Below are positions 1 to 64,000 of a DNA stretch of 64,000 bases, piece after piece (position 1 is the first letter of the stretch; the number at the start of each line of letters is the position of its first letter). The position numbers were made by a program, and so were the translations under genes. This DNA comes from Actinopolymorpha rutila (GTDB taxonomy: Bacteria > Actinomycetota > Actinomycetes > Propionibacteriales > Actinopolymorphaceae): positions 2,108,001 to 2,172,000 of the forward strand of contig NZ_JACBZH010000001.1 in assembly GCF_013407855.1 (NCBI RefSeq). The letters run 5' to 3'. Below the pieces are notes generated by a model. The model ran no database searches, was not told the origin of the DNA, and saw nothing but the letters and a program-made list of their open reading frames with translations.

Positions 1-267
1 ACGACGGCGTTCCGGATCGGCGAGCGGGTGGACGACCCACTGGCGATGTACGCCGCCGACCTGTGCACCATCCCCGCTAACCTGGCCGGCAACGCCGCCG
101 CGTCCTTCCCGGCCGGCCGCTCGCCCGAGGACGGGCTGCCGGTGGGGCTGCACGTGATGGCGCCGGCGATGGCCGACGACCGGCTCTACCGCGTGGGCGC
201 CGCCGTGGAGCAGGAGTTCGAGCGTCGCTGGGGTCACCCGCTGCTGGCGGAGGTGCCGGAGCTGTGA
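1..267 (+). CDS. gatA: GatA C-terminal end (partial at window edge)
   Basis: This is the last 88 residues of the A subunit of Asp-tRNA(Asn)/Glu-tRNA(Gln) amidotransferase, which releases ammonia from glutamine for the GatCAB complex. The reading frame is open from base 1 and ends in TGA at 265-267. The tail carries the amidase-family block [16 protein letters not shown] followed by GLPVGLHVM, both typical of the GatA C-terminus. The catalytic Ser-cisSer-Lys region lies upstream of the window. gatB follows after 64 bp in the same direction, the usual operon order; gatC is not in the window. Confidence 0.95.
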
Positions 268-331
268 GACCAGCCACCCAACCAACGCCGGCCACGCACG
301 CAACGCCCGCAGGCGAGGAGAACGACGCATC

Positions 332-1831
332 ATGACCGTCACCACCGACCTGATGTCCTACGACGAGGCTCTGGAGCTCTTCGACCCGGTGATGGGTCTG
401 GAGGTGCACGTCGAGCTGAACACCGCCACCAAGATGTTCTGCGGGTGCCCGACGGAGTTCGGTGCGGCCCCCAACACCCAGGTGTGCCCGGTCTGCCTCG
501 GCCTGCCGGGCTCGCTGCCGGCGGTGAACGGCCGTGCGGTCGAGTCGGCGATCCGGATCGGGCTGGCCCTGGGCTGCGACATCGCGCCGTGGTGCCGGTT
601 CGCGCGGAAGAACTACTTCTACCCGGACATGCCGAAGGACTTCCAGACCAGTCAGTACGACGAGCCGATCGCCGTCAACGGCGTGGTCGAGGTGGAGGTC
701 GAGGGCCAGACCTTCCGGGTGGAGATCGAGCGCGCCCACATGGAGGAGGACACCGGCAAGTCCTCCCACGTCGGGGTCAGCGGCCGCATCCAGGGCGCCG
801 ACTACTCCATCGTCGACTACAACCGCGCCGGCATCCCCCTGATCGAGATCGTCACCAAGCCGATCGAGGGCGCCGGCCGGCTGGCACCGCAGGTGGCCCG
901 GGCCTACGTCGCGCAGCTGCGGGACCTGCTCCGGGCGCTCGGCGTGTCCGACGTGCGGATGGAGCAGGGGTCGCTGCGCTGCGACGCGAACATCTCCCTG
1001 CGCCGGCAGGGCGAGACCGCGTACGGCCTGCGTACCGAGACCAAGAACGTCAACTCGCTGCGGTCGGTCGAACGCGCCCTGACGTACGAGATCTGCCGGC
1101 AGGCCGCGATCCTCGCCGACGGCGGCAAGGTCACCCAGGAGACCCGGCACTGGCACGAGGACACCGGCGTCACCACGTCCGGTAGGTCCAAGGAGGAGGC
1201 GGAGGACTACCGATACTTCCCCGAGCCCGACCTGGTGCCGATCGCCCCCTCCGCGGAGTGGGTGGAGGAGCTGAGGGCGACCCTGCCGGAGCCGCCGAGC
1301 CGGCACCGGCGCCGGCTGTTCGAGGCGTGGGGCTTCACCGAGATGGAGTTCCGCGACGTCCTCGGCGCGGGTGCGCTGCTCCTGGTCGAGGCGACGGTGG
1401 AGGCCGGCACCACGCCGGCGGCGGCCCGCAAGTGGTGGCTGGGCGAGCTGGCCCGACGGGCCAAGGACACCGAGGTCGAACTCGAGGCGCTACCCATCAC
1501 GCCCGCTCAGGTCGCGGGAGTGCAGGCCCTGGTCGACGCCGGCACCGTCAACGACAAGTTGGCACGGGAGGTCATCGACGGCGTACTCGCCGGCGAGGGC
1601 ACCCCGGAGGAGGTCGTCGAGAAGCGTGGGCTCGCGGTCGTCAGCGACGACTCCGCGCTCGGCGCGGCGGTCGACCGGGCGATCGAGGCCAACCCCGGCG
1701 TCGCGGACAAGATCCGTGGCGGGAAGGTGGCCGCGGCCGGTGCGCTGATCGGCGCGGTGATGAAGGAGATGCGCGGACAGGCCGACGCGGGCCGCGTCCG
1801 CGAGCTGATCCTGCAGCGCCTCGGGCAGTGA
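332..1831 (+). CDS. gatB: Asp-tRNA(Asn)/Glu-tRNA(Gln) amidotransferase subunit GatB
   Basis: GatB binds the misacylated tRNA and phosphorylates and transamidates Glu-tRNA(Gln) or Asp-tRNA(Asn) in the GatCAB complex. The 499-residue length is normal. The N-terminal signature [10 protein letters not shown] is at about residues 20-29. Four cysteines (Cys37, Cys39, Cys52, Cys55) form the expected zinc site. The block [16 protein letters not shown] follows near residue 95, and the YqeY-like tail domain occupies about residues 350-499. The ATG at 332 is preceded by GAGGAG at 315-320. It follows gatA by 64 bp. A symmetric hairpin at 1884-1919 separates it from the convergent sugar dehydrogenase. Confidence 0.97.
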
Positions 1832-1883
1832 CCGCAGGCGCGGCGACCGTCGGGCGGTGACCCGGACCCGGGCCTATGCGCAA

Positions 1884-1919
1884 GGTGCGGTTGACGCGGG
1901 CTACCGGGTCAACCGCACC
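1884..1919. terminator. Bidirectional hairpin terminator between gatB and a sugar dehydrogenase gene
   Basis: Perfect 12-bp arms GGTGCGGTTGAC (1884-1895) and GTCAACCGCACC (1908-1919) enclose a 12-nt loop. It sits between convergent genes, and its right arm is the 3' coding end of the minus-strand gene. There is no U tract on either side. Confidence 0.6.
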
Positions 1920-3193
1920 CGCAGGATCCGGTCGTCGCCCGGTCGCGGGGAGACCCGGCCGTCGGTGTTGTTCGTGAGCAGCCACAGCGATCCGTCCGGT
2001 GCCCGGGCGACGTGCCGCAGCCGTCCGTACGTACCGACGAAGAACGCCTTCGACGGTCCCGTCACGCGGCCGCCGGCGACCGGCACCCGCCACAGGCGTT
2101 CACCGCGCAGCGAGGCCAGCCACATCGACCCGTCGGCGTAGGCGAGCCCGGACGGTGAGGCGTCGTCGGTGGGCCACTGCGCCAGTGGGTCGACGTACCC
2201 GCGCCCCGCACCGCCGCGCCCCTCCAGCACCGGCCAGCCGTAGTTGCCGCCGGCCCGGATCCGGTTCAGCTCGTCCGCCGCCTTGTCGCCGAACTCGCTC
2301 GCCCACAGCCTGCCCTGCGGGTCGAAGACCAGACCCTCGACGTTGCGGTGACCGTAGGTCCACACCGCGGTGCCGAACGGGTTGCCCGGCGCGGGTTTCC
2401 CGCTCGCGGTGAGGCGGAGGATCTTGCCGCCGAGCGAGGAGCGGTTCTGCGCCCGGGCGCGCTGTTCGCCGTCACCGGTGGGTACGTAGAGGTAGCCGTC
2501 CGGCCCGAACCGCAGCCGCCCGCCGTTGTGGTGCTGCGGCCCGCGCGGGATCCCGGTGAAGACCGCCTTCGGCGCGCCGAGCCGGGAGCCGTCGTAGGTC
2601 ATGCGTACGACCCGGTTGTCGGTACGAGTGGTGATGTACGCGTACAGCAGACGGTCCCGGGAGTAGTGCGGCGACAGGGCCAGGCCGAGCAGTCCACCCT
2701 CGCCCTCGTGCACGACGCCGGGCACCCGGCCGACGGTGCCGACCCGCCCGCCCGGGGTCACCCGGTCGATGCGCGCGGTGTCGCGTTCGGACAGCAGGGC
2801 GGACCCGTCGGGCAGGAACGCGAGGTCCCACGGTGTGGTGAGCCCCTTCGCGATGGTGCCGGCGACGACGGGACGGGCGGGACCGGCAGGGCGCGCGGCC
2901 GGCGCCTTCCGGGATGCGGTGGGCCGCGGAGTGGGCCGCCGGGTGGGCGCGGGCGAGGTGGCCCGGGCGGACGGCTTTGGTGACCTCGTGGTGGCCGACG
3001 GCGTGGGGCCGGCCGTGCTCGGCGTCGGCCGGGCGCTCTTCGTCGGTGTGGCCCGACGGTCCGGCCCGGCGGCGCCGTCGGAGTTACCGGAGCCGGTGAG
3101 CCCACAGGCGGTGGCCGTGCACAGCGCCACGGTCACCAGGACCGCACGCAGGACCACACGCGGGGCCGGGTGCGGGGTTCGGGAGTTGGTCAT
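1901..3193 (-). CDS. PQQ-dependent sugar dehydrogenase family lipoprotein (second of tandem pair)
   Basis: This is a glucose/sorbosone dehydrogenase-type beta-propeller, expected to oxidise aldose sugars outside the membrane using PQQ. It has 430 residues. A lipoprotein signal ends at Cys30 (context TATAC), a Thr/Pro/Ser/Arg-rich linker runs to about residue 110, then the propeller follows. Family blocks visible are PWDLAFLPDG, GEGGLLGLAL, HNGG (likely catalytic His), LGGKILRL, WTYGHRNVEG and NYGWP. The start is ATG at 3193: it overlaps the stop of the upstream paralogue as ATGA, which implies translational coupling. The open frame extends 90 codons further upstream, but only inside the paralogue in another frame. 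Substrate and true cofactor are not provable here. Confidence 0.88.
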   Translation of the reverse strand: MTNSRTPHPAPRVVLRAVLVTVALCTATACGLTGSGNSDGAAGPDRRATPTKSARPTPSTAGPTPSATTRSPKPSARATSPAPTRRPTPRPTASRKAPAARPAGPARPVVAGTIAKGLTTPWDLAFLPDGSALLSERDTARIDRVTPGGRVGTVGRVPGVVHEGEGGLLGLALSPHYSRDRLLYAYITTRTDNRVVRMTYDGSRLGAPKAVFTGIPRGPQHHNGGRLRFGPDGYLYVPTGDGEQRARAQNRSSLGGKILRLTASGKPAPGNPFGTAVWTYGHRNVEGLVFDPQGRLWASEFGDKAADELNRIRAGGNYGWPVLEGRGGAGRGYVDPLAQWPTDDASPSGLAYADGSMWLASLRGERLWRVPVAGGRVTGPSKAFFVGTYGRLRHVARAPDGSLWLLTNNTDGRVSPRPGDDRILRVRLTR

Positions 3194-4368
3194 GGAAGCC
3201 TCAATCGCAGGACCCGGTCGTCGCCGGGCTCGGGTGCTCCCCGTCCGTCGGTGTTGCTGGTGCTCAGCCACAGGCTGCCGTCCGGCGCGACCGCGACGGT
3301 GCGCAGTCGGCCGTAGGTGCCGGTGAAGTATGCCTGCGGTTCGCCGGCCCGGCGGCCGTCCCGTACCGGGATCCGCCACAGCCGGCGCCCGCGCAGGCCG
3401 GCCATCCACAGCGCGCCGTCGGCGTAGGCGAGACCGGACGGCGAGGCGTCGCTGGTCGGCCACTGCGCCACCGGGTCAAGCGACCTGCGGTCCTGCGAGA
3501 TCCCCTCCGCCTGCGGCCAGCCGTAGTTGCCGCCTCTGCGGATGAGGTTGAGCTCGTCCCAGGTGTCCTGGCCGAACTCGCCGGCCCACAACCGGCCGTC
3601 GGGGTCGAACGCGAGGCCCTGGACGTTTCGGTGCCCGTAGCTCCACACCGGCGAGCCCCCGAACGGGTTGCCGGGCGCGGGTTTGCCGTCCGGGGTCAGC
3701 CGGAGGATCTTGCCGCCCAGGGAGCGCCGGTCCTGGGCGTTGTCGCCGTCGGTGGCGTCACCGGTCCCGACGTACAACATGCCGTCCGGTCCGAACACCA
3801 TCCGCCCGCCGTTGTGCACGCCCGCCGAAGGGATGCCGGTCAGGAGCACCTCCGGGCTGCCGAGCCGCCCGTCGGCGTACCGCATCCGCACGATCCGGTT
3901 GTCCTTCGCGGTGGTGAGGTACGCGTAGACGTACGGCTGGTCCTGAAACGTCGAGGCCACCGCGAGCCCGAGCAGCCCGCCCTCGCCGCCGGCCTGGACA
4001 CCGGGCACCCGGCCCACCTCGGCGGGCCGGCCACTCCCGGGGGTGTCGGCCCCGGAGCTCCCCGCGGGGATCCGGCGTACCCGGCCGGAGTCGCGTTCGG
4101 CGACCAGAGCGCTGCGGTCGGGCAGGAACGCGAGCCCCCACGGCGCGGCCAGCCCGGTGGCGACGACCCCGGTCACCCGCGGCCGGTGCGCGGCGTCCCC
4201 GGTCGAGCCGGTGCCCGTGGGCGACGGCCGGGTGTCGTCCTCGCCCGGTCCGGACGAGGGCGAACAGCCGACGGCGCCGGCGACCAGCGCGGCGGCGACG
4301 GTACCGGTGACAGCCCTGCCGACCGACCTGCCGACCGGCCGGGCGAGCAGTAGCCTGGCGCGACGCAT
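3190..4368 (-). CDS. PQQ-dependent sugar dehydrogenase family lipoprotein (first of tandem pair)
   Basis: This is the paralogue of the next gene on the same strand and the upstream member of a coupled pair. It has 392 residues, with an N-terminal signal ending at lipobox Cys35 (context GAVGC), a short acidic/Ser linker, then the glucose/sorbosone dehydrogenase propeller. Visible blocks are PWGLAFLPDRSAL, GEGGLLGLAV, HNGGRMVFGPDG, LGGKILRLTPDGKPAPGNPF, YGHRNVQGLAFDPDGRLW and GGNYGWPQAEG. I chose ATG 4368 because it begins directly at the signal peptide; longer in-frame starts would run into the divergent patatin gene. A 110-bp intergenic space holds both divergent promoters. Probable extracytoplasmic sugar oxidation; the substrate is unknown. 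Confidence 0.88.
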   Translation of the reverse strand: MRRARLLLARPVGRSVGRAVTGTVAAALVAGAVGCSPSSGPGEDDTRPSPTGTGSTGDAAHRPRVTGVVATGLAAPWGLAFLPDRSALVAERDSGRVRRIPAGSSGADTPGSGRPAEVGRVPGVQAGGEGGLLGLAVASTFQDQPYVYAYLTTAKDNRIVRMRYADGRLGSPEVLLTGIPSAGVHNGGRMVFGPDGMLYVGTGDATDGDNAQDRRSLGGKILRLTPDGKPAPGNPFGGSPVWSYGHRNVQGLAFDPDGRLWAGEFGQDTWDELNLIRRGGNYGWPQAEGISQDRRSLDPVAQWPTSDASPSGLAYADGALWMAGLRGRRLWRIPVRDGRRAGEPQAYFTGTYGRLRTVAVAPDGSLWLSTSNTDGRGAPEPGDDRVLRLRLP

Positions 4369-4478
4369 GGGCCCAGTCTGCACGGCGACCGGCGCGGCCA
4401 CCCACCGCGCCATCGGACGGCGTTGCGCTCGGCCACGAACCAGTCGCTCAGGGTCGCAGGATCGGACTACCTTCAGGT

Positions 4479-5615
4479 ATGAGCACCACGCGAAAGAGTC
4501 CGGGCGCGGAAGGCCGCGCCGGGCGGACGGGAAAGCGGACGGAGAAGGCCGCCGGGACACTTCCCGCGGACCTCGTCCTGGAAGGCGGCGGCGTCAAGGG
4601 GATCGGGCTGGTCGGCGCGGTCGGGACGTTCGCCAAGAGCGGGTACGACTTCCGGCGGATCGCCGGGACGTCGGCCGGCGCCCTCGTCGGTGCGGTCCTC
4701 GCCGGCCTGCAGGTGGCCGGTGAGCCGCTGGACCGGCTGGAGGAGATCGCCCGCACCCTCGACTACCGGAAGTTCCGCGACCGGGGCCGCGTCGGCGGTG
4801 TCGTGGGCGGAGTCGCCGACCGGGTGGGCCTCGGGCTCCTGGTCGACGGGATGTCGCTGGCGGTGGAGTCCGGCCTGTTCGAGGGGAAGTATCTCCACGA
4901 CTGGATCGCCGGCGTCCTGGCGGACCTCGGCGTGAGGACGTTCGGCGATCTGCGGCTGCCGCCCGACCCCGGCAGCGACCTGCCGACCGGCCACCGCTAC
5001 CGCCTGGTCGTGCTGGCCAGCGACGTGTCCCGGCAATGTGCGGCCCGGCTGCCGTGGGACTACCCGGAGTACGGCCTCGACCCCGACGAGCAGTCGGTCG
5101 CCGATGCCGTCCGGGCCTCCGCGTCCATCCCGTACTTCTTCGAGCCCTACACGCTGCGGGCCGGCCGGGCGAACGCGGCCAGGGCGGCGGTCGCCGGCAG
5201 GGGCGCCGGGGCGGGCGACGCCACGCTGGTCGACGGCGGCCTGCTGTGGAACTTCCCGATCACCATCTTCGACCGCACCGACGGCAGACCGCCCCGGTGG
5301 CCGACATTCGGCGTCCGTCTTTCCACCCAGCCCGGACCTGTGGCACGCTCCCATCCGGTACGCGGGCCGGTCGCGCTGACCGCCGCGCTGGTCGAGACGT
5401 TGCTGCAGGCGCACAACGTCGAGCTCGCCCAGCAGCCGTGCAGCCTGATCCGGACGACGTTCGTGGACTCCTCGGCGGTGTCCGCGGTCGACTTCGACGT
5501 CACCGCCGAACAACAGGACGCGCTGCTGGCCGAGGGGTCACAGGCGGCCCGGGAGTTCCTGCGCACGTGGGACTTCGACCAGTACGTCACGAAGTGCCGA
5601 GGAGGACCTCAGTAG
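4479..5615 (+). CDS. Patatin-like phospholipase family protein
   Basis: This is a predicted Ser/Asp-dyad lipid acyl hydrolase. The 378 residues show the oxyanion motif EGGGVKG at about 35-41, the nucleophile elbow GTSAG with Ser65, and the catalytic DGG motif with Asp252. There is no signal peptide, so it is probably cytoplasmic or membrane-associated. The ATG at 4479 has almost no Shine-Dalgarno sequence and follows TACCTT closely, so a leaderless transcript is possible. The stop codon overlaps the next start by one base (TAGTG), making this the first gene of a patatin, hydroxyacid dehydrogenase and GT87 operon. Physiological lipid substrate is not deducible. Confidence 0.88.
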   Translation: MSTTRKSPGAEGRAGRTGKRTEKAAGTLPADLVLEGGGVKGIGLVGAVGTFAKSGYDFRRIAGTSAGALVGAVLAGLQVAGEPLDRLEEIARTLDYRKFRDRGRVGGVVGGVADRVGLGLLVDGMSLAVESGLFEGKYLHDWIAGVLADLGVRTFGDLRLPPDPGSDLPTGHRYRLVVLASDVSRQCAARLPWDYPEYGLDPDEQSVADAVRASASIPYFFEPYTLRAGRANAARAAVAGRGAGAGDATLVDGGLLWNFPITIFDRTDGRPPRWPTFGVRLSTQPGPVARSHPVRGPVALTAALVETLLQAHNVELAQQPCSLIRTTFVDSSAVSAVDFDVTAEQQDALLAEGSQAAREFLRTWDFDQYVTKCRGGPQ

Positions 5616-6580
5616 TGGGAGCAGCAGCGAGCGGGACGGGCGAGCCGGGCGGTCCCGGCGAGACGGGCACCGCGCGGCGGGTGTGGCTGCCGGAGCCGCC
5701 GGAGGTGTACGACGACCTGCCCGCCGGGCTGGCGATCGACGTGTACGACGGGCTGGCCGAGCCGCCGGACACGATCGGTGACGTGGCGTTCTACGTTCCG
5801 CCGTACATGGGCGCGCCGCACACCGTCGAGATCATCGCCGACATGCCCAGGCTGGAGGTCGTACAGACCCTCACCGCCGGCGTGGAGAACGTCCGCCCGT
5901 TCGTCGGCCCCGACGTCACGTTGTGCAACGCCCGCGGCGTGCACGACGCGAGCACCGCCGAACTCGGCGTCGGGCTGATCATCGCCTCGCTGCGCGGATT
6001 CCCCGACTTCGTGCGTGCCCAGGACGAGCATCGCTGGGCCGCCGGCCGGCGGCCGGCCCTGGCAGACCGGCGGGTGCTCCTCGTGGGGTACGGCGCGATC
6101 GGCCGGGCGCTCGAACGCCGACTGGAGCCGTTCGAGTGCGAGATCGTCAGGGTCAGCCGTACGCCGGCGGAGGGTGTGGCCGGCATGGACCGGCTGCCGG
6201 AGCTCCTGCCCACCGCCGACGTGGTGGTGCTGCTGGTCCCGCTGACCGAGCAGACGCACGGCCTGGTGGACGCGAAGTTCCTGTCCCAGCTCGGTGACGG
6301 CGCCCTCGTGGTCAACCTCGCCCGCGGCCCGGTCGTCGACACCGACGCCCTGCTGGCCGAGCTGACCGCCCGTCGGCTGCGGGCGGCGCTGGACGTGACC
6401 GACCCCGAGCCGCTACCGGCCGGCCACCCGCTGTGGGACGCGCCCGGGCTGCTGCTGAGCCCGCACGTGGGCGGCAACACCTCCGCGTTCGTCCCGCGCG
6501 GGCGGCGGCTGGTGAGCGCCCAGCTTCGCCGGTACGCCGCGGGGGAGCCGCTGGTCAACACCGTCGCCGGAGCGTACTGA
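5615..6580 (+). CDS. D-isomer-specific 2-hydroxyacid dehydrogenase family protein
   Basis: NAD(P)-dependent oxidoreductase of 321 residues that interconverts 2-oxoacids and D-2-hydroxyacids. The Rossmann signature GYGAIG starts at Gly158. The catalytic triad of the family is present: Arg237 in NLARGPVVD, Glu265 in DVTDPEPLP and His284 in LSPHVGGN. The GTG at 5615 overlaps the patatin stop codon and has GGAGGA at 5601-5606. A longer open frame starting at 5036 lies inside patatin and is not a better start. The third gene of the operon starts one base after its stop. Substrate unknown; it is not SerA, which is encoded separately at 14.5 kb. Confidence 0.9.
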   Translation: MGAAASGTGEPGGPGETGTARRVWLPEPPEVYDDLPAGLAIDVYDGLAEPPDTIGDVAFYVPPYMGAPHTVEIIADMPRLEVVQTLTAGVENVRPFVGPDVTLCNARGVHDASTAELGVGLIIASLRGFPDFVRAQDEHRWAAGRRPALADRRVLLVGYGAIGRALERRLEPFECEIVRVSRTPAEGVAGMDRLPELLPTADVVVLLVPLTEQTHGLVDAKFLSQLGDGALVVNLARGPVVDTDALLAELTARRLRAALDVTDPEPLPAGHPLWDAPGLLLSPHVGGNTSAFVPRGRRLVSAQLRRYAAGEPLVNTVAGAY

Positions 6581-6581
6581 C

Positions 6582-7877
6582 GTGGCGACCAGTACCAACA
6601 GCACGGACAGCAGGGGCGAGACGACCGGGACCGTCGAGGCGACCGGGACGCCCCGCGCGGGCATCGCGGGCGTCGTCGCCCGGGTCGCGCTGCCGATCGT
6701 CGCACTGCTCGCGATGCTGCCCTTCGCACAGTCGTACGGTGAGTTCTGGCCCTGGCAGCCGAACACCGTCGACCTGGACGTGTACATCTACACGGGCCAC
6801 GTCGTGCTCGGCGGCGGGGACATCCTCACCGCCCGTACGCCGGACACCGCGCTCGCGTTCATCTACCCGCCGGTCGCGGCGCTGCTCAGCGTTCCGCTGG
6901 TGTTCGTACCGCAGACGCTCCTGCAGCTGGTCTGGACGGTCCTGAACGGTCTCGCGCTGCTGTTCGTCCTGCACCGGGCGGGCCTGCGCGGCTGGCGGCT
7001 GTCGCTGCTGGCCACGGCCTTTGCGCTGGTGGTGGAGCCGGTGCGCGCCACCGTCAGCTTCGGCCAGATCAACGTGTTCCTGATGGCGCTGGTGGTCGCC
7101 GACCTGGTGCCCGGGCGCCGATGGCTGCCGCGGCTCGGCCGGGCCGGCGGACGGTTGCTGCCCACTGGCGTACTCACCGGCGTCTCGGCGGCGATCAAGG
7201 TCACGCCCGCGTTGTTCGTGGTGATGCTGCTGTTCGTCAGGCGGTGGAAGGAGGCGCGCACCGTCGTCGTCACCGCCGCGGTGATCACCGTCGCCACCGC
7301 CGTGGTGATGCCGCGGGAGACCATTGGGTTCGCGAAGCTGCTGCTGTCCGGCGACACCCGCACCGGGCCCGCGCACTTCCTGATGAACCAGTCGATGCTG
7401 GGTGTCGTCGTCCGGCTCTTCGGTTACGGCGGCTGGCAGCACTACGCCGGACTCGCGCTCGGAGCGGCGGCGGGCATCGCCGGTGCGTACGTCGCGTCGG
7501 TGTGGTGGCGGCGTGGCGAGCCGATGCTGGCGGTCTCGCTCTGCGGCCTGGCCACCCTGCTCGCGTCCCCGCTGTCGTGGACGCACCACTACGTCTGGGT
7601 GGTGCCGCTCGGCGCCACGGTGCTGGTCGGCTCGCACCTGCCGCGTTCGCTGCGCTGGACCGGTGCGGTGTTCGTGGTGTGGGTGGCGGCCGCGATCTTC
7701 AAGTACGTCCTGCCGTGGGGCGGCGACGTCGAACTCTCCTACGCGCCGTGGCAACAACTGCTCAGCGTGCTCGGCCCGGTGCTCGGGCTGGCCGTGCTCG
7801 CGGTGGCGTACGCGACCGGCCGGCAGGTCACCCGCGAGCCCGACCGTCGGCCCCTCGCGGACGCCGCCGTAAAGTGA
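6582..7877 (+). CDS. GT87-family polyprenyl-phosphate-mannose mannosyltransferase-like membrane protein
   Basis: This is a multi-spanning membrane glycosyltransferase of the GT87 (DUF2029) type, which in actinobacteria transfers mannose from a polyprenyl carrier to cell-envelope glycolipids. The 431-residue protein has about ten hydrophobic segments. The first extracellular loop contains the acidic motif DLDVYIYTGH expected at the active site. Later family blocks are GVSAAIKVTPALF, NQSMLGVV and SPLSWTHHYVW. The GTG start at 6582 is one base after the preceding stop, with GGAG about 11 bases upstream, so it is translated with the operon. The acceptor molecule is unknown. Confidence 0.83.
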   Translation: MATSTNSTDSRGETTGTVEATGTPRAGIAGVVARVALPIVALLAMLPFAQSYGEFWPWQPNTVDLDVYIYTGHVVLGGGDILTARTPDTALAFIYPPVAALLSVPLVFVPQTLLQLVWTVLNGLALLFVLHRAGLRGWRLSLLATAFALVVEPVRATVSFGQINVFLMALVVADLVPGRRWLPRLGRAGGRLLPTGVLTGVSAAIKVTPALFVVMLLFVRRWKEARTVVVTAAVITVATAVVMPRETIGFAKLLLSGDTRTGPAHFLMNQSMLGVVVRLFGYGGWQHYAGLALGAAAGIAGAYVASVWWRRGEPMLAVSLCGLATLLASPLSWTHHYVWVVPLGATVLVGSHLPRSLRWTGAVFVVWVAAAIFKYVLPWGGDVELSYAPWQQLLSVLGPVLGLAVLAVAYATGRQVTREPDRRPLADAAVK

Positions 7878-8022
7878 GGGTGCGGTGACCCCGCCCCCCA
7901 TACCGCGGCCCGGGTGCACGTTCCCGCGATTTGCTGCGCATCCGCAGCCGACCGCTCGGCGTACCGGCGCCACGCCCCAGCAAGCCCCACCACCGCCACG
8001 GTGAACGAGGAGCCCAACGCAC

Positions 8023-9699
8023 ATGAGTAGCGACATCAAGCCGCGCAGCCGGGAGGTCACCGACGGACTGGAGCGGGCCGCCGCCCGCGGCATGCTCCGC
8101 GCGGTCGGGATGGGCGACGAGGACTGGGAGAAGCCCCAGATCGGCGTCGCCTCGTCGTGGAACGAGATCACCCCCTGCAACCTCTCCCTCGACCGGCTGG
8201 CCAAGGCCGCCAAGGACGGCGTGCACGCCGCCGGCGGTTACCCGATGGAGTTCGGCACCATCTCGGTGTCCGACGGCATCTCGATGGGCCACGTCGGCAT
8301 GCACTTCTCCCTGGTGTCCCGGGAGATCATCGCCGACTCGGTGGAGACGGTCATGGAGGCCGAACGCCTGGACGGCTCGGTGCTGCTGGCCGGCTGCGAC
8401 AAGAGCCTGCCCGGCATGCTGATGGCCGCCGCCCGGCTCGACCTCGCGTCGGTGTTCGTCTACGCCGGCTCGATCCTGCCCGGCAAGGTCGACGGCCGCG
8501 ACGTCACCATCATCGACGCGTTCGAGGCGGTCGGCGCGTGCGCGCGCGGGCTGATCCCGCGCGAGGAGGTCGACCGGATCGAGAAGGCGATCTGCCCCGG
8601 CGAGGGCGCCTGCGGCGGCATGTACACCGCCAACACGATGGCCAGCGCGGCCGAGGCGCTCGGCATGGCACTGCCCGGGTCGGCGGCCCCGCCGGCGGTC
8701 GACCGTCGCCGTGACGGCATCGCCCGGCGTTCCGGCGAAGCCGTGGTGGAGATGCTGCGCCGCGGCCTTACCGCCCGCCAGATCCTCAGCAAGGAGGCGT
8801 TCGAGAACGCCATCGCGGTGGTGATGGCGCTCGGCGGCTCCACGAACGCCGTACTCCACCTGCTCGCCATCGCCCGCGAGGCCGAGGTCGACCTCACCCT
8901 CGACGACTTCAACCGGATCGGCGACCAGGTGCCGCACCTCGGCGACCTCAAGCCGTTCGGCCGGTACGTCATGAGCGACGTCGACCGGGTGGGCGGGATC
9001 CCGGTGGTGATGCGCGCGCTGCTCGACGCCGGTCTGCTGCACGGTGAGCCGATGACGGTGACCGGCAAGACCGTGGCGGAGAACCTCGCCGACATCGACC
9101 CGCCCGACCTGGACGGCACGATCATCCGCGCGATCAAGGACCCGATCCACCGCACCGGCGGCCTGACGATCCTGCGCGGCTCGCTGGCCGAGGACGGCGC
9201 CGTGGTCAAGAGCGCGGGCCTGGAGGCCGCGGTGTTCGAGGGCCCGGCCCGGGTCTTCGAACGCGAGCGCGGTGCCCTGGACGCCCTCGAGGACGGCACC
9301 ATCCAGGCCGGCGACGTGGTCGTCATCCGGTACGAAGGACCCAAGGGCGGACCGGGGATGCGGGAGATGCTCGCCATCACCGGCGCGATCAAGGGCGCGG
9401 GCCTGGGCAAGGACGTCCTGCTGCTCACCGACGGCCGGTTCTCCGGCGGGACGACCGGCCTGTGCGTCGGCCACGTCGCGCCCGAGGCGGTCGACGGCGG
9501 CCCGATCGCGCTGATCCGCGACGGCGACGTGGTCCGGCTGGACATGACCAACCGGACGCTCGACCTGCTCGTCGACGCCGACGAGCTCGAGCGCCGTCGC
9601 GGCGACTGGACGCCGCTGCCGCCGACGTACACCCGCGGTGTGCTCGGCAAGTACGCCCGGCTGGTGACGTCCGCGGCGCACGGCGCCGTGTGCGGCTGA
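8023..9699 (+). CDS. ilvD: Dihydroxy-acid dehydratase
   Basis: IlvD removes water from 2,3-dihydroxy-3-methylvalerate and 2,3-dihydroxyisovalerate, the third common step of isoleucine and valine synthesis. The 558 residues match the family length. Iron-sulfur cysteines are Cys52 (TPCNLS), Cys125 (AGCDKSLPG) and Cys197 ([14 protein letters not shown]). The substrate-binding block [16 protein letters not shown] is near the C-terminus. The ATG has GAGGAG at 8007-8012. The 145-bp upstream gap has a small hairpin (GCTGCG/CGCAGC, 7933-7948) but no leader peptide rich in branched-chain codons, unlike ilvB and cimA. Confidence 0.97.
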
Positions 9700-9782
9700 C
9701 GACTCCACGACTGGGCGGCGGTACGACCGGCTTCACGCACGACCGGCCTCACGGCACGACCGACGGCGAAGGGGGAACACCG

Positions 9783-10382
9783 ATGGGCAAGGTGCACGAG
9801 CGCATCGACGGGCGGCTGCGGCAGTTCGTCGAGGCACAACGGGTGTTCTTCGTCGCCACGGCGCCGAGCGGGTCCGACGGGCACGTGAACGTCTCGCCGA
9901 AGGGCATCGGCGGGACGTTCGCGGTGCTCGACGAGCACACCGTCGCCTACCTCGACATCACCGCGAGCGGGGCGGAGACGATCGCCCACCTGCGGCAGAA
10001 CGGCCGGATCACGCTGATGTTCTGCGCGTTCGAGGGGCCCCCGAACGTCGTCCGGCTGCACGGGCGGGGCCGGGTGGTGTCGATGTACGACGAGGAGTTC
10101 GCCGGGCTGGCCGCGCTGTTCACCGAGCGGCGCGGCGCCCGGGCGGTGATCGTCGTGGACGTCACCCGGATCTCCGACTCCTGTGGCTACGGCGTACCCC
10201 TGATGGACTACGTGGGGGAGCGGGACCTGCTGCCCCAGCACATGGGCCGCAAGGGCGAGGAGGGGCTGCGCGACTACCGCCGGCAGAAGAACCAGCGCAG
10301 CGTGGACGGCCTGCCCGCGTTCGATGACGACGCCATGTGGACGGATCGTCCGCATGGCGAGACTGCCAAGGGTTTGGCTTGA
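9783..10382 (+). CDS. Pyridoxamine 5'-phosphate oxidase family (split-barrel flavin) protein
   Basis: Predicted FMN- or F420-binding split-barrel protein of 199 residues. The N-terminal half carries the family blocks FFVATAP, HVNVSPKG and the stretch RITLMFCAFEGPP; the C-terminal region has SDSCGYGVPLMDY and a basic segment RDYRRQKNQ. The ATG at 9783 is preceded by a GGGGGA site about 9 bases upstream. It lies between ilvD and the ilvB leader on the same strand, but nothing ties it to amino-acid synthesis. Exact reaction unknown; true PNPOx function is unlikely because this subfamily is broad. Confidence 0.8.
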   Translation: MGKVHERIDGRLRQFVEAQRVFFVATAPSGSDGHVNVSPKGIGGTFAVLDEHTVAYLDITASGAETIAHLRQNGRITLMFCAFEGPPNVVRLHGRGRVVSMYDEEFAGLAALFTERRGARAVIVVDVTRISDSCGYGVPLMDYVGERDLLPQHMGRKGEEGLRDYRRQKNQRSVDGLPAFDDDAMWTDRPHGETAKGLA

Positions 10383-10414
10383 CGTGAAGGCGGCCGGTCG
10401 GAAAACCTGCATGG

Positions 10415-10456
10415 GTGCGTCCGCAGATTCTCGTACTCCACTCGCGCGCCGGCTGA
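10415..10456 (+). CDS. Leader peptide of the ilvB attenuator
   Basis: A 13-codon frame starting GTG reads MRPQILVLHSRAG and stops at TGA 10454-10456. Four consecutive codons (ATT CTC GTA CTC) specify Ile-Leu-Val-Leu, the end products of the operon it precedes. An in-frame stop at 10385 bounds the frame upstream. No convincing Shine-Dalgarno sequence is visible, so initiation may be leaderless or weak. It is followed by a hairpin and a strong intrinsic terminator, the classic layout of translation-controlled attenuation. Confidence 0.8.
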   Translation: MRPQILVLHSRAG

Positions 10457-10484
10457 CCGCTCTCGAAGCTCCCAGCCAGCGCGC
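10444..10484 (+). promoter_or_regulatory. Leader hairpin of the ilvB attenuator
   Basis: Arms GCGCGCCGGCTG (10444-10455) and CAGCCAGCGCGC (10473-10484) pair over 12 positions with one C-A mismatch. The 5' arm overlaps the end and stop codon of the leader peptide, so a ribosome stalled on the Ile-Leu-Val-Leu codons or at the stop would block it. The 3' arm ends one base before the terminator stem. I could not find an unambiguous antiterminator pairing. Confidence 0.6.
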
Positions 10485-10485
10485 T

Positions 10486-10522
10486 CCCCTCGTTGCCCAC
10501 ACGGGCCGAGGGGTTTTTGTTT
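10486..10522 (+). terminator. Attenuator terminator upstream of ilvB
   Basis: The outer stem CCCCTCG (10486-10492) pairs with CGAGGGG (10507-10513), and the inner stem GCCC pairs with GGGC around an ACAC loop with a two-base bulge. It is followed by TTTTTGTTT. This is a near-ideal intrinsic terminator placed between the leader peptide and ilvB. The following 156 nt up to ilvB are C/A-rich and appear unstructured. Confidence 0.85.
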
Positions 10523-10678
10523 CCCAGGGGACTCTTCTGACGGCGCACACCACCACGACGACGACACCCGCAGCACCGGCAGGACCCGCAACACCAGCAC
10601 CACCCGCACAGGCAGCACCGGCAGGAACGCCGGCGGTTCCAGCAGCGGGACACCCGGCACGACAGCGAGAGGACGCTC

Positions 10679-12424
10679 ATGAGTGAGCAGATGACGGGGG
10701 CGCAGAGCCTGATCAGATCGCTGGAGGAAGCCGGCGTCGACACGGTATTCGGCATCCCCGGCGGGGCGATCCTCCCCGCGTACGACCCGCTCCTGGACTC
10801 CCGCAAGATCCGGCACGTGCTGGTCCGCCACGAGCAGGGCGCCGGCCACGCCGCCGAGGGCTACGCCCTGGCCACCGGCAAGGTCGGCGTGTGCATGGCG
10901 ACTTCCGGGCCGGGCGCCACCAACCTCGTCACCCCGATCGCCGACGCCTACATGGACTCCGTGCCGATGGTCGCGGTCACCGGCCAGGTCGCCGCCAGCT
11001 CGATCGGGACCGACGCCTTCCAGGAAGCCGACATCCAGGGCATCACGCTCCCGATCACCAAGCACAACTACCTCGTCACCGACCCGGCGGAGATCCCGCG
11101 CACGATCGCCGAGGCGTTCCACATCGCCTCCACCGGCCGCCCCGGCCCGGTCCTGGTCGACGTGTCCAAGGACGCGATGCAGGCGATGACCACGTTCGAG
11201 TGGCCGGCAGGTGTCGACCTGCCCGGCTACCGCCCGGTGAGCCGCCCGCACGCCAAGCAGGTCCGCGAGGCGGCCCGGCTGATCAGCGAGGCCCGGCGCC
11301 CGGTGCTCTACGTCGGCGGCGGGGTGCTGCGTGCCCGGGCCGCGCGGGAGCTGCGGGTGCTCGCGGAGATGACCGGGATCCCGGTGGTCACCACGCTGAT
11401 GGCCCGCGGCGCGTTCCCCGACAACCACCAGCTGCACCTCGGCATGCCCGGGATGCACGGCACCGTCGCGGCGGTCGGCGCGCTGCAGAAGGCAGACCTG
11501 CTGATCAGCCTGGGCGCGAGGTTCGACGACCGGGTGACCGGGAAGCTGGACACGTTCGCGCCGCGGGCGAAGATCGTGCACGCCGACATCGACCCGGCCG
11601 AGATCTCCAAGAACCGCACCGCCGACGTGCCGATCGTCGGTGACTGCCGGGAGGTCATCGCCGACCTGGTGGTCGCGCTGCAGGCCGAGCACGCCGCGGG
11701 CCGCACGGGCGACTACACCGGCTGGTGGCGGCTGCTGGAGGAGTGGCGTTCCCGCTACCCGCTGGGCTACGACAAGCCCGACGACGGCTCGCTGTCGCCG
11801 CAGCAGGTGATCGAGCGGATCGGCCAGGTCGCGGGGCCGGAGGCGATCTACGTCCCGGGTGTGGGCCAGCACCAGATGTGGACCGCGCAGTTCGTCTCGT
11901 ACGAGAATCCCGGCACGTTCCTCAGCTCCGGCGGACTCGGCACGATGGGCTTCTCGGTGCCGGCCGCGATGGGCGCCAAGGCGGGCCGGCCCGACGCCAC
12001 CGTCTGGGCGATCGACGGCGACGGCTGCTTCCAGATGACCAACCAGGAGCTGGCCACCTGCGCGCTGGACAACATCCCGATCAAGGTCGCGGTGATCAAC
12101 AACTCCAGCCTCGGCATGGTCCGGCAGTGGCAGACCCTCTTCTACGAGGGCCGCTACTCCAACACCGACCTGCACTCCAGCCGGATCCCCGACTTCGCCA
12201 AGCTTGCCGAGGCGTACGGCTGTGTGGGGCTGCGCTGCGACAAGGCCGAGGACATCGACGACGTGCTGGCCAAGGCGATGGCGATCAACGACGTCCCGGT
12301 GGTGATCGACTTCGTGGTCCACCGCGACGCCATGGTGTGGCCGATGGTGGCGGCCGGCACCAGCAACGACGACATCAAGATCGCGCGCGACCTGGCGCCG
12401 GTCTGGGAGAACGACGACCTCTGA
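10679..12424 (+). CDS. ilvB: Acetolactate synthase large subunit
   Basis: ThDP-dependent acetohydroxyacid synthase catalytic subunit; it joins pyruvate with pyruvate or 2-oxobutyrate, the first common step to valine, leucine and isoleucine. Its 581 residues are standard. Glu52 in [12 protein letters not shown] activates ThDP. The metal and diphosphate motif starts at [16 protein letters not shown] (near residue 446) and ends in VINN. The ATG has AGAGGA about 9 bases upstream. ilvN and ilvC follow on the same strand, giving the usual ilvBNC operon. Expression is probably set by the attenuator at 10415-10522. Confidence 0.97.
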
Positions 12425-12510
12425 GACTCCGCAGCGTCGCCGACCCAAAGGACCCAGGCGTCCCTCAGTCGTCGTAGCCGGCGCCCCTCGAAAGGACAAG
12501 GACGAGGCAC

Positions 12511-13047
12511 ATGTCCCGACACACCCTCTCCGTGCTGGTCGAGAACAAACCCAGTGTCCTGGCTCGCATAGCCGGACTCTTCTCCCGGCGCGGGTTCAAC
12601 ATCGACTCCCTCGCGGTCGGCCCGACCGAGCACCCGGAGATCTCCCGGATGACGATCGTGGTCAACGTCGAGGAGCTCCCGCTGGAGCAGGTGACCAAGC
12701 AGCTCAACAAGCTGGTCAACGTCATCAAGATCGTCGAGCTCGAACCCTCCACCTCGGTCCAGCGCGAGCTGCTGCTGGTCAAGGTGAAGGCCGACGGTCA
12801 GGCCCGGGGCAGCGTGCTGGAGACGGTCCAGCTGTTCCGGGCGAAGGTGGTCGACGTCGGGACCGATACCGTGACGATCGAGGCGACCGGCAGCCCGGAC
12901 AAGCTCGACGCGATGCTGCGGGTCCTCGAGCCGTACGGCATCCGCGAGCTGGTGCAGTCGGGCATGGTCGCCGTCGGGCGCGGCGGCCGTTCCATCACAG
13001 ACCGGACGCTTCGTTCCCTGGACCGGGTGGGCGAGCGGAGCGCCTGA
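12511..13047 (+). CDS. ilvN: Acetolactate synthase small (regulatory) subunit
   Basis: Regulatory subunit that activates IlvB and confers valine feedback inhibition. The 178-residue protein begins directly with an ACT domain (HTLSVLVENKPSVLARIAGL, then RRGFNIDSLAVG), with the second conserved half (LLLVKVKADG to the end) following. ATG 12511 is preceded by AAGGAC and GACGAGG. It lies 86 bp after ilvB and about 117 bp before ilvC, in one operon. Confidence 0.96.
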   Translation: MSRHTLSVLVENKPSVLARIAGLFSRRGFNIDSLAVGPTEHPEISRMTIVVNVEELPLEQVTKQLNKLVNVIKIVELEPSTSVQRELLLVKVKADGQARGSVLETVQLFRAKVVDVGTDTVTIEATGSPDKLDAMLRVLEPYGIRELVQSGMVAVGRGGRSITDRTLRSLDRVGERSA

Positions 13048-14196
<1,149 letters not shown>

Positions 14197-14226
14197 CGTT
14201 TCGCGGCGGCAGTACCGCGATTCCGC

Positions 14227-14280
14227 ACGAGGTGGGAAGACCTGTGGGGCCCATAGCACCCACAGCTCTTCCCACCTCGT
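14227..14280. repeat. Large palindromic element after ilvC (terminator-like, member of a dispersed family)
   Basis: Perfect 14-bp arms ACGAGGTGGGAAGA (14227-14240) and TCTTCCCACCTCGT (14267-14280) enclose an inner stem CTGTGGG/CCCACAG and a 10-nt loop starting GCCCAT. There is no U tract. The order GTGGGAAGA, then GGGGCCCAT, recurs near the ABC-F gene. It probably ends the ilvBNC transcript. The rest of the 303-bp gap to serA (14197-14499) shows no gene. Confidence 0.7.
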
Positions 14281-14499
14281 CGCTTCCGCGGGAGGGTACG
14301 CCGGTGACCAGCGAATCCGCCCTCGCCGAGGCGGCGGCCCAGGACCGGTGAGGGTGAGGGTTCAGCCATCCCCGACCGGACCCGGCGCCGGGACTGCGCC
14401 GGGCGGCCGGCCCTGGCTATCCTGACCGCAAGTGCCGGGCCCAACGTCGTGCTCCGGGGACCGCCCCTCGCCCTCGCGACGTGCTGGAGGCCTGCAGCC

Positions 14500-16251
14500 G
14501 TGATTCCCCCCATTTCGGCAGGATCCGCCACCCCAGCGGCAACATCCGCCACCGCAGCAACACCTGTCACCGCAGCAACACCCGTCACCGCAGCAACACC
14601 CGTCACCGCGGCCATGCCCGCCGTGTCCGCGACCTCGGCGACGTCAGCCACGTCTGCCACCGCGCGCAGGCCGGTCGTCCTCATCGCGGAGGAACTCTCC
14701 GACGCCACCCTGGACGTCCTCGGCGACGACTTCGAGATCCGGCACTGCGACGGTGCCGACCGATCCGTCCTCCTGCCCGCGCTCGCCGACGTCGACGCGC
14801 TTCTCGTTCGCAGCGCCACCAAGGTCGACGCGGAGGCGCTGGCCGCCGCCCCCCGGCTGAAGGTCGTCGCCCGTGCCGGCGTCGGTCTGGACAACGTGGA
14901 CGTCCGGGCCGCCACCCAGGCCGGCGTCATGGTGGTCAACGCGCCGCAGTCCAACATCATCTCCGCTGCCGAGCACGCGATCGCGCTGCTGCTCGCGGTT
15001 GCCCGGCACGTTCCGGCGGCCGACGCGTCGCTGCGCGCGGGGGAGTGGAAGCGGAGCAGGTTCGGCGGAGTCGAGCTGTACGACAAGACGCTCGGCGTAC
15101 TCGGCCTGGGCCGGATCGGCGTCCTCGTCGCGCAGCGGCTGGCGGCGTTCGGGATGAAGGTGGTGGCGTACGACCCCTACGTTCAGCCCGGCCGGGCTGC
15201 CCAGATGGGCGTCCGGCTGGCTCCGCTGGAAGAGTTGCTCGAGGTCGCCGACGCGATCACCGTCCACCTGCCCAAGACCGCGGAGACGCTCGGGCTGGTC
15301 GGCGAGGCCCAGCTGGCCACGATGAAGCCGGGTGCGCTGATCGTCAATGCCGCCCGCGGCGGGATCATCGACGAGCACGCGTTGTACGTCGCGTTGAAGG
15401 AGGGCCGGCTGGGCGGCGCCGGCATCGACGTGTTCACCACCGAGCCGTGCACCGACTCACCGCTCCTGGAGCTGCCCAACGTCGTGGCGACTCCACACCT
15501 CGGCGCGAGCACCGCGGAGGCGCAGGAGAAGGCCGGTGTCGCGGTGGCCCGTTCGGTCCGGCTGGCGCTGGCCGGTGAGCTCGTACCCGACGCGGTCAAC
15601 GTGCAGGGCGGCGTGATCGCCGAGGACGTCCGGCCCGGCATCCCGCTGGCGGAGAAGCTCGGCCGCATCTTCACCGCACTGGCCGGCGAGGTCGCTGTCC
15701 AGATGGACGTGGAGGTACGCGGCGAGATCACCGACCACGACGTCAAGGTGCTCGAACTCGCTGCTCTCAAAGGGGTTTTCGCCTCTGTCGTGGAGGAGCA
15801 GGTCTCCTACGTCAACGTCCCCTTGCTCGCGGCCGAGCGCGGTCTGGAGGTACGCCTGCGCACCGACCCCGAGAGCCCCGACTTCCGCAACCTCGTCACG
15901 TTGAGGGGCACGCTCGCCGACGGCCGGCAGGTGTCGGTCGGCGGCACCCTAGTCGGCCCGCGGCACATCGAGCGGCTGGTCGAGGTGGAGGGGTTCGACA
16001 TCGAGATCGAGCTCACCTCGCACATGGCGGTGCTGCGGTACGTCGACCGGCCCGGCGTGGTCGGCGTCGTCGGCCGGATCCTCGGCGCGGCCGGGGTCAA
16101 CATCGCCGGCATGCAGGTGAGCCGGGACCGCCGTGGTGGACAGGCGCTGGCCGCGATGACGGTCGACTCGACCATCCCGCAAGCTGCCCTTGACGAGATC
16201 GCCCGGGAGATCAGCGCCGAGGGCGTTCGCGCCATCGACCTGGACGACTGA
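14500..16251 (+). CDS. serA: D-3-phosphoglycerate dehydrogenase with repeat-built N-terminal extension
   Basis: SerA oxidises 3-phosphoglycerate in the first step of serine synthesis. It has 583 residues where about 530 is usual for the long actinobacterial type. The catalytic core has the NAD loop LGLGRIG, Arg in NAARGGIIDEHAL, Glu in DVFTTEP and His in TPHLGAST, followed by the intervening domain and a C-terminal ACT domain (HMAVLRYVDRPGVVG). The first 50 or so residues are Ala/Thr/Pro/Val-rich and encoded by tandem repeats. The GTG at 14500 has GGAGG at 14486-14490; the next plausible start is ATG 14612, which would remove most of the extension. Confidence 0.93.
   Translation: MIPPISAGSATPAATSATAATPVTAATPVTAATPVTAAMPAVSATSATSATSATARRPVVLIAEELSDATLDVLGDDFEIRHCDGADRSVLLPALADVDALLVRSATKVDAEALAAAPRLKVVARAGVGLDNVDVRAATQAGVMVVNAPQSNIISAAEHAIALLLAVARHVPAADASLRAGEWKRSRFGGVELYDKTLGVLGLGRIGVLVAQRLAAFGMKVVAYDPYVQPGRAAQMGVRLAPLEELLEVADAITVHLPKTAETLGLVGEAQLATMKPGALIVNAARGGIIDEHALYVALKEGRLGGAGIDVFTTEPCTDSPLLELPNVVATPHLGASTAEAQEKAGVAVARSVRLALAGELVPDAVNVQGGVIAEDVRPGIPLAEKLGRIFTALAGEVAVQMDVEVRGEITDHDVKVLELAALKGVFASVVEEQVSYVNVPLLAAERGLEVRLRTDPESPDFRNLVTLRGTLADGRQVSVGGTLVGPRHIERLVEVEGFDIEIELTSHMAVLRYVDRPGVVGVVGRILGAAGVNIAGMQVSRDRRGGQALAAMTVDSTIPQAALDEIAREISAEGVRAIDLDD
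14551..14604 (+). repeat. 18-bp tandem repeat (three copies) in the serA N-terminal region
   Basis: Three head-to-tail copies of ACCGCAGCAACACCYGTC encode the hexapeptide TAATPV. A partial fourth copy follows, then a run of Ser-Ala-Thr codons with 9-bp periodicity to about 14660. Copies differ at one base. Confidence 0.9.
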
Positions 16252-16304
16252 CCCACGCGGTCCGGCGTCCTTCGTAGCAACGAGAAGAGTTCCAGCAGCG
16301 ACGG

Positions 16305-16348
16305 CCGACGCACCGATCGATCCACGGTCGGTGCGTCGGTTTGCGTTG
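16305..16348 (+). terminator. Intrinsic terminator after serA
   Basis: Arms CCGACGCACCGA (16305-16316) and TCGGTGCGTCGG (16328-16339) are perfectly complementary over 12 bp, followed by TTTGCGTTGT. It lies 53 bp after the serA stop. Confidence 0.85.
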
Positions 16349-16449
16349 TCGTCGAATCCGTTTCCGAGGTGGTGTTCTGCCACCAATGATGAGTTCCGGC
16401 AGAACGAAACCCCAACGGGCCAAGGGCCCGGAAACGGAGACAGCTGCAG

Positions 16450-16953
16450 ATGCGCATGCCACGAAGGATCGCGGGACTCATCGCGGGGGCGAGTCTGGCG
16501 GCCGGAGCCGTGCTGGCCATGGGAGCACCGGCCCAGGCGTACTCCCCGAACCCGAGCACCACGGCGCACTACCGGAACACGACCTACTGCCCCTGCTCGA
16601 TCCCCGACGTCATCGACGGCACGTACTTCAAGTACGACCCTGGGGGCCGTGCGATCAAGATCGACATCTGGAATCCCAGCCACACCCGCTACCTCGGCAA
16701 GCTGGAGTTCCACCCGTACGGCGAGCAGGTGTGGCTGTACGACAACGCGAAGGACGGCGACAGCTTCTACTACCAGGTTCGCTACCGGCTCCCAGGGCAA
16801 CCCGAATACAACGGCCCTATTCTCGGGGGACTGCCCGGGGGTACGCACACCGTGAAGTCCTACCCGCTGCCTGAGGGGCAGGCCTTGACGATCTTCCTGT
16901 ACGACGACGCTGCGGGTCACGACTACATCGGCAACTGGTCCGGGATCGCCTGA
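16450..16953 (+). CDS. Secreted hypothetical protein
   Basis: Not recognised. The 167-residue product has a clear signal peptide (basic MRMPRR start, hydrophobic core, predicted cut after AQA at residue 30). The mature part begins YSPNPS, has a Cys-Pro-Cys motif (YCPCS) and is rich in Tyr, Gly, Asp and Pro, suggesting a small extracellular beta-rich protein. ATG 16450 is preceded by GGAGA. It stands alone between the serA terminator and its own GC-rich hairpin, so it is probably monocistronic. No function should be assumed. Confidence 0.8.
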   Translation: MRMPRRIAGLIAGASLAAGAVLAMGAPAQAYSPNPSTTAHYRNTTYCPCSIPDVIDGTYFKYDPGGRAIKIDIWNPSHTRYLGKLEFHPYGEQVWLYDNAKDGDSFYYQVRYRLPGQPEYNGPILGGLPGGTHTVKSYPLPEGQALTIFLYDDAAGHDYIGNWSGIA

Positions 16954-16981
16954 TCAGGGTCACGCGTCCAGCAGCACGACA

Positions 16982-17011
16982 GCGGCGGGTCGGCAACAGC
17001 CGGCCCGCCGC
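16982..17011. terminator. GC-rich hairpin between convergent genes
   Basis: Arms GCGGCGGGTCGGC (16982-16994) and GCCGGCCCGCCGC (16999-17011) pair over 13 positions with one G-T pair and an ACAA-type four-base loop. It lies between the secreted protein gene and the convergent ArsR-type gene and can serve both. No U tract. Confidence 0.65.
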
Positions 17012-17033
17012 AGTCCTGTCCGGCTGTCCTACG

Positions 17034-18035
17034 TCAAAAGGCCTTGTACGGAACGCCGTTCAGCATCGCGTCGCCCAGCGGAGTACGCCGGTGCAGCATC
17101 TCCCGCTGCTGTCGTTGCGACGTGAGCAGGCCCGCCTCGCGCAGCACGGTCGCGTGCCGGCTGGCGCTCGCCGGGGCCAGGTGCAGCTCGACCGCGATCC
17201 GGCCGGTCGACATGGGTACGTCGAGAAGGTCCAGTACCTGCGCGCGGGTGTGCCCGAGCAGCTGAGCCAGGGCGTCGAGAGTGCCGGAAGGGTCGATCGG
17301 GCGGTCCAGCCAGCCAGGAGCCGGCCGCAGCGGATGCACGAGCACCGGCGGCAGGTCCGGGTCGGCCAGGGTCACCGGCCGGCGGGCACAGAAGAACGAC
17401 GGGACGAGGCTCAGCGGGCGGCCGTTCAGGGCCAGCTCCTGGTCGACGGGGTACGCACACTCCAGCGCATCCTCGCGCCAGGCCAGCTCGTTCTGGTAGG
17501 TCTCCAGCAGACCCACGGCACCGCCGGTGAGCGCCGCCTCGGAACGGCTCGGGCGGTCGGCCGCCACCGCGGCGCGGATCGCGTGCAGGTACGGCGCGAC
17601 CGCGACGTCGTAGTAGCGCCGCAGTGACTCGCCCAGCCAGCGCAGGGCCGCCGGCTCCCCCTGGGCGAGCCGGCGGATCACAGGCGGCACGGGGCGCTGG
17701 GGAGCAAGCCGCGCGAGTTCCTGTCCCAGTCGACCTCTCGGCGTCGAGAGCACCGCGTCGAGCCCGTCGTCCAGGCTCGCGCAGCCGTTCTCCGGCGTGA
17801 GGAAGTCCGGGAAGTACTCCGCGTGCGGGCAGACGAGCATCAGCGCGCTCGTGGTGCACGCGAGGCCGCTGCGGGCCAGTGCGGTGCGCACCCGGCGGCG
17901 CCACGGGTCGAAGGTCAGTGCGGCGTGCCGGTTCTGCAACAGCTGCAGGCTCAGCACGGTCTCCCACAGCGGATGGACGTCGCCCGCCACCCGGAGCCGG
18001 TTGAGATCCTGCGTGGTGAACTCGATGCGGAGCAT
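17034..18035 (-). CDS. ArsR-type winged-helix transcriptional regulator with N-terminal DUF5937-like domain
   Basis: Predicted DNA-binding regulator of 333 residues. The C-terminal part (about 240-320) is a winged helix: LDALAQLLGHTRAQVLDLL, then STGRIAVELHLAPASASRHATVLREAGLL with the recognition helix, and a wing ending HRRTPLGDAML. The large N-terminal domain starts with LRIEFTTQDLNRLRV and resembles the domain in the second regulator at 23.9 kb, so the two are paralogues. No metal-binding Cys motif is apparent, so arsenic sensing is not implied. The ligand and targets are unknown. Confidence 0.82.
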   Translation of the reverse strand: MLRIEFTTQDLNRLRVAGDVHPLWETVLSLQLLQNRHAALTFDPWRRRVRTALARSGLACTTSALMLVCPHAEYFPDFLTPENGCASLDDGLDAVLSTPRGRLGQELARLAPQRPVPPVIRRLAQGEPAALRWLGESLRRYYDVAVAPYLHAIRAAVAADRPSRSEAALTGGAVGLLETYQNELAWREDALECAYPVDQELALNGRPLSLVPSFFCARRPVTLADPDLPPVLVHPLRPAPGWLDRPIDPSGTLDALAQLLGHTRAQVLDLLDVPMSTGRIAVELHLAPASASRHATVLREAGLLTSQRQQREMLHRRTPLGDAMLNGVPYKAF

Positions 18036-18276
18036 CTATCCCCCGATGTACTCCCGCTCACGTCGCCCGAACTCCGGGTGGTTCGTCCCTGAACACCCTT
18101 ATCGGGAGAGTACGCGCGCGCCGCCGGCCGGTCGGCTGATTTTCGCGGCGCCTGTGGATATCCGGTGAAGATCGGAAACCGAGGTCCGGACAGACGCAGC
18201 GGTCAGGACCGGCCGCGGCGCCTGGCCTCCGACGTGTCGGCGTGGCGCTGCGACCGGTCCGGGTCCGCGCGCCGCC

Positions 18277-18426
18277 ATGGTCAAGTCGCTCCGGAACTAC
18301 CTCAAGGACGTACGCGCCGCGCCGCGCGAACAGCTCTCGCTCTCCGGCTACTGGGCGTACGGCAGGACCGAGAACCGGTTCCAGGCCGAGAAGCGCGAAC
18401 CCGTCGGGCGGATCTCCCTGGACTAG
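18277..18426 (+). CDS. Small hypothetical protein (49 aa), possibly a remnant
   Basis: The frame starts at ATG 18277 and ends at TAG 18424-18426, giving a basic 49-residue product beginning MVKSLRNYLKDVRAAP and ending REPVGRISLD. Third positions are GC-rich, as in real genes, but no good ribosome site is visible. Its last 15 codons lie inside the first copy of an 88-bp tandem duplication, whose second copy repeats those codons in another frame. It is either a small gene or a remnant. I do not recognise it. The 241-bp gap before it (18036-18276) shows no other gene. Confidence 0.4.
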   Translation: MVKSLRNYLKDVRAAPREQLSLSGYWAYGRTENRFQAEKREPVGRISLD

Positions 18427-18554
18427 TGGAACGTGCGGGGCGCGGCGACGTCGCGGTCAGTTCCTGTTCCAGGCCGAGAAGCGCGAACCCGTCGGGCGGA
18501 TCTCCCTGGACTAGTGGAACGTGCGGGGCGCGGCGACGTCGCGGTCAGTTCCTG
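18379..18554. repeat. Perfect 88-bp tandem duplication
   Basis: Copy 1 (18379-18466) and copy 2 (18467-18554) are identical over 88 bp. Each carries the 3' coding end and stop of the small plus-strand ORF and the last 10 bp of the convergent methyltransferase gene, including its stop codon. The period is not a multiple of three. Full identity implies a recent event or an assembly artefact. Confidence 0.95.
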
Positions 18555-19111
18555 GTCGCGATCAGCACGCTGGCGTCGACGGCCACCATCACCTCGACGG
18601 TGGTGAAGCGCGGGTCGGTGAGCCACTGCTGCCGGGTGGTGTCGACCCGTCCCTGGTACATTGGCGGCCAGGTGGCGCAGGGCGTGAAGTCGTCGAGCAC
18701 GACCAGGCCGCCGGGCTCGACGAGTTCGGCCGCCAGATCGGGGCCGGCCCGCTTGGCCTCGCGTACGTCGAGGAACAGCAGAGTGAACGGCGCCCGTGCC
18801 GCGAGTTCCTTCCAGTCGGCCTCCAGGACGTCGACCGCCTCGTCGCCGGCGAACATCTCCCGGACCGCCTCGACCAGGCCGGAGTCGTGCTCGGCGGTGA
18901 CGAGCCGGGAGCCGGCGCGCATCCCGCTGCGCAGCCAGGCCGAGCCGACGCCGCAGCCGGTGCCCGACTCGGCGAGTGTGCCCTCGCGCGAGGCGGCCAG
19001 CGAGGCGAGCAGCCAGCCGGTCTCGTTGCGACAGGAGGACACGAAGCCGCGCCGGCGGGAGAGCTGGTGGGCGCGGGTGACCACCTCGGGGATCAGGGGC
19101 GGAGCACTCAT
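18545..19111 (-). CDS. Class I SAM-dependent methyltransferase (O-methyltransferase-like)
   Basis: The 188-residue product has the Rossmann methyltransferase layout: motif I region GTLAESGTGCGVGSAWL, an acidic end of strand 2 (LVTAEHDSG), FTLLFLDVREAKRAGPDL as motif IV, then VVLDDFTP. The arrangement resembles small O-methyltransferases of the COG4122 group. I chose ATG 19111; the open frame extends further upstream but crosses the promoter region of the divergent small gene. Its stop codon lies in the second copy of the 88-bp duplication. Substrate unknown. Confidence 0.78.
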   Translation of the reverse strand: MSAPPLIPEVVTRAHQLSRRRGFVSSCRNETGWLLASLAASREGTLAESGTGCGVGSAWLRSGMRAGSRLVTAEHDSGLVEAVREMFAGDEAVDVLEADWKELAARAPFTLLFLDVREAKRAGPDLAAELVEPGGLVVLDDFTPCATWPPMYQGRVDTTRQQWLTDPRFTTVEVMVAVDASVLIATRN

Positions 19112-19258
19112 GCGGCCAGAGTTTGGCACAAGGTCCGACCGGATCTCGTAATCCGAGACAACAGGCCGTCTGGCGAGACAACTACTAGGGCGCCCTACTA
19201 TTGTCGGCCAGGTGATGTGGGTATACGTCCTTTGTTGTCCAGAAGGGAGATTCACCCC

Positions 19259-19402
19259 ATGACCGAGGCTCAGCAGCTGGCCTACCGCGCCCTGCAGGAA
19301 GCCATGGACCGCCGCGACAACGGCGGCCGGAGCGAGGTGGAGTCGCCGGAGTCGTTCGCGACCGACCGGCGCGACGCCGACGCGCACGTACCCGTCCGGT
19401 AG
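19259..19402 (+). CDS. Small hypothetical protein (47 aa)
   Basis: ATG 19259 is preceded by AGAAGGGAGA, a good ribosome site, and the frame runs 47 codons to TAG. The product is hydrophilic ([20 protein letters not shown] at the start), with a helical first half and an acidic/Arg-rich tail, and has no signal or membrane segment. TTGTCG and TATACG about 15 bases apart (19201-19227) may be its promoter. It precedes leuB by 107 bp. I do not recognise the family. Confidence 0.6.
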
Positions 19403-19509
19403 CTCGGTACCCCTCGGCGCGATCTTCCGCGTTTCCAGCACCCAAGACGACCGTCCGCATCCCAAGACCCGCGTGTCGAGATGTGGACACGACGAAGTAC
19501 GGTGAGCCC

Positions 19510-20565
19510 ATGGCGCAGAGCATTCGTCTCGCGGTGATCCCCGGCGACTACATCGGCCCCGAGGTCACCGAGGAGGCGCTGAAGGTCCTGTCGGCGGTCT
19601 GCCCGGCGTACGACATCAAGGTCGACCCGACGCACTACGACCTCGGCGCACAGCGTTACCTCGCCACCGGCGAGGTGCTCCCCGACACCGTGCTGGCCGA
19701 GCTTCGCGAGCACGACGCGATCCTGCTCGGCGCGGTCGGCGGCCGTCCCGGGGACCCCAACCTCCCGGCGGGCATCCTCGAGCGCGGCCTGTTGCTCAGG
19801 CTGCGGTTCGAGCTCGACCACTACGTCAACCTCCGACCGTCGCGCAGCTTCCCGGGCGTGCCGACGCCGCTCGCCTCCGACGCCCCGATCGACTTCGTGG
19901 TCGTTCGCGAGGGCACCGAGGGGCTGTACGTCGGCAACGGCGGTGTGGTCCGCAAGGGCACGCCGCAGGAGCTGGCCACCGAGGTCAGCGTCAACACCGC
20001 CTTCGGAGTCGAACGCGTGGTGCGCGACGCGTTCGTCCGGGCACAGGGCCGGCGGGGCAGGCTGACCCTCGTGCACAAGACCAACGTCCTGGTGCACGCC
20101 GGCGGCGTCTGGTCGCGGATCGTGGCCGAGGTGGCGCCGGAGTTCCCCGACGTGACCGTCGACTATCTCCACGTGGACGCGGCGACCATTTTCCTGGTGA
20201 CCGAGCCGGAGCGGTTCGACGTGATCGTCACCGACAACCTCTTCGGCGACATCATCACCGACCTGGCCGCCGCCGTCACCGGTGGAATCGGCCTGGCCGC
20301 CAGCGGCAACGTCAACCCCGACCGCACCGCCCCGTCGATGTTCGAGCCGGTGCACGGCTCCGCGCCGTCGATCGCCGGACAGGGCAAGGCCGACCCGACG
20401 GCGGCGATCCTGTCCGCCGCGCTGCTGCTGGACCATGTCGGCGAGCAGGCCGCGGCCCGCCGCGTCGAGGATGCTGTCACCACCGACATCGCCGCCCGGG
20501 TGGACGCACCCGCCCGCACGACCAGCCAGATCGGCGACGACATCGCCGAGCGAGTATCGAACTAG
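19510..20565 (+). CDS. leuB: 3-isopropylmalate dehydrogenase
   Basis: LeuB oxidatively decarboxylates 3-isopropylmalate with NAD in leucine synthesis. Its 351 residues match actinobacterial LeuB. Visible blocks are [38 protein letters not shown], the metal-binding [14 protein letters not shown], and [19 protein letters not shown]. The usual N-terminal GDGIGPE is GDYIGPE here. ATG 19510 gives a family-like N-terminus; GTG 19483 is in frame but has no better ribosome site. leuB is apart from leuCD (39.8 kb) and 190 bp before ilvE, with a terminator between them. Confidence 0.93.
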
Positions 20566-20596
20566 GGCTCCGACGCGTTCTCCGCCTCGGAGCCAG

Positions 20597-20634
20597 CCGC
20601 CGCCCGCGATCCGCGTGGGCGGCGGTTCTCGTTT
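20597..20634 (+). terminator. Intrinsic terminator after leuB
   Basis: CCGCCGCCCGCG (20597-20608) pairs with CGCGTGGGCGGCGG (up to 20625, one bulged T) around a short loop and is followed by TTCTCGTTTG. Confidence 0.8.
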
Positions 20635-20755
20635 GCGTTCCGGTTGTCCTTTCGCCGGTTTTCGTACGTCATCTCCCTCCCTCGCGTGGGCGCCGGAGGG
20701 CCGCTGAGAGGATCATGCCTCCGCGGGTCGAGCAATGATTGGGTACGGTGCAGCC

Positions 20756-21844
20756 ATGACCGCAAGCCTCGAGTTCCGCCAGCAGCTCTCCGACTCCCCG
20801 GTGCCCTCCGCGCGCCGGGAGGAGATCCTCGCCGCACCGGGGTTCGGCAAACATTTCTCCGACCACATGGTCACGGTCACGTGGACTCCTGAGCAGGGAT
20901 GGCACGACGCGGTGGTCAAGCCATACGGCCCGATCGCGCTCGACCCCGCCACGGCGGTTCTCCACTACGCGCAGGAGATCTTCGAGGGACTCAAGGCCTA
21001 CCGTCACGCCGACGGCTCGGTGTGGACGTTCCGGCCGGGTGCCAACGCGGCCCGGTTCCAGCGTTCGGCCGCCCGGATGGCGCTGCCGCAACTCCCGGTC
21101 GACGACTTCGTGGCCGCGCTCGACACCCTCGTCACGGTGGACGAGGCGTGGGTGCCCAGCGGCGGCGAGACGAGCCTGTACCTCCGCCCGTTCATGTTCG
21201 CCTCCGAGGTCTTCCTCGGGGTGCGGCCGGCCCAGCAGGTGAGCTTCGTGGTGATCGCGTCCCCGGCCGGGGCGTACTTCTCCCAGGGAGTGAAGCCGGT
21301 CTCGATCTGGCTGTCGGAGGACTACACCCGGGCGGCCATCGGTGGCACCGGCGCGGCCAAGTGCGGCGGCAACTACGCCGCCAGCCTGATCGCGCAGCAG
21401 GAGGCGATCGCGAACGGCTGCGACCAGGTGGCGTTCCTGGACGCGGTCGACCGCCGCTGGGTGGAGGAGCTCGGCGGGATGAACCTCTACTTCGTGTACG
21501 ACGACGGGCAGATCGTCACCCCCGAGCTGGGCACGATTCTGGAGGGCATCACCCGCGAGGCGATCATCACCCTGGCCACCGAGGCCGGGCACAAGGTCGA
21601 GGAGCGCCGGATCGGCATCGACGAGTGGCGCGAGGGCGCGGCCTCCGGGCGGATCACCGAGGTCTTCGCCTGCGGCACCGCCGCCGTGCTCACCCCGGTC
21701 GGAACGCTGCGCTCGCGCGAGGGTGAGCTGGTGATGGGTGACGGCGGCGCCGGCCCGGTCACCACCCGGATCCGTCAGCAGCTGCTGGACATCCAGTACG
21801 GCCGGACCGAGGACACCTACGACTGGCTGCACCGGGTCTGCTGA
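20756..21844 (+). CDS. ilvE: Branched-chain amino acid aminotransferase
   Basis: PLP enzyme for the last step of isoleucine, valine and leucine synthesis. The 362-residue type II BCAT has QEIFEGLKAYRHADG, LYLRPFMFA, the PLP-lysine block GTGAAKCGGNYAASL, EELGGMNLYFV and FACGTAAVLTPVG. I chose ATG 20756 over ATG 20735. TACGGT (20744-20749) ends six bases before this ATG, so transcription may start at the codon itself and give a leaderless message; no Shine-Dalgarno sequence is seen. The 190-bp gap before it holds the leuB terminator. Confidence 0.95.
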   Translation: MTASLEFRQQLSDSPVPSARREEILAAPGFGKHFSDHMVTVTWTPEQGWHDAVVKPYGPIALDPATAVLHYAQEIFEGLKAYRHADGSVWTFRPGANAARFQRSAARMALPQLPVDDFVAALDTLVTVDEAWVPSGGETSLYLRPFMFASEVFLGVRPAQQVSFVVIASPAGAYFSQGVKPVSIWLSEDYTRAAIGGTGAAKCGGNYAASLIAQQEAIANGCDQVAFLDAVDRRWVEELGGMNLYFVYDDGQIVTPELGTILEGITREAIITLATEAGHKVEERRIGIDEWREGAASGRITEVFACGTAAVLTPVGTLRSREGELVMGDGGAGPVTTRIRQQLLDIQYGRTEDTYDWLHRVC

Positions 21845-22008
21845 CCGGTCCTTCGTACGCCTACTCAGCGAGTACGACTTAGAACTCTGTGTACATGCGG
21901 GCGGCTGGGGGAGTACCTTGGCTGCTGCGCAGCGGGATCGCGGCGGCGCCCGGTCTTCCTCCGGCGTCCCGCGCGGGCCGATCCTCACACAGGGAGTACG
22001 CACCACAC

Positions 22009-22272
22009 ATGACCGAACGACCGACCCACGACAGCGCCGGCGTCAACCATCCACTCAAGGGGACCTTCGATCTGGAGCGGGCCGAGTGGCGGTCCTCCGT
22101 CGGCGGCAGTGACATCGAGGTCGCCTTCGTGGACGAACTCATCGGCATGCGCAACGCCCAGGACCCCGACGGCCCGGTGCTCGTGTTCACCGAGGACGAG
22201 TGGGAGGCGTTCCTGGCCGGGGCCAAGGACGGCGAGTTCGATCCGGCGGAACTGGAGCTACCGCTGACCTGA
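22009..22272 (+). CDS. DUF397-like small protein
   Basis: An 87-residue protein with the DUF397 pattern: FDLERAEWRSSVGGSDIEVAFVD, an internal VGM-type segment replaced by LIGMRNAQDPDGPVLVFTEDEWEAFLAGAKDGEFD, and an acidic end. Such proteins often pair with XRE-type regulators in actinomycetes, but no such regulator is adjacent here. ATG 22009 has AGGGAG at 21991-21996. It stands between ilvE and a hairpin at 22275-22331. Confidence 0.78.
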   Translation: MTERPTHDSAGVNHPLKGTFDLERAEWRSSVGGSDIEVAFVDELIGMRNAQDPDGPVLVFTEDEWEAFLAGAKDGEFDPAELELPLT

Positions 22273-22274
22273 GC

Positions 22275-22331
22275 GCGGACCGGCGGGGCCGGCCGAGATC
22301 CTTTGCGTACAACGGGATTCGGCCGGTCCGC
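22275..22331 (+). terminator. Compound hairpin after the DUF397-like gene
   Basis: GCGGACC (22275-22281) pairs with GGTCCGC (22325-22331), and GGCCGA (22291-22296) pairs with TCGGCC (22319-22324) inside it. It starts two bases after the DUF397-like stop codon and has no U tract. Confidence 0.5.
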
Positions 22332-22357
22332 CCGGACCTGCCAAGGTGCGGTGAACC

Positions 22358-22612
22358 ATGATCATGTACGACCTGATGCTCAACGACCTCGCCCATGCCC
22401 GGATCGCGGACCTGCACCGCGCCGCCAGGGCCCGGCAGTTGGCCCGGCTCGCCCGCAAGCCCCGGCCCCGCGACCCGTACCGCACTCCTGTCCGCATCCC
22501 ACGACAACGTGGACAGGCGCGGCAGCCCACCGCGCACCGGCCCGCTCCGGGCCGGCGACGCGCCGTGCGTCTGCTGTCGTTCCTTCGGATGCGCCGCTAC
22601 GCGCCCAGGTGA
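22358..22612 (+). CDS. Small Arg-rich hypothetical protein (84 aa)
   Basis: Not recognised. The 84-residue product begins MIMYDLMLNDLAHARIADLH, which looks like an amphipathic helix, and continues into a strongly Arg/Pro/Gln-rich basic tail. ATG 22358 or ATG 22364 could start it; AAGGTG lies about 11 bases upstream of the first. The last 16 bp overlap the convergent hydrolase gene. The basic tail suggests nucleic-acid or membrane contact, but this is inference only. Confidence 0.5.
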   Translation: MIMYDLMLNDLAHARIADLHRAARARQLARLARKPRPRDPYRTPVRIPRQRGQARQPTAHRPAPGRRRAVRLLSFLRMRRYAPR

Positions 22613-23862
22613 CGGGCGAAGAACTCCCGTACGCCGGTTCGTACGATCGGCACTGCCCTGGCCGGCTCGATCCCGCCGACCAGGGCAGTGCGCGCGTCCG
22701 CGGTCATCAGCCCGGCCGCCTGCAGTTGCGGTGCGAACGCGGCGAAGTCGGTGAACGCCCAGTGCGCGGCGTCGCGTAGCTCCCGCCGCCGGGTCCACCC
22801 ACCCGGGTGCGCGAGCATTGCCTGCCAGGAACGCTCCATCCCCGCCCGGTCGGGGAAACCGTCGGTTCCCCACAGGAGCAAGGGCCGGTTGACGCCGTAC
22901 TCCGCGACCGGGAAGAACGGTCCCGGCTCGCCGGGCGGCTCGCCCGGATGGTCCAGGTAGCCCTCCAGGTCGATCGCCGCGTTGACCCTTCGGTCGTCGT
23001 ACGTCGTCTGTGCCGCCGTGGTACCGCCCGCCGAATGTCCGTACACACCGATCCGGCGCGGATCGACCGTGCGGGCAAGTCCCGTCGGAAGCGCTCGCCC
23101 GGCGGCGTCCGGGTTGCCGCCCTCGGCCAGAACCTCCATCTGGTCGAGCACGTACCGCAGGTCCGCGATCCGGGTGCCGATCATGGTGTCGAAGGTCGCG
23201 GGGTTCGAACGCGGGTCCTCCCGGAACGCCGTGGTGCGGACCACGTCGGCCCGGTACTCGGTCGTACCGGGGAACTCCACCACCAGCGCGTCGCCGGGAT
23301 GGTCGACGGTCACCACCACGAAGCCGTGGCTGGCGAGGTCCTGGGCAAGTCCGGCCCCGAATCCGCGTGGGTCACCGCCGCCCGGGCTGTAGAGCAGCAC
23401 CGGACTGCGGGCGGGCGACGCCGGCGCGCCCTGGTGGGCATGCGTCATCGTCGCCGCCCAATCCACTCCGGCGGGTGGCAACCCCGGATGCTGGTAAGGA
23501 GCCAGCGCGCCGAACACCGCGGCCGTGGCCGCGCCCAGCTGCGGCGCGGGCGGATGGCGTCGGACGCTGCGGGCGGGATAGAAGACCGTCGCCATGAGTT
23601 CGCGCACCGGGATGGTGTCGTCCCACGGGTCGCACCGGGAACGGTCGACGAGATACCAGGTGGTCAGCCCGACCGGGTGCGGTCCGGTCGGTGCCGGCAG
23701 CCGCAGCCGTACGTCTGCCGAGGCGGTGCGCGCCGCCGCGACGTCGATGCCGGACGAGACCAGCAAGGCACCGAGGACGGCCGAGACGGTGACGGCTCGC
23801 CGGGTGGGGTGAGCGGGTCCGGGACCATCGGAATACGCGTGTACGTGGGACATGCCTCGCAT
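22597..23862 (-). CDS. Exported alpha/beta hydrolase (PAF-acetylhydrolase/dienelactone-hydrolase type)
   Basis: Predicted secreted esterase or lipase of 421 residues. A signal segment starts with the Arg pair TRRAVTVSAVLGALL (Tat-like) and has a possible cut after ASA near residue 49. The nucleophile elbow is GHSAGG with Ser277; the oxyanion strand is VLLYSPGGG. Likely Asp is in LLLWGTDGF and His in DAAHWAF. The layout matches platelet-activating-factor acetylhydrolase-like enzymes. ATG 23862 or ATG 23853 may start it. It is divergent from the ArsR-type regulator at 23934, with only 71 bp between, so that regulator may control it. Confidence 0.83.
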   Translation of the reverse strand: MRGMSHVHAYSDGPGPAHPTRRAVTVSAVLGALLVSSGIDVAAARTASADVRLRLPAPTGPHPVGLTTWYLVDRSRCDPWDDTIPVRELMATVFYPARSVRRHPPAPQLGAATAAVFGALAPYQHPGLPPAGVDWAATMTHAHQGAPASPARSPVLLYSPGGGDPRGFGAGLAQDLASHGFVVVTVDHPGDALVVEFPGTTEYRADVVRTTAFREDPRSNPATFDTMIGTRIADLRYVLDQMEVLAEGGNPDAAGRALPTGLARTVDPRRIGVYGHSAGGTTAAQTTYDDRRVNAAIDLEGYLDHPGEPPGEPGPFFPVAEYGVNRPLLLWGTDGFPDRAGMERSWQAMLAHPGGWTRRRELRDAAHWAFTDFAAFAPQLQAAGLMTADARTALVGGIEPARAVPIVRTGVREFFARHLGA

Positions 23863-23933
23863 GGTGTCCCGCGCCCGGAACGGCGACCATGGTTTCGACC
23901 TGGCCCTAAAGGCTCGCGAGACCGGGGGACCTG

Positions 23934-24962
23934 ATGATCCGAATCCGCCTCACCGCCGACGACCTGGCCGGGGTCCGGTTCGCGCCCCGCCCGGCGCCGT
24001 TGCAGGAGCTGAACACCGCGTTCCTGATGATGGGGCGGCCCGACGACGGGTTGCTGTTCGGTGCCTGGCGACGGCGGTTGGCGCGGTCCCTGCCCGCGAC
24101 CGTGCGGCCGCTCGCCGACCTGGTACCGGCCGGGGTGGCGCCGGGTTTCCTGGACGTGTTCGACGACTCGTTGTCGGCCGCGCTGGACCGTCCGCGGGCG
24201 TGGCGGCGAGACCTCGTCCGCGCAGAGCTGGAGCGCGTGTACGCATGTGCCCCGGCGACGACGCCTGTGCCGGTGTGGATTCGCGCGCTGCACCGGGGGG
24301 ACGCGGACGCGTGGCGAGTGCTGCGCCGCGGCCAGCGCGCGGCGTTCGAGGTTGCAGTCCGGCCCGTGTGGGGTGTGGTGCAGGACCTACACCAGGCGGA
24401 GTTCACCAGGTACGCGGTGACCGCCGCCGAGTTCGGAATCGGCGCCGCACTTGGTGGGCTGGTTGCAGGTGCGCGGCTGCTGGGCCAGGTGTGGGAACTC
24501 GACGCTCCGGTCGAGCAACAGGTTGACGTGGCCGGCCGCGGCCTGGTCCTGGCGCCGACGTTCCACTGGACCGGACACCCGCTGGTCTGCGACCTGCCGG
24601 CGCTGCCGGACCTGCCGGTCGTCGTCACCTATCCGGCCGGCCCGGGGACGCCGCTTCCGGCGGACGGTGTGGGACGCGCCGGTCGCCCGGGTGATCCCCG
24701 CGCCGGGCTGGCCGGGGTGCTCGGCCGGACCCGCTTCGAGTTGCTGCTTCTGCTCGCCGACGAGCACACGACCAGCGACCTCGCCCGGCTGGTCGGGGTC
24801 AGCAACGCCACCGCGTCCGCCCACACCGCGGCGCTGCGTGGCGCCGGGCTGATCACCACCGTGCGAGCGGGACGGTCGGTTCTCCACCGGCGCTCCGCCC
24901 TCGGCGACCTGCTGGTCCGCGGCTCCGGTCACCAGGAGTGTGAAGAGGTACGGGGCCTATAG
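23934..24962 (+). CDS. ArsR-type winged-helix regulator (paralogue of the 17-kb regulator)
   Basis: A 342-residue DNA-binding protein of the same type as the regulator at 17034-18035. The N-terminal domain starts IRIRLTADDLAGVRF; the C-terminal winged helix (about 255-330) contains TRFELLLLLADEHTTSDLARL, GVSNATASAHTAALRGAGLI and HRRSALGDLLV. GGGGGA precedes ATG 23934. It is divergent from the exported hydrolase (71-bp gap), a natural target. The last 28 bp of the gene form the left half of a palindromic element (24935-24984), so its C-terminal codons double as RNA or DNA structure. Confidence 0.82.
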   Translation: MIRIRLTADDLAGVRFAPRPAPLQELNTAFLMMGRPDDGLLFGAWRRRLARSLPATVRPLADLVPAGVAPGFLDVFDDSLSAALDRPRAWRRDLVRAELERVYACAPATTPVPVWIRALHRGDADAWRVLRRGQRAAFEVAVRPVWGVVQDLHQAEFTRYAVTAAEFGIGAALGGLVAGARLLGQVWELDAPVEQQVDVAGRGLVLAPTFHWTGHPLVCDLPALPDLPVVVTYPAGPGTPLPADGVGRAGRPGDPRAGLAGVLGRTRFELLLLLADEHTTSDLARLVGVSNATASAHTAALRGAGLITTVRAGRSVLHRRSALGDLLVRGSGHQECEEVRGL

Positions 24963-24984
24963 GCCTCGCGCGTCTTCACACTCC
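24935..24984. repeat. Palindromic element at the 3' end of the ArsR-type gene
   Basis: Perfect 12-bp arms GGAGTGTGAAGA (24935-24946) and TCTTCACACTCC (24973-24984) enclose GGCCTATAGGCC (24954-24965), itself a palindrome. The stop codon TAG lies in the centre. The order GTGTGAAGA, then TACGGGGCC, matches the elements after ilvC and in the ABC-F leader. Terminator-like, without a U tract. Confidence 0.75.
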
Positions 24985-25008
24985 GGGCCGGGTGGGCCAG
25001 GTCTGACG

Positions 25009-25058
25009 GAAGCGTGAAGGGCTGCGGTTGTCCCAGCCCCCATCAGTTTTCACACTTC
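25009..25058. repeat. Second palindromic element between the ArsR-type gene and abcF
   Basis: Arms GAAGCGTGAA (25009-25018) and TTCACACTTC (25049-25058) pair with one C-A mismatch, and the inner stem GGGCTG (25019-25024) pairs with CAGCCC (25034-25039). It is a degenerate member of the same family as 24935-24984. Confidence 0.6.
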
Positions 25059-25112
25059 TGCTTGCCGCCCAGCCAGTCAGCCGGCGGGTCGTAGCAGCGG
25101 CTGCCGCGCGAC

Positions 25113-25176
25113 GGGATTCTTCCGCGGAAGAACCCTCGGCGACTCGGTTCGGTTGAGGTGGGAAGACTTACGGGGC
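25113..25176 (+). repeat. Composite element downstream of abcF (left inverted copy)
   Basis: The 16-bp perfect palindrome TTCTTCCGCGGAAGAA (25117-25132) is followed after 22 bp by GAGGTGGGAAGACTTACGGGGC (starts 25155; written in two parts here as GAGGTGGGAAGA and CTTACGGGGC). The right part enters the 3' end of abcF. The same order, inverted, is at 27264-27325 on the other side of abcF. Confidence 0.75.
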
Positions 25177-26943
25177 TTGTTCCGAGGTCACCTGCCAGTA
25201 CGCCGGACCGTCCGCCTGCCGGTGCAACCGCCAGCGCTGGGTGGGCCGGAAGCTCTCGGCGAAGCGTTCGTCGTGGCTGACCGCGAGCACCGTTCCGCCG
25301 TAGCCGGCGAGAGCCTCGTCCAGCACGTCCAGTGACTCGAAGTCCAGGTAGTTCGTCGGCTCGTCCAGAAACAGCAGGTCCGAACCTCCGTTGACCAGAC
25401 AGGCCAGCAGCAACCGGCGGATCTCGCCGGCCGACATCGTGCCCAGCGGACGGCGGATCTGGTCGGCGTCGAAGAGATAGGAGTCCAGCAGGCGCTCGGC
25501 GTCCTCCTCGTAGATCGGCACCTGCCTGCGCAGGTAGTCCAGCGCGGGCACTGTCAACGGCAGGTTGTCATGCACCTGTGGTAGGACGCCGGGGGCACGG
25601 GAGAGCCGCACCGCGCCGTGGGCCGGGGTGAGCGTACCGCTGAGCGTCGAGAGCAAGGTGGACTTGCCGGTGCCGTTCTCCCCGGAGACGAGCACGCGCT
25701 CGCCACCTCGTACGGCTGCGGAGAACGCCCGCCACAGTGGCCCGTTTCCGCGGTCGGCGACCAGGTCGTCGACGGCCACTTCCACCTGGTCCGGTGACGC
25801 CTGACCCGAAAGCTCCAGCACCAGCGGCGGGCGTTCCTCCGGCCGCTCCAGCCAGCGCGCCGAGGTCATCTCCCGTGCCAACCTGCGCTGGCGCGCCTTC
25901 GCCTTGCGGGCCACCTTCTTGGCGTAGCGGCGGGCCTTGTCGTTGTGAGTGCCGAGTTCGGTACGCAAGGCCTGGTTGGCGGTGCGTTCGATGTCCTGCG
26001 CCAGCCGGCGGCGGAACTTCTCCTGCGCCTCCAGGTCGGCGAGCAACCGGGCCCGGCGCCTGCGTTTCTCCTCGCGGTAGGCGGTGTACCCGCCGACGTA
26101 GAACTCCGCCCGGTCGGTGAGCAGGTCGAGTTCGACGATCCGGTGCACCAGGCCGTCGAGGAACGCCCGGTCGTGGGTGACGACGACGACCACCCCGCGG
26201 TAGCCGCTGAGGTACTCGGTCAGCCAGGCGAGGCCGGTGGCGTCGAGGTGGTTGGTGGGCTCGTCCAACAGCAGGATGCCGGGTTCCTCCAGTAGCAGCC
26301 GGGCGAGCAGGACGCGGGCCTGTTCGCCGCCGCTGACGTCACCCAGGCGCCGGTCCAGGTCGAGGTCGGCGACACCCAGCCGATGGCGTACCTCGTCAGC
26401 CCGGGCCTGCGCCTGCCAGCCACCCAGGAGGGCGAACCTGTCCTGCGCTTCTGCGTACTCCGCGAGCACGTCCTCGTCGGCATCCCCGGCACCCCCGGCA
26501 TCGGTGTCGCCGCCGGCACCCGCGGCGCCGGCAGACATCGCCGCTTCCAGCACCCCCATCCGGGCCGCGAGTTCGGCGATCTCACCGAGGCCGGCGTCCA
26601 GGAACGCCCCGATCGTCGTGGTGGTGTCGGCGATCTGGGCATCGAGATAGCCGACCCGGTCCTGGGGGCCGTACCGTACCGACCCGCGGTCGGCATGGTC
26701 GCGGCCGGCGAGGATGCGGAGCAAGGTGGACTTGCCGGCGCCGTTCTGGCCCACCAGGCCGATGCGTTCGCCCGCGTGGGCGACCAGGCTCACGTCGGCG
26801 AACAACGGCTCACCGTCGTACGTCTTCGTCAGACCGGAGGCCGTGAGGACGGGCGCGCCGGACGCGGAGGGGCTCGCGGTGGTCGCGCCGGCGGGCGCGA
26901 CAGAAGGTACGGAACAAACAGAAGAAGCAGTGGAAGCAGGCAT
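25168..26943 (-). CDS. ABC-F family ATPase (ribosome-associated, possible antibiotic-resistance type)
   Basis: A 591-residue soluble protein with two ABC cassettes and no membrane segment, as in ABC-F translation factors that act at the ribosomal E site. Cassette 1 has Walker A GLVGQNGAGKST (about 63-74), signature VSGGEQARV and Walker B LLLDEPTNHLD. The linker arm is long and basic (KKVARKAKARQRRLAREM). Cassette 2 has SGENGTGKST, MSAGEIRR and LLFLDEPTNYLD. A 33-residue Ser/Ala-rich extension precedes cassette 1. I chose ATG 26943; the frame continues upstream through a structured leader. That leader argues for inducible expression, as in resistance ABC-F genes, but the drug class is unknown. 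Confidence 0.87.
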   Translation of the reverse strand: MPASTASSVCSVPSVAPAGATTASPSASGAPVLTASGLTKTYDGEPLFADVSLVAHAGERIGLVGQNGAGKSTLLRILAGRDHADRGSVRYGPQDRVGYLDAQIADTTTTIGAFLDAGLGEIAELAARMGVLEAAMSAGAAGAGGDTDAGGAGDADEDVLAEYAEAQDRFALLGGWQAQARADEVRHRLGVADLDLDRRLGDVSGGEQARVLLARLLLEEPGILLLDEPTNHLDATGLAWLTEYLSGYRGVVVVVTHDRAFLDGLVHRIVELDLLTDRAEFYVGGYTAYREEKRRRRARLLADLEAQEKFRRRLAQDIERTANQALRTELGTHNDKARRYAKKVARKAKARQRRLAREMTSARWLERPEERPPLVLELSGQASPDQVEVAVDDLVADRGNGPLWRAFSAAVRGGERVLVSGENGTGKSTLLSTLSGTLTPAHGAVRLSRAPGVLPQVHDNLPLTVPALDYLRRQVPIYEEDAERLLDSYLFDADQIRRPLGTMSAGEIRRLLLACLVNGGSDLLFLDEPTNYLDFESLDVLDEALAGYGGTVLAVSHDERFAESFRPTQRWRLHRQADGPAYWQVTSEQAP

Positions 26944-27162
26944 GGGATCCCGGGAACTCGAAGGGAGCCGCGGGTGGATCACCACGCGGCACAGGAATCG
27001 ATGAGTTCCGCTCAGCTGCCCACGAAACAGACCATAGCCAACGCCCGGCGTTCGGCTCAACCGGTATCCACTCCGCACTCGCGCCGTCGGCGTGACCGTG
27101 GCCGGCCGATGTCGGGAGGGCGCAGCCATCCCCAGCCGCCTGCCGTCGTTGCCCGGCGGGCT

Positions 27163-27285
27163 GAAGGGTGGAGACCTCGGGTGGCCAGAAACCCCGTACC
27201 GCTTCACACTTCGGCAAGGAGGGGCTCGCCTTTGGCGAAGTGTGAAGATCCACGGTGGCCATGGGCCCCGTAGGTCTTCACGCTT
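27163..27285 (-). promoter_or_regulatory. Alternative-hairpin switch in the abcF leader
   Basis: In the abcF transcript, segment 1 AAGCGTGAAGA (27285-27275) pairs with segment 2 TCTTCACACTTCG (27248-27236) at 10 of 11 positions. Segment 2 pairs with segment 3 CGAAGTGTGAAG (27213-27202) over 12 perfect bp. Segment 3 pairs with segment 4 CTCCACCCTTC (27173-27163) at 9 of 11. Hairpins 1:2 and 2:3, and 2:3 and 3:4, exclude each other, as in an attenuator or ribosome-sensing switch. No U tract follows, so the output may be translational or Rho-dependent. Confidence 0.65.
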
Positions 27286-27325
27286 GACCGCTGGAGCGCC
27301 GGAGGGATTCTTCCGCGGAAGAACC
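27264..27325 (-). repeat. Composite element upstream of abcF (right inverted copy)
   Basis: On the minus strand the identical palindrome TTCTTCCGCGGAAGAA (27323-27308) is followed after 22 bases by AAGCGTGAAGACCTACGGGG (starts 27285). Three bases on each side of the palindrome also match the copy at 25113-25134. The orientation is opposite to that copy, so abcF lies between inverted elements. Confidence 0.75.
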
Positions 27326-27459
27326 GGGACCAGACGGGCATCCGGGGTGTGGTGCGAACACACCCCGGGCCTGGACCGGTGACTCTCCGACGGCCCGGAA
27401 CCGGCCGGGAACGGTGGGTCACGTGACCGGACGTACGTCGGTGTGCCACACTGGCCCAC

Positions 27460-27492
27460 ATGGTCGCCTCGTACACCGTGATCATTACCTAG
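27460..27492 (+). CDS. Leader peptide of the cimA attenuator
   Basis: ATG 27460 opens a 10-codon frame reading MVASYTVIIT and ending at TAG 27490-27492. Codons GTC, GTG, ATC and ATT give two Val and two Ile, and there are two Thr (the other route to isoleucine). No Shine-Dalgarno sequence is visible and CACACT lies just upstream, so the peptide may be made from a leaderless transcript. A hairpin and an intrinsic terminator follow directly. Confidence 0.8.
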   Translation: MVASYTVIIT

Positions 27493-27522
27493 GCGCGCCG
27501 GACACCACCCCGTCCCGCGCGC
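27493..27522 (+). promoter_or_regulatory. Leader hairpin of the cimA attenuator
   Basis: GCGCGCCGGAC (27493-27503) pairs with GTCCCGCGCGC (27512-27522) with one C-C mismatch, starting at the base after the leader stop codon. The 5' arm shares GCGCGCCGG with the ilvB leader hairpin. A ribosome stalled on the Ile codons would cover its 5' arm. Confidence 0.6.
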
Positions 27523-27524
27523 AG

Positions 27525-27556
27525 ACCTCTCGCACCCCGCGAGAGGTTTTTTGTTT
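27525..27556 (+). terminator. Attenuator terminator upstream of cimA
   Basis: ACCTCTCGC (27525-27533) and GCGAGAGGT (27539-27547) form a 9-bp stem around ACCCC, followed by TTTTTTGTTT. It lies 103 bp before the cimA start. Confidence 0.87.
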
Positions 27557-27658
27557 GTCTGCTCCGGTCCCACCCCTCGACCGAGGCCGCAGGCACACTG
27601 ACCCCCACCCGAACCCGCAACCAGACTTCGATTTCCGGTTCGCAAGGAGCGTCCCCCG

Positions 27659-29257
27659 ATGAGCGACTTCCACGTGTACGACACGACGTTGCGCGACGGG
27701 GCCCAGCAAGAGGGCCTCAGCCTGTCGGTCGAGGACAAGCTGGCGATTGCCCGCCACCTCGACGAGCTCGGGGTCGGCTACATCGAGGGCGGGTGGCCCG
27801 GCGCCAACCCGAAGGACACGGAGTTCTTCCGCCGGGCGGGGGAGGAGCTCCGGCTCGGCCGGGCCACGCTCGCGGCGTTCGGCGCCACCCGCCGCGCCGG
27901 GGTGAAGGCCGCCGACGACCCGCTGGTCCGCGCGCTGCGCGACTCCGGCGCCGGCGTGGTCACGTTGGTGGCCAAGAGCCATGACCGGCACGTCGAGCAC
28001 GCGCTGCGCACCACGCTGGCGGAGAACCTCGCGATGGTCCGCGACACCGTGGGGTTCCTGCGCGCCGGCGGTCAGCGCGTCTTCCTGGACGCCGAACACT
28101 TCTTCGACGGCTACCGTGACAACCCGGCGTACGCGCTGGAGGTGGTGCGGGTGGCCGCCGAGGCGGGCGCGGACGTCGTGGCGCTGTGCGACACCAACGG
28201 CGGCATGCTGCCCGACCAGGTGGGTGAGGTGGTGACGAACGTGCTCGCCGGCACCGGTGCGCGGGTGGGCATCCACTGCCACAACGACGCGGGCTGTGCG
28301 GTGGCCAACACCATCGCCGCGGTCGACGCCGGCGCCACCCACGTGCAGGGAACGCTCAACGGCTACGGCGAACGCACCGGCAACGCCGACCTGGTGACCA
28401 TCGTGGCCAACCTCCAGCTCAAGCGGGGCATGAGTCTGGTGCCCACGGACGCGTTGCGGGAGGCGACCCGGATCTCCCACGCGGTCGCCGAGCTCACCAA
28501 CATCCCGCCGTACTCCCGTCAGCCCTACGTCGGCGCGTCCGCCTTTGCGCACAAGGCGGGGCTGCACGCCAGCGCGATCAAGGTGGACCCGAACCTCTAC
28601 CAGCACGCCGATCCCGCCGACGTCGGCAACGACATGCGGCTGCTGGTGTCGGACATGGCCGGCCGGGCGAGCATCGAGCTGAAGGGCCGCGAGCTGGGTT
28701 ACGACCTCGCCGGTGACCGTGAGCTGGTGACCCGGATCACCGACCGGGTGAAGGAGATGGAGGCGCGCGGCTACACGTTCGAGGCGGCCGACGCGTCGTT
28801 CGAGCTGTTGTTGATGGAGGAGGTCGAGGGAGTACGCCCGACGTTCTTCGAGGTGGAGTCCTGGCGGGTGCTGACCGACTCCCGGCCGGGTGAGGAGGCG
28901 CTGTCGGAGGCGACGGTCAAGCTGCGCGCCGGCGGCGAACGCACGATCGTCACCGGTGAGGGCAACGGTCCGGTCAACGCGCTGGACGCCGCTCTGCGCG
29001 GGGCGATCGGGCAGGCGCACCCGGTGGTGGACAAGCTCGACCTGATCGACTACCGCGTGCGCATCCTCGACACCGGTCACGGGACCGACGCGGTGATCAG
29101 AGTTCTGATCCAGCTGTCCGACGGTGAGGAGTCGTGGGAGACCGTCGGGGTCGGGCACAACATCATCGAGGCGTCGTGGGAGGCGCTGGTGGACGGTGTG
29201 ACGTACGCCCTGGTGCGGGCCGGGGTCGAGCCGACCTCCGCGGCTCAGCAGGCCTGA
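27659..29257 (+). CDS. cimA: (R)-citramalate synthase
   Basis: CimA condenses pyruvate with acetyl-CoA to citramalate, a threonine-independent entry to isoleucine whose later steps use LeuCD and LeuB. The 532 residues show YDTTLRDGAQQEG at the start, GYIEGGWPGANPKD (typical of CimA rather than LeuA), the metal motif GIHCHNDAGCAVAN near residue 205, GTLNGYGERTGNADL and a C-terminal allosteric LeuA-dimer domain. AAGGAG at 27644-27649 supports ATG 27659. The last 13 bp overlap the convergent gene. Expression is probably controlled by the leader peptide and terminator at 27460-27556. A diverged LeuA is the alternative, but the N-terminal blocks favour CimA. Confidence 0.93.
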   Translation: MSDFHVYDTTLRDGAQQEGLSLSVEDKLAIARHLDELGVGYIEGGWPGANPKDTEFFRRAGEELRLGRATLAAFGATRRAGVKAADDPLVRALRDSGAGVVTLVAKSHDRHVEHALRTTLAENLAMVRDTVGFLRAGGQRVFLDAEHFFDGYRDNPAYALEVVRVAAEAGADVVALCDTNGGMLPDQVGEVVTNVLAGTGARVGIHCHNDAGCAVANTIAAVDAGATHVQGTLNGYGERTGNADLVTIVANLQLKRGMSLVPTDALREATRISHAVAELTNIPPYSRQPYVGASAFAHKAGLHASAIKVDPNLYQHADPADVGNDMRLLVSDMAGRASIELKGRELGYDLAGDRELVTRITDRVKEMEARGYTFEAADASFELLLMEEVEGVRPTFFEVESWRVLTDSRPGEEALSEATVKLRAGGERTIVTGEGNGPVNALDAALRGAIGQAHPVVDKLDLIDYRVRILDTGHGTDAVIRVLIQLSDGEESWETVGVGHNIIEASWEALVDGVTYALVRAGVEPTSAAQQA

Positions 29258-30270
29258 CCCGGGTCCGGACCGGCGAGCGCGAGCAGGCCGTCGCACGCGC
29301 GGACCAGGTCGTCGCGCAGCACCCCGGCGCGTTCGGCGAAGCCTCGCTGGGCGGCGGCGTACTCCGACCGTCCCTCCGGGGTCTCGATCGGGACCGGCCG
29401 GTAGCCCAGCGCGGACAGGTCGTACGGCGAGGCCCGCATGTCCAGCTCACGGATCTCCCGGGCGAGCTCGAAACAGTCCGCGACCAGCTCCGAACGCACG
29501 TGCGGGGACAGCTTGTACGCCCACTTGTAGAGGTCCATGTTGGCGTGCAGGCACCCGGGCTGTTCGAGGTCACGCTGGGTCTCGCGGTCCGGGCGCAGGG
29601 TGTTGCGGGGCCGCGCCGGTCCGGTGAAGAAGCGGTACGCGTCGAAGTGCGAGCAGCGGATCCGGTGCGACTCCACCAGTTGGTCGGTGCCCTCGGCACC
29701 CAGGCGCAGCGGCCACGTGGAGTGCCGGACCTGCTCCTGGGACAGCCGGTAGACCATGGCCCACTCGTGCAGGCCGAAGCAGCCGAGGAACGCCGGCCGC
29801 GCACGGGTCGCGGCGAGGAGATCCCGGATCCAGCGAATCGTGTCCACCCGGGCCGCGAGCGTGGCCGGGTCGACCACCATGCCCGCGGGTACGGCGATGT
29901 AGTCGCGGTTGTCGCCGTACGCCGACGCCGCCCGGGCCGCGTCGCCGGCCAGCACCACGCCGGCACCGGGATGCCAGCGGCGCAGCCGGGCCGGGCGGTG
30001 GGAGTAGTAGGTGAACAGGAAGTCCTCGACCGGATGAGCGCGGCGTTCCCCTCGCCGGTGCAGGTGGGGCCCCAGCCAGGCGTCCACCCGGAGAACGTGG
30101 GCGTCGCGGCGCGCCTGCCATACCTGCTCGCAGAGCACCTCGGTGGCCGGGACCGACTCGGCGACCGACCCGGCGGCCGACCCGGTGACCGAGCCGGTGA
30201 CCGACTCGGCGACCGACCCGGTGACGGACCTCGAGGAGCCGCCTGGACGGGTGGGACCGGGTGCGCTCAC
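29245..30270 (-). CDS. Conserved actinobacterial protein (often labelled 3-methyladenine DNA glycosylase)
   Basis: The 341-residue product matches a conserved actinobacterial family with the blocks [91 protein letters not shown] and [20 protein letters not shown] (each shown within limits of the family pattern). Database entries often call it a DNA glycosylase, but I see no helix-hairpin-helix glycosylase motif, so the function is open. GTG 30270 is a guess: homologues fit better with GTG 30138, which would remove a repeat-encoded N-terminus. It is convergent with cimA and divergent from FAH. Confidence 0.7.
30151..30234. repeat. 12-bp tandem repeat (seven units)
   Basis: Seven head-to-tail units vary around GACCGACYCGGY, the last unit diverging. 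On the minus strand they would encode tetrapeptides of the TGSV/AESV type at the N-terminus of the neighbouring gene; on the plus strand they lie upstream of the FAH start. Confidence 0.85.
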
Positions 30271-30385
30271 GGGAGCCACCGTACCCGCGGCCAACCCGGG
30301 CCCGACCCACGCCGACCCGCGCCTACCGGCCGCGCCCGGTAGGCTGCGCACGCCGGTAGGTTCGACAGATGGAGGCCAGAGCCCC

Positions 30386-31165
30386 TTGCGCATCGCCCGC
30401 TTTAGTGCCGGCGACGACCCCAGATACGCCGCGGTCGAAGGTGAACCGGGCGCGGAGGTCCTCGCCGTCCTCGACGGAGATCCGCTCTACCGCCAGGTGC
30501 AGTTGACCGGCGAACGCCTGCCGCTCGCCGACGTGCGACTGCTCGCCCCGGTCATCCCCCGCAGCAAGGTGATCGGCATCGGCCGCAACTACGCCGAGCA
30601 CGCCGCCGAGCTGGGCAACGAGGTGCCGGAGGAGCCGCTGGTCTTCCTCAAGCCGAACACCTCGGTGATCGGCCCCGGCGACGGCATCGTCCACCCACCG
30701 CAGACCAGCGACCTGCATTACGAAGGCGAGCTGGCCGCGGTGATCGGCCGGATCTGCCGGCACGTGCCGGTCGAACGCGCTGCCGAGGTCGTCTTCGGCT
30801 ACACCATCGGCAACGACGTCACCGCCCGCGACCTGCAGCGGTCGGACAAGCAGTGGGCGCGGGCCAAGGGGTTCGACACGTTCTGCCCGCTCGGCCCGTG
30901 GATCGACACCAGCCTGGACGTGTCCGACCTCGCGGTGACCACGACCGTCGGCGGGGAGGTACGCCAGTCCGGGCGTACGTCCCAGATGATCCACGACGTC
31001 GCCTCGCTGATCTCCTACGTCAGCAGCTTCATGACGCTGCTGCCGGGCGACGTCATCCTCACCGGTACGCCCGCGGGTGTCGGCCCGATGCGGGTGGGTG
31101 AGGAGGTGTCGGTGACCGTGGAAGGCCTCGGCACCCTCACCAACCGGGTGATCGGGCATGGCTAG
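30386..31165 (+). CDS. Fumarylacetoacetate hydrolase family protein
   Basis: Metal-dependent C-C hydrolase or decarboxylase of the FAH superfamily, 259 residues. The domain shows [30 protein letters not shown], the metal-binding [35 protein letters not shown] and [11 protein letters not shown]. The start TTG 30386 is supported by GGAGG at 30371-30375; the open frame continues upstream through the repeat region. It overlaps gltX by 8 bp. The FAH-gltX pair is conserved in actinomycetes. The exact substrate is unknown. Confidence 0.9.
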
Positions 31166-32663
31166 GGAGGGTTCAAGTAGGGGCTCGACCCCTACCCGAA
31201 CCAGGTTCGCGCCCTCACCGAGCGGTGACCTCCACGTCGGCAACGTCCGAACCGCGTTGTACTCCTGGGCCTGGGCGCGCCACTGTGGCGGCAGCTTCGT
31301 GGTCCGGATCGAGGACACCGACCGGTCCCGGGTGTCACCGGAGGCGGTGAGCGGGGCGATCGACGCGCTGCGCTGGCTGGGCCTGGACTGGGACGAGGGA
31401 CCCGACGTCGGCGGGGAGTTCGGGCCGTACCGCCAGAGCGAGCGGCTGTCGCTGTACCGCGAGTGGGTCGACAAGTTCCTCGCCGACGGTACGGCGTACC
31501 ACTGCTACTGCTCGCAGGAGGAACTCGACGGCGAGCGGGACGAGCAACGCACCCAGGGGTTGCCCTCGGGATACGCCGGGCACTGCCGCGAACTCACCAC
31601 CGCACAGGTCACCGCGTACCGCCGGGAGGGCAGGCGGCCGCTGGTCCGCTTCCGGATGCCGGAAGGCGCCACGGTCGTACGCGACACCATCCGCGGCGAG
31701 ATCGTCTTCGACCACGCGAACGTGCCCGACTTCGTGGTGCAGCGCTCCGACGGGTATCCGCTCTACAACCTCGCGGTGTCGGTGGACGACGCCATGATGA
31801 GGATCACCCACATCGTCCGCGGCGACGACCTGCTGGCCTCCACGCCTCGCCAGATCGCCATCCACGCGGCGATGGGGGTGGCCGAGGCCGACCTGCCCGT
31901 CTACACGCACACCCCGGACATCCTGGCCGCGGACGGTCTGCCGCTGTCGTCGTGGCGCCAGGCGGCGGGCATCTCGTGGTACCGCGACCACGGCTACCTC
32001 CCGGAGGCGGTGGTCAACTACCTCGCGCTGCTGGGCTGGTCGCCGGGCGGTGACCGGGAGGAGCTGACGCTGGATGCGCTGGTGGAGTCGTTCGACCTCG
32101 AACGCGTGGGCGCGACGGCCGGCCGGCTCGACCCACGCAAGCTGGACGCCATCAACGGCGACAAGATCCGCGCCCTCCCGCCGGATGAACTCGTCGGGCG
32201 GACCATGCCGTTCCTCGCCCGGGCCGGTCTGGTGAGCGAGCCGCCGACACCGGAGCAGGCTCGTACGGTCGCGGCCGCCGCCCCGCTGATCCAGGAGCGC
32301 CTCGTCCACCTCACCGAGGCGGCCGACCTGCTGGCGTTTCTGCTGGTGCCCGAGTACGCCTTCGACGTCGACCCGGAGGCGGCCGCCCGGATCCTCACCG
32401 AGGACGCCAAGGCGGTGCTGGAGGCCGCCGAGGCGGCGTTGCGGGCGTTGCCGGACTGGACCGACGAGTCGATCGAACGCGCGTTGCGGCGCACTCTCGT
32501 CGACGAACTCGGCCGCCGGCCCAAGCGGGCGTTCGGGCCGGTGCGCGTGGCGGTGACGGGGAACAGAGTGTCGCCCCCGCTGTTCGAGTCGCTGACCCTG
32601 CTGGGCCGCGCACGCACGCTGGCCAGGATCCGCCGTGCGCTCGACCATCACGTTGGCGTCTGA
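31158..32663 (+). CDS. gltX: Glutamyl-tRNA synthetase with degenerate KMSKS loop
   Basis: GltX charges tRNA(Glu), and tRNA(Gln) in species using GatCAB. The 501 residues are full length: Rossmann fold with the HIGH-type motif [13 protein letters not shown] (His26, Gly28, Asn29), the IEDTD loop, the [11 protein letters not shown] zinc-like insertion, [13 protein letters not shown], and a complete anticodon-binding half ([18 protein letters not shown] onward). Where relatives have KKLSKR, this protein reads LPLSSWRQ at about residues 261-268, so both catalytic-loop lysines are missing. The surrounding sequence aligns without a frame break. The ATG at 31158 overlaps FAH by 8 bp. It sits at the usual gltX locus. 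Either the enzyme uses an altered loop or another gltX exists. Confidence 0.9.
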
Positions 32664-32707
32664 CGAGCGGGACCGGCCCGTCGTACGGACGTGCTGGTCG
32701 GCGGTCG

Positions 32708-33664
32708 TCACAGCGAAGGTTCGTGGCCGGGATGGCCCGCCGTCCACTGCCGGAGCTTCTCGGGGTTGCGTACGGCCCACACATGTGTGATCCGGTCGCC
32801 CGCGATGTCGAACGCGTACACGGTCACGACGACGCCGTCGTGCTCGGCGACCAGGCCGGGCTGACCGTTGACGGTACGCTCCAGGATCGTCAGATCGGTC
32901 AGCCTGCCGGCGAGATCGACGAGGCCACGCGCGATCTGGACGGCGCCTTCGACCGGGCGGCGGGCGGTGGTGGCGAGGCCGCCGCCGTCACCGGTCGCCG
33001 TGACATCGGGGTCGAGGAGGCCGATGAGGGCGCCGATGTCCTTGGCTTCCCAGGCCTGCCTGAAGTTCCTGACGATGGCGGCCTGCCGGGCAATCGGGGT
33101 CGCGGGTGCCCGCGACGTGCGGATGCGCCGGCGGGCCGATGACGCCAGTTGGCGACAGGCCGTCGGTGTGCGGCCGACGATGTCGGCGACTTCGGCGAAG
33201 GGATAGCCGAAGACGTCGTGGAGAACGAAGGCGACGCGTTCGGCCGGGGTCATCGATTCGAGTACGACGAGGAAGGCCATGCTGATCGACTCGTCGAGGG
33301 TGACACGGTCGGCTGGGTCGCTGGTGGTGCCCGTTCGACCGCCTGACCACTCCGCCGGTTCGGGAAGGGGCTCGGGGATCCAGTCCCCGACGTACTGCTC
33401 CCGTCGGGCTCGTGCCGAGCCGAGCACGTTGAGGCAGATGCGTCCGGCGACCTTGGTCAGCCATGCGCCGGGGGATTCGATGGCTTGCCGCTGCTGTGCG
33501 GGCAGGGCGTACCAGCGGACGTAGGTTTCCTGCACGGCGTCCTCGGCTTCGGCGAGTGAGCCGAGGAGCCGGTAGGCGAGGTTGATCAGCCGACGCTGCT
33601 CGCTCATGATCGCCATCGGGCTCGGGTCGGGTCGGCCGTCTCCCGGTTCGGATGGGGTGGTCAT
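32708..33664 (-). CDS. ECF41-type RNA polymerase sigma factor with SnoaL-like C-terminal domain
   Basis: A 318-residue sigma factor: sigma2 (about 20-90, EQRRLINLAYRLLGSLAEAEDAVQETYVRW), the linker with DWIPEPLPE, sigma4 (MTPAERVAFVLHDVFGYPFAEVADIVGRT), then a C-terminal SnoaL-like domain ending in the ECF41 hallmark NPEKL. In this group the extension regulates the sigma factor in cis and no separate anti-sigma is needed. It is divergent from a carboxymuconolactone-decarboxylase-like gene, the typical ECF41 partner. TGTCACC at 33667-33673 resembles an ECF41 -35 element, but the -10 is poor. Confidence 0.9.
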   Translation of the reverse strand: MTTPSEPGDGRPDPSPMAIMSEQRRLINLAYRLLGSLAEAEDAVQETYVRWYALPAQQRQAIESPGAWLTKVAGRICLNVLGSARARREQYVGDWIPEPLPEPAEWSGGRTGTTSDPADRVTLDESISMAFLVVLESMTPAERVAFVLHDVFGYPFAEVADIVGRTPTACRQLASSARRRIRTSRAPATPIARQAAIVRNFRQAWEAKDIGALIGLLDPDVTATGDGGGLATTARRPVEGAVQIARGLVDLAGRLTDLTILERTVNGQPGLVAEHDGVVVTVYAFDIAGDRITHVWAVRNPEKLRQWTAGHPGHEPSL

Positions 33665-33809
33665 GGTGTCACCGGCTCCCTCGGTCGCGTGTCCTCACCG
33701 GTTCGACAAGGCAGCGCCCCCGAACGTGACGTAGGTGCCTCGCTCACATATCGAGCGGCTGTGTTGTCGGGCTCGTAGACACCATTCAGCGCAGGAAGGA
33801 CACCTCGCC

Positions 33810-34328
33810 ATGTCCACGTCAAGCACGATCGACGCGACGACGGAGCAGGACGGCATCCAGTCGCGTCTGCCCAACCTCATCCATCTCTTCCCCGAGATGG
33901 CAAAACTCTCCGGAGCCGTGCGTAACGCCGTCCGGAACGGCCCGGTTCCGCAGGCCACCATCGGCCTGATGCTGCTCCGCGCCGCGCAGGTCGTCGGCTC
34001 CACCTACCACGCCGTCTCCTTGACCGACAACCTCCGCAAAGCCGGGGAAACCGAGAAGCGCATCACCGCTGTGGCGACCTGGCAGGGCGCCCCCTACTTC
34101 ACCGAGGCCGAACGGGTCGCACTGGAACTCGTGGAGGCCGTCCTCGCCCCGAATCCGTTCGGGGAACGCGTCTGCGACGAAGTGTTCGCCAGGGCGTCCG
34201 CGCTCTACGACGAAGAGGCGCTGTGGACGCTCACCATGGCGATGGGCCACTTCTGTTTGTTCGTCCCGGTCGCTCTCATCGGCAAGCCGATCCCCGGTCG
34301 GCCCATCGGGAAGAACTACAGCGAGTAG
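33810..34328 (+). CDS. Carboxymuconolactone-decarboxylase/AhpD-like protein without the CxxC motif
   Basis: A 172-residue all-helical CMD-family protein of the type that accompanies ECF41 sigma factors. The core is LRAAQVVGSTYHAVSLTDNL, then AVATWQGAPYFTEAERVAL and ALWTLTMAMGHFCLF. The AhpD redox motif (CxxCxxxH) is replaced by the segment GSTYHAVSL, so thiol peroxidase function is unlikely. GGAAGGA at 33793-33799 supports ATG 33810. It is probably expressed under the divergent sigma factor. Confidence 0.82.
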   Translation: MSTSSTIDATTEQDGIQSRLPNLIHLFPEMAKLSGAVRNAVRNGPVPQATIGLMLLRAAQVVGSTYHAVSLTDNLRKAGETEKRITAVATWQGAPYFTEAERVALELVEAVLAPNPFGERVCDEVFARASALYDEEALWTLTMAMGHFCLFVPVALIGKPIPGRPIGKNYSE

Positions 34329-34408
34329 GTGGCGGACGTACGAGTGTGTCCGGTTGCCGTCCATGCGCGGCCCTCGGACGCACTCGTACGTTGCTCGAAG
34401 CAGATGAC

Positions 34409-35200
34409 CTACGCATTGGCGCTCTGCGCGACTTCGCCGCCGGTGGCGGTGGCCGCCGGGCGGGGTTGCGCGGTCAGGCCCGCCGCACGCCGGGCCCTTA
34501 CCCGCTTGATGTACCACATGTTCCAGGTGAGCAGGACGGCGAAGCCCGCGATCCCCAGCACCGACGACAGTCCGGCCATCACGTCGACCGGAAGCAGGTA
34601 GACGAGGATCACCCGCAGGGTCGCCTCCACCAGCAGGCCGACACCCCAGCCCGCCGACAGAACGACGAACGTACGCCGGAAACCGGGGGAGGAGTGCCAC
34701 ATGTCCTCCCAGCCGGCCCGGGCGGCCTCGGTGCGCGCCGAGAACCTGCGGGCGGCGTAGAAGATCAGCGGCCGGCCGACGAAACAACTGCCCAGAAAGG
34801 CCAGCCCGGCCGCGCCGGTGCCGAAGGACTCCTTCGCCAGCAGGAAGCGTTCGTCGCCGGTGACGAACGACATGACCAGGCCGAAACCGAAGATCGCCAC
34901 CATGAACGCCGCGAACGCGTCGAACGTGCGCGCCCTGATCGCGACGTAGGCCACCCGGATGCCGGCGACCAGGGTGCCGGCGAGCAGCGAGGCGTACGGA
35001 CTGGCGCCGAGGGCCCGGCAGGCGTAGTAGGCGGCGATCGAGGGAACGACGTCCCACACCATTCCCAGCAGGATCTCGCGGAACGGCGGTCGTCCACCGG
35101 GCTGCGCGGCGAGGGCATCGGCCTCGGAGGTGTGCTCGGTGCGGTCGGTGCGGTCGGTGCGCTGGCTGCTGTCGCTGCTGCTGTGGTCAGGCGCGGTCAT
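34409..35200 (-). CDS. VC0807-family integral membrane protein
   Basis: A 263-residue protein with a hydrophilic Asp/Thr/Arg-rich N-terminus (about 35 residues) and six or seven hydrophobic segments. Family-like features are MVWDVVPSIAAYYACRALG, SFVTGDERFLLAKES, FVGRPLIFYAARRF and a C-terminal helix before a basic, Ala-rich tail. Function is unknown for the family. Its ATG overlaps the stop of the carotenoid oxygenase gene (ATGA), so the two are translationally coupled and may act on one pathway. Confidence 0.8.
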   Translation of the reverse strand: MTAPDHSSSDSSQRTDRTDRTEHTSEADALAAQPGGRPPFREILLGMVWDVVPSIAAYYACRALGASPYASLLAGTLVAGIRVAYVAIRARTFDAFAAFMVAIFGFGLVMSFVTGDERFLLAKESFGTGAAGLAFLGSCFVGRPLIFYAARRFSARTEAARAGWEDMWHSSPGFRRTFVVLSAGWGVGLLVEATLRVILVYLLPVDVMAGLSSVLGIAGFAVLLTWNMWYIKRVRARRAAGLTAQPRPAATATGGEVAQSANA

Positions 35201-36678
35201 GCGCGGAGGCCCTTCTCGTCGGTCCGGTCGGTGTCGCTGGTGTTGCTGCTTTCGTCAGCGTGGTCGGGGATCCAGCTTCCGTGGAAGCCCCCGGGAACCC
35301 GCCTGGGCAGGTGGACCGCGGCGACCGGCGGACCGGTCACGTCGGAGGCGTCGAGCACCAGCAGGTCCGAGCCGCGCCCTGCCCTGTCGGTGACGACCGT
35401 GAGCAGCCAGCCGTCGTCCTCCCGGCGTGCGCCCTCGGCGGGAACGAAGATCGCCTCGCCGGGCACGATATCCGGGCCGAGGTCGTGGTGTTGCCTGTTT
35501 CCGGACTCCACGTCGTACTTCACGATCGCGCCGGTCCCCGGACGTCCGGTGTGCGAGCCGTCCTCGTCGGCGCCGACGGTGTAGAGGTAGCGGTTGTCCA
35601 GCCCGGTGCGGGTCTCGTCGTGGGTGGGAAACTCCACCCCGAAGTCGTCCAGCGGCTGCTCGCTCACCGAGCCGCTTCGAGGGTCGAGAACCCAACGATA
35701 CAAGGCGCTCACGCCGGTCTCGGCGGCCGCGCTCGCCAGTCCGGCGGTGCCGCCCCCGATCTCGGTCCACACGGAGTCCCACGCGGTGCGGCTGTAGCGA
35801 ACGACGTCCAGCACGATCCGCCCGTCGGCCTTCTCGTGGGCGTTGCCGACGTGGAACACGTAGCAGGGCTCGACGTCGAACCACCGCACCCCGCCGGTGC
35901 CGTCGCGGCGCATCACGCCGAGCCGGGCGCCGTAGTCGTCGTCCCACTGGAACGGCATGCCCCGGCCGGCCATCGCCAGGTCGAAGGTGATCGGCAGGTC
36001 CAGCCAGACGACGTGGTTCGCGGTGATCGCGAAGTCGTGCATCATCGTCGGCCCGGGGACGTCGATCGCAACGCTGTCGCGAAGTTGCCCGTCCGCGGAC
36101 ATCCGGTGGTAGGTGACGTACGGCCGGCGGGTCACGCTGTAGCCGAAGAAGAACAGCTCACCGGTCACCGGGTCCGCCTTGGGGTGCGCGGTCATCGCGG
36201 TGGTCAGCCGGCCGCCGAAGTCGCACGGGCCGAGCGTGTCCAGGTCGGGCGTCACCTCGTACGGCAGGCCGCTCTCGCACAGGGCGAGCAGCCGCCCGCC
36301 GTGCTCGATGACGTGGGTGTTGGCGTGGGTCGCCGCGAGGTCACGGGTGCCGTCGGAGCCGTAGGGCTTCGCGCCCTCCAGCAGCCGGGTGCGCACCCAG
36401 CGGTTGCGGTACCACTCCGCACGACCGTCGCGGATGCGGACGCCGTGCAGCATGCCGGAGCCGGCGAACCAGTGCGGCGACTGCTCGCCCGGCAGGGGGT
36501 TGGGGCCGTTGCGGAGATACCGGCCGGACAGCTCCGGAGGTAGGTTGCCGGTCACCGGCAGGTCGGCCGCGGTGATCTCGTCCTGCACCGGCGCGAGGTG
36601 GCCCAGCATGTGCGCGGGCTGCGGTTCGGACCGGTCGGCCGCGATCTCGGATGCGTTCGTGGAGCGGAGCGCTGACAT
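35197..36678 (-). CDS. Carotenoid oxygenase family protein (carotenoid cleavage dioxygenase-like)
   Basis: A 493-residue seven-bladed propeller, non-haem iron oxygenase that cleaves carotenoid- or stilbene-type double bonds. The four iron-ligand histidines are in place: His165 (MTAHPKAD), His214 (MMHDFAIT), His276 (YVFHVGNA) and His466 (GFHGSW). The N-terminal RYLRNGPNP block is also conserved. ATG 36678 has GGGGGA just upstream; the longer frame crosses the PadR operator and is rejected. It is divergent from padR and coupled to a membrane protein downstream. Substrate not deducible. Confidence 0.92.
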   Translation of the reverse strand: MSALRSTNASEIAADRSEPQPAHMLGHLAPVQDEITAADLPVTGNLPPELSGRYLRNGPNPLPGEQSPHWFAGSGMLHGVRIRDGRAEWYRNRWVRTRLLEGAKPYGSDGTRDLAATHANTHVIEHGGRLLALCESGLPYEVTPDLDTLGPCDFGGRLTTAMTAHPKADPVTGELFFFGYSVTRRPYVTYHRMSADGQLRDSVAIDVPGPTMMHDFAITANHVVWLDLPITFDLAMAGRGMPFQWDDDYGARLGVMRRDGTGGVRWFDVEPCYVFHVGNAHEKADGRIVLDVVRYSRTAWDSVWTEIGGGTAGLASAAAETGVSALYRWVLDPRSGSVSEQPLDDFGVEFPTHDETRTGLDNRYLYTVGADEDGSHTGRPGTGAIVKYDVESGNRQHHDLGPDIVPGEAIFVPAEGARREDDGWLLTVVTDRAGRGSDLLVLDASDVTGPPVAAVHLPRRVPGGFHGSWIPDHADESSNTSDTDRTDEKGLRA

Positions 36679-36747
36679 GTCGTTCCCCCGTGAGGTGTCA
36701 GGTGGCGTGCGGCGAGCTATCAGAACTATGACCAGCCAGACTCGACA

Positions 36748-36763
36748 TGTCAATGTCAACATG
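36748..36763. promoter_or_regulatory. Probable PadR operator (ATGT-N8-ACAT)
   Basis: ATGT (36748-36751) and ACAT (36760-36763) are separated by eight bases, exactly the known PadR-family operator pattern. It is embedded in a wider dyad with GACATGTC-like halves on either side. It lies 70 bp from the oxygenase start and 101 bp from padR, suited to control both. Confidence 0.65.
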
Positions 36764-36863
36764 TCATTTCTGACGGTAGGCTCGGCGGCGCGAGGGGAAG
36801 GACGGAACCCCGAGACGCCGAGACGACCGGCCCGTGGCCGGACAGGCCCGAGGAGATCGCCAG

Positions 36864-37445
36864 ATGTCGCTGAAGTACGCCCTGCTCGGACTGCTCGCCG
36901 AACGACCCGACAGTGGGTACGCACTGACCCAGCGGTTCGAGCAGTCGCTGCAGAAGTACGCCTGGCACGCCAACCACAGCCAGATCTATCCCGAGCTCGC
37001 GAAGCTCGCGGCCGACAACCTGGCCACCGTGGTCGAGGAGGGTGCCCGCGGCCGGCGTACTTACGCGATCACCGACGCCGGCCGGGAGGCACTGCGCGAG
37101 TGGCTGCTCACGTCCGGCGCCGGACCACGGCGGGTCCGCAACGAGGCCGTCCTGCGGACGTTCCTGCTGTCCACGCTCGAGCCCGACGACGCGGCGCAAC
37201 TCCTGCGCAGGTACGTCGACCGGGCCGCGCAGGACCTGGCCGAACTCCGCGCCGTGGTGGCCGACCTGGACGCGGCCGAGGAGGCCGGCGAACCCCAGCG
37301 GTTCGGCCGGTTCGCAGCGGAGTTCGGCCTGCGTCAGTACGCCGCGTTCCACGACTGGGCGCGGTGGGCACTGGCACGGGTGGAGTCCGCCGCCCCTCGG
37401 CAGCAGAGTCGGGAGCAGGGCCGGGAGCAGGACCTTCAGGAGTAG
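36864..37445 (+). CDS. PadR family transcriptional regulator
   Basis: A 193-residue repressor with the PadR winged helix at the N-terminus (SLKYALLGLLAERPDSGYAL, SQIYPELAKLAADNLA, RRTYAITDAGREALREWL) and a C-terminal dimerisation helix pair (FLLSTLEPDDAAQLLRRYV to the end), ending in a Gln/Glu/Arg-rich tail. GAGGAG at 36850-36855 supports ATG 36864. It is divergent from the carotenoid oxygenase, with an ATGT-N8-ACAT site between them. The inducing ligand is unknown. Confidence 0.9.
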   Translation: MSLKYALLGLLAERPDSGYALTQRFEQSLQKYAWHANHSQIYPELAKLAADNLATVVEEGARGRRTYAITDAGREALREWLLTSGAGPRRVRNEAVLRTFLLSTLEPDDAAQLLRRYVDRAAQDLAELRAVVADLDAAEEAGEPQRFGRFAAEFGLRQYAAFHDWARWALARVESAAPRQQSREQGREQDLQE

Positions 37446-37572
37446 GCCGCGTCCGGGTCGAGAACTTCGTCGTCATGAGGATTTGCCTGCGCATGGTGTT
37501 CGAAAAGCCCGTAAACGGTGCATGATCTGCGCACACACGACGACCAGCCGTGCTTGACGGGGGAAAACACTG

Positions 37573-38586
37573 ATGGCGTACGCACCTGAGCAGGTCCAGC
37601 CCGACCGGCCCCAGCTCGCCGACCAACCAGGGCCGAACTCCGGTCCCGAGCAGGCCGCCGGTCCAGGGGAGGTCGGGCCGCTGTCGCCGGAGGAGCAGGC
37701 GTTGCTGCGTTCCCTGGTCGAGGACGGCTGGGAGCTTCCGGCGGCGTTGACCGGACGTCGCCGCCGGGTCGCGCAGGTGGCGCCCGCGCTGTATCCGCTC
37801 GCGGTCGCCGCGCACCGCGCCCGCCGGCGGGTGCGCTGGCATACCTCCGGCACGCGCTGGGCGCACGAACGCGCCGCCGAGCCACTGCCGGTACGCGTGA
37901 AGCGGCACAACTCGTTGTTGCTGCGGCAGTTGGGCGAGAGCGAGATGTGGCTGCAGCACAACAAGGTCGCCAACCTCCGGTTGGCGGCGCCACGGGTGTC
38001 GGGGCTGCTGATCGGGCCGGGGGAGACGCTGTCGTTCTGCCGTACGGTCGGCAGGGCGACCAGGCGGCGCGGCTACGTCGACGGGATGCTGTTGTCCAAC
38101 GGCAAGGCGCGGGCCGGGCTCGGCGGCGGGATCTGCCAGCTCGCGAACCTCCTGCACTGGATGTTCCTGCACAGCCCGCTGACCGTCGTCGAACGCTCCG
38201 CGCACGGCTGGGACCCGTTCCCCGACAACGGCCGGGTGATCCCCTGGGGCACCGGCTGCGCGGTCTTCTACAACTACGTCGACCTGCAGGTACGCAACGA
38301 CACCGACGCGACGTTCCAGGTGCTGGCGGGGGTCGGCGACCGCTACCTCGAGGGCGAGCTGCGCGCCGACCGGGAGCTTCCGTACTCCTACTCGGTGTAC
38401 GCCCACGACGAGCAGTTCCTGACCCTCGGCGGCCGGCACTTCCGGCGCAACGAGATCTGGCGGTCGGTGATCGACCGGCGTACCGGCAACCGCGTACGCG
38501 AGGAACGCCTCAAGCGGAACTTCGCGCTCGCGACCTACGTGCCAAAGGGATCCGAGGAGGGACAGGCCGGGGCGAAGCGTGGGTGA
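37573..38586 (+). CDS. VanW family protein
   Basis: A 337-residue protein with a Pro/Gln-rich first 40 residues and the VanW domain: LSFCRTVGRATRRRGYVDGM, GGGICQLANLLHWM, RSAHGWDPFPD, NYVDLQVRNDT. The family is linked to envelope processes, but VanW alone does not confer vancomycin resistance. No signal peptide is evident. GGGGGA lies about 10 bases before ATG 37573. It is the last gene before the tRNA pair. Confidence 0.85.
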   Translation: MAYAPEQVQPDRPQLADQPGPNSGPEQAAGPGEVGPLSPEEQALLRSLVEDGWELPAALTGRRRRVAQVAPALYPLAVAAHRARRRVRWHTSGTRWAHERAAEPLPVRVKRHNSLLLRQLGESEMWLQHNKVANLRLAAPRVSGLLIGPGETLSFCRTVGRATRRRGYVDGMLLSNGKARAGLGGGICQLANLLHWMFLHSPLTVVERSAHGWDPFPDNGRVIPWGTGCAVFYNYVDLQVRNDTDATFQVLAGVGDRYLEGELRADRELPYSYSVYAHDEQFLTLGGRHFRRNEIWRSVIDRRTGNRVREERLKRNFALATYVPKGSEEGQAGAKRG

Positions 38587-38596
38587 CCCGGTCGCT

Positions 38597-38626
38597 TTGG
38601 GATCCGCGACCGGTCTCCGGTATTGT
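38597..38626 (+). promoter_or_regulatory. Promoter of the tRNA-Gln/tRNA-Glu unit
   Basis: TTGGGA (38597-38602) and TATTGT (38621-38626) are 18 bp apart, a good match to a housekeeping promoter. The predicted start lies about 50 bp before tRNA-Gln. Confidence 0.6.
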
Positions 38627-38681
38627 GCTTCGCGGCTCACCACCCCGGCGCTTTCGCCGGCTCGGGGAGAGAGCCGTCCCA

Positions 38682-38753
38682 TGGGGTATGGGGTAATTGG
38701 CAGCCCGACTGGTTCTGGTCCAGTTAGTCTAGGTTCGAGTCCTAGTACCCCAG
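38682..38753 (+). tRNA. tRNA-Gln (anticodon CTG)
   Basis: The acceptor stem TGGGGTA pairs with TACCCCA, discriminator G. The anticodon stem ACTGG/CCAGT holds loop TTCTGGT with anticodon CTG, and the T arm contains GGTTCGAGTCC. 72 nt, CCA not encoded. In a GatCAB organism this tRNA is first charged with glutamate. Confidence 0.95.
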
Positions 38754-38801
38754 CGAGTGAGCTGGTAAGGCTCTTGCTAGAGTTCAGCTCGCTTCGTCAG
38801 G

Positions 38802-38874
38802 GGCCCCGTTGTGTAGCGGCCTAGCACGCCGCCCTCTCAAGGCGGTAGCGCCGGTTCGAATCCGGTCGGGGCTA
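38802..38874 (+). tRNA. tRNA-Glu (anticodon CTC)
   Basis: The acceptor stem GGCCCCG pairs with CGGGGCT (one G-T pair), discriminator A. The anticodon stem CCGCC/GGCGG holds loop CTCTCAA with anticodon CTC, and the T arm contains GGTTCGAATCC. 73 nt; 48 bp after tRNA-Gln and probably co-transcribed. Confidence 0.95.
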
Positions 38875-38882
38875 CAACGAGA

Positions 38883-38917
38883 GAAGGCCCCCTTCCCGGC
38901 GTGGGAAGGGGGCCTTC
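38883..38917. terminator. Terminator after the tRNA pair
   Basis: Perfect 15-bp stem GAAGGCCCCCTTCCC (38883-38897) with GGGAAGGGGGCCTTC (38903-38917) around a five-base loop. It lies between the tRNAs and the convergent ndgR. Confidence 0.85.
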
Positions 38918-38958
38918 GCCGTTCCTGGCCCGGTGTCGCGGGCGTCCCGCCGGCGCGG

Positions 38959-39678
38959 TCACTCAGCCGCGCGCCTCAAGGCCTCCGAGAGGCGTTCCGC
39001 AGCCGCCATCACCGCGGGGGCGTGCATCCGGCCGGGCTGACGGGAAAGGCGCTCCAGCGGGCCGGAAACCGACACGGCCGCGACCACCTTGCCCGAGGGC
39101 GAACGGATCCCCGACGACACCGACGCGACGCCGGTCTCTCGTTCTCCCACGCTCTGTGCCCAGCCCCGGCGGCGGACGGCGGCCAGTGTGGCGGCGGTGA
39201 ACTTCGCGCCCTGCAGGCCGCGGTGCATCCGCTCCGGTTCCTCCCAGGCCAGCAGGATCTGTGCCGCCGAGCCGGCCTGCATGGTCAGCTGGGTGCCCAC
39301 CGGGATGCTGTCGCGCAGCCCCGTCGGCCGGTCGGCCGCGGCGACGCAGACGCGCCCCTCGCCCTGCCGGCGGAACAACTGTGCGGACTCCCCGGTGATG
39401 TCGCGGAGCCGCGCCAGGACGGGCCCGGCGGCCGCCAGCAGGCGGTCCTCGCCGGCGGCCGCGGCGAGTTCGCCGAGCCGTGGGCCGAGGATGAACCGGC
39501 CCTGCATGTCCCGGGCGACCAGCCGGTGGTGCTCCAGGGCGACCGCCAGGCGGTGCGCGGTGGGCCTGGCCAGCCCGGTGACCTGGACGAGGCCGGCCAG
39601 GGTCGCGGGACCGGCTTCCAGGGCCCCGAGTACGAGCGCCGCCTTGTCAAGTACGCCGACTCCGCTAGAGTTGTCCAT
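38959..39678 (-). CDS. ndgR: IclR-family regulator NdgR/LtbR
   Basis: A 239-residue IclR regulator almost identical in pattern to actinobacterial NdgR (LtbR), which controls leuCD and other amino-acid genes. The N-terminus [20 protein letters not shown] leads into the winged helix ([20 protein letters not shown]), and the effector domain has [40 protein letters not shown] and [13 protein letters not shown]. It is divergent from leuC, the arrangement conserved in this group, with an inverted repeat at 39693-39709 between them. Confidence 0.93.
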
Positions 39679-39692
39679 GACTCGATATTGCA

Positions 39693-39709
39693 GTCTCGAA
39701 TTCCGAGAC
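39693..39709. promoter_or_regulatory. Probable NdgR operator between ndgR and leuC
   Basis: Inverted repeat GTCTCG (39693-39698), five-base spacer, CGAGAC (39704-39709). It lies 15 bp from the ndgR start and about 115 bp from leuC. Assignment to NdgR is inferred from position. Confidence 0.55.
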
Positions 39710-39823
39710 GCAAGTCCAGGGGTCCAAAATGGCCGTCGCTCCGGCCCGGTGACCGAGGAGACGGACCGCGGAGTGTCCGCGACATCACTTCACGAGAGCA
39801 TTCACACACCAGGAGGCACCAGC

Positions 39824-41236
39824 ATGGGGACCACCCTTGCGGAGAAGTTGTGGGAGGAGCACGTCGTACGTCGTGGCGAGGGTGAGCCCGACCTCCTCTA
39901 CATCGACCTCCACCTGGTCCACGAGGTCACCAGCCCGCAGGCGTTCGACGGGCTGCGCCTCGCGGGCCGGCCGGTCCGGCGTCCCGACCTCACGATCGCC
40001 ACCGAGGACCACAACGTACCCACCGTCGACGTCGACCAGCCGATCGCCGACCCGGTTTCGCGTACACAGGTGGAGACGCTGCGGCGCAACTGCGAGGAGT
40101 TCGGCATCCGGCTGCACCCGCTCGGCGACGCCGACCAGGGCATCGTGCACGTCGTCGGCCCCCAGTTGGGGCTCACCCAGCCCGGCACCACGGTGGTGTG
40201 CGGCGACTCGCACACCTCGACCCACGGCGCGTTCGGCGCGCTGGCGTTCGGGATCGGCACCAGCGAGGTCGAGCACGTGCTCGCCACCCAGACGCTGCCG
40301 CAGAGCCGGCCGAAGACGATGGCGGTCACCGTCGACGGACAGCTGCCCGATGGAGTCACGCCCAAGGACCTCGTGCTCGCGCTGATCGCTAAGGTCGGCA
40401 CCGGCGGCGGCCAGGGCCACGTCGTGGAGTACCGCGGCGAGGCGTTCCGCACGATGTCGATGGAAGGCCGGATGACGGTCTGCAACATGTCCATCGAGTG
40501 GGGCGCCAAGGCCGGCCTGGTGGCTCCCGACGAGACCACCTTCGCCTACCTGGAAGGGCGCCCGCACGCACCGCAGGGCGCCGACTGGGACGCCGCAGTG
40601 GCGCACTGGCAGACGTTGCGTACCGACGACGACGCGGTCTTCGACCGCGAGGTGACCCTGGACGCCGCGTCCATCACGCCGTTCGTGACCTGGGGCACCA
40701 ACCCCGGCCAGGGCGTCCCGCTGGGCGCGAGCGTCCCGCACCCCACCGACTTCGACGACCCCGACGCACGGGGTTCGGCCGAGCGCGCCCTGGAGTACAT
40801 GGGCCTGCAGGCCGGCACGCCGATGCGCGACATCGCCGTGGACACGGTGTTCCTCGGCTCGTGCACCAACGGCCGGATCGAGGACCTGCGCGCGGCCGCG
40901 GCCGTGGTGCGCGGACGCTCGGTGGCCAAGGGCGTACGCATGTTGGTGGTTCCGGGCTCGGGCCGGGTTCGCCTGCAGGCCGAGGGCGAGGGCCTGGACG
41001 TGATCTTCAAGGAGGCCGGGGCCGAGTGGCGCGGCGCCGGATGCTCGATGTGTCTCGGTATGAACCCCGACCAGCTGACGCCGGGGGAGCGCAGCGCCTC
41101 GACCTCCAACCGCAACTTCGAAGGCAGGCAGGGCAAGGGCGGTCGTACGCACCTCGTGTCTCCGCTGGTGGCCGCCGCGACCGCGGTGGCCGGCCACCTC
41201 GCCGCACCCGCCGACCTGCCGTCCGTCACCGCCTGA
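39824..41236 (+). CDS. leuC: 3-isopropylmalate dehydratase large subunit
   Basis: Large subunit of isopropylmalate isomerase; with LeuD it interconverts 2- and 3-isopropylmalate and also converts citramalate made by CimA. The 470 residues contain the 4Fe-4S ligands in [11 protein letters not shown] and [13 protein letters not shown], plus [19 protein letters not shown] and [19 protein letters not shown] at 39811-39816 supports ATG 39824. leuD follows after 15 bp. It is divergent from ndgR. Confidence 0.97.
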
Positions 41237-41251
41237 ACCCGGGAGCACACC

Positions 41252-41863
41252 ATGGACAAGTTCACCTTGCACAGCGGCAAGGCGCTGCCCCTGCGCCGGG
41301 CCAACGTGGACACCGACCAGATCATCCCCGCCGTCTACCTCAAGCGGGTCACCCGCACCGGCTTCGGCGACGGGCTGTTCGCTGCCTGGCGTGGCGATCC
41401 CGACTTTGTACTCAACCGGCCCGAACACCAGGGCGCCTCGATCCTGGTCGCCGGACCCGACTTCGGCACCGGATCCTCGCGTGAGCACGCTGTCTGGGCA
41501 CTGCAGGACGCGGGCTTCCAGGTCGTCCTCTCCTCCCGCTTCGGTGACATCTTCCGTGGCAACTCGGGCAAGGCCGGCCTGCTGGCGGCCCTGGTGGACC
41601 AGAAGGTGATCGAACGCCTGTGGGCGTTGCTGGAGGAGGCGCCGGAGACCAAGGTGTCGGTCGACCTGGAGCACCGGCTGGTGCTCGCGGGTTCGGGTCC
41701 GGACGCGATCCGGGAGACCTTCGACATCGACGACTACACCCGCTGGCGGTTGCTGGAGGGCCTGGACGACATCGGCCTCACCCTCTCGCACGCCACCGAG
41801 ATCGACACCTACGAAGCCGGTCGGCCCACCTACAAGCCGACCACGCTGCCGGTGCGTACGTGA
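41252..41863 (+). CDS. leuD: 3-isopropylmalate dehydratase small subunit
   Basis: Small subunit of isopropylmalate isomerase, supplying the swivelling domain. The 203 residues have [16 protein letters not shown] at the start, [18 protein letters not shown] and [18 protein letters not shown] 41252 has GGGAG upstream. It ends the leuCD operon, closed by the hairpin at 41936-41975. Confidence 0.97.
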
Positions 41864-41935
41864 CGGCGAACCCCCATCCGGGGGTGTGAAACAGGCCCGG
41901 ACGGCGGTGCCGGAACCCGTCTGGGAACGCTTCCA

Positions 41936-41980
41936 GCCCGGTGCGGAGGCCAGCGAGACTGGCTCCGCACCGGGCTTCTT
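41936..41980 (+). terminator. Terminator after leuD
   Basis: The arms GCCCGGTGCGGA (41936-41947) and TCCGCACCGGGC (41964-41975) pair perfectly, continued by GCCAG/CTGGC with one bulged G. TTCTT follows. Confidence 0.82.
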
Positions 41981-42587
41981 CGTGCAGTCGTGCGCGACAT
42001 GCCGGGTGCGACACGCCGAAGTGACGTAAGTCATTGCTGACTTTTTTTCAGATTTTCCCGACGTTCCGGCCGACCGCCGTGAACCGGCACCGGTGCCCTT
42101 GCACGGTGGGGATCCCTGGCCCCGCGAGCCGGTTGATGATCTTGCCGGCCGGAGCCGCGACCCGGGCGACGACGGCCGTCGAGGTGGCGCTCCGGCCGGC
42201 CCGGCCTCCGGCCGGCGTCCTGCCGCCGGCACTCGGTGAGTACGCCAGATCCCAACTAAGCAAGGGGTTTTCGGTACGTCTTCGGTTGCGACGCTCGCAC
42301 CGGCCGATGCCCCGGCCACCGGGCCGGGATGCCGTCGCGGGGCCGGGCGAGGGTCCGCGAACGAGGCCGCATCCCCAACCAGAGCAGGGGAGCGGCGGCC
42401 CGCCGGGACGGTGCCCAACTCCTCCGGACGGTGCGTCCGGACAGGCCTGAAGTGCGTGCGAACGGGGCAGAATCCCCGTCGACGTTGAGAACCGGTGGCG
42501 ACGATGCTTGGGGAACGGCGCTACATTCCTCAACGTGCGCATGAACCGAGCGCAGGCACGTATCAATCCCGTTCACGGAGGGAAACA
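41981..42587. other. Gene-free 607 bp between leuD terminator and hupB
   Basis: No convincing gene was found on either strand; the open frames here are Arg/Pro-rich shadows. It holds a weak hairpin AAGTCA/TGACTT followed by a T run (42028-42048), which could end a short RNA. Two tight hairpins lie nearer hupB: CCGGACG/CGTCCGG (42422-42438) and ACGGGG/CCCCGT (42460-42477). TACATT at 42522-42527 is a possible hupB -10 without a good -35. A small RNA or an extended promoter region is possible. Confidence 0.5.
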
Positions 42588-43166
42588 GTGAACAAGTCCC
42601 AGCTGGTCGAGGTGCTCGCTTCGCGCTTCGACGACAACAAGAAGGATGCGCAGCACGCGCTCGAGTCCGTGATCGACACGATCACTCGTGCTGTTGCGTC
42701 CGGAGAAAAGGTGGCGATCACCGGCTTCGGCGCGTTCGAGAAGATCGACCGCCCGGCCCGGATGGTCCGCAACCCCCGCACGGGCGAGCGTAAGCGCGCC
42801 AAGAAGACGTCGGTGCCGAAGTTCCGCGCAGGTGCGGAGCTGAAGGCCGTCGTCTCCGGCGCCAAGAAGCTGCCGAAGCTCGCCGCGGCGAAGAAGACCA
42901 CGACGACCGGTCGCGCCGCCACGAAGACCGCCGCCACGAAGACCGCGGCGACCAAGACCGCAGCGAGCAAGGTCGCCGCCACCAAGGCGCCGGCCAAGAA
43001 GGCCGCGGCGAAGAAGACCACGACGACCGGTCGCGCCGCCACCAAGGCCACGACCGCCAAGAAGACCGCGGCCAAGAAGGCCACGGGCACGGCGGCCAAG
43101 AAGGCCACGGCCACGAAGAAGGCCACCACCAAGCGGACCCCGGCAAAGCGCACCGCCAAGCGCTGA
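42588..43166 (+). CDS. hupB: HU-family nucleoid protein with lysine/alanine-rich tail
   Basis: Actinobacterial HupB-type DNA-binding protein, 192 residues. Residues 1-93 are the HU fold (NKSQLVEVLASRFDDNKKDA, GEKVAITGFGAFEKIDRPAR, VRNPRTGERKRAKKTSVPKF). Residues 94-192 are a histone-like tail built of KKA, KTAA and TTTTGRAATK units. GTG 42588 has GGAGGG at 42577-42582. A 41-bp direct repeat in the tail (42882-42922 and 43002-43042) is in frame. Confidence 0.96.
   Translation: MNKSQLVEVLASRFDDNKKDAQHALESVIDTITRAVASGEKVAITGFGAFEKIDRPARMVRNPRTGERKRAKKTSVPKFRAGAELKAVVSGAKKLPKLAAAKKTTTTGRAATKTAATKTAATKTAASKVAATKAPAKKAAAKKTTTTGRAATKATTAKKTAAKKATGTAAKKATATKKATTKRTPAKRTAKR
42882..43042 (+). repeat. 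41-bp direct repeat within hupB tail
   Basis: Copies at 42882-42922 and 43002-43042 are identical and 120 bp apart, so in frame (40 codons). They encode the segment AAKKTTTTGRAAT. Confidence 0.9.
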
Positions 43167-43206
43167 CCGGCGTTCCACCGGTCATAGACCGGGATGCACG
43201 CAGACA

Positions 43207-43247
43207 AAGCGAAGGGCCGAGCCCCGTGGGGACTCGGCCCTTCGCTT
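43207..43247. terminator. Bidirectional terminator between hupB and the convergent small gene
   Basis: Perfect 15-bp arms AAGCGAAGGGCCGAG (43207-43221) and CTCGGCCCTTCGCTT (43233-43247) around an 11-nt loop. It can serve both convergent genes. Confidence 0.85.
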
Positions 43248-43261
43248 GCGTCCGCCCATGA

Positions 43262-43498
43262 TCAGGTACGGCTGTCAGTACTGCTGCGCCAGTGCGGCAG
43301 CGTGTAGATGTGCAGAGAGCGCACCCTGGTCGCGGGCTCGTCCGGGGTCGTCAACTCCACCTGGACTCGCTGCCCGATCCGAAGATGGCGAAGACCGCCG
43401 GGAAGGGCGGTCGCGTCGTACGGCAACTCGACGCCGTCGTCGGCCAGCACCGTGCCCGCGCGAGTGCCGGGGTCGAAGGTTCGCACCGTCGCCTGCAT
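43262..43498 (-). CDS. Small cold-shock-domain-like (OB-fold) protein
   Basis: A 78-residue protein whose first 50 residues follow the cold-shock domain rhythm: MQATVRTFDPGTRAGTVLAD, DGVELPYDATAL, LRIGQRVQVEL. The RNP1 and RNP2 aromatic residues of true cold-shock proteins are missing, so RNA binding is uncertain. It follows cofC on the same strand after 42 bp and is convergent with hupB. Confidence 0.65.
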   Translation of the reverse strand: MQATVRTFDPGTRAGTVLADDGVELPYDATALPGGLRHLRIGQRVQVELTTPDEPATRVRSLHIYTLPHWRSSTDSRT

Positions 43499-43540
43499 GA
43501 GTCGCAGCCTAGTCCTCGCCGCGTCCCGATCCTGCGTACG

Positions 43541-44239
43541 TCAGGAGGTTCCGGTCTCCGCCACCGGATCGCCGCGCCGCGCCATCGCCGCCAGCGCTGC
43601 CCGGGTCCGCGGCCCGACGCCCAGATCCCTGGCCTGGTGGAGATCCGCGCCGGTGTCGACGTCGCGGCGTACGGACGTGATCGGCACCGGCGTCAGCTCG
43701 ACCGCTCCGGCGTCCAGGTGTGCCCGGCGGGACGGTCCGCCGAACCTCGGCGCGAAGTCCACGCCCGGCGCAGCGCAGTACAGCGTCGTGCCCACACCCG
43801 CGGCGTCCGGGACGAACGACGTCGGCCACGCCGACGCGGCGTCGAGCGCCGTCGTCAGCTCGTTCGGCCGCAGGGCAGGAAGATCGGCCAGCATGGCCGC
43901 CACGGCTCCGTCGGGACGGCGCGAGCGGGACAGCCGGGCACCGTGCAGCAGTGCGGCGTTCAGTCCGGCGGCGGGTTCGTCCGTGACGGCGACCGCACCC
44001 AGCCGGGCCAGAACGTCGGCGAACTCCGGATCGGGAGTGATCGCCAGCAGTTCGACCACGCGTGGGGACGCGAGCGCCGCGGTGATGGTGTCGATCGCCA
44101 TCGCCCGGGCGAGGTCGGCGCGATGGCCACCGGCGAACGGTGCGAGCCGGGACTTTCCGACGGCCGCGGGTTTCACGGGCACCACCAGGCTCCAGCCGAT
44201 GGAACCGGCCGGTGCCACGGGACGTTCATGCGTTGACAT
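43541..44239 (-). CDS. cofC: 2-phospho-L-lactate guanylyltransferase (CofC/FbiD)
   Basis: A nucleotidyltransferase of coenzyme F420 synthesis that activates phospholactate or phosphoenolpyruvate with GTP. The 232 residues show WSLVVPVKPAAVGKSRLAP at the start, a DLARAMAIDTITAAL helix, AMLADLPALRPNEL (the metal-binding D), and FGGPSRRAHLDAGAVEL. ATG 44239 has GAGAGGA upstream. Its presence implies that the organism makes F420. It is divergent from plsC. Confidence 0.88.
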   Translation of the reverse strand: MSTHERPVAPAGSIGWSLVVPVKPAAVGKSRLAPFAGGHRADLARAMAIDTITAALASPRVVELLAITPDPEFADVLARLGAVAVTDEPAAGLNAALLHGARLSRSRRPDGAVAAMLADLPALRPNELTTALDAASAWPTSFVPDAAGVGTTLYCAAPGVDFAPRFGGPSRRAHLDAGAVELTPVPITSVRRDVDTGADLHQARDLGVGPRTRAALAAMARRGDPVAETGTS

Positions 44240-44394
44240 CGCCCCGATCCTCTCAGCCTCGGGCAAGCGACCTCCGACCCACCGGTCGACACCGGTTGCC
44301 ACGTACTTCACACTTTGGCGAGCGGCACGGCCATCGCGACGGCCGGCGTCAGCTCAGCTACCTCACGTTGGTGAGGATCGACGAGGAGGACAGC

Positions 44395-45138
44395 GTGCCC
44401 CTGCCCCGCACCGGTCGGGCCTACGACATCGCCGTCGGCGCCATTCGGCCCGCCATGGTGGCCTTCACCAGGCGTGACTGGCGAGGTGGTGAGCACGTTC
44501 CACGCGAGGGCGGCTTCATCGCGGTCACCAACCATCTGTCCTACTTCGACCCGATCGCGCTCGGGCACTTCCTGCACGAACAGGGGCGCGCGGTTCGCTT
44601 CCTGGCCAAGGCAAGCCTGTTCGACGTTCCGGTGCTGGGCAGGTTCCTGCGCTCGGCGGGACAGATCCCGGTGCACCGGGAGAAGCGCACCGCGGGCGAC
44701 GCGCTCAAGGAAGCCTGCCAGGCGGTCGATCGGGGCGAGTGCGTCGTCGTCTACCCCGAGGGAACGATCACCCGCGACCCCGACCTGTGGCCGATGATCG
44801 GCAAGACGGGTGCGGTGCGGATCGCCTTGCGTACTGGATGTGAGATCGTTCCCATCGCCCAGTGGGGAGCGCAGGACGTGTTGCTGCCGTACGCCAAGGT
44901 GCCTCGGTTGCTGCCCCGCAAGACGATGCGGATGCAGGCCGGACCGGCGTTCGACCTGTCCGCCTACCGCGACGTCCCGTTCACGCCCACGCTGTTGAAG
45001 AAGGCGACGAACGAACTCATGGACGTGCTCACCCGGATGGTGGCGGGTCTGCGGCACGAAGCCCCGCCGGCGGTGCGGTTCGATCCGGGCAAGACTGGCC
45101 TGCCCAGCATCGGCAACCCCTACAAGCGGCGTATCTAG
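44395..45138 (+). CDS. plsC: 1-acyl-sn-glycerol-3-phosphate acyltransferase family protein
   Basis: Lysophospholipid acyltransferase of membrane lipid synthesis. The 247 residues contain the catalytic HX4D (NHLSYFD; His47, Asp52), substrate-binding block GQIPVHRE, and YPEGTITRDPDLWP. GTG 44395 is chosen because GAGGAGGA ends 4 bases upstream. It lies 12 bp before gpsA, the next enzyme of glycerolipid supply. Confidence 0.9.
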   Translation: MPLPRTGRAYDIAVGAIRPAMVAFTRRDWRGGEHVPREGGFIAVTNHLSYFDPIALGHFLHEQGRAVRFLAKASLFDVPVLGRFLRSAGQIPVHREKRTAGDALKEACQAVDRGECVVVYPEGTITRDPDLWPMIGKTGAVRIALRTGCEIVPIAQWGAQDVLLPYAKVPRLLPRKTMRMQAGPAFDLSAYRDVPFTPTLLKKATNELMDVLTRMVAGLRHEAPPAVRFDPGKTGLPSIGNPYKRRI

Positions 45139-45150
45139 GACGTGCTCGGC

Positions 45151-46158
45151 ATGACCAGGGCCGCGGTTCTCGGCGCCGGTTCCTGGGGCACGGCGTTCGC
45201 GTTGGTGCTCGCCGACGCGGGCGCGACCGTCGGCCTGTGGGCCCGGCGGCGGGCGCTCGCGGAGACGATGACGACCCTGCGGGAGAACCCCGACTACCTG
45301 CCGGGGATTCGGTTGCCCGCGGCGGTGAGCCCGACCGCGGAGGTCGAAGCGGCGCTGGCCGGAACGCACTACGTGTTCCTCGCCGTACCCGCACAGGAGT
45401 TGCGGTCGCACCTCACCCGGTGGGCGCCGCTCGTCCCCGCCGACGCTGTGCTGGTCAGTCTCGCCAAGGGTGTCGAACTCCACTCCGGTAAGCGGATGAG
45501 CGAGGTGATCGGCGAGGCCGCCGGGATCGGGCCGGAGCGGGTCGCCGTCGTCACCGGCCCCAACCTCGCCCGTGAGGTGGCCGAACGACAGCCGGCGGCG
45601 AGCGTCGTCGCGTCCGTGGACGCCGACGTGGTGAGGCGCCTGCAACGGGCGTGCCACTCGCCGGCGTTCCGGCCGTACACCAACACCGACGTGGTGGGGT
45701 GCGAACTCGCGGGTGCGGCGAAGAACGTCATCGCGCTCGCGGTGGGGGTCGCGGTGGGGCTGGGATTCGGCGACAACACCCGGGCGTCGCTCATCACCCG
45801 CGGACTGGCCGAGGTCACCAGGCTCGGTGTGGCGCTGGGCGCGGACCCACACACGTTCGCGGGGCTGGCCGGGCTGGGCGACGTGGTGGCCACCTGCTCG
45901 TCCCCGCTGTCGCGCAACCGTCAGCTCGGCACGGCCCTGGGGGAGGGGCGTACGGTCGCCGAGGCCCGTGCGGGCAGCCGTCAGGTCGCCGAGGGCGTAC
46001 GCACCTGCGCGGCGATCCTGGAGCTCGCCGGCCGGCACCGGGTGGACATGCCGGTCGCCCAGCACGTGACCCAGGTCGTACGCGGCGAGCTGTCACCCTC
46101 GGAACTGATCGCCAGTCTGGTCAGTCGCAGCGCGAAGCCCGAGCGCCACGGCTGGTGA
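45151..46158 (+). CDS. gpsA: NAD(P)H-dependent glycerol-3-phosphate dehydrogenase
   Basis: GpsA reduces dihydroxyacetone phosphate to sn-glycerol 3-phosphate. The 335 residues show the nucleotide loop LGAGSWGTAFA at the start, VTGPNLAREVAERQP, ELAGAAKNVIALAVG with the catalytic Lys, GDNTRASLITRGLAEV and GLAGLGDVVATCSS. ATG 45151 has AGGA 10 bases upstream; GTG 45142 is too close to it. It forms an operon with plsC. Confidence 0.95.
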   Translation: MTRAAVLGAGSWGTAFALVLADAGATVGLWARRRALAETMTTLRENPDYLPGIRLPAAVSPTAEVEAALAGTHYVFLAVPAQELRSHLTRWAPLVPADAVLVSLAKGVELHSGKRMSEVIGEAAGIGPERVAVVTGPNLAREVAERQPAASVVASVDADVVRRLQRACHSPAFRPYTNTDVVGCELAGAAKNVIALAVGVAVGLGFGDNTRASLITRGLAEVTRLGVALGADPHTFAGLAGLGDVVATCSSPLSRNRQLGTALGEGRTVAEARAGSRQVAEGVRTCAAILELAGRHRVDMPVAQHVTQVVRGELSPSELIASLVSRSAKPERHGW

Positions 46159-46178
46159 TTCCCGGCGTCGGGCCGGCC

Positions 46179-47417
46179 TCAGCCGGCGTCGGCGTCGGGA
46201 CCGACTGCCGACAGGGCCCCGGACAGGTCGGCCCACAGGTCCTCGACGTCCTCCACGCCGACACTGAGCCGCACCAGGTTGTCGGGAATCGTGGCGCTCT
46301 CACCCGACCACCGGCGCCGGCGCTCCAGCGTCGACTCGACCCCGCCGAGGCTGGTCGCCCGCACCCACAGCCTGGTCGCCGTCGTGAGGGCCTCGGCGGC
46401 CCCGGCGCCGCCGCGTACCTCCACGGCCACGATCGCGCCGTACGCGGTCATCTGGGCGGTCGCACGGGTGTACCCGGGATCGTCGCGCAGTCCGGGGTAC
46501 CGCACCCGCTCCACGGCCGGGTGCTGGGCCAGCCGGTGCGCGAGGACGGCGGCGTTGGCGCAGGCGCGCTCGACCCGCAGGGGCAGGGTGCGCAGGCCCC
46601 GCAGTGCCAGCCAGGTCTCGAACGCACCCGGTGTCGCGCCGAGCTTCCGGCGCCGGGAGTCCAGCAGGTCGTGCAGCTCCTTGCCGCGTTCGGTCGGGGC
46701 GGTCACCAGCGCACCGAGTACGAGGTCGCTGTGGCCGGCGAGGTACTTCGTCGCGGAGTGGAGTACGACGTCCGCGCCGTACTCCAGCGGGCGCTGCAGC
46801 ATCGGCGTCGCGAACGTGTTGTCGACCACCACCGCCGCACCGGCCTCCCGCGCGCCCGCACACAGGGCAGGCAGGTCGGCGACCTCCAGGGCGGGGTTGG
46901 TGGGTGACTCCAGGATCACCAGGTCGGCGCCGGGCAGCAGGGCCAGCGTGCCCTCGGTGTCGGCGACGTCGACCAGCGGCGCCGCGCTCAGCCGGCCGGA
47001 CTCCACCAGATCGGCCAGCTGCCCGAGGGTGCCGAGGTAGGCGTGCCGGGGCGCGACCACGATGCCGCCGACCGGAACCAGGTCGAGCACCGTGGCCACC
47101 GCCGCCAGGCCCGAGGGGAACGCCAGTGCCCGGCCGCCCTCCAGGGCGCCCAGCACCTCCTCGAACGCCGACCAGGTGGGGTTGGCGTACCGGCCGTACT
47201 CCAGGTCCCCGCCGGCGACGTAGGTGGAGGCGAGCACCAGCGGTGGGTTCAGCGGCTGGTCCGGGTCGTGCGGGGGCCGGCCGGCGGTGACCGCCACCGT
47301 GTCCAGCCCGAGCGCGGGGGGCTGATCAGGCGACGGTGCCAGCGACTGGGCGGGCGAAGTGGACTGCGACTGAGCCGGAGGCTGCTCCGGCGCGGCGTGC
47401 TCCTCGAAGTCGGACAT
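46179..47417 (-). CDS. Cystathionine gamma-synthase/lyase family PLP enzyme
   Basis: Cys/Met-metabolism PLP enzyme of 412 residues. The first 35 residues are Gln/Pro/Ser-rich and probably disordered. Family blocks are YGRYANPTWSAFEEVLGALE, ALAFPSGLAAVA, SPTNPALEVADL, DNTFATPMLQRPLE and the PLP lysine in SATKYLAGHSD (Lys224), then GGVESTLERR and RLSVGVEDVEDLW. Lyase versus synthase cannot be settled by sequence. It is convergent with gpsA and divergent from ddl. Confidence 0.88.
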   Translation of the reverse strand: MSDFEEHAAPEQPPAQSQSTSPAQSLAPSPDQPPALGLDTVAVTAGRPPHDPDQPLNPPLVLASTYVAGGDLEYGRYANPTWSAFEEVLGALEGGRALAFPSGLAAVATVLDLVPVGGIVVAPRHAYLGTLGQLADLVESGRLSAAPLVDVADTEGTLALLPGADLVILESPTNPALEVADLPALCAGAREAGAAVVVDNTFATPMLQRPLEYGADVVLHSATKYLAGHSDLVLGALVTAPTERGKELHDLLDSRRRKLGATPGAFETWLALRGLRTLPLRVERACANAAVLAHRLAQHPAVERVRYPGLRDDPGYTRATAQMTAYGAIVAVEVRGGAGAAEALTTATRLWVRATSLGGVESTLERRRRWSGESATIPDNLVRLSVGVEDVEDLWADLSGALSAVGPDADAG

Positions 47418-47491
47418 ACGCCGATTCTTCCCGAGTCCTGCCCGGGCTGACCGGTCAGCGGCCGATGTCGGCGACCGGTAGGGTCAGCCCG

Positions 47492-48655
47492 GTGAGCGAG
47501 TACGAGCGGGGCCCGCAGTCGGGTGGAGACCCGTCCGCGCGGGCCGGACGCAAGCCCCGGGTGGCCGTCGTCTTCGGTGGCCGCAGCTCCGAGCATGCCG
47601 TGTCGTGCGCGACCGCCGGCAGCGTGTTGCAGGCGCTGGACCGGGAGCGCTACGACGTCATCCCCGTCGGCATCAGCGTCGACGGCCGCTGGGTGCTGGA
47701 GAAGGACGATCCGGAGCGGCTCGCGATCGGGGCGGGCAAGCTTCCGGAGGTCGACGAGAAGGGCACCGCGGTGGTGCTCGCCAACGACCGCGGCGGTGAG
47801 CTGGTCTCGCTCGACCCGGCCACGGTGCCCGGCACCCTCGGCGAGGTCGACGTCGTCTTTCCCCTGCTGCACGGGCCGTTCGGTGAGGACGGCACGCTCC
47901 AGGGCCTGCTGGAGATGGCCGACGTCCGCTACGTCGGCGCCGGCGTGCTGGCCAGCGCGGTCGCCATGGACAAGCACTTCGCCAAGCTCGTCTTCTCCGG
48001 TCAGGGCTTCCCGGTGGTGCCCTACACCCTGCTGAAGCCGGGTGCGTGGGAGGCCGACCGGTCCGCGTGCGAGGAGGCGGTCGCGTCCCTCGGCTACCCC
48101 GTCTTCGTCAAACCCACCCGCGGTGGCTCGAGCATCGGCATCACCAAGGTGAGTCGGCCGCAGGACCTCGGCGAGGCGGTGGAGAAGGCCGCAGCGCACG
48201 ATCCCAAGGTGCTCGTGGAGGCCTCGGTCGAGGGTGCCCGGGAGATCGAGTGCGGCGTGCTGGAGAGCCTCGACGGCGGGCCGCCGCGGGCCAGCGCGGT
48301 CGCGGAGATCCGGTACGGCACGGAGTACGAGTTCTACGACTTCGAGGCGAAGTACCTCGACGACGAGCGGCACGTCGACCTGGCGCTGCCGGCGCCCCTG
48401 GACGAGAAGGCCACGCGGCAGGTGCAGGACGTCGCGGTGCGGGCGTTCGAGGCGCTGGGCGCCGAGGGACTGGCCCGGGTCGACTTCTTCCTCCGCAACG
48501 ACGGCACGCTGCTGCTGAACGAGATCAACACGATGCCGGGGTTCACGCCGTACTCCATGTTCCCGCGGATGTGGGCCGCCAGCGGAGTCGACTACGCCGC
48601 CCTGTGCGACCACCTGATCCAGCTCGCGCTGCGCAGGCCGACCGGCCTGCGCTGA
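47492..48655 (+). CDS. ddl: D-alanine--D-alanine ligase
   Basis: ATP-grasp enzyme making the D-Ala-D-Ala dipeptide of peptidoglycan. The 387 residues show VFGGRSSEHAVSCATAGSVL, LLHGPFGEDGTLQGLLE, MDKHFAKLVFSGQGFPVVP, KPTRGGSSIGITKV and NEINTMPGFTPYSMFP. GTG 47492 follows TAGGGT (47479-47484) by seven bases and has no ribosome site, so the message is probably leaderless. ATG 47465 is in frame upstream. It is divergent from the PLP enzyme. Confidence 0.95.
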   Translation: MSEYERGPQSGGDPSARAGRKPRVAVVFGGRSSEHAVSCATAGSVLQALDRERYDVIPVGISVDGRWVLEKDDPERLAIGAGKLPEVDEKGTAVVLANDRGGELVSLDPATVPGTLGEVDVVFPLLHGPFGEDGTLQGLLEMADVRYVGAGVLASAVAMDKHFAKLVFSGQGFPVVPYTLLKPGAWEADRSACEEAVASLGYPVFVKPTRGGSSIGITKVSRPQDLGEAVEKAAAHDPKVLVEASVEGAREIECGVLESLDGGPPRASAVAEIRYGTEYEFYDFEAKYLDDERHVDLALPAPLDEKATRQVQDVAVRAFEALGAEGLARVDFFLRNDGTLLLNEINTMPGFTPYSMFPRMWAASGVDYAALCDHLIQLALRRPTGLR

Positions 48656-48735
48656 CCCCGACCGCCGACCCGACGGCTCGCGATGGACCCGGTTTCGCCC
48701 GGGACGTACGCAACGCCTCGGGCGGGCTGTGGACG

Positions 48736-48776
48736 AGGGGTCCCCTGACGCACGGCCACCGCGTCGGGGGACCCCT
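48736..48776. terminator. Bidirectional terminator between ddl and DUF3515 gene
   Basis: The 16-nt arms AGGGGTCCCCTGACGC (48736-48751) and GCGTCGGGGGACCCCT (48761-48776) pair throughout with one G-T pair and a nine-base loop. Confidence 0.8.
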
Positions 48777-48835
48777 GCGGTGCGTTCGGGGGAGCAGGCT
48801 CGCGACGTTCCCCGGGGTATGCGCCGGGCGCCTGG

Positions 48836-49306
48836 TCAGACGCAGGGCGTACGGACGGGGACGGCCTTCCGGACGGCCGCGGCGACGTCCACCAGCGCGT
48901 TCGACGGCGGTTGGTACGCCGACGGCACCGACACCTCGACGTAGGCGTCCCGGCCGACGGTGGTGAAGATGTACCCGCGGGTGGCGCGTTCGGAGAACCA
49001 CCCCACACCGTCGATCATCAGGCACTCCGAGGATGCCCGCAGCTTCGCCGGCCGGTCCACGCCGCAGCGCAGCAGGATGGGCGGGTCGCCCCACGCCGCG
49101 GCGTAGGGGGTGGACGGCTGCACCACCCGTGCCGACCCGTCGAGCACCTTCGTGGGCAGTGCGGACGAAAGCGCTTGGCAGACCGCGGCGGCGGCACCGG
49201 TCGGGTGTGGCGGCTCGACGCGCACGGTCGGCTCGCCGCAGCCCGCCGCGAGCAGACCGAGCGCGACGGACGTGGCGAGCGCGACGAACGCGGCGAGCGG
49301 TCGCAA
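48836..49306 (-). CDS. DUF3515 family lipoprotein
   Basis: A 156-residue predicted lipoprotein with lipobox ending LLAAGC (Cys23). The mature domain has the DUF3515 pattern: AAAVCQALSSALP, AAWGDPPILLRCG, GVGWFSERATRGYIFTTVGR and a final Cys. The start is probably TTG 49306, eight bases after the preceding stop. The family is common next to thiL and ddl in actinomycetes; its role is unknown. Confidence 0.85.
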   Translation of the reverse strand: MRPLAAFVALATSVALGLLAAGCGEPTVRVEPPHPTGAAAAVCQALSSALPTKVLDGSARVVQPSTPYAAAWGDPPILLRCGVDRPAKLRASSECLMIDGVGWFSERATRGYIFTTVGRDAYVEVSVPSAYQPPSNALVDVAAAVRKAVPVRTPCV

Positions 49307-49314
49307 CGACCGGA

Positions 49315-49548
49315 TCAGATGTGGACCACCGGGCAGGTGAGGGTTCGGGTGATGCCGCTGATTCCCTGCACCTGGGCGACGACGAGCCGGCCGAGCTCGT
49401 CGACGTTGTGGGCCTCGGCCCGGACGATCACGTCATAGGGACCGGTGACGTCCTCCGCGAGGGTGACGCCGGTGATGTGCGAGATCTCCTCGGCGACCTC
49501 GGCCGCCCTGCCGACCTCGGTCTGGATGAGGATGTAGGCCTGAACCAT
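49315..49548 (-). CDS. Stand-alone Lrp/AsnC ligand-binding (RAM) domain protein
   Basis: A 77-residue single RAM domain: MVQAYILIQTEVGRAAEVAE, then ISHITGVTLAEDVTGPYDVI and a final sensing strand. There is no DNA-binding helix, so it may bind amino acids and modulate a partner. AGAGGA lies 9 bases before ATG 49548. It is co-directional with the DUF3515 gene. Confidence 0.9.
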   Translation of the reverse strand: MVQAYILIQTEVGRAAEVAEEISHITGVTLAEDVTGPYDVIVRAEAHNVDELGRLVVAQVQGISGITRTLTCPVVHI

Positions 49549-49935
49549 CGATACGTCCTCTCGGGCTGGAGGGCCTCACCTCGCGGTCGTTCGCACGATC
49601 GTCTCGGTGGTGATGCTCCAAGGTCGGTCAAGTGAGTGAGCACGGTATCGCGAGCCGGCCCCTTCGCGCGCCCCCACCCTGCCGGCCGCAGGCCCGTGAT
49701 CCTCGCCGCGACGCGGCCCGGTCGGCAAACCTGAGGGATGTTTCAGACGCTACCCCGAACGGGGCCGTCGACAAGGGCGCCCGGCGAGGTGCCCGACGGG
49801 ACCCGGCAGGTGCCCAGGAGGGCCCGAAAGGTGCCCAGTGAAAGGGCTCTGTGGTGCACCGTGCCGGTTCCCGCCGGGGCGGGACACGGCACGATGAGGG
49901 CTGACATCAACGACGCGAGGTCAGGAGCGGCGCAG
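49549..49935. other. Gene-free 387 bp between RAM gene and thiL with a 21-bp repeat
   Basis: Divergent promoter region without a convincing gene. At 49787-49849 three units, each starting AGGTGCCC and each containing GGG, follow each other with an exact 21-bp period. The plus frame through them would encode seven-residue repeats joined to thiL upstream, but the AGGAG-supported thiL start makes that unlikely. No TPP riboswitch pattern was seen. Confidence 0.5.
49787..49849. repeat. 21-bp direct repeat (three units) upstream of thiL
   Basis: AGGTGCCC begins at 49787, 49808 and 49829, exactly 21 bp or two helical turns apart. Confidence 0.75.
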
Positions 49936-50985
49936 GTGACGCAGATCAGGGGAACTCAGGCGGGCTCTGGACGGCCGGCCGGCGGTGCCGAGGGCGCCGG
50001 CGGCACCGTGGCGGAGTTGGGGGAGTTCGGGCTCATCGCGGCGATGAGCGCACGTCTCCCGACCGGCCCGGACGTCCTGCTCGGTCCAGGCGACGACGCG
50101 GCGGTGATCTCGGCGCCGGACAGCCGCGTGGTCGCCACCACCGACATGCTGGTCGAGGGACGCCACTTCCGCCGCGACTGGTCGCCGGCGTACGACGTGG
50201 GCCGCAAGGCGGCGGCGCAGAATCTCGCCGACGTCGCGGCTATGGGCGCGGTCCCCACCGCGTTGCTGGTGAGCTTCGGAGCGCCGCCGGACCTGCCGGC
50301 GCAGTGGGCGCTGGAGTTCACCGAAGGGCTACGGGACGAGACCGCGGAGGCGGGGGCGTCGGTGGCCGGCGGCGACGTGGTGGCGTCGGGGCCGATCGTC
50401 GTCTCGATCACCGCGCTCGGCACTCTGCGGGGACGGCCGGCGGTGACCCGGTCCGGCGCCCGGCCAGGCGACGTGGTCGCCGTGTGCGGGCGGCTCGGCT
50501 GGTCCGCGGCGGGGCTCACCGTCCTGGGCCGGGGCTTCCGGTCCCCGCGGGTGGTCGTGGAGGCGCACCGCCGGCCAGAACCTCCGTACGACGCGGGCCC
50601 GGAGGCGGCCGAACTGGGGGCGAGCGCCCTGATCGACGTGAGCGACGGGCTGCTCGCCGACCTCGGGCACGTGGCCCGGGCGAGCGGGGTACGCATCGAC
50701 GTGGACACCGGCACCTTGGATGTCGCCGACCCGCTGCGCGCCGTGGCGGCGGCGATCAATGCCGACCCGCTGCGGTTCGTGCTCACCGGCGGCGAGGACC
50801 ATGCGCTGGCCGCGACGTTCGGGCCGGACGTCGAACTCCCCGAGCGGTGGCGGGTCGTCGGGCGGGTGCTCGCGGCGAAGGAGCATGGCCAGACCGGGGG
50901 TGAGCCCCACGCAGGCGCTGAGCCGGCGGTGACGGTGGACGGCGAGGAGTACGAAGGCCCGGCCGGGCACGACCACTTCCGCTGA
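49936..50985 (+). CDS. thiL: Thiamine-monophosphate kinase
   Basis: ThiL makes thiamine diphosphate from thiamine monophosphate and ATP. The 349 residues show GPGDDAAVI, TTDMLVEGRHFRRDW, AAQNLADVAAMGAVP, GGDVVASG, DVSDGLLADLGH and GGEDHALAATF, all expected for the PurM-like fold. GTG 49936 has AGGAG at 49923-49927. It ends convergent with rpmB. Confidence 0.93.
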   Translation: MTQIRGTQAGSGRPAGGAEGAGGTVAELGEFGLIAAMSARLPTGPDVLLGPGDDAAVISAPDSRVVATTDMLVEGRHFRRDWSPAYDVGRKAAAQNLADVAAMGAVPTALLVSFGAPPDLPAQWALEFTEGLRDETAEAGASVAGGDVVASGPIVVSITALGTLRGRPAVTRSGARPGDVVAVCGRLGWSAAGLTVLGRGFRSPRVVVEAHRRPEPPYDAGPEAAELGASALIDVSDGLLADLGHVARASGVRIDVDTGTLDVADPLRAVAAAINADPLRFVLTGGEDHALAATFGPDVELPERWRVVGRVLAAKEHGQTGGEPHAGAEPAVTVDGEEYEGPAGHDHFR

Positions 50986-51017
50986 GCCGGGGCCCGCGGG
51001 CACGGGCTGACACGCCA

Positions 51018-51053
51018 CGTGGCCGGCCACCCCCGAGAGGGTGACCGGCCACG
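51018..51053. terminator. Bidirectional hairpin between thiL and rpmB
   Basis: CGTGGCCGG (51018-51026) pairs with CCGGCCACG (51045-51053), continued by ACCC/GGGT on an inner stem, with a short GA-rich loop. Confidence 0.7.
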
Positions 51054-51128
51054 AGGGTCAGTCGATCTTCGTTCGATTCAGGTTTGTGGTACGGCGTTCG
51101 GCGCGGCCCCACGCGGGTGGGGACCGGG

Positions 51129-51314
51129 TCAGCGAGTGACCTTGCCCGCCTTCAGGCAGGAAGTGCAGACATTGACCCGCTTCGGGGTGCCGTGGACGGT
51201 CGCACGAACCCGCTGGATGTTGGGGTCGAAGCGTCGACGGGTGCGCCGCTTCGAGTGCGACACGTTGTTGCCGAAGCCGGGCCCCTTGCCACAAACGTCG
51301 CAGACGGCAGCCAC
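51129..51314 (-). CDS. rpmB: Large ribosomal subunit protein bL28, zinc-binding form
   Basis: Ribosomal protein L28 of 61 residues, with the motif [20 protein letters not shown] at the start and [13 protein letters not shown] at the end. Cys5, Cys8, Cys50 and Cys53 form a zinc ribbon (C+ form); actinomycetes often hold a second, zinc-free copy elsewhere. GTG 51314 has GGGAGAG upstream. It is divergent from recG. Confidence 0.95.
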
Positions 51315-51475
51315 CGGAGACTCTCCCGAGCAAGATGAGGATATGGACCGCTGCCCAGCGCACGCCAAGCGCACGGGGCAACCGGTCGAGAGTATCCGAC
51401 GTCCACACGAAAGCGCCAACCGGCCCGGCGGGGGTGCTGCCCGCTAGCCTCGACGGCAACGACCGTGGAGGTGTG

Positions 51476-53710
51476 ATGGCAAAGCTCCTGCGGCTTCCCG
51501 CGGAGGCCGATCTGGGCATGCCGTTGTCGGGGTTCGCGAAGGCCGAGCTGCTCAAGGCGATGCGCGATCGGCTGGAGCTGGTGACCCTCGGCGACCTGCT
51601 GCGACATTACCCCCGGCGCTACGTCCAGCGTGGCGAGCTCACCGACATCCGCTCCCTCAGGGTCGGTGAGGAAGTCACCGTGCAGGCGGAGATCAAGTCG
51701 GTCAAGACCCGGGCGATGCGCAACCGCCGGGGAAACCTCCTCGAGGTCGTGGTGACCGACGGCCACGGCGAGCTGAAGCTGACGTTCTTCAACCAGAAGT
51801 GGCGGGCCAACCAGCTGCAGCAGGGCATGCGCGGGCTCTTCGCCGGCAAGATCGACTCCTACCGCGACACCAAGCAGCTCACCCACCCGCACTTCGTGCT
51901 GTTCGGCCGGCGGGACGACGCCGACGCCGACTCGATCGTCGAGGAGTTCGCCGGTGCGCTGATGCCCATCTACCCCTCCACCGCGAAGGCCGCGACCTGG
52001 AGCATCGCCCGGGTCGTGCGCACGGTGCTGGACGCCTTGGGCGAGGTGCCCGACCCGATTCCCGCGCCGGTACGGCAGCGCCGGGGCCTGCTCGGGCTGC
52101 GGGAGGCGTTCGAGGCCGTGCACCGGCCCGAGTCCTTCGCCGACGTCCAGGCCGCCCGCGAGCGATTCCGGTTCGAGGAGGCGTTCGTCCTGCAGACCGA
52201 GCTGGCCCGCCGCCGGTCGGCCGCCCGCGAGCTGGCCGCGCGTCCCCGGGTCGCCGGCGAGGGCGGCCTGCTCGCCGCGTTCGAGGCCAGGCTGCCGTTC
52301 GCGCTCACCGACGGCCAGCGCTCGGTGGGTGACGACATCGCGGCCGACCTGGCCCGCGACCACCCGATGCAGCGGCTCCTGCAGGGCGAGGTGGGCAGCG
52401 GCAAGACGGTCTGCGCGCTGCGGGCGATGCTCACCGTGGTCGACGCCGGTGGCCAGGCGGCGCTGCTCGCGCCCACCGAGGTGCTCGCCCAGCAGCACTA
52501 CCGTTCGATCACCGCCCTGCTCGGCCCGCTCGCCGAGCGCGGCTTCATCGGAGGCGCCGAGGACGGCACCCGGGTGGCGCTGCTGACCGGCGGGCAGGGC
52601 ATCGCGGCCCGGCGCAAGGCGCTCCTCGAGTCCGCCTCCGGCGAGGCGGGTCTGGTCGTGGGCACCCACGCCCTGCTGGAGGACAAGGTGCAGTTCGCCG
52701 ACCTCGGGCTGGTGGTGGTCGACGAGCAGCACCGGTTCGGCGTCGAGCAGCGGGCCGCGCTCACCGGCAAGGCCGGCGGCGTCCCTCCACACGTGCTGGT
52801 GATGACGGCCACCCCGATCCCGCGCACGGTCGCCATGACCGTGTTCGGCGACCTGGAGGTCTCCACCCTCAGCGAGCTGCCGAGCGGACGTGCGCCGATC
52901 CAGACCAACGTCGTTCCGCTGGCGGAGAAGCCCGACTGGATCGACCACGTGTGGCGCCGGGTGCGCCAGGAGGTCGACGCCGGACGGCAGGTGTACGTCG
53001 TCTGCCCGCGGATCGGCGACGACGGCGACGACAAGCCCGGCGGCGAGGACGCCGACACCTCCGACCTCCCGGCCGACGTCGAGGCAGAGGGCTCGCGGGA
53101 GATGACGGCGGTGGTCGCACTCGCCGCCGAGTTGGCCGACGAGCCGCTCGCCGGGTTGCGGGTCGACCTGCTGCACGGCCGGCTGGCCTCCGACGCCAAG
53201 GACGCGGTGATGCTCAGGTTCGCCGCGGGCGAGATCGACGTCCTCGTCGCGACCACGGTGATCGAGGTCGGTGTCGACGTACCCAACGCCTCCACGATGG
53301 TGGTGATGGACGCCGACTGGTTCGGGGTGTCCCAGCTGCACCAGTTGCGGGGCCGGGTCGGCCGCGGCGGCCATCCCGGGTTGTGCCTGCTGGTGACCGG
53401 TGCCGCCGAGGGGTCACCGGCACGGGCCCGGATGGACGCGGTGGCCTCGACAACCGACGGGTTCGAGCTCAGCCGGATCGACCTCGAACACCGCCGGGAG
53501 GGTGACGTCCTCGGCGCCGACCAGTCCGGGCGCCGGTCGAGCCTGCGGATGCTCGCGGTGATCCGGGACGAGAAGGTGATCGCCCAGGCCCGCACGGACG
53601 CCGCGGAGGTGGTCGGCGCCGACCCCGGCCTGCGCGGTGAGCCCGCGCTGGCGGTGGCGGTGGCGGCGCTGTACGACGACGACCGGGCCGACTACCTCGA
53701 GAAGACCTGA
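51476..53710 (+). CDS. recG: ATP-dependent DNA helicase RecG
   Basis: RecG remodels stalled replication forks and branched DNA. The 744 residues contain an N-terminal wedge OB domain (YVQRGELTDIRSLRVGEEVT), Walker A EVGSGKTVCALRAML, motif II VVDEQHRFGVEQR, motif III TATPIPRTVAMT, and motif VI LHQLRGRVGRGGHPG. ATG 51476 has GGAGG five bases upstream. It is divergent from rpmB; rsmD follows after 97 bp. Confidence 0.96.
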   Translation: MAKLLRLPAEADLGMPLSGFAKAELLKAMRDRLELVTLGDLLRHYPRRYVQRGELTDIRSLRVGEEVTVQAEIKSVKTRAMRNRRGNLLEVVVTDGHGELKLTFFNQKWRANQLQQGMRGLFAGKIDSYRDTKQLTHPHFVLFGRRDDADADSIVEEFAGALMPIYPSTAKAATWSIARVVRTVLDALGEVPDPIPAPVRQRRGLLGLREAFEAVHRPESFADVQAARERFRFEEAFVLQTELARRRSAARELAARPRVAGEGGLLAAFEARLPFALTDGQRSVGDDIAADLARDHPMQRLLQGEVGSGKTVCALRAMLTVVDAGGQAALLAPTEVLAQQHYRSITALLGPLAERGFIGGAEDGTRVALLTGGQGIAARRKALLESASGEAGLVVGTHALLEDKVQFADLGLVVVDEQHRFGVEQRAALTGKAGGVPPHVLVMTATPIPRTVAMTVFGDLEVSTLSELPSGRAPIQTNVVPLAEKPDWIDHVWRRVRQEVDAGRQVYVVCPRIGDDGDDKPGGEDADTSDLPADVEAEGSREMTAVVALAAELADEPLAGLRVDLLHGRLASDAKDAVMLRFAAGEIDVLVATTVIEVGVDVPNASTMVVMDADWFGVSQLHQLRGRVGRGGHPGLCLLVTGAAEGSPARARMDAVASTTDGFELSRIDLEHRREGDVLGADQSGRRSSLRMLAVIRDEKVIAQARTDAAEVVGADPGLRGEPALAVAVAALYDDDRADYLEKT

Positions 53711-53807
53711 GCCCCGCGCCTGACGACCCGGCCTCACCGGACGGCCCGGCTCCCCGGGTGGCGGCCTGATCCCGGCGCCCCGCCCCGCGTGCGAGAGGAT
53801 GGCGGCG

Positions 53808-54398
53808 ATGAGCCGCATCGTCGCAGGAGAGGCCCGCGGGCGCCGGCTGAGCGTGCCCGACGGGAAGGACACCCGGCCGACCTCGGACCGCGTACGCGAG
53901 TCGCTGTTCGCCTCGCTCAGCTCCGAGCTGGGCTCACTGGAGGGCCTGCGGTTCCTCGACCTGTACGCCGGCAGCGGCGCCGTCGGGATCGAGGCGCTCT
54001 CGCGCGGTGCGTCCGCCGTCGTGCTGGTCGAGGTGGCCCGCCGGGCCGTCGGGGTGATCCGGGACAACCTCCGCACGGTGGGCCTGCCCGGCGGCAACCT
54101 GCTGGCCGGCCGGGTCGAGCGCGTCGTCGGCGGCCCGCCACCGCAGCCGGGCGGCTTCGACGTGGTCTACGTCGACCCGCCGTACTCCCTGCCCGACGCC
54201 TCCGTGGCCGCCGTCCTGCGCGGCCTCGCCGGCAACGGCTGGCTGGCCCCTGACGCGGTGGTCGTGGTCGAGCGGTCCGCGCGGTCGGCGGAGTTCCCGT
54301 GGCCTCCCGGCTTCACCGCCGACCGCATGCGGAAGTACGGCGACACGGCTCTTTGGTACGGTCACGCCGCGGGTGGGGAGGGCACCATCGAGGGGTAA
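53808..54398 (+). CDS. rsmD: 16S rRNA (guanine(966)-N(2))-methyltransferase
   Basis: RsmD methylates G966 of 16S rRNA. The 196 residues start MSRIVAGEARGRRL, then RPTSDRVRESLFASL, the SAM loop LDLYAGSGAVGIEALSRGA and the catalytic motif VDPPYSLPD. ATG 53808 is favoured over ATG 53799 by the spacing from GAGAGG. coaD follows, as in most bacteria. Confidence 0.94.
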   Translation: MSRIVAGEARGRRLSVPDGKDTRPTSDRVRESLFASLSSELGSLEGLRFLDLYAGSGAVGIEALSRGASAVVLVEVARRAVGVIRDNLRTVGLPGGNLLAGRVERVVGGPPPQPGGFDVVYVDPPYSLPDASVAAVLRGLAGNGWLAPDAVVVVERSARSAEFPWPPGFTADRMRKYGDTALWYGHAAGGEGTIEG

Positions 54399-54417
54399 CA
54401 CCCCTCACCGATGGTGA

Positions 54418-54987
<570 letters not shown>

Positions 54988-55066
54988 CCGGCCCGGCCGG
55001 CCCGGGGACGACGTCGTGACAACCTCGGCCGACTCGGCAAGGGGCCGCATTCGGAAAGGACAGATC

Positions 55067-55714
55067 GTGGACGTGCAGCACAAGCTCGACGAGCTCCGCC
55101 GGATGGTGCAGAGCGCCCGGTCGGTGCCGCTGTCCGCGTCGTGCCTGGTCAACCGGACCGAGTTGCTCGCCGGGTTCGACGAGGCGCAGCGGATGTTGCC
55201 GCAGGAGTTCGAGACGGCTCGCAAGGTGGCCGCCGATCGGGACGCGGTCGTCGCCGGAGGGCGGGCCGAGGCCGACCGGCTGGTCGAGGAGGCCCGCCGC
55301 CAGCGCGCCGAGCTCGTCGAACGCACAGACATCCATCGCGAGGCCCGCACCGCCGCCGACGAGCTCACCTCCAAGGCTCAGGAGGAGGCCGACGGGCTGC
55401 GCCGTGAGGTCGACGACTACGTGGACGGCAAGCTGGCGGGCTTCGAGATCGCCCTGCAGAAGACGCTGACCTCGGTGTCCCGCGGCCGGGAGGAGCTGCG
55501 CAGCCGCGGCCCGAACGCCGGCCGGGGCGGCGGCCCGAAGTCGCCGGCGGAGGTCGACGAGTACGTCGAGACCAAGCTCGGGAAGTTCGAGGAGTCCCTG
55601 CGCAGGACCCTGGACTCGGTGACCCGCGGCAGGGAACGCCTGCGCGACCGCAGCAGCCTGGACGACACCTTCGCCGGCGGCGACCCGGACGGACCGCCCC
55701 TGCCCGGAGAGTGA
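55067..55714 (+). CDS. Coiled-coil protein (ATP-synthase-B/DivIVA-like) with duplicated C-terminal segment
   Basis: A 215-residue helical, charged protein of the type found between coaD and DUF177 in actinomycetes and sometimes called a cell-division initiation protein. Residues 45-125 are a long coiled coil (RAEADRLVEEARRQRAELVE). Two related segments follow: EVDDYVDGKLAGFEIALQKT and EVDEYVETKLGKFEESLRRT, each ending SRGRE or TRGRE. GTG 55067 has AAAGGA six bases upstream. Role unknown; no membrane segment. Confidence 0.8.
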   Translation: MDVQHKLDELRRMVQSARSVPLSASCLVNRTELLAGFDEAQRMLPQEFETARKVAADRDAVVAGGRAEADRLVEEARRQRAELVERTDIHREARTAADELTSKAQEEADGLRREVDDYVDGKLAGFEIALQKTLTSVSRGREELRSRGPNAGRGGGPKSPAEVDEYVETKLGKFEESLRRTLDSVTRGRERLRDRSSLDDTFAGGDPDGPPLPGE

Positions 55715-55715
55715 C

Positions 55716-55737
55716 CCGGCGGCTGACCCGCCGGTTT
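55716..55737 (+). terminator. Terminator after the coiled-coil gene
   Basis: CCGGCGG (55716-55722) pairs with CCGCCGG (55728-55734), loop CTGAC, followed by TTT. Confidence 0.7.
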
Positions 55738-55835
55738 CGGGTGGTGGGTCCGCATGTGCCCGGGTTCGCCCGGGTCGGCGTCCGGTGTCCCGTACGCTCC
55801 ACGAACGGACACGGGGAGCGAGCGACCGGGCCGCG

Positions 55836-55865
55836 TTGAGTGCACCGCAGCCCCTCGGGTACTCT
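55836..55865 (+). promoter_or_regulatory. Promoter of the DUF177-rpmF-rnc-mutM operon
   Basis: TTGAGT (55836-55841) and TACTCT (55860-55865) with an 18-bp spacer, 60 bp before the DUF177 start. Confidence 0.55.
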
Positions 55866-55924
55866 CGATAGCCGGTCTCGATCGAGGCCGAATCCAGCCC
55901 TGCGACACAGAAAGCAAGGACGCC

Positions 55925-56512
55925 TTGAGCACCGTCGACCCTCAGGCGCCGCTCGTGTTCGACACTCGCGAGCTCGGCCGCCGCCCGGGGGCACAACGTA
56001 AGCTCCGGCGTTCGGTGCCCGCACCGGCTGGACTCGGCATCGACGTCCTCGGCGTTCCCGAAGGCACCGACATCGAGCTCGCTCTGCGGCTGGAGTCGGT
56101 GATGGAGGGGGTGCTCGCGTCAGGCACGGCGCGGGTGCTGCTGACCGGTGAGTGCGTGCGCTGCCTGGAGCCGCTCGAGCAACCGCTCGACGTCGACTTC
56201 CAGGAGTTGTACGCCTTCCCGGAGAGCGAGATCGAGGACGACGAGGCCAGTCGGCTCGAGGGCGACCTGCTCGACCTCGAGCCGGTGGTGCGTGACGCGG
56301 TTGTGCTCGCGTTGCCGTACCAACCGGTGTGCAGTGACGACTGCCCGGGGCTGTGTCCGCAGTGCGGCGCGCGCCTGGCAGACGACCCTGACCACCAGCA
56401 CGAGGCGGCGATCGACCCTCGATGGGCGGCGTTGGCCACGATCGTGCCGGACGACCAGAACGACACGGACGAGGTCGCGGGTTCGCCCCGACGGCCCGAT
56501 GTAAAGGAGTAG
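55925..56512 (+). CDS. YceD/DUF177 family protein
   Basis: A 195-residue protein of the DUF177 family, which precedes rpmF across bacteria and is linked to 23S rRNA or ribosome assembly. It shows [34 protein letters not shown], and a zinc knuckle [13 protein letters not shown]. Start TTG 55925 has AAGGA just upstream. rpmF begins 4 bases after its stop. Confidence 0.92.
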
Positions 56513-56516
56513 TGGC

Positions 56517-56708
56517 GTGGCCGTTCCCAAGCGGAGGGTTTCGCGGAGCAACACCCGCAGCCGGCGGGCGCAGTGGAAGGCGTCGGCCCCGCAGCTGGTC
56601 ATCTGTGCCAACCCCGCGTGCCGGTCCTCGCACCTGCCGCACCGTGCGTGCCCGCAGTGTGGCCAGTACGGTCCTCGCGCCGGGCGCCGCCAGGTTCTCG
56701 ACGTCTGA
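56517..56708 (+). CDS. rpmF: Large ribosomal subunit protein bL32, zinc-binding form
   Basis: Ribosomal protein L32, 63 residues, beginning [19 protein letters not shown]. Cys30, Cys35, Cys45 and Cys48 make the zinc site. AAAGGAG precedes GTG 56517. Lies between the DUF177 gene and rnc. Confidence 0.96.
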
Positions 56709-56745
56709 GTTTCGGTCTGAGTCAGTGGATCGCCTCGGGGGGACA

Positions 56746-57513
56746 GTGGCGTACGCCGAGCTGAACGCCAAGCTCGGGCTGGTGCTTGACGACGCGTTGC
56801 TCGAACGCGCGCTGACACACCGGTCGTACGCCTACGAAAACGGCGGCCTGCCGACCAACGAGCGCCTGGAGTTCCTGGGCGACGCGGTGCTCGGCCTGGT
56901 GATCACCGACGCGTTGTTCCGCACGCATCCCGACCTGTCCGAGGGGCAGCTCGCGAAGCTGCGGGCGGCGGTGGTCAACATGCGGGCGCTCGCCGACGTC
57001 GCCCGGCGACTGGACCTGGGCAAGTACCTCCGTCTCGGCCGCGGTGAGGAGACCACCGGCGGCCGGGACAAGTCGTCGATCCTCGGCGACGCGGTCGAGG
57101 CGGTCATCGGTGCGGTCTACCTCGCCGGCGGGTTCCCGCTGTCGCAGGAGTTCGTGCACCGGTTGTTCGACCCGCTGCTGGAGGCGTCGGCCCGGCTGGG
57201 CGCGGGTCTGGACTGGAAGACCAGCCTGCAGGAGCTCACGGCACGTGCCTCGCTGGGCGTGCCGGAGTACGTCGTGGAGGAGCGCGGCCCCGACCACGAG
57301 AAGGTGTTCACCGCCCACGTCGTTGTCGGTGGCACCGACCACGGCGTCGGCACCGGCCGCAGCAAGAAGGAAGCCGAGCAGCAGGCCGCCGAGGCGGCCT
57401 GGACGGCGATCCGCACCATGCTGGGCGAGAGCACCGACGGCTCGGCCGGCCAGCAGGTCGGTGGTTCCGCCGACCGGTCCACCGGCGGTGCCGCGGGTGC
57501 GGCCCCGGCCTGA
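56746..57513 (+). CDS. rnc: Ribonuclease III
   Basis: Double-strand-specific RNase that processes rRNA precursors. The 255 residues contain the catalytic signature [13 protein letters not shown] (residues 38-50), [20 protein letters not shown] with the second acidic site, and a C-terminal dsRNA-binding domain ([20 protein letters not shown], then [16 protein letters not shown]). The GTG at 56746 follows GGGGGGA; GTG 56725 is an alternative. The C-terminal 30 residues are Gly/Ala/Ser-rich and variable. mutM follows after 15 bp. Confidence 0.95.
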
Positions 57514-57528
57514 GCGAGGGGACCGGGC

Positions 57529-58386
57529 ATGCCGGAGTTGCCCGAGGTCGAGGTCGTCCGTGCGGGCATCGAGAAGCTGGTCGTCGGGCATGCAATCGCC
57601 ACGGTCGTGGTCGGTCATCCCCGCCCGGTCCGCCGCCACCTGGCCGGCCCGCAGGACTTCGCCGACCAGTTGGCCGGGCACCGCGTCGTGGGAGCCCGGC
57701 GGCGCGGAAAGTATCTGTGGTTGCCGCTGGACAGCGGTGACGCCCTTCTCGCCCATCTGGGGATGAGCGGCCAGTTCGTCGTCGTACCCACCGAACACCC
57801 CGACGAACCCCATCTGCGGGTCCGGTTCACGTTCACCGACCAGCCGACCTGGGAGCTGCGGTTCGTCGACCAGCGGATGTTCGGTGGCCTGTCGATCAGT
57901 CCCGGCGGCGCCGAACTGCCGGCCGAGATCGCGCACATCGCCCGGGACCCGATCGATCCCGCGTTCGACGACGACGAGTTCGTGGCCGCGCTGCGCCGCC
58001 GTCGTACCGGTGTCAAGCGCGCCTTGCTCGACCAGCGGCTGATTTCCGGGGTGGGCAACATCTACGCCGACGAGGCGTTGTGGCGGGCCCGGCTGCACTA
58101 CGCCCGGGCCACCGACACGTTGCGGCGGACCGAGGCGCGGACGCTGTTGACAGAGGTCCGCAACGTGATGAACGCCGCTCTGGCCGCCGGCGGAACGTCG
58201 TTCGACAGTCTGTACATCAACGTCAACGGCGAAAGTGGTTACTTCGCGCGTTCGCTTTCGGTGTACGGCAGGGAAGACGAGCCGTGTGAACGTTGCGGAA
58301 ACGCCGTGCGGCGGGATCCCTTCATGAATCGGTCATCGTTCACCTGCCCGAGGTGTCAGCCTCGTCCGCGTCGCGGTCGATGGTGA
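57529..58386 (+). CDS. mutM: Formamidopyrimidine-DNA glycosylase
   Basis: MutM excises 8-oxoguanine and formamidopyrimidines and nicks the abasic site. The 285 residues start with the catalytic PELPEVEVV (Pro2, Glu3), with Lys61 in [27 protein letters not shown] (helix-two-turn-helix) and the zinc finger CERCG...CPRC at the C-terminus. ATG 57529 is 15 bp after rnc. Confidence 0.96.
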
Positions 58387-58705
58387 CTTCTACCACGTTG
58401 GCAAACGTTTTCGACGTACGTCGGACAACTACGCACGGCGAGCTGAACGGACGTTTTCCCTTGTGTACAAGGGATCTGAGTCGTTCCGAATATCGAGGTG
58501 TCGCTTCGTCCATCTCGCGTTCCGGTGGCGATATTGCCGGACAAGTGGGGAGTGCGATCACTTGACTACGGTGGGTCGTGGTGCGGTCACCTTGACGGCA
58601 TGGCGCTGTGGTGAGACTCTAGAAACACCGCCGCACTCCCTGCCCCACATGAGTGCTGCGATGTAGCGACCAAAACCTCAGGTCACTCAGCGTGGAGGAC
58701 CCCCT
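58387..58705. other. Gene-free 319 bp, less GC-rich than its surroundings
   Basis: No gene seen. It contains the palindrome CCCTTGTGTACAAGGG (58458-58473) and TTGACT and TTGACG boxes (about 58563 and 58592), the latter followed by a plausible GACTCT-type -10. These could drive the small coiled-coil gene at 58706. Confidence 0.45.
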
Positions 58706-58903
58706 ATGGCGAAAGCGCTCCTCGGCCACGTCGGTGGCCCCGACCCCCGTCTGGTCTCCGAGGTGCGACGTCTGCAAAAGCGAGTATCGGAGCTGGAGGC
58801 GCATGTGACGCGTCTTCAGGCAGAAAACGACTCCCTCTCCGCAGTGGTGCACGAAGACCAACTGCTCACCATCGACGCCCGGCACGAGCCCGCGTTGACC
58901 TGA
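58706..58903 (+). CDS. Small coiled-coil protein (65 aa)
   Basis: A 65-residue product whose residues 15-48 form leucine-heptad coiled coil (VSEVRRLQKRVSELEAHVT, then RLQAENDSL). It starts MAKALLGHVGGPDPRLV. GGAGGA lies before ATG 58706, and a strong terminator follows 49 bp after its stop, so it is an independent gene. Similar small coiled-coil proteins occur in actinomycetes; the role is unknown. Confidence 0.75.
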   Translation: MAKALLGHVGGPDPRLVSEVRRLQKRVSELEAHVTRLQAENDSLSAVVHEDQLLTIDARHEPALT

Positions 58904-58951
58904 GGGAGATCCGGTCTCACTGAGTGGACCAGCCTCGAAAGACCGAGATGG

Positions 58952-58985
58952 AACGGGACGCCTCATCTGAGGCGTCCCGTTTTGT
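58952..58985 (+). terminator. Terminator after the small coiled-coil gene
   Basis: AACGGGACGCCTCA (58952-58965) pairs with TGAGGCGTCCCGTT (58968-58981), followed by TTGTTGT. Confidence 0.88.
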
Positions 58986-59190
58986 TGTGCCCGGAACGTT
59001 TCGGAGGGCGTTTTCCCCGCCGCGTCGCGAGCGGCTCCGGCGCTCACCCCCGGTATCGTCGGGCACAGGTCCGCACCGGCCCGCGTAGGGTCGTGCCCCC
59101 GCACCCGGACCAGTGCCCAGACCACGCCCAGGCCGGCGCCCCGGACCATCGAGTCCCGGCCGGCCCCGGAAGCACCGAGGAGAGCGCGCG

Positions 59191-62100
59191 TTGTACCTCA
59201 AGAGCCTGACGCTCCGTGGGTTCAAGTCGTTCGCGTCCTCGACGACCCTGCACTTCGAGCCGGGCATCACCTGTGTGGTCGGCCCGAACGGCTCGGGCAA
59301 GAGCAACGTCGTCGACGCGATCGCCTGGGTGATGGGTGAGCAGGGGGTCAAGAGCCTGCGCGGCGGCAAGATGGAGGACGTCATCTTCGCCGGCACGTCC
59401 GGGCGGGCCCCGCTGGGCCGGGCCGAGGTGATCCTCACCATCGACAACAGCGACGGCGCCCTGCCGATCGACTACGCCGAGGTCACCATCAGCCGGATGA
59501 TGTTCCGCAACGGTGGCTCGGAGTACAGCATCAACGGCCGTACGTCCCGGCTCCTCGACGTCCAGGAACTCCTCTCCGACTCCGGTATCGGCCGGGAGAT
59601 GCACGTCATCGTCGGACAGGGCCGGCTCGACTCCATCCTGCACGCGACCCCGGAGGACCGGCGCGGCTTCGTGGAGGAGGCGGCGGGTGTCCTCAAGCAC
59701 CGCAAGCGCAAGGAGAAGGCGCTCCGCAAGCTGGACTCCACCGAGGGAAACCTCACCCGCCTGCAGGACCTCCTGACCGAGATCCGGCGTGCGCTGCGGC
59801 CGCTGGGCAAGCAGGCCGAGGCCGCCCGCAAGGCGGCGGTGATCCAGGCCGACGCCCGCGACGCCCGGTTGCGGCTGCTCGCCGACGATCTCGTCCAGCT
59901 CACCACCACGCTGGCCCAGGAGGTGGCCGACGAGTCCGCCGTCCGCGAGCGCCGCGCCGTCGTGGAGCGCGAACTGAGTGTCGTCCAGGCGCAGGAGACC
60001 GAGCTGGAGGAGAGCCTGCGGGCCGACGCGCCGCGGGTGGCCCGGGCACAGGAGACGTGGTACCGCCTGTCCAGCCTCAAGGAGCGGCTGGGCGGCACCG
60101 CCGGACTGGCCGTCGAGCGCAGCCGCCATCTCGCCGAGGCGCGGGAGGAGGAACGCCCCGGCCGCGACCCCGACCAGCTGGACGAGGAGGCGCGCCGGGT
60201 GCGGGCCGAGGAGGAGGCGATCGCCGCCGAGACCGAGTCCCACCGCGAGGCGCTGGACCAGGCGGTCGGGCACCGGCAGGCCTCCGAGCGCGCGCTGGCG
60301 GAGGAGGAACGCCGGATCGCCGCGCTGTCCCGCGCCGCCGCCGACCGGCGCGAGGGGCTGGCCCGGCTCACCGGCCAGGTCAACTCCGTGCGCAGCCGGC
60401 TGGAGGCCCGCGAGGCCGAGGTGGAGCGCCTCACCGCCGCCCGGGCCGAGGCGAGCGACCGCGCGGAGCAGGCGCAGGAGGAGTTCGTCGCGGTGGAGAG
60501 CCAGGTGGCGAGCCTGGACGCCGGCGAACGCGGCCTGGACGCGCAGTACGAGTCCGCCCAGGGCGCCCTGGAGGCGCTCGAGGAACAGCTGGTGACGCTG
60601 CGCCAGGACCAGGAGGAGGCCGAACGCGAGCGCGCCGCGCTGGCCGCCCGCAAGGAGGCACTGGAGCTGGGGCTGGCCCGCAAGGACGGCGCCGCCGAGC
60701 TGCTCGCCGCCACCGAACGCGTGTCCGGCCAGCTCGGCTCGGTCGCCGCCCTGCTGTCGGTGGAGCCGGGCTACGAGGCGGCCGTCGCCGGCGCGCTGGG
60801 CCGGGCCGCCGACGCGGTGGCGGTGGAGTCGGTCGACTCGGCCGTGGCCGCGCTGCACCACCTGCGTACCGAGGACCTTGGCCGGGCGGGGCTGCTGGTC
60901 GGCGGTGCCGGCCCGGGCGCCGAGGGTGCTCCGTCGGACTGGCCCGCGCTGCCTCCGGGCGCCCGCTACGCCGTCGACGTGGCCAGCGCCCCGGCCGAGG
61001 TACTGCCCGCGCTGGTCCGGCTGCTGGCCAGGGTCGCCGTGGTCGACGACCTCGCCGCCGCCCGGGCGCTGGTCACCGACCAGCCGGACGTGATGGCCGT
61101 GACCCGCGAGGGCGACCTGCTGGGCGCACACACCGCGTACGGCGGTTCGGCCGCCCAGCCCAGCCTGCTGGAGGTCCAGGCCGCCGTCGACGACGCCGCC
61201 GAGCGGTTGCGCGAGGCGAGCACCCGGGCCGAACGCCTGCGCGCCGAACGCGCCGAGGCGGAGGAGCGCCGCAAGGCCGCCGCGGCCGGTGCGGAGCAGG
61301 CGCTCAACCGGCTGCACGAGTCCGACGCCGAGCTCGCCGCCGTCGCCGAACGCCTGGGCCAGCTGGGCTCGGCGGCACGGTCGGCGCAGGCGGAGGCCGA
61401 GCGCCTCGGCACCGCCATCGAGGAGGCCCGGCAGGCGGTCGTCCGCGACCAGAGCGGCCTGGGCGAGCTGCAGGAGCGGCTGTCCACCGCCGAGGACAGC
61501 CCCGACGAGGAGCCGTCCACCGACGAGCGCGACCGGCTCGCCGAGGTGTGCCGCGACGGCCGCCAGCGCGAGATGGAGGCCCGGCTCGGGCTGCGTACCG
61601 CCGAGGAACGCGGCCGGGCGATGTCCGGCCGGGCCGACTCCCTGGAGCGGGCGGCCCGCGAGGAGCGCGCGGCCCGCGAACGCGCCCGGGTACGCCGGGA
61701 ACGCCGCGCCCGTGAGGCGGAGGTCGCCGCCGCCGTCCTTTCCGCCGTACGCCAGGTCCTCGCCCGCCTGGACGGCTCGCTGGCCGCGGCCGGGCGGGAG
61801 CGGCAGGAGGCCGAACAGGCCCGCACCGCCCGCGAGGCGCAGATCAACACCGTCCGGCAGAAGGTCCGCGCCCTGGCCGGTGAGCTGGACGAGCTGACCG
61901 ACTCGGTGCACCGCGACGAGATGGCCCGGGCCGAGCAGCGGATGCGGATCGAGCAGCTGGAGACCCGCGCCGTGGAGGAGCTGGGCGTCGACCCGGAGAC
62001 GCTCGCCCGCGAGTACGGCCCGGAGGTTCCCGTACCACCGTCCCAGCCCGCGCCGGGTGAGGAGGCGGAGGGCGAGCCGCGGCCCTACGACCGGGCCGAG

Positions 62101-62751
62101 CAGACCAAGCGGCTCAAGGCAGCCGAGCGTCAGCTGAACCTGCTGGGGAAGGTCAACCCGCTCGCCCTGGAGGAGTTCGCGGCGATGGAGGAGCGCCACA
62201 CGTTCCTGTCCCGCCAGCTGGAGGATCTCCGCGCCACCCGCAAGGACCTGATGGAGATCGTCCGGGAGGTCGACGAGCGGGTCGAGCAGGTGTTCACCGC
62301 CGCCTACCGCGACGTGGAGAAGCAGTTCGAGCAGGTGTTCGACCGGCTCTTCCCGGGCGGTGACGGGCGGCTCGTCCTGACCAACCCCGACGACATGCTC
62401 ACCACCGGCATCGAGGTCGAGGCCCGCCCGCCGGGCAAGAAGGTCAAGCGCCTCTCGCTGCTGTCCGGTGGCGAACGCTCGCTGGTCGCGGTGGCGTTCC
62501 TGGTCGCCTTGTTCAAGGCCCGGCCCAGCCCGTTCTACCTCCTCGACGAGGTGGAGGCGGCGCTGGACGACACCAACCTCGGCCGGCTGCTGGAGATCTA
62601 CGAGGAGCTGCGGGAGAACAGCCAGCTGCTCGTCGTCACCCACCAGAAGCGCACGATGGAGGTCGCGGACGCGCTGTACGGCGTGTCGATGCGCGGCGAC
62701 GGCGTGTCGGCGGTGATCAGCCAGCGGATCCGCGAGGCGGAGTCCGCCTAG
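59191..62751 (+). CDS. smc: Chromosome segregation protein SMC
   Basis: Structural-maintenance ATPase that compacts and segregates the chromosome. The 1186 residues have Walker A GPNGSGKS (31-38), long coiled coils on either side of a hinge near 520-640 (SVEPGYEAAVAGALGRAADA), and the C-terminal ABC signature LSLLSGGERSLVAVAFL with Walker B FYLLDEVEAALDD. TTG 59191 has GAGGAGA at 59177-59183 and gives the family start YLKSLTLRGFKSFA. The gene is monocistronic or leads into the lipoprotein gene; ftsY, often adjacent, is not seen. Confidence 0.97.
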   Translation: MYLKSLTLRGFKSFASSTTLHFEPGITCVVGPNGSGKSNVVDAIAWVMGEQGVKSLRGGKMEDVIFAGTSGRAPLGRAEVILTIDNSDGALPIDYAEVTISRMMFRNGGSEYSINGRTSRLLDVQELLSDSGIGREMHVIVGQGRLDSILHATPEDRRGFVEEAAGVLKHRKRKEKALRKLDSTEGNLTRLQDLLTEIRRALRPLGKQAEAARKAAVIQADARDARLRLLADDLVQLTTTLAQEVADESAVRERRAVVERELSVVQAQETELEESLRADAPRVARAQETWYRLSSLKERLGGTAGLAVERSRHLAEAREEERPGRDPDQLDEEARRVRAEEEAIAAETESHREALDQAVGHRQASERALAEEERRIAALSRAAADRREGLARLTGQVNSVRSRLEAREAEVERLTAARAEASDRAEQAQEEFVAVESQVASLDAGERGLDAQYESAQGALEALEEQLVTLRQDQEEAERERAALAARKEALELGLARKDGAAELLAATERVSGQLGSVAALLSVEPGYEAAVAGALGRAADAVAVESVDSAVAALHHLRTEDLGRAGLLVGGAGPGAEGAPSDWPALPPGARYAVDVASAPAEVLPALVRLLARVAVVDDLAAARALVTDQPDVMAVTREGDLLGAHTAYGGSAAQPSLLEVQAAVDDAAERLREASTRAERLRAERAEAEERRKAAAAGAEQALNRLHESDAELAAVAERLGQLGSAARSAQAEAERLGTAIEEARQAVVRDQSGLGELQERLSTAEDSPDEEPSTDERDRLAEVCRDGRQREMEARLGLRTAEERGRAMSGRADSLERAAREERAARERARVRRERRAREAEVAAAVLSAVRQVLARLDGSLAAAGRERQEAEQARTAREAQINTVRQKVRALAGELDELTDSVHRDEMARAEQRMRIEQLETRAVEELGVDPETLAREYGPEVPVPPSQPAPGEEAEGEPRPYDRAEQTKRLKAAERQLNLLGKVNPLALEEFAAMEERHTFLSRQLEDLRATRKDLMEIVREVDERVEQVFTAAYRDVEKQFEQVFDRLFPGGDGRLVLTNPDDMLTTGIEVEARPPGKKVKRLSLLSGGERSLVAVAFLVALFKARPSPFYLLDEVEAALDDTNLGRLLEIYEELRENSQLLVVTHQKRTMEVADALYGVSMRGDGVSAVISQRIREAESA

Positions 62752-62780
62752 GATCCGCTCGGGACATGCCGGGGCCCGCG

Positions 62781-62808
62781 GTGGGTAAGCGTCCGGAGGA
62801 CGCCCCAC
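62781..62808 (+). terminator. Compound hairpin between smc and the lipoprotein gene
   Basis: GTGGG (62781-62785) pairs with CCCAC (62804-62808), and GCGTCC (62789-62794) pairs with GGACGC (62798-62803) around GGA. TAA bulges on one side; no U tract. Confidence 0.5.
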
Positions 62809-62829
62809 CACCGAGAGAGGCGAACCGCG

Positions 62830-63900
62830 GTGTCCGTACGACGTGTGTGCGCTCTCGTGGTCTGCGTGCTCCTCGCCGCCGGACTGGTGGCCTGCTCCGG
62901 CGGAGGTTCGCCGGCCCAGAGCGCCTCGCCGTCCGCGAGCGCCTCGGCGTCCCCGAGCACTTCCATCTCCCCGAGCGCATCCGTGACCGCCTCGGCGAGC
63001 CCGGCTTCCGCGGCCGCGCGTGCCCGGGCTGCTCTGCCGAAACCGGTGACCGTCACCGACGTGAACGGTGCGGTGCGGCTGCGGGCGCCGGCCCGCCGGG
63101 TGGTGGCGCTGGACTGGACGTACGTCGAGGACCTGCTGGCCGTCGGGGTCCGGCCGGTCGGCGTGGCGGACAAGGCCGGCTACGCGGCCTGGGTCGGCGG
63201 CGGTCCCCGGCTGGACCGCACCACCGCCGAGGTCGGGCCGCGCCAGCAGCCTGATCCGACGGTGGTGCGCGCCCTGCGGCCCGACCTCATCCTCGTCGGC
63301 AAGGACGAGACCAACGCGCTTGTGGCGCAGATGCGCCGGATCGCGCCGGTGCTGGTGTTCGACCCGTACCGCCCCGACATGTCCGCCTGGACGGAGATGC
63401 GGACGACGTTCGCCGCGGTGGCCCGGGCGGTCGACCGTACCGACCTGGCCGCCTGGGTGCTGCGCGGGCTGGACGACGCGATCGCGCGGGATCGGTCGAA
63501 GCTGGCCGCCGCGGGTGCGGCGAACCTGCCGGTGGCGCTCGCCCAGGGCTACTCCCTGGAGGGCGTACCGACGATCCGGATGTTCGGGCGGACCTCGCTG
63601 GCCGGGGACCTGCTGGGCAGGCTCGGCCTGCAGAACGCCTGGCGGGGCGAACCGGACCAGTACGGCCTGTCCACCGTCGGCCCCGCGGACCTCGGGCAGG
63701 TGTCCGCGGCGGACTTCCTCTACCTGGCCGACCGCCAGAACGACATCTTCACCGGCGCCATGGCCGACGGGCCGGACTGGCAGGGGCTCGCGTTCGTTGC
63801 CGAGAAGAGGGTGCACCGGCTCGGCGAGAGGACGTGGTTCTTCGGCGGGCCACTGTCAACCCGAGCTTGCGCCGACGCGCTCGCACGCGCCCTGACCTGA
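62830..63900 (+). CDS. Siderophore/haem-type ABC transporter substrate-binding lipoprotein
   Basis: A 356-residue class III binding protein expected to deliver an iron chelate or cobalamin-type ligand to an ABC importer. The lipobox ends LVAC (Cys22), followed by a Ser/Ala/Pro linker to about residue 66. The domain has RRVVALDWTYVEDLLAVGVR, ALRPDLILVGKDETNALVAQ, VLVFDPYRPD and a C-terminal lobe with ADFLYLADRQND. GTG 62830 is the start. No permease or ATPase gene is in the window. Confidence 0.85.
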   Translation: MSVRRVCALVVCVLLAAGLVACSGGGSPAQSASPSASASASPSTSISPSASVTASASPASAAARARAALPKPVTVTDVNGAVRLRAPARRVVALDWTYVEDLLAVGVRPVGVADKAGYAAWVGGGPRLDRTTAEVGPRQQPDPTVVRALRPDLILVGKDETNALVAQMRRIAPVLVFDPYRPDMSAWTEMRTTFAAVARAVDRTDLAAWVLRGLDDAIARDRSKLAAAGAANLPVALAQGYSLEGVPTIRMFGRTSLAGDLLGRLGLQNAWRGEPDQYGLSTVGPADLGQVSAADFLYLADRQNDIFTGAMADGPDWQGLAFVAEKRVHRLGERTWFFGGPLSTRACADALARALT

Positions 63901-64000
63901 CGTTCCTGACGTTCCTGACCTGGCCAGGCTCGACCTGAGCTGACCTGACCTGACCGGCGGAACTCGTTCGAGGCTTTGGTTCCGTACGGCGACGAACGCG
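63901..64000. other. Intergenic end of window
   Basis: Short direct repeats of CGTTCCTGA and GACCTGACC occur at 63901-63955. No gene start is recognisable. Confidence 0.4.

Follow-up and report, generated by a model that had tools for sequence, protein, structure and literature searches.

A possible break-repair scar with an exact 88-bp tandem duplication in a variable spacer of Actinopolymorpha rutila

Small spontaneous tandem duplications in bacterial intergenic DNA consist of identical adjacent copies whose ends share no long homology, and they break no gene. The 88-bp tandem duplication of the soil bacterium A. rutila described here is like them in these features, and differs from them by the putatively captured gene tails that adjoin it. 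Among the literature matches listed, and as far as their accessible text goes, none deals with small bacterial tandem copies of this type.

A second counterpart is provided by the NHEJ scars of S. ambofaciens. In the accessible part of that study (PMC5869714), inserts were present in three of the scars left where breaks had been induced in the central chromosome: two, of 42 and 83 bp, were of nearby origin, and the third, of 30 bp, stemmed from a distant transposase gene. Half of the scars used a microhomology of 1-6 nt. Mutagenic repair there largely needed KuA and LigC/LigD, with one clone from the kuA mutant and none from the ligCD mutant (PMC5869714). As far as the same part of the study goes, those scars and the present locus have in common short inserts that derive, putatively in the present case, from near or far, little or no homology, and the presence of Ku and ATP-dependent ligases in an actinomycete. 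They differ in that the S. ambofaciens breaks were induced with I-SceI, whereas the route here is read from sequence alone, and in that one donor, a siderophore-interacting protein (SIP) gene, was not found in the A. rutila genome.

A spacer that varies between species

The window, i.e. the whole 64-kb stretch of A. rutila DNA that was analysed, contains the following features around the duplication; G004 is one of seven family relatives (G001-G007) used for comparison.

17034..18035, minus strand: HTH (ArsR-like) protein gene, the left neighbour; all HTH models are below cut-offs
18166..18456, no strand: lineage-specific insert, following the shared CCTGTGGATATCCGG spacer and replacing 8 bp of G004; edges approximate
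18184..18251, minus strand: 3' end of a patatin-like phospholipase gene, copied together with its stop codon and part of the 3' flank
18273..18426, plus strand: 3' tail of a SIP gene (last codons and stop); the small ORF is 18277-18426
18379..18466, no strand: copy 1 of the 88-bp unit, made up of 48 bp of SIP tail, 30 bp of unassigned origin and 10 bp of methyltransferase gene end
18467..18554, no strand: second, identical copy of the 88-bp unit (copy 2)
18545..19111, minus strand: small methyltransferase gene, intact, with its last 10 bp in copy 2

The genes ilvC, serA, the methyltransferase gene and leuB occur together in all seven family relatives examined, two of which, A. pittospori DSM 45354 (G003) and A. 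alba DSM 45243 (G005), belong to the window's own genus, Actinopolymorpha. The methyltransferase is found at this place in each of the seven; its profile score (Methyltransf_24, 25.4 bits) narrowly misses the curated cut-off of 26.3. Gene content varies between species in the space from serA to the methyltransferase gene, 16252-18544 in the window. The left-hand genes of this space, 16450-16953 and the HTH gene, are common to A. rutila and G004 alone, and were not found at this place in the other six relatives examined (G001, G002, G003, G005, G006 and G007), in which the space measures 63-771 bp as cut from BLAST ends. By eye, the product of 16450-16953 is a small, secreted-looking protein.

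Between the start of the HTH gene and the stop of the methyltransferase gene, G004 has 114 bp and A. rutila 509 bp. The G004 spacer runs through the shared CCTGTGGATATCCGG, then 8 bp, to the methyltransferase end (its last letters are CCGG followed by 8 nt), and both the insert and the duplication are absent from it. Since G004 has the same gene order without either of them, both most simply arose after the split from G004.

Two gene ends within the insert

The duplication had been placed, in the sequence-only reading, at a convergent gene end. One member of the supposed gene pair proved otherwise: the methyltransferase gene is intact, but the small ORF is the truncated tail of a SIP gene (partial PF04954, 88% identity to A. 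pittospori), and the pair is therefore a gene facing a gene relic. The ORF represents the last 50 codons of the SIP gene, stop included (49 residues), and matches only positions 91-118 of the 119 of PF04954, with an E value of 0.00076 that is below the curated cut-off. The nucleotide identity of 88% extends over 154 bp, from 18273-18426 to C1:6600441-6600594 of A. pittospori, where the SIP gene is complete (PF04954 and PF08021) and where the ATG of the small ORF is an internal methionine codon. The 18 differences in 150 bases are distributed 5/4/9 over the three codon positions, a modest third-position excess. The likeness to the SIP family (PF08021/PF04954) is confined to the C-terminal end, which 18277-18426 encodes; the FAD-binding domain is lacking altogether, as is most of the SIP domain, and the 49-residue frame has neither the PF08021 nor the complete PF04954 that a SIP requires. 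To judge from its sequence, it is a relic and not a member of the SIP family in function.

No intact copy of this SIP gene was found in the A. rutila genome, where the search gave, besides the tail, one distant paralogue with 40% identity over residues 10-199. The SIP piece must thus be foreign, or be left from a gene that was later lost. Among eight family genomes, only A. pittospori has an intact SIP gene at this similarity, and at another place. The main alternative to a repair scar, possible but in our judgement less likely, is that a full SIP gene was acquired in the variable spacer and then mostly deleted, leaving the tail, and that the 88-bp copy is an unrelated later slip or unequal replication event. 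Such gene turnover would fit the differing content of the serA-methyltransferase space, the A. pittospori orthologue, and the SIP piece running in frame through to its stop codon, but no remnant of the upstream part of the SIP gene was recognised at the locus, and the adjacent patatin tail, coming from a different locus, needs an extra event.

This patatin copy is 68 bp long and lies 21 bp from the SIP tail; its supposed original, a gene which in full length carries PF01734 (profile search), is 2.6 Mb away. Positions 18199-18251 are 96% identical over 53 bp to the 3' end of that gene (A. rutila C1:4718620-4718672), and 18184-18251 matches the orthologues of G002 (90%) and G004 (86%), extending into the 3' flank. 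In an alignment of 49 bases, the window copy shares 47 with the A. rutila gene, 46 with G002 and 44 with each of G004 and G001, and past the stop its flank is closer to G002 and G004 than to the A. rutila gene. The copy may predate a change in the donor, or may come from an older or foreign version of the gene or from a related genome. The 2 differences in 49 bases, set against the identity of the tandem copies, and the foreign-like flank make at least two events of different age likely.

The length of the 3' flank of the patatin gene varies by species (L036:1960-2025, L039); A. rutila and G001 have extra GC-rich DNA just past the stop, and G002 and G004 do not. An 18-bp match beside the donor (E 5.87) might hint at a rearranged donor flank, and is too short to build on.

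The patatin and SIP pieces cover the insert except for about 70 bp (18166-18183, 18252-18272 and 18427-18456). The first 24 of the 30 bases after the SIP stop, with up to 3 mismatches allowed, were found in the A. rutila genome only as the two window copies, and the 30 bases 18421-18450 had no exact match in any viral contig searched.

The 88-bp tandem duplication

Direct comparison bore out the exactness of the duplication, 18379-18466 being identical to 18467-18554. In TRF it is the best-scoring array of the 64-kb window (18378-18554, period 88, 100% matches, no indels). The exact run at this period comprises 89 bases, which implies that 1 bp of microhomology is present at the tandem junction. 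Each of 20 order-3 Markov simulations of 64 kb gave, at periods of 20-500, a maximum exact run of between 13 and 20 bases, and a chance origin of the repeat is excluded. Slippage between the GTTCC words at 18378 and 18460 was considered and rejected, as the resulting period would be 82 instead of 88.

The claims that the period is not divisible by three, and that the tandem duplication leaves both frames intact at the convergent end, were also correct. The stop of the small frame (18424-18426) is kept within copy 1, and that of the methyltransferase gene (18545-18547, minus strand), together with its last two codons and one base, within copy 2. Both frames survive because the unit spans both gene ends, each frame ending in the copy nearest its own body; any tandem copy across two gene ends retains both stop codons automatically. 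The identity of the copies had further been taken to imply a very recent origin, which is too strong: 0 differences in 88 allow up to 3.3% divergence (95% upper bound), and the copies could also have stayed alike through exchange with each other. Judged by its absence from G004, the duplication is younger than the split from that genome, whose BLAST pieces have 95% identity on the methyltransferase side and 89% on the HTH side.

Repeats of this size were sought outside the window in 60 stretches of 20 kb, i.e. 1.2 Mb of the 6.95-Mb genome (53 spread along the chromosome, 6 adjoining the window and 1 over the patatin donor), the window itself having been picked because it contains such a repeat. 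Among perfect tandem repeats with two full copies at periods 20-2999, none in the 1.2 Mb sampled exceeded a unit length of 42 bp, the nearest being one 42-bp array and arrays of period 20-30; a perfect tandem copy of this kind is rare in this sample. An assembly or sequencing artefact, with a second copy that does not exist, would account for the perfect identity, and for the 1.26 Mb scanned showing no further perfect tandem copy of a unit longer than 42 bp. We consider it improbable, as the genome is one contig of 6,952,820 bases and 176 bp is short enough for ordinary reads to span.

The 42-bp array (L143:12086-12247, near 2.08 Mb of the A. rutila genome) is perfect and comprises almost four copies of a unit that includes the GC-rich inverted repeat GCCCGCAGGCTCCCTGCGGGC and is terminator-like by eye. 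Within the window, a further array at 42882-43118 (periods 15-120 in the TRF listing) is perhaps, again by eye, the lysine/alanine-rich tail of a DNA-binding protein. A comparison of the window and the 60 stretches for ectopic short copies of at least 90% identity gave 27 pairs, 22 of them 40-400 bp long: 9 of a stretch with its own reverse complement, the tandem copy, the patatin copy (its donor stretch had been included deliberately) and 11 others.

It is very improbable that the unit is a functional element, such as a mobile repeat or bidirectional terminator, whose doubling serves a purpose. Its location at a convergent end and a predicted fold of two hairpins with outer edges near the unit ends would suit such a role, but the unit folds no better than shuffles (z of 0.20 and 0.18 for the two strands, and of -0.59 and -0.75 for the 40-bp right part). 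No site of the intrinsic terminator type (stable GC hairpin and T tract) was present within the unit, the one terminator-like site of the region, 18123-18136, being outside it. A functional structure in the unit was rejected on these two grounds. A mobile repeat was not supported either, since no other full copy of the unit was found in the A. rutila genome or in 390 other genomes of the order. This search, of 391 genomes drawn evenly from a larger group and including A. rutila, was a permissive initial screen that scored 2 candidates per genome; 28 of the 391, A. rutila included, gave any match to the unit at E 0.001 or better, and A. pittospori carries its first 48 bases, which are the SIP end. 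No function is indicated for the unit, which is probably ordinary and functionless.

Proposed origin and meaning

On balance, we think it probable that this content-variable stretch carries a lineage-specific scar of illegitimate (NHEJ-like) double-strand-break repair, formed in one Actinopolymorpha lineage. In the repair route that we infer, the chromosome would first have broken between the HTH and methyltransferase genes, and the repair of this break would have captured two short fragments, the 3' ends of the patatin-like gene and of the SIP gene. Either during this event or afterwards, local end joining or template switching would have produced the adjacent second copy of the 88-bp stretch at the right edge, using 1 bp of microhomology. 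With both gene ends inside the unit, neither frame would have been harmed, and the duplication would persist as neutral DNA.

The presence of two neighbouring pieces from unrelated genes at different loci (patatin and SIP) argues for such a repair scar. An NHEJ-type capture scar further calls for Ku and ATP-dependent ligase, and the A. rutila genome has both, with 2 Ku matches and 6 ATP-dependent DNA-ligase domain matches, all over the cut-off; these are eight places on C1 of one genome. It also calls for a junction homology of none or a few bases, and the 1 bp found is a figure for the tandem junction alone, the other scar edges not being placeable to the base. Against the scar reading, the repair route leaves no unique mark, the SIP donor was not found in the A. 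rutila genome, the patatin copy departs from its supposed source, and the two pieces leave about 70 bp of the insert unaccounted for. A more specific scheme would make the spacer a record of successive captures of gene 3' tails, those of patatin and SIP (each reaching its stop) followed by the unit with the methyltransferase tail, with repair or transcription-coupled breakage at convergent ends in this lineage preferentially copying other gene ends; we regard it as far-fetched.

The locus is an ordinary, rare, lineage-specific rearrangement scar. It shows that a "small gene" can be a mere captured gene tail, and it offers a natural example of patchwork DNA like the laboratory break-repair scars of actinomycetes, with little importance beyond this.
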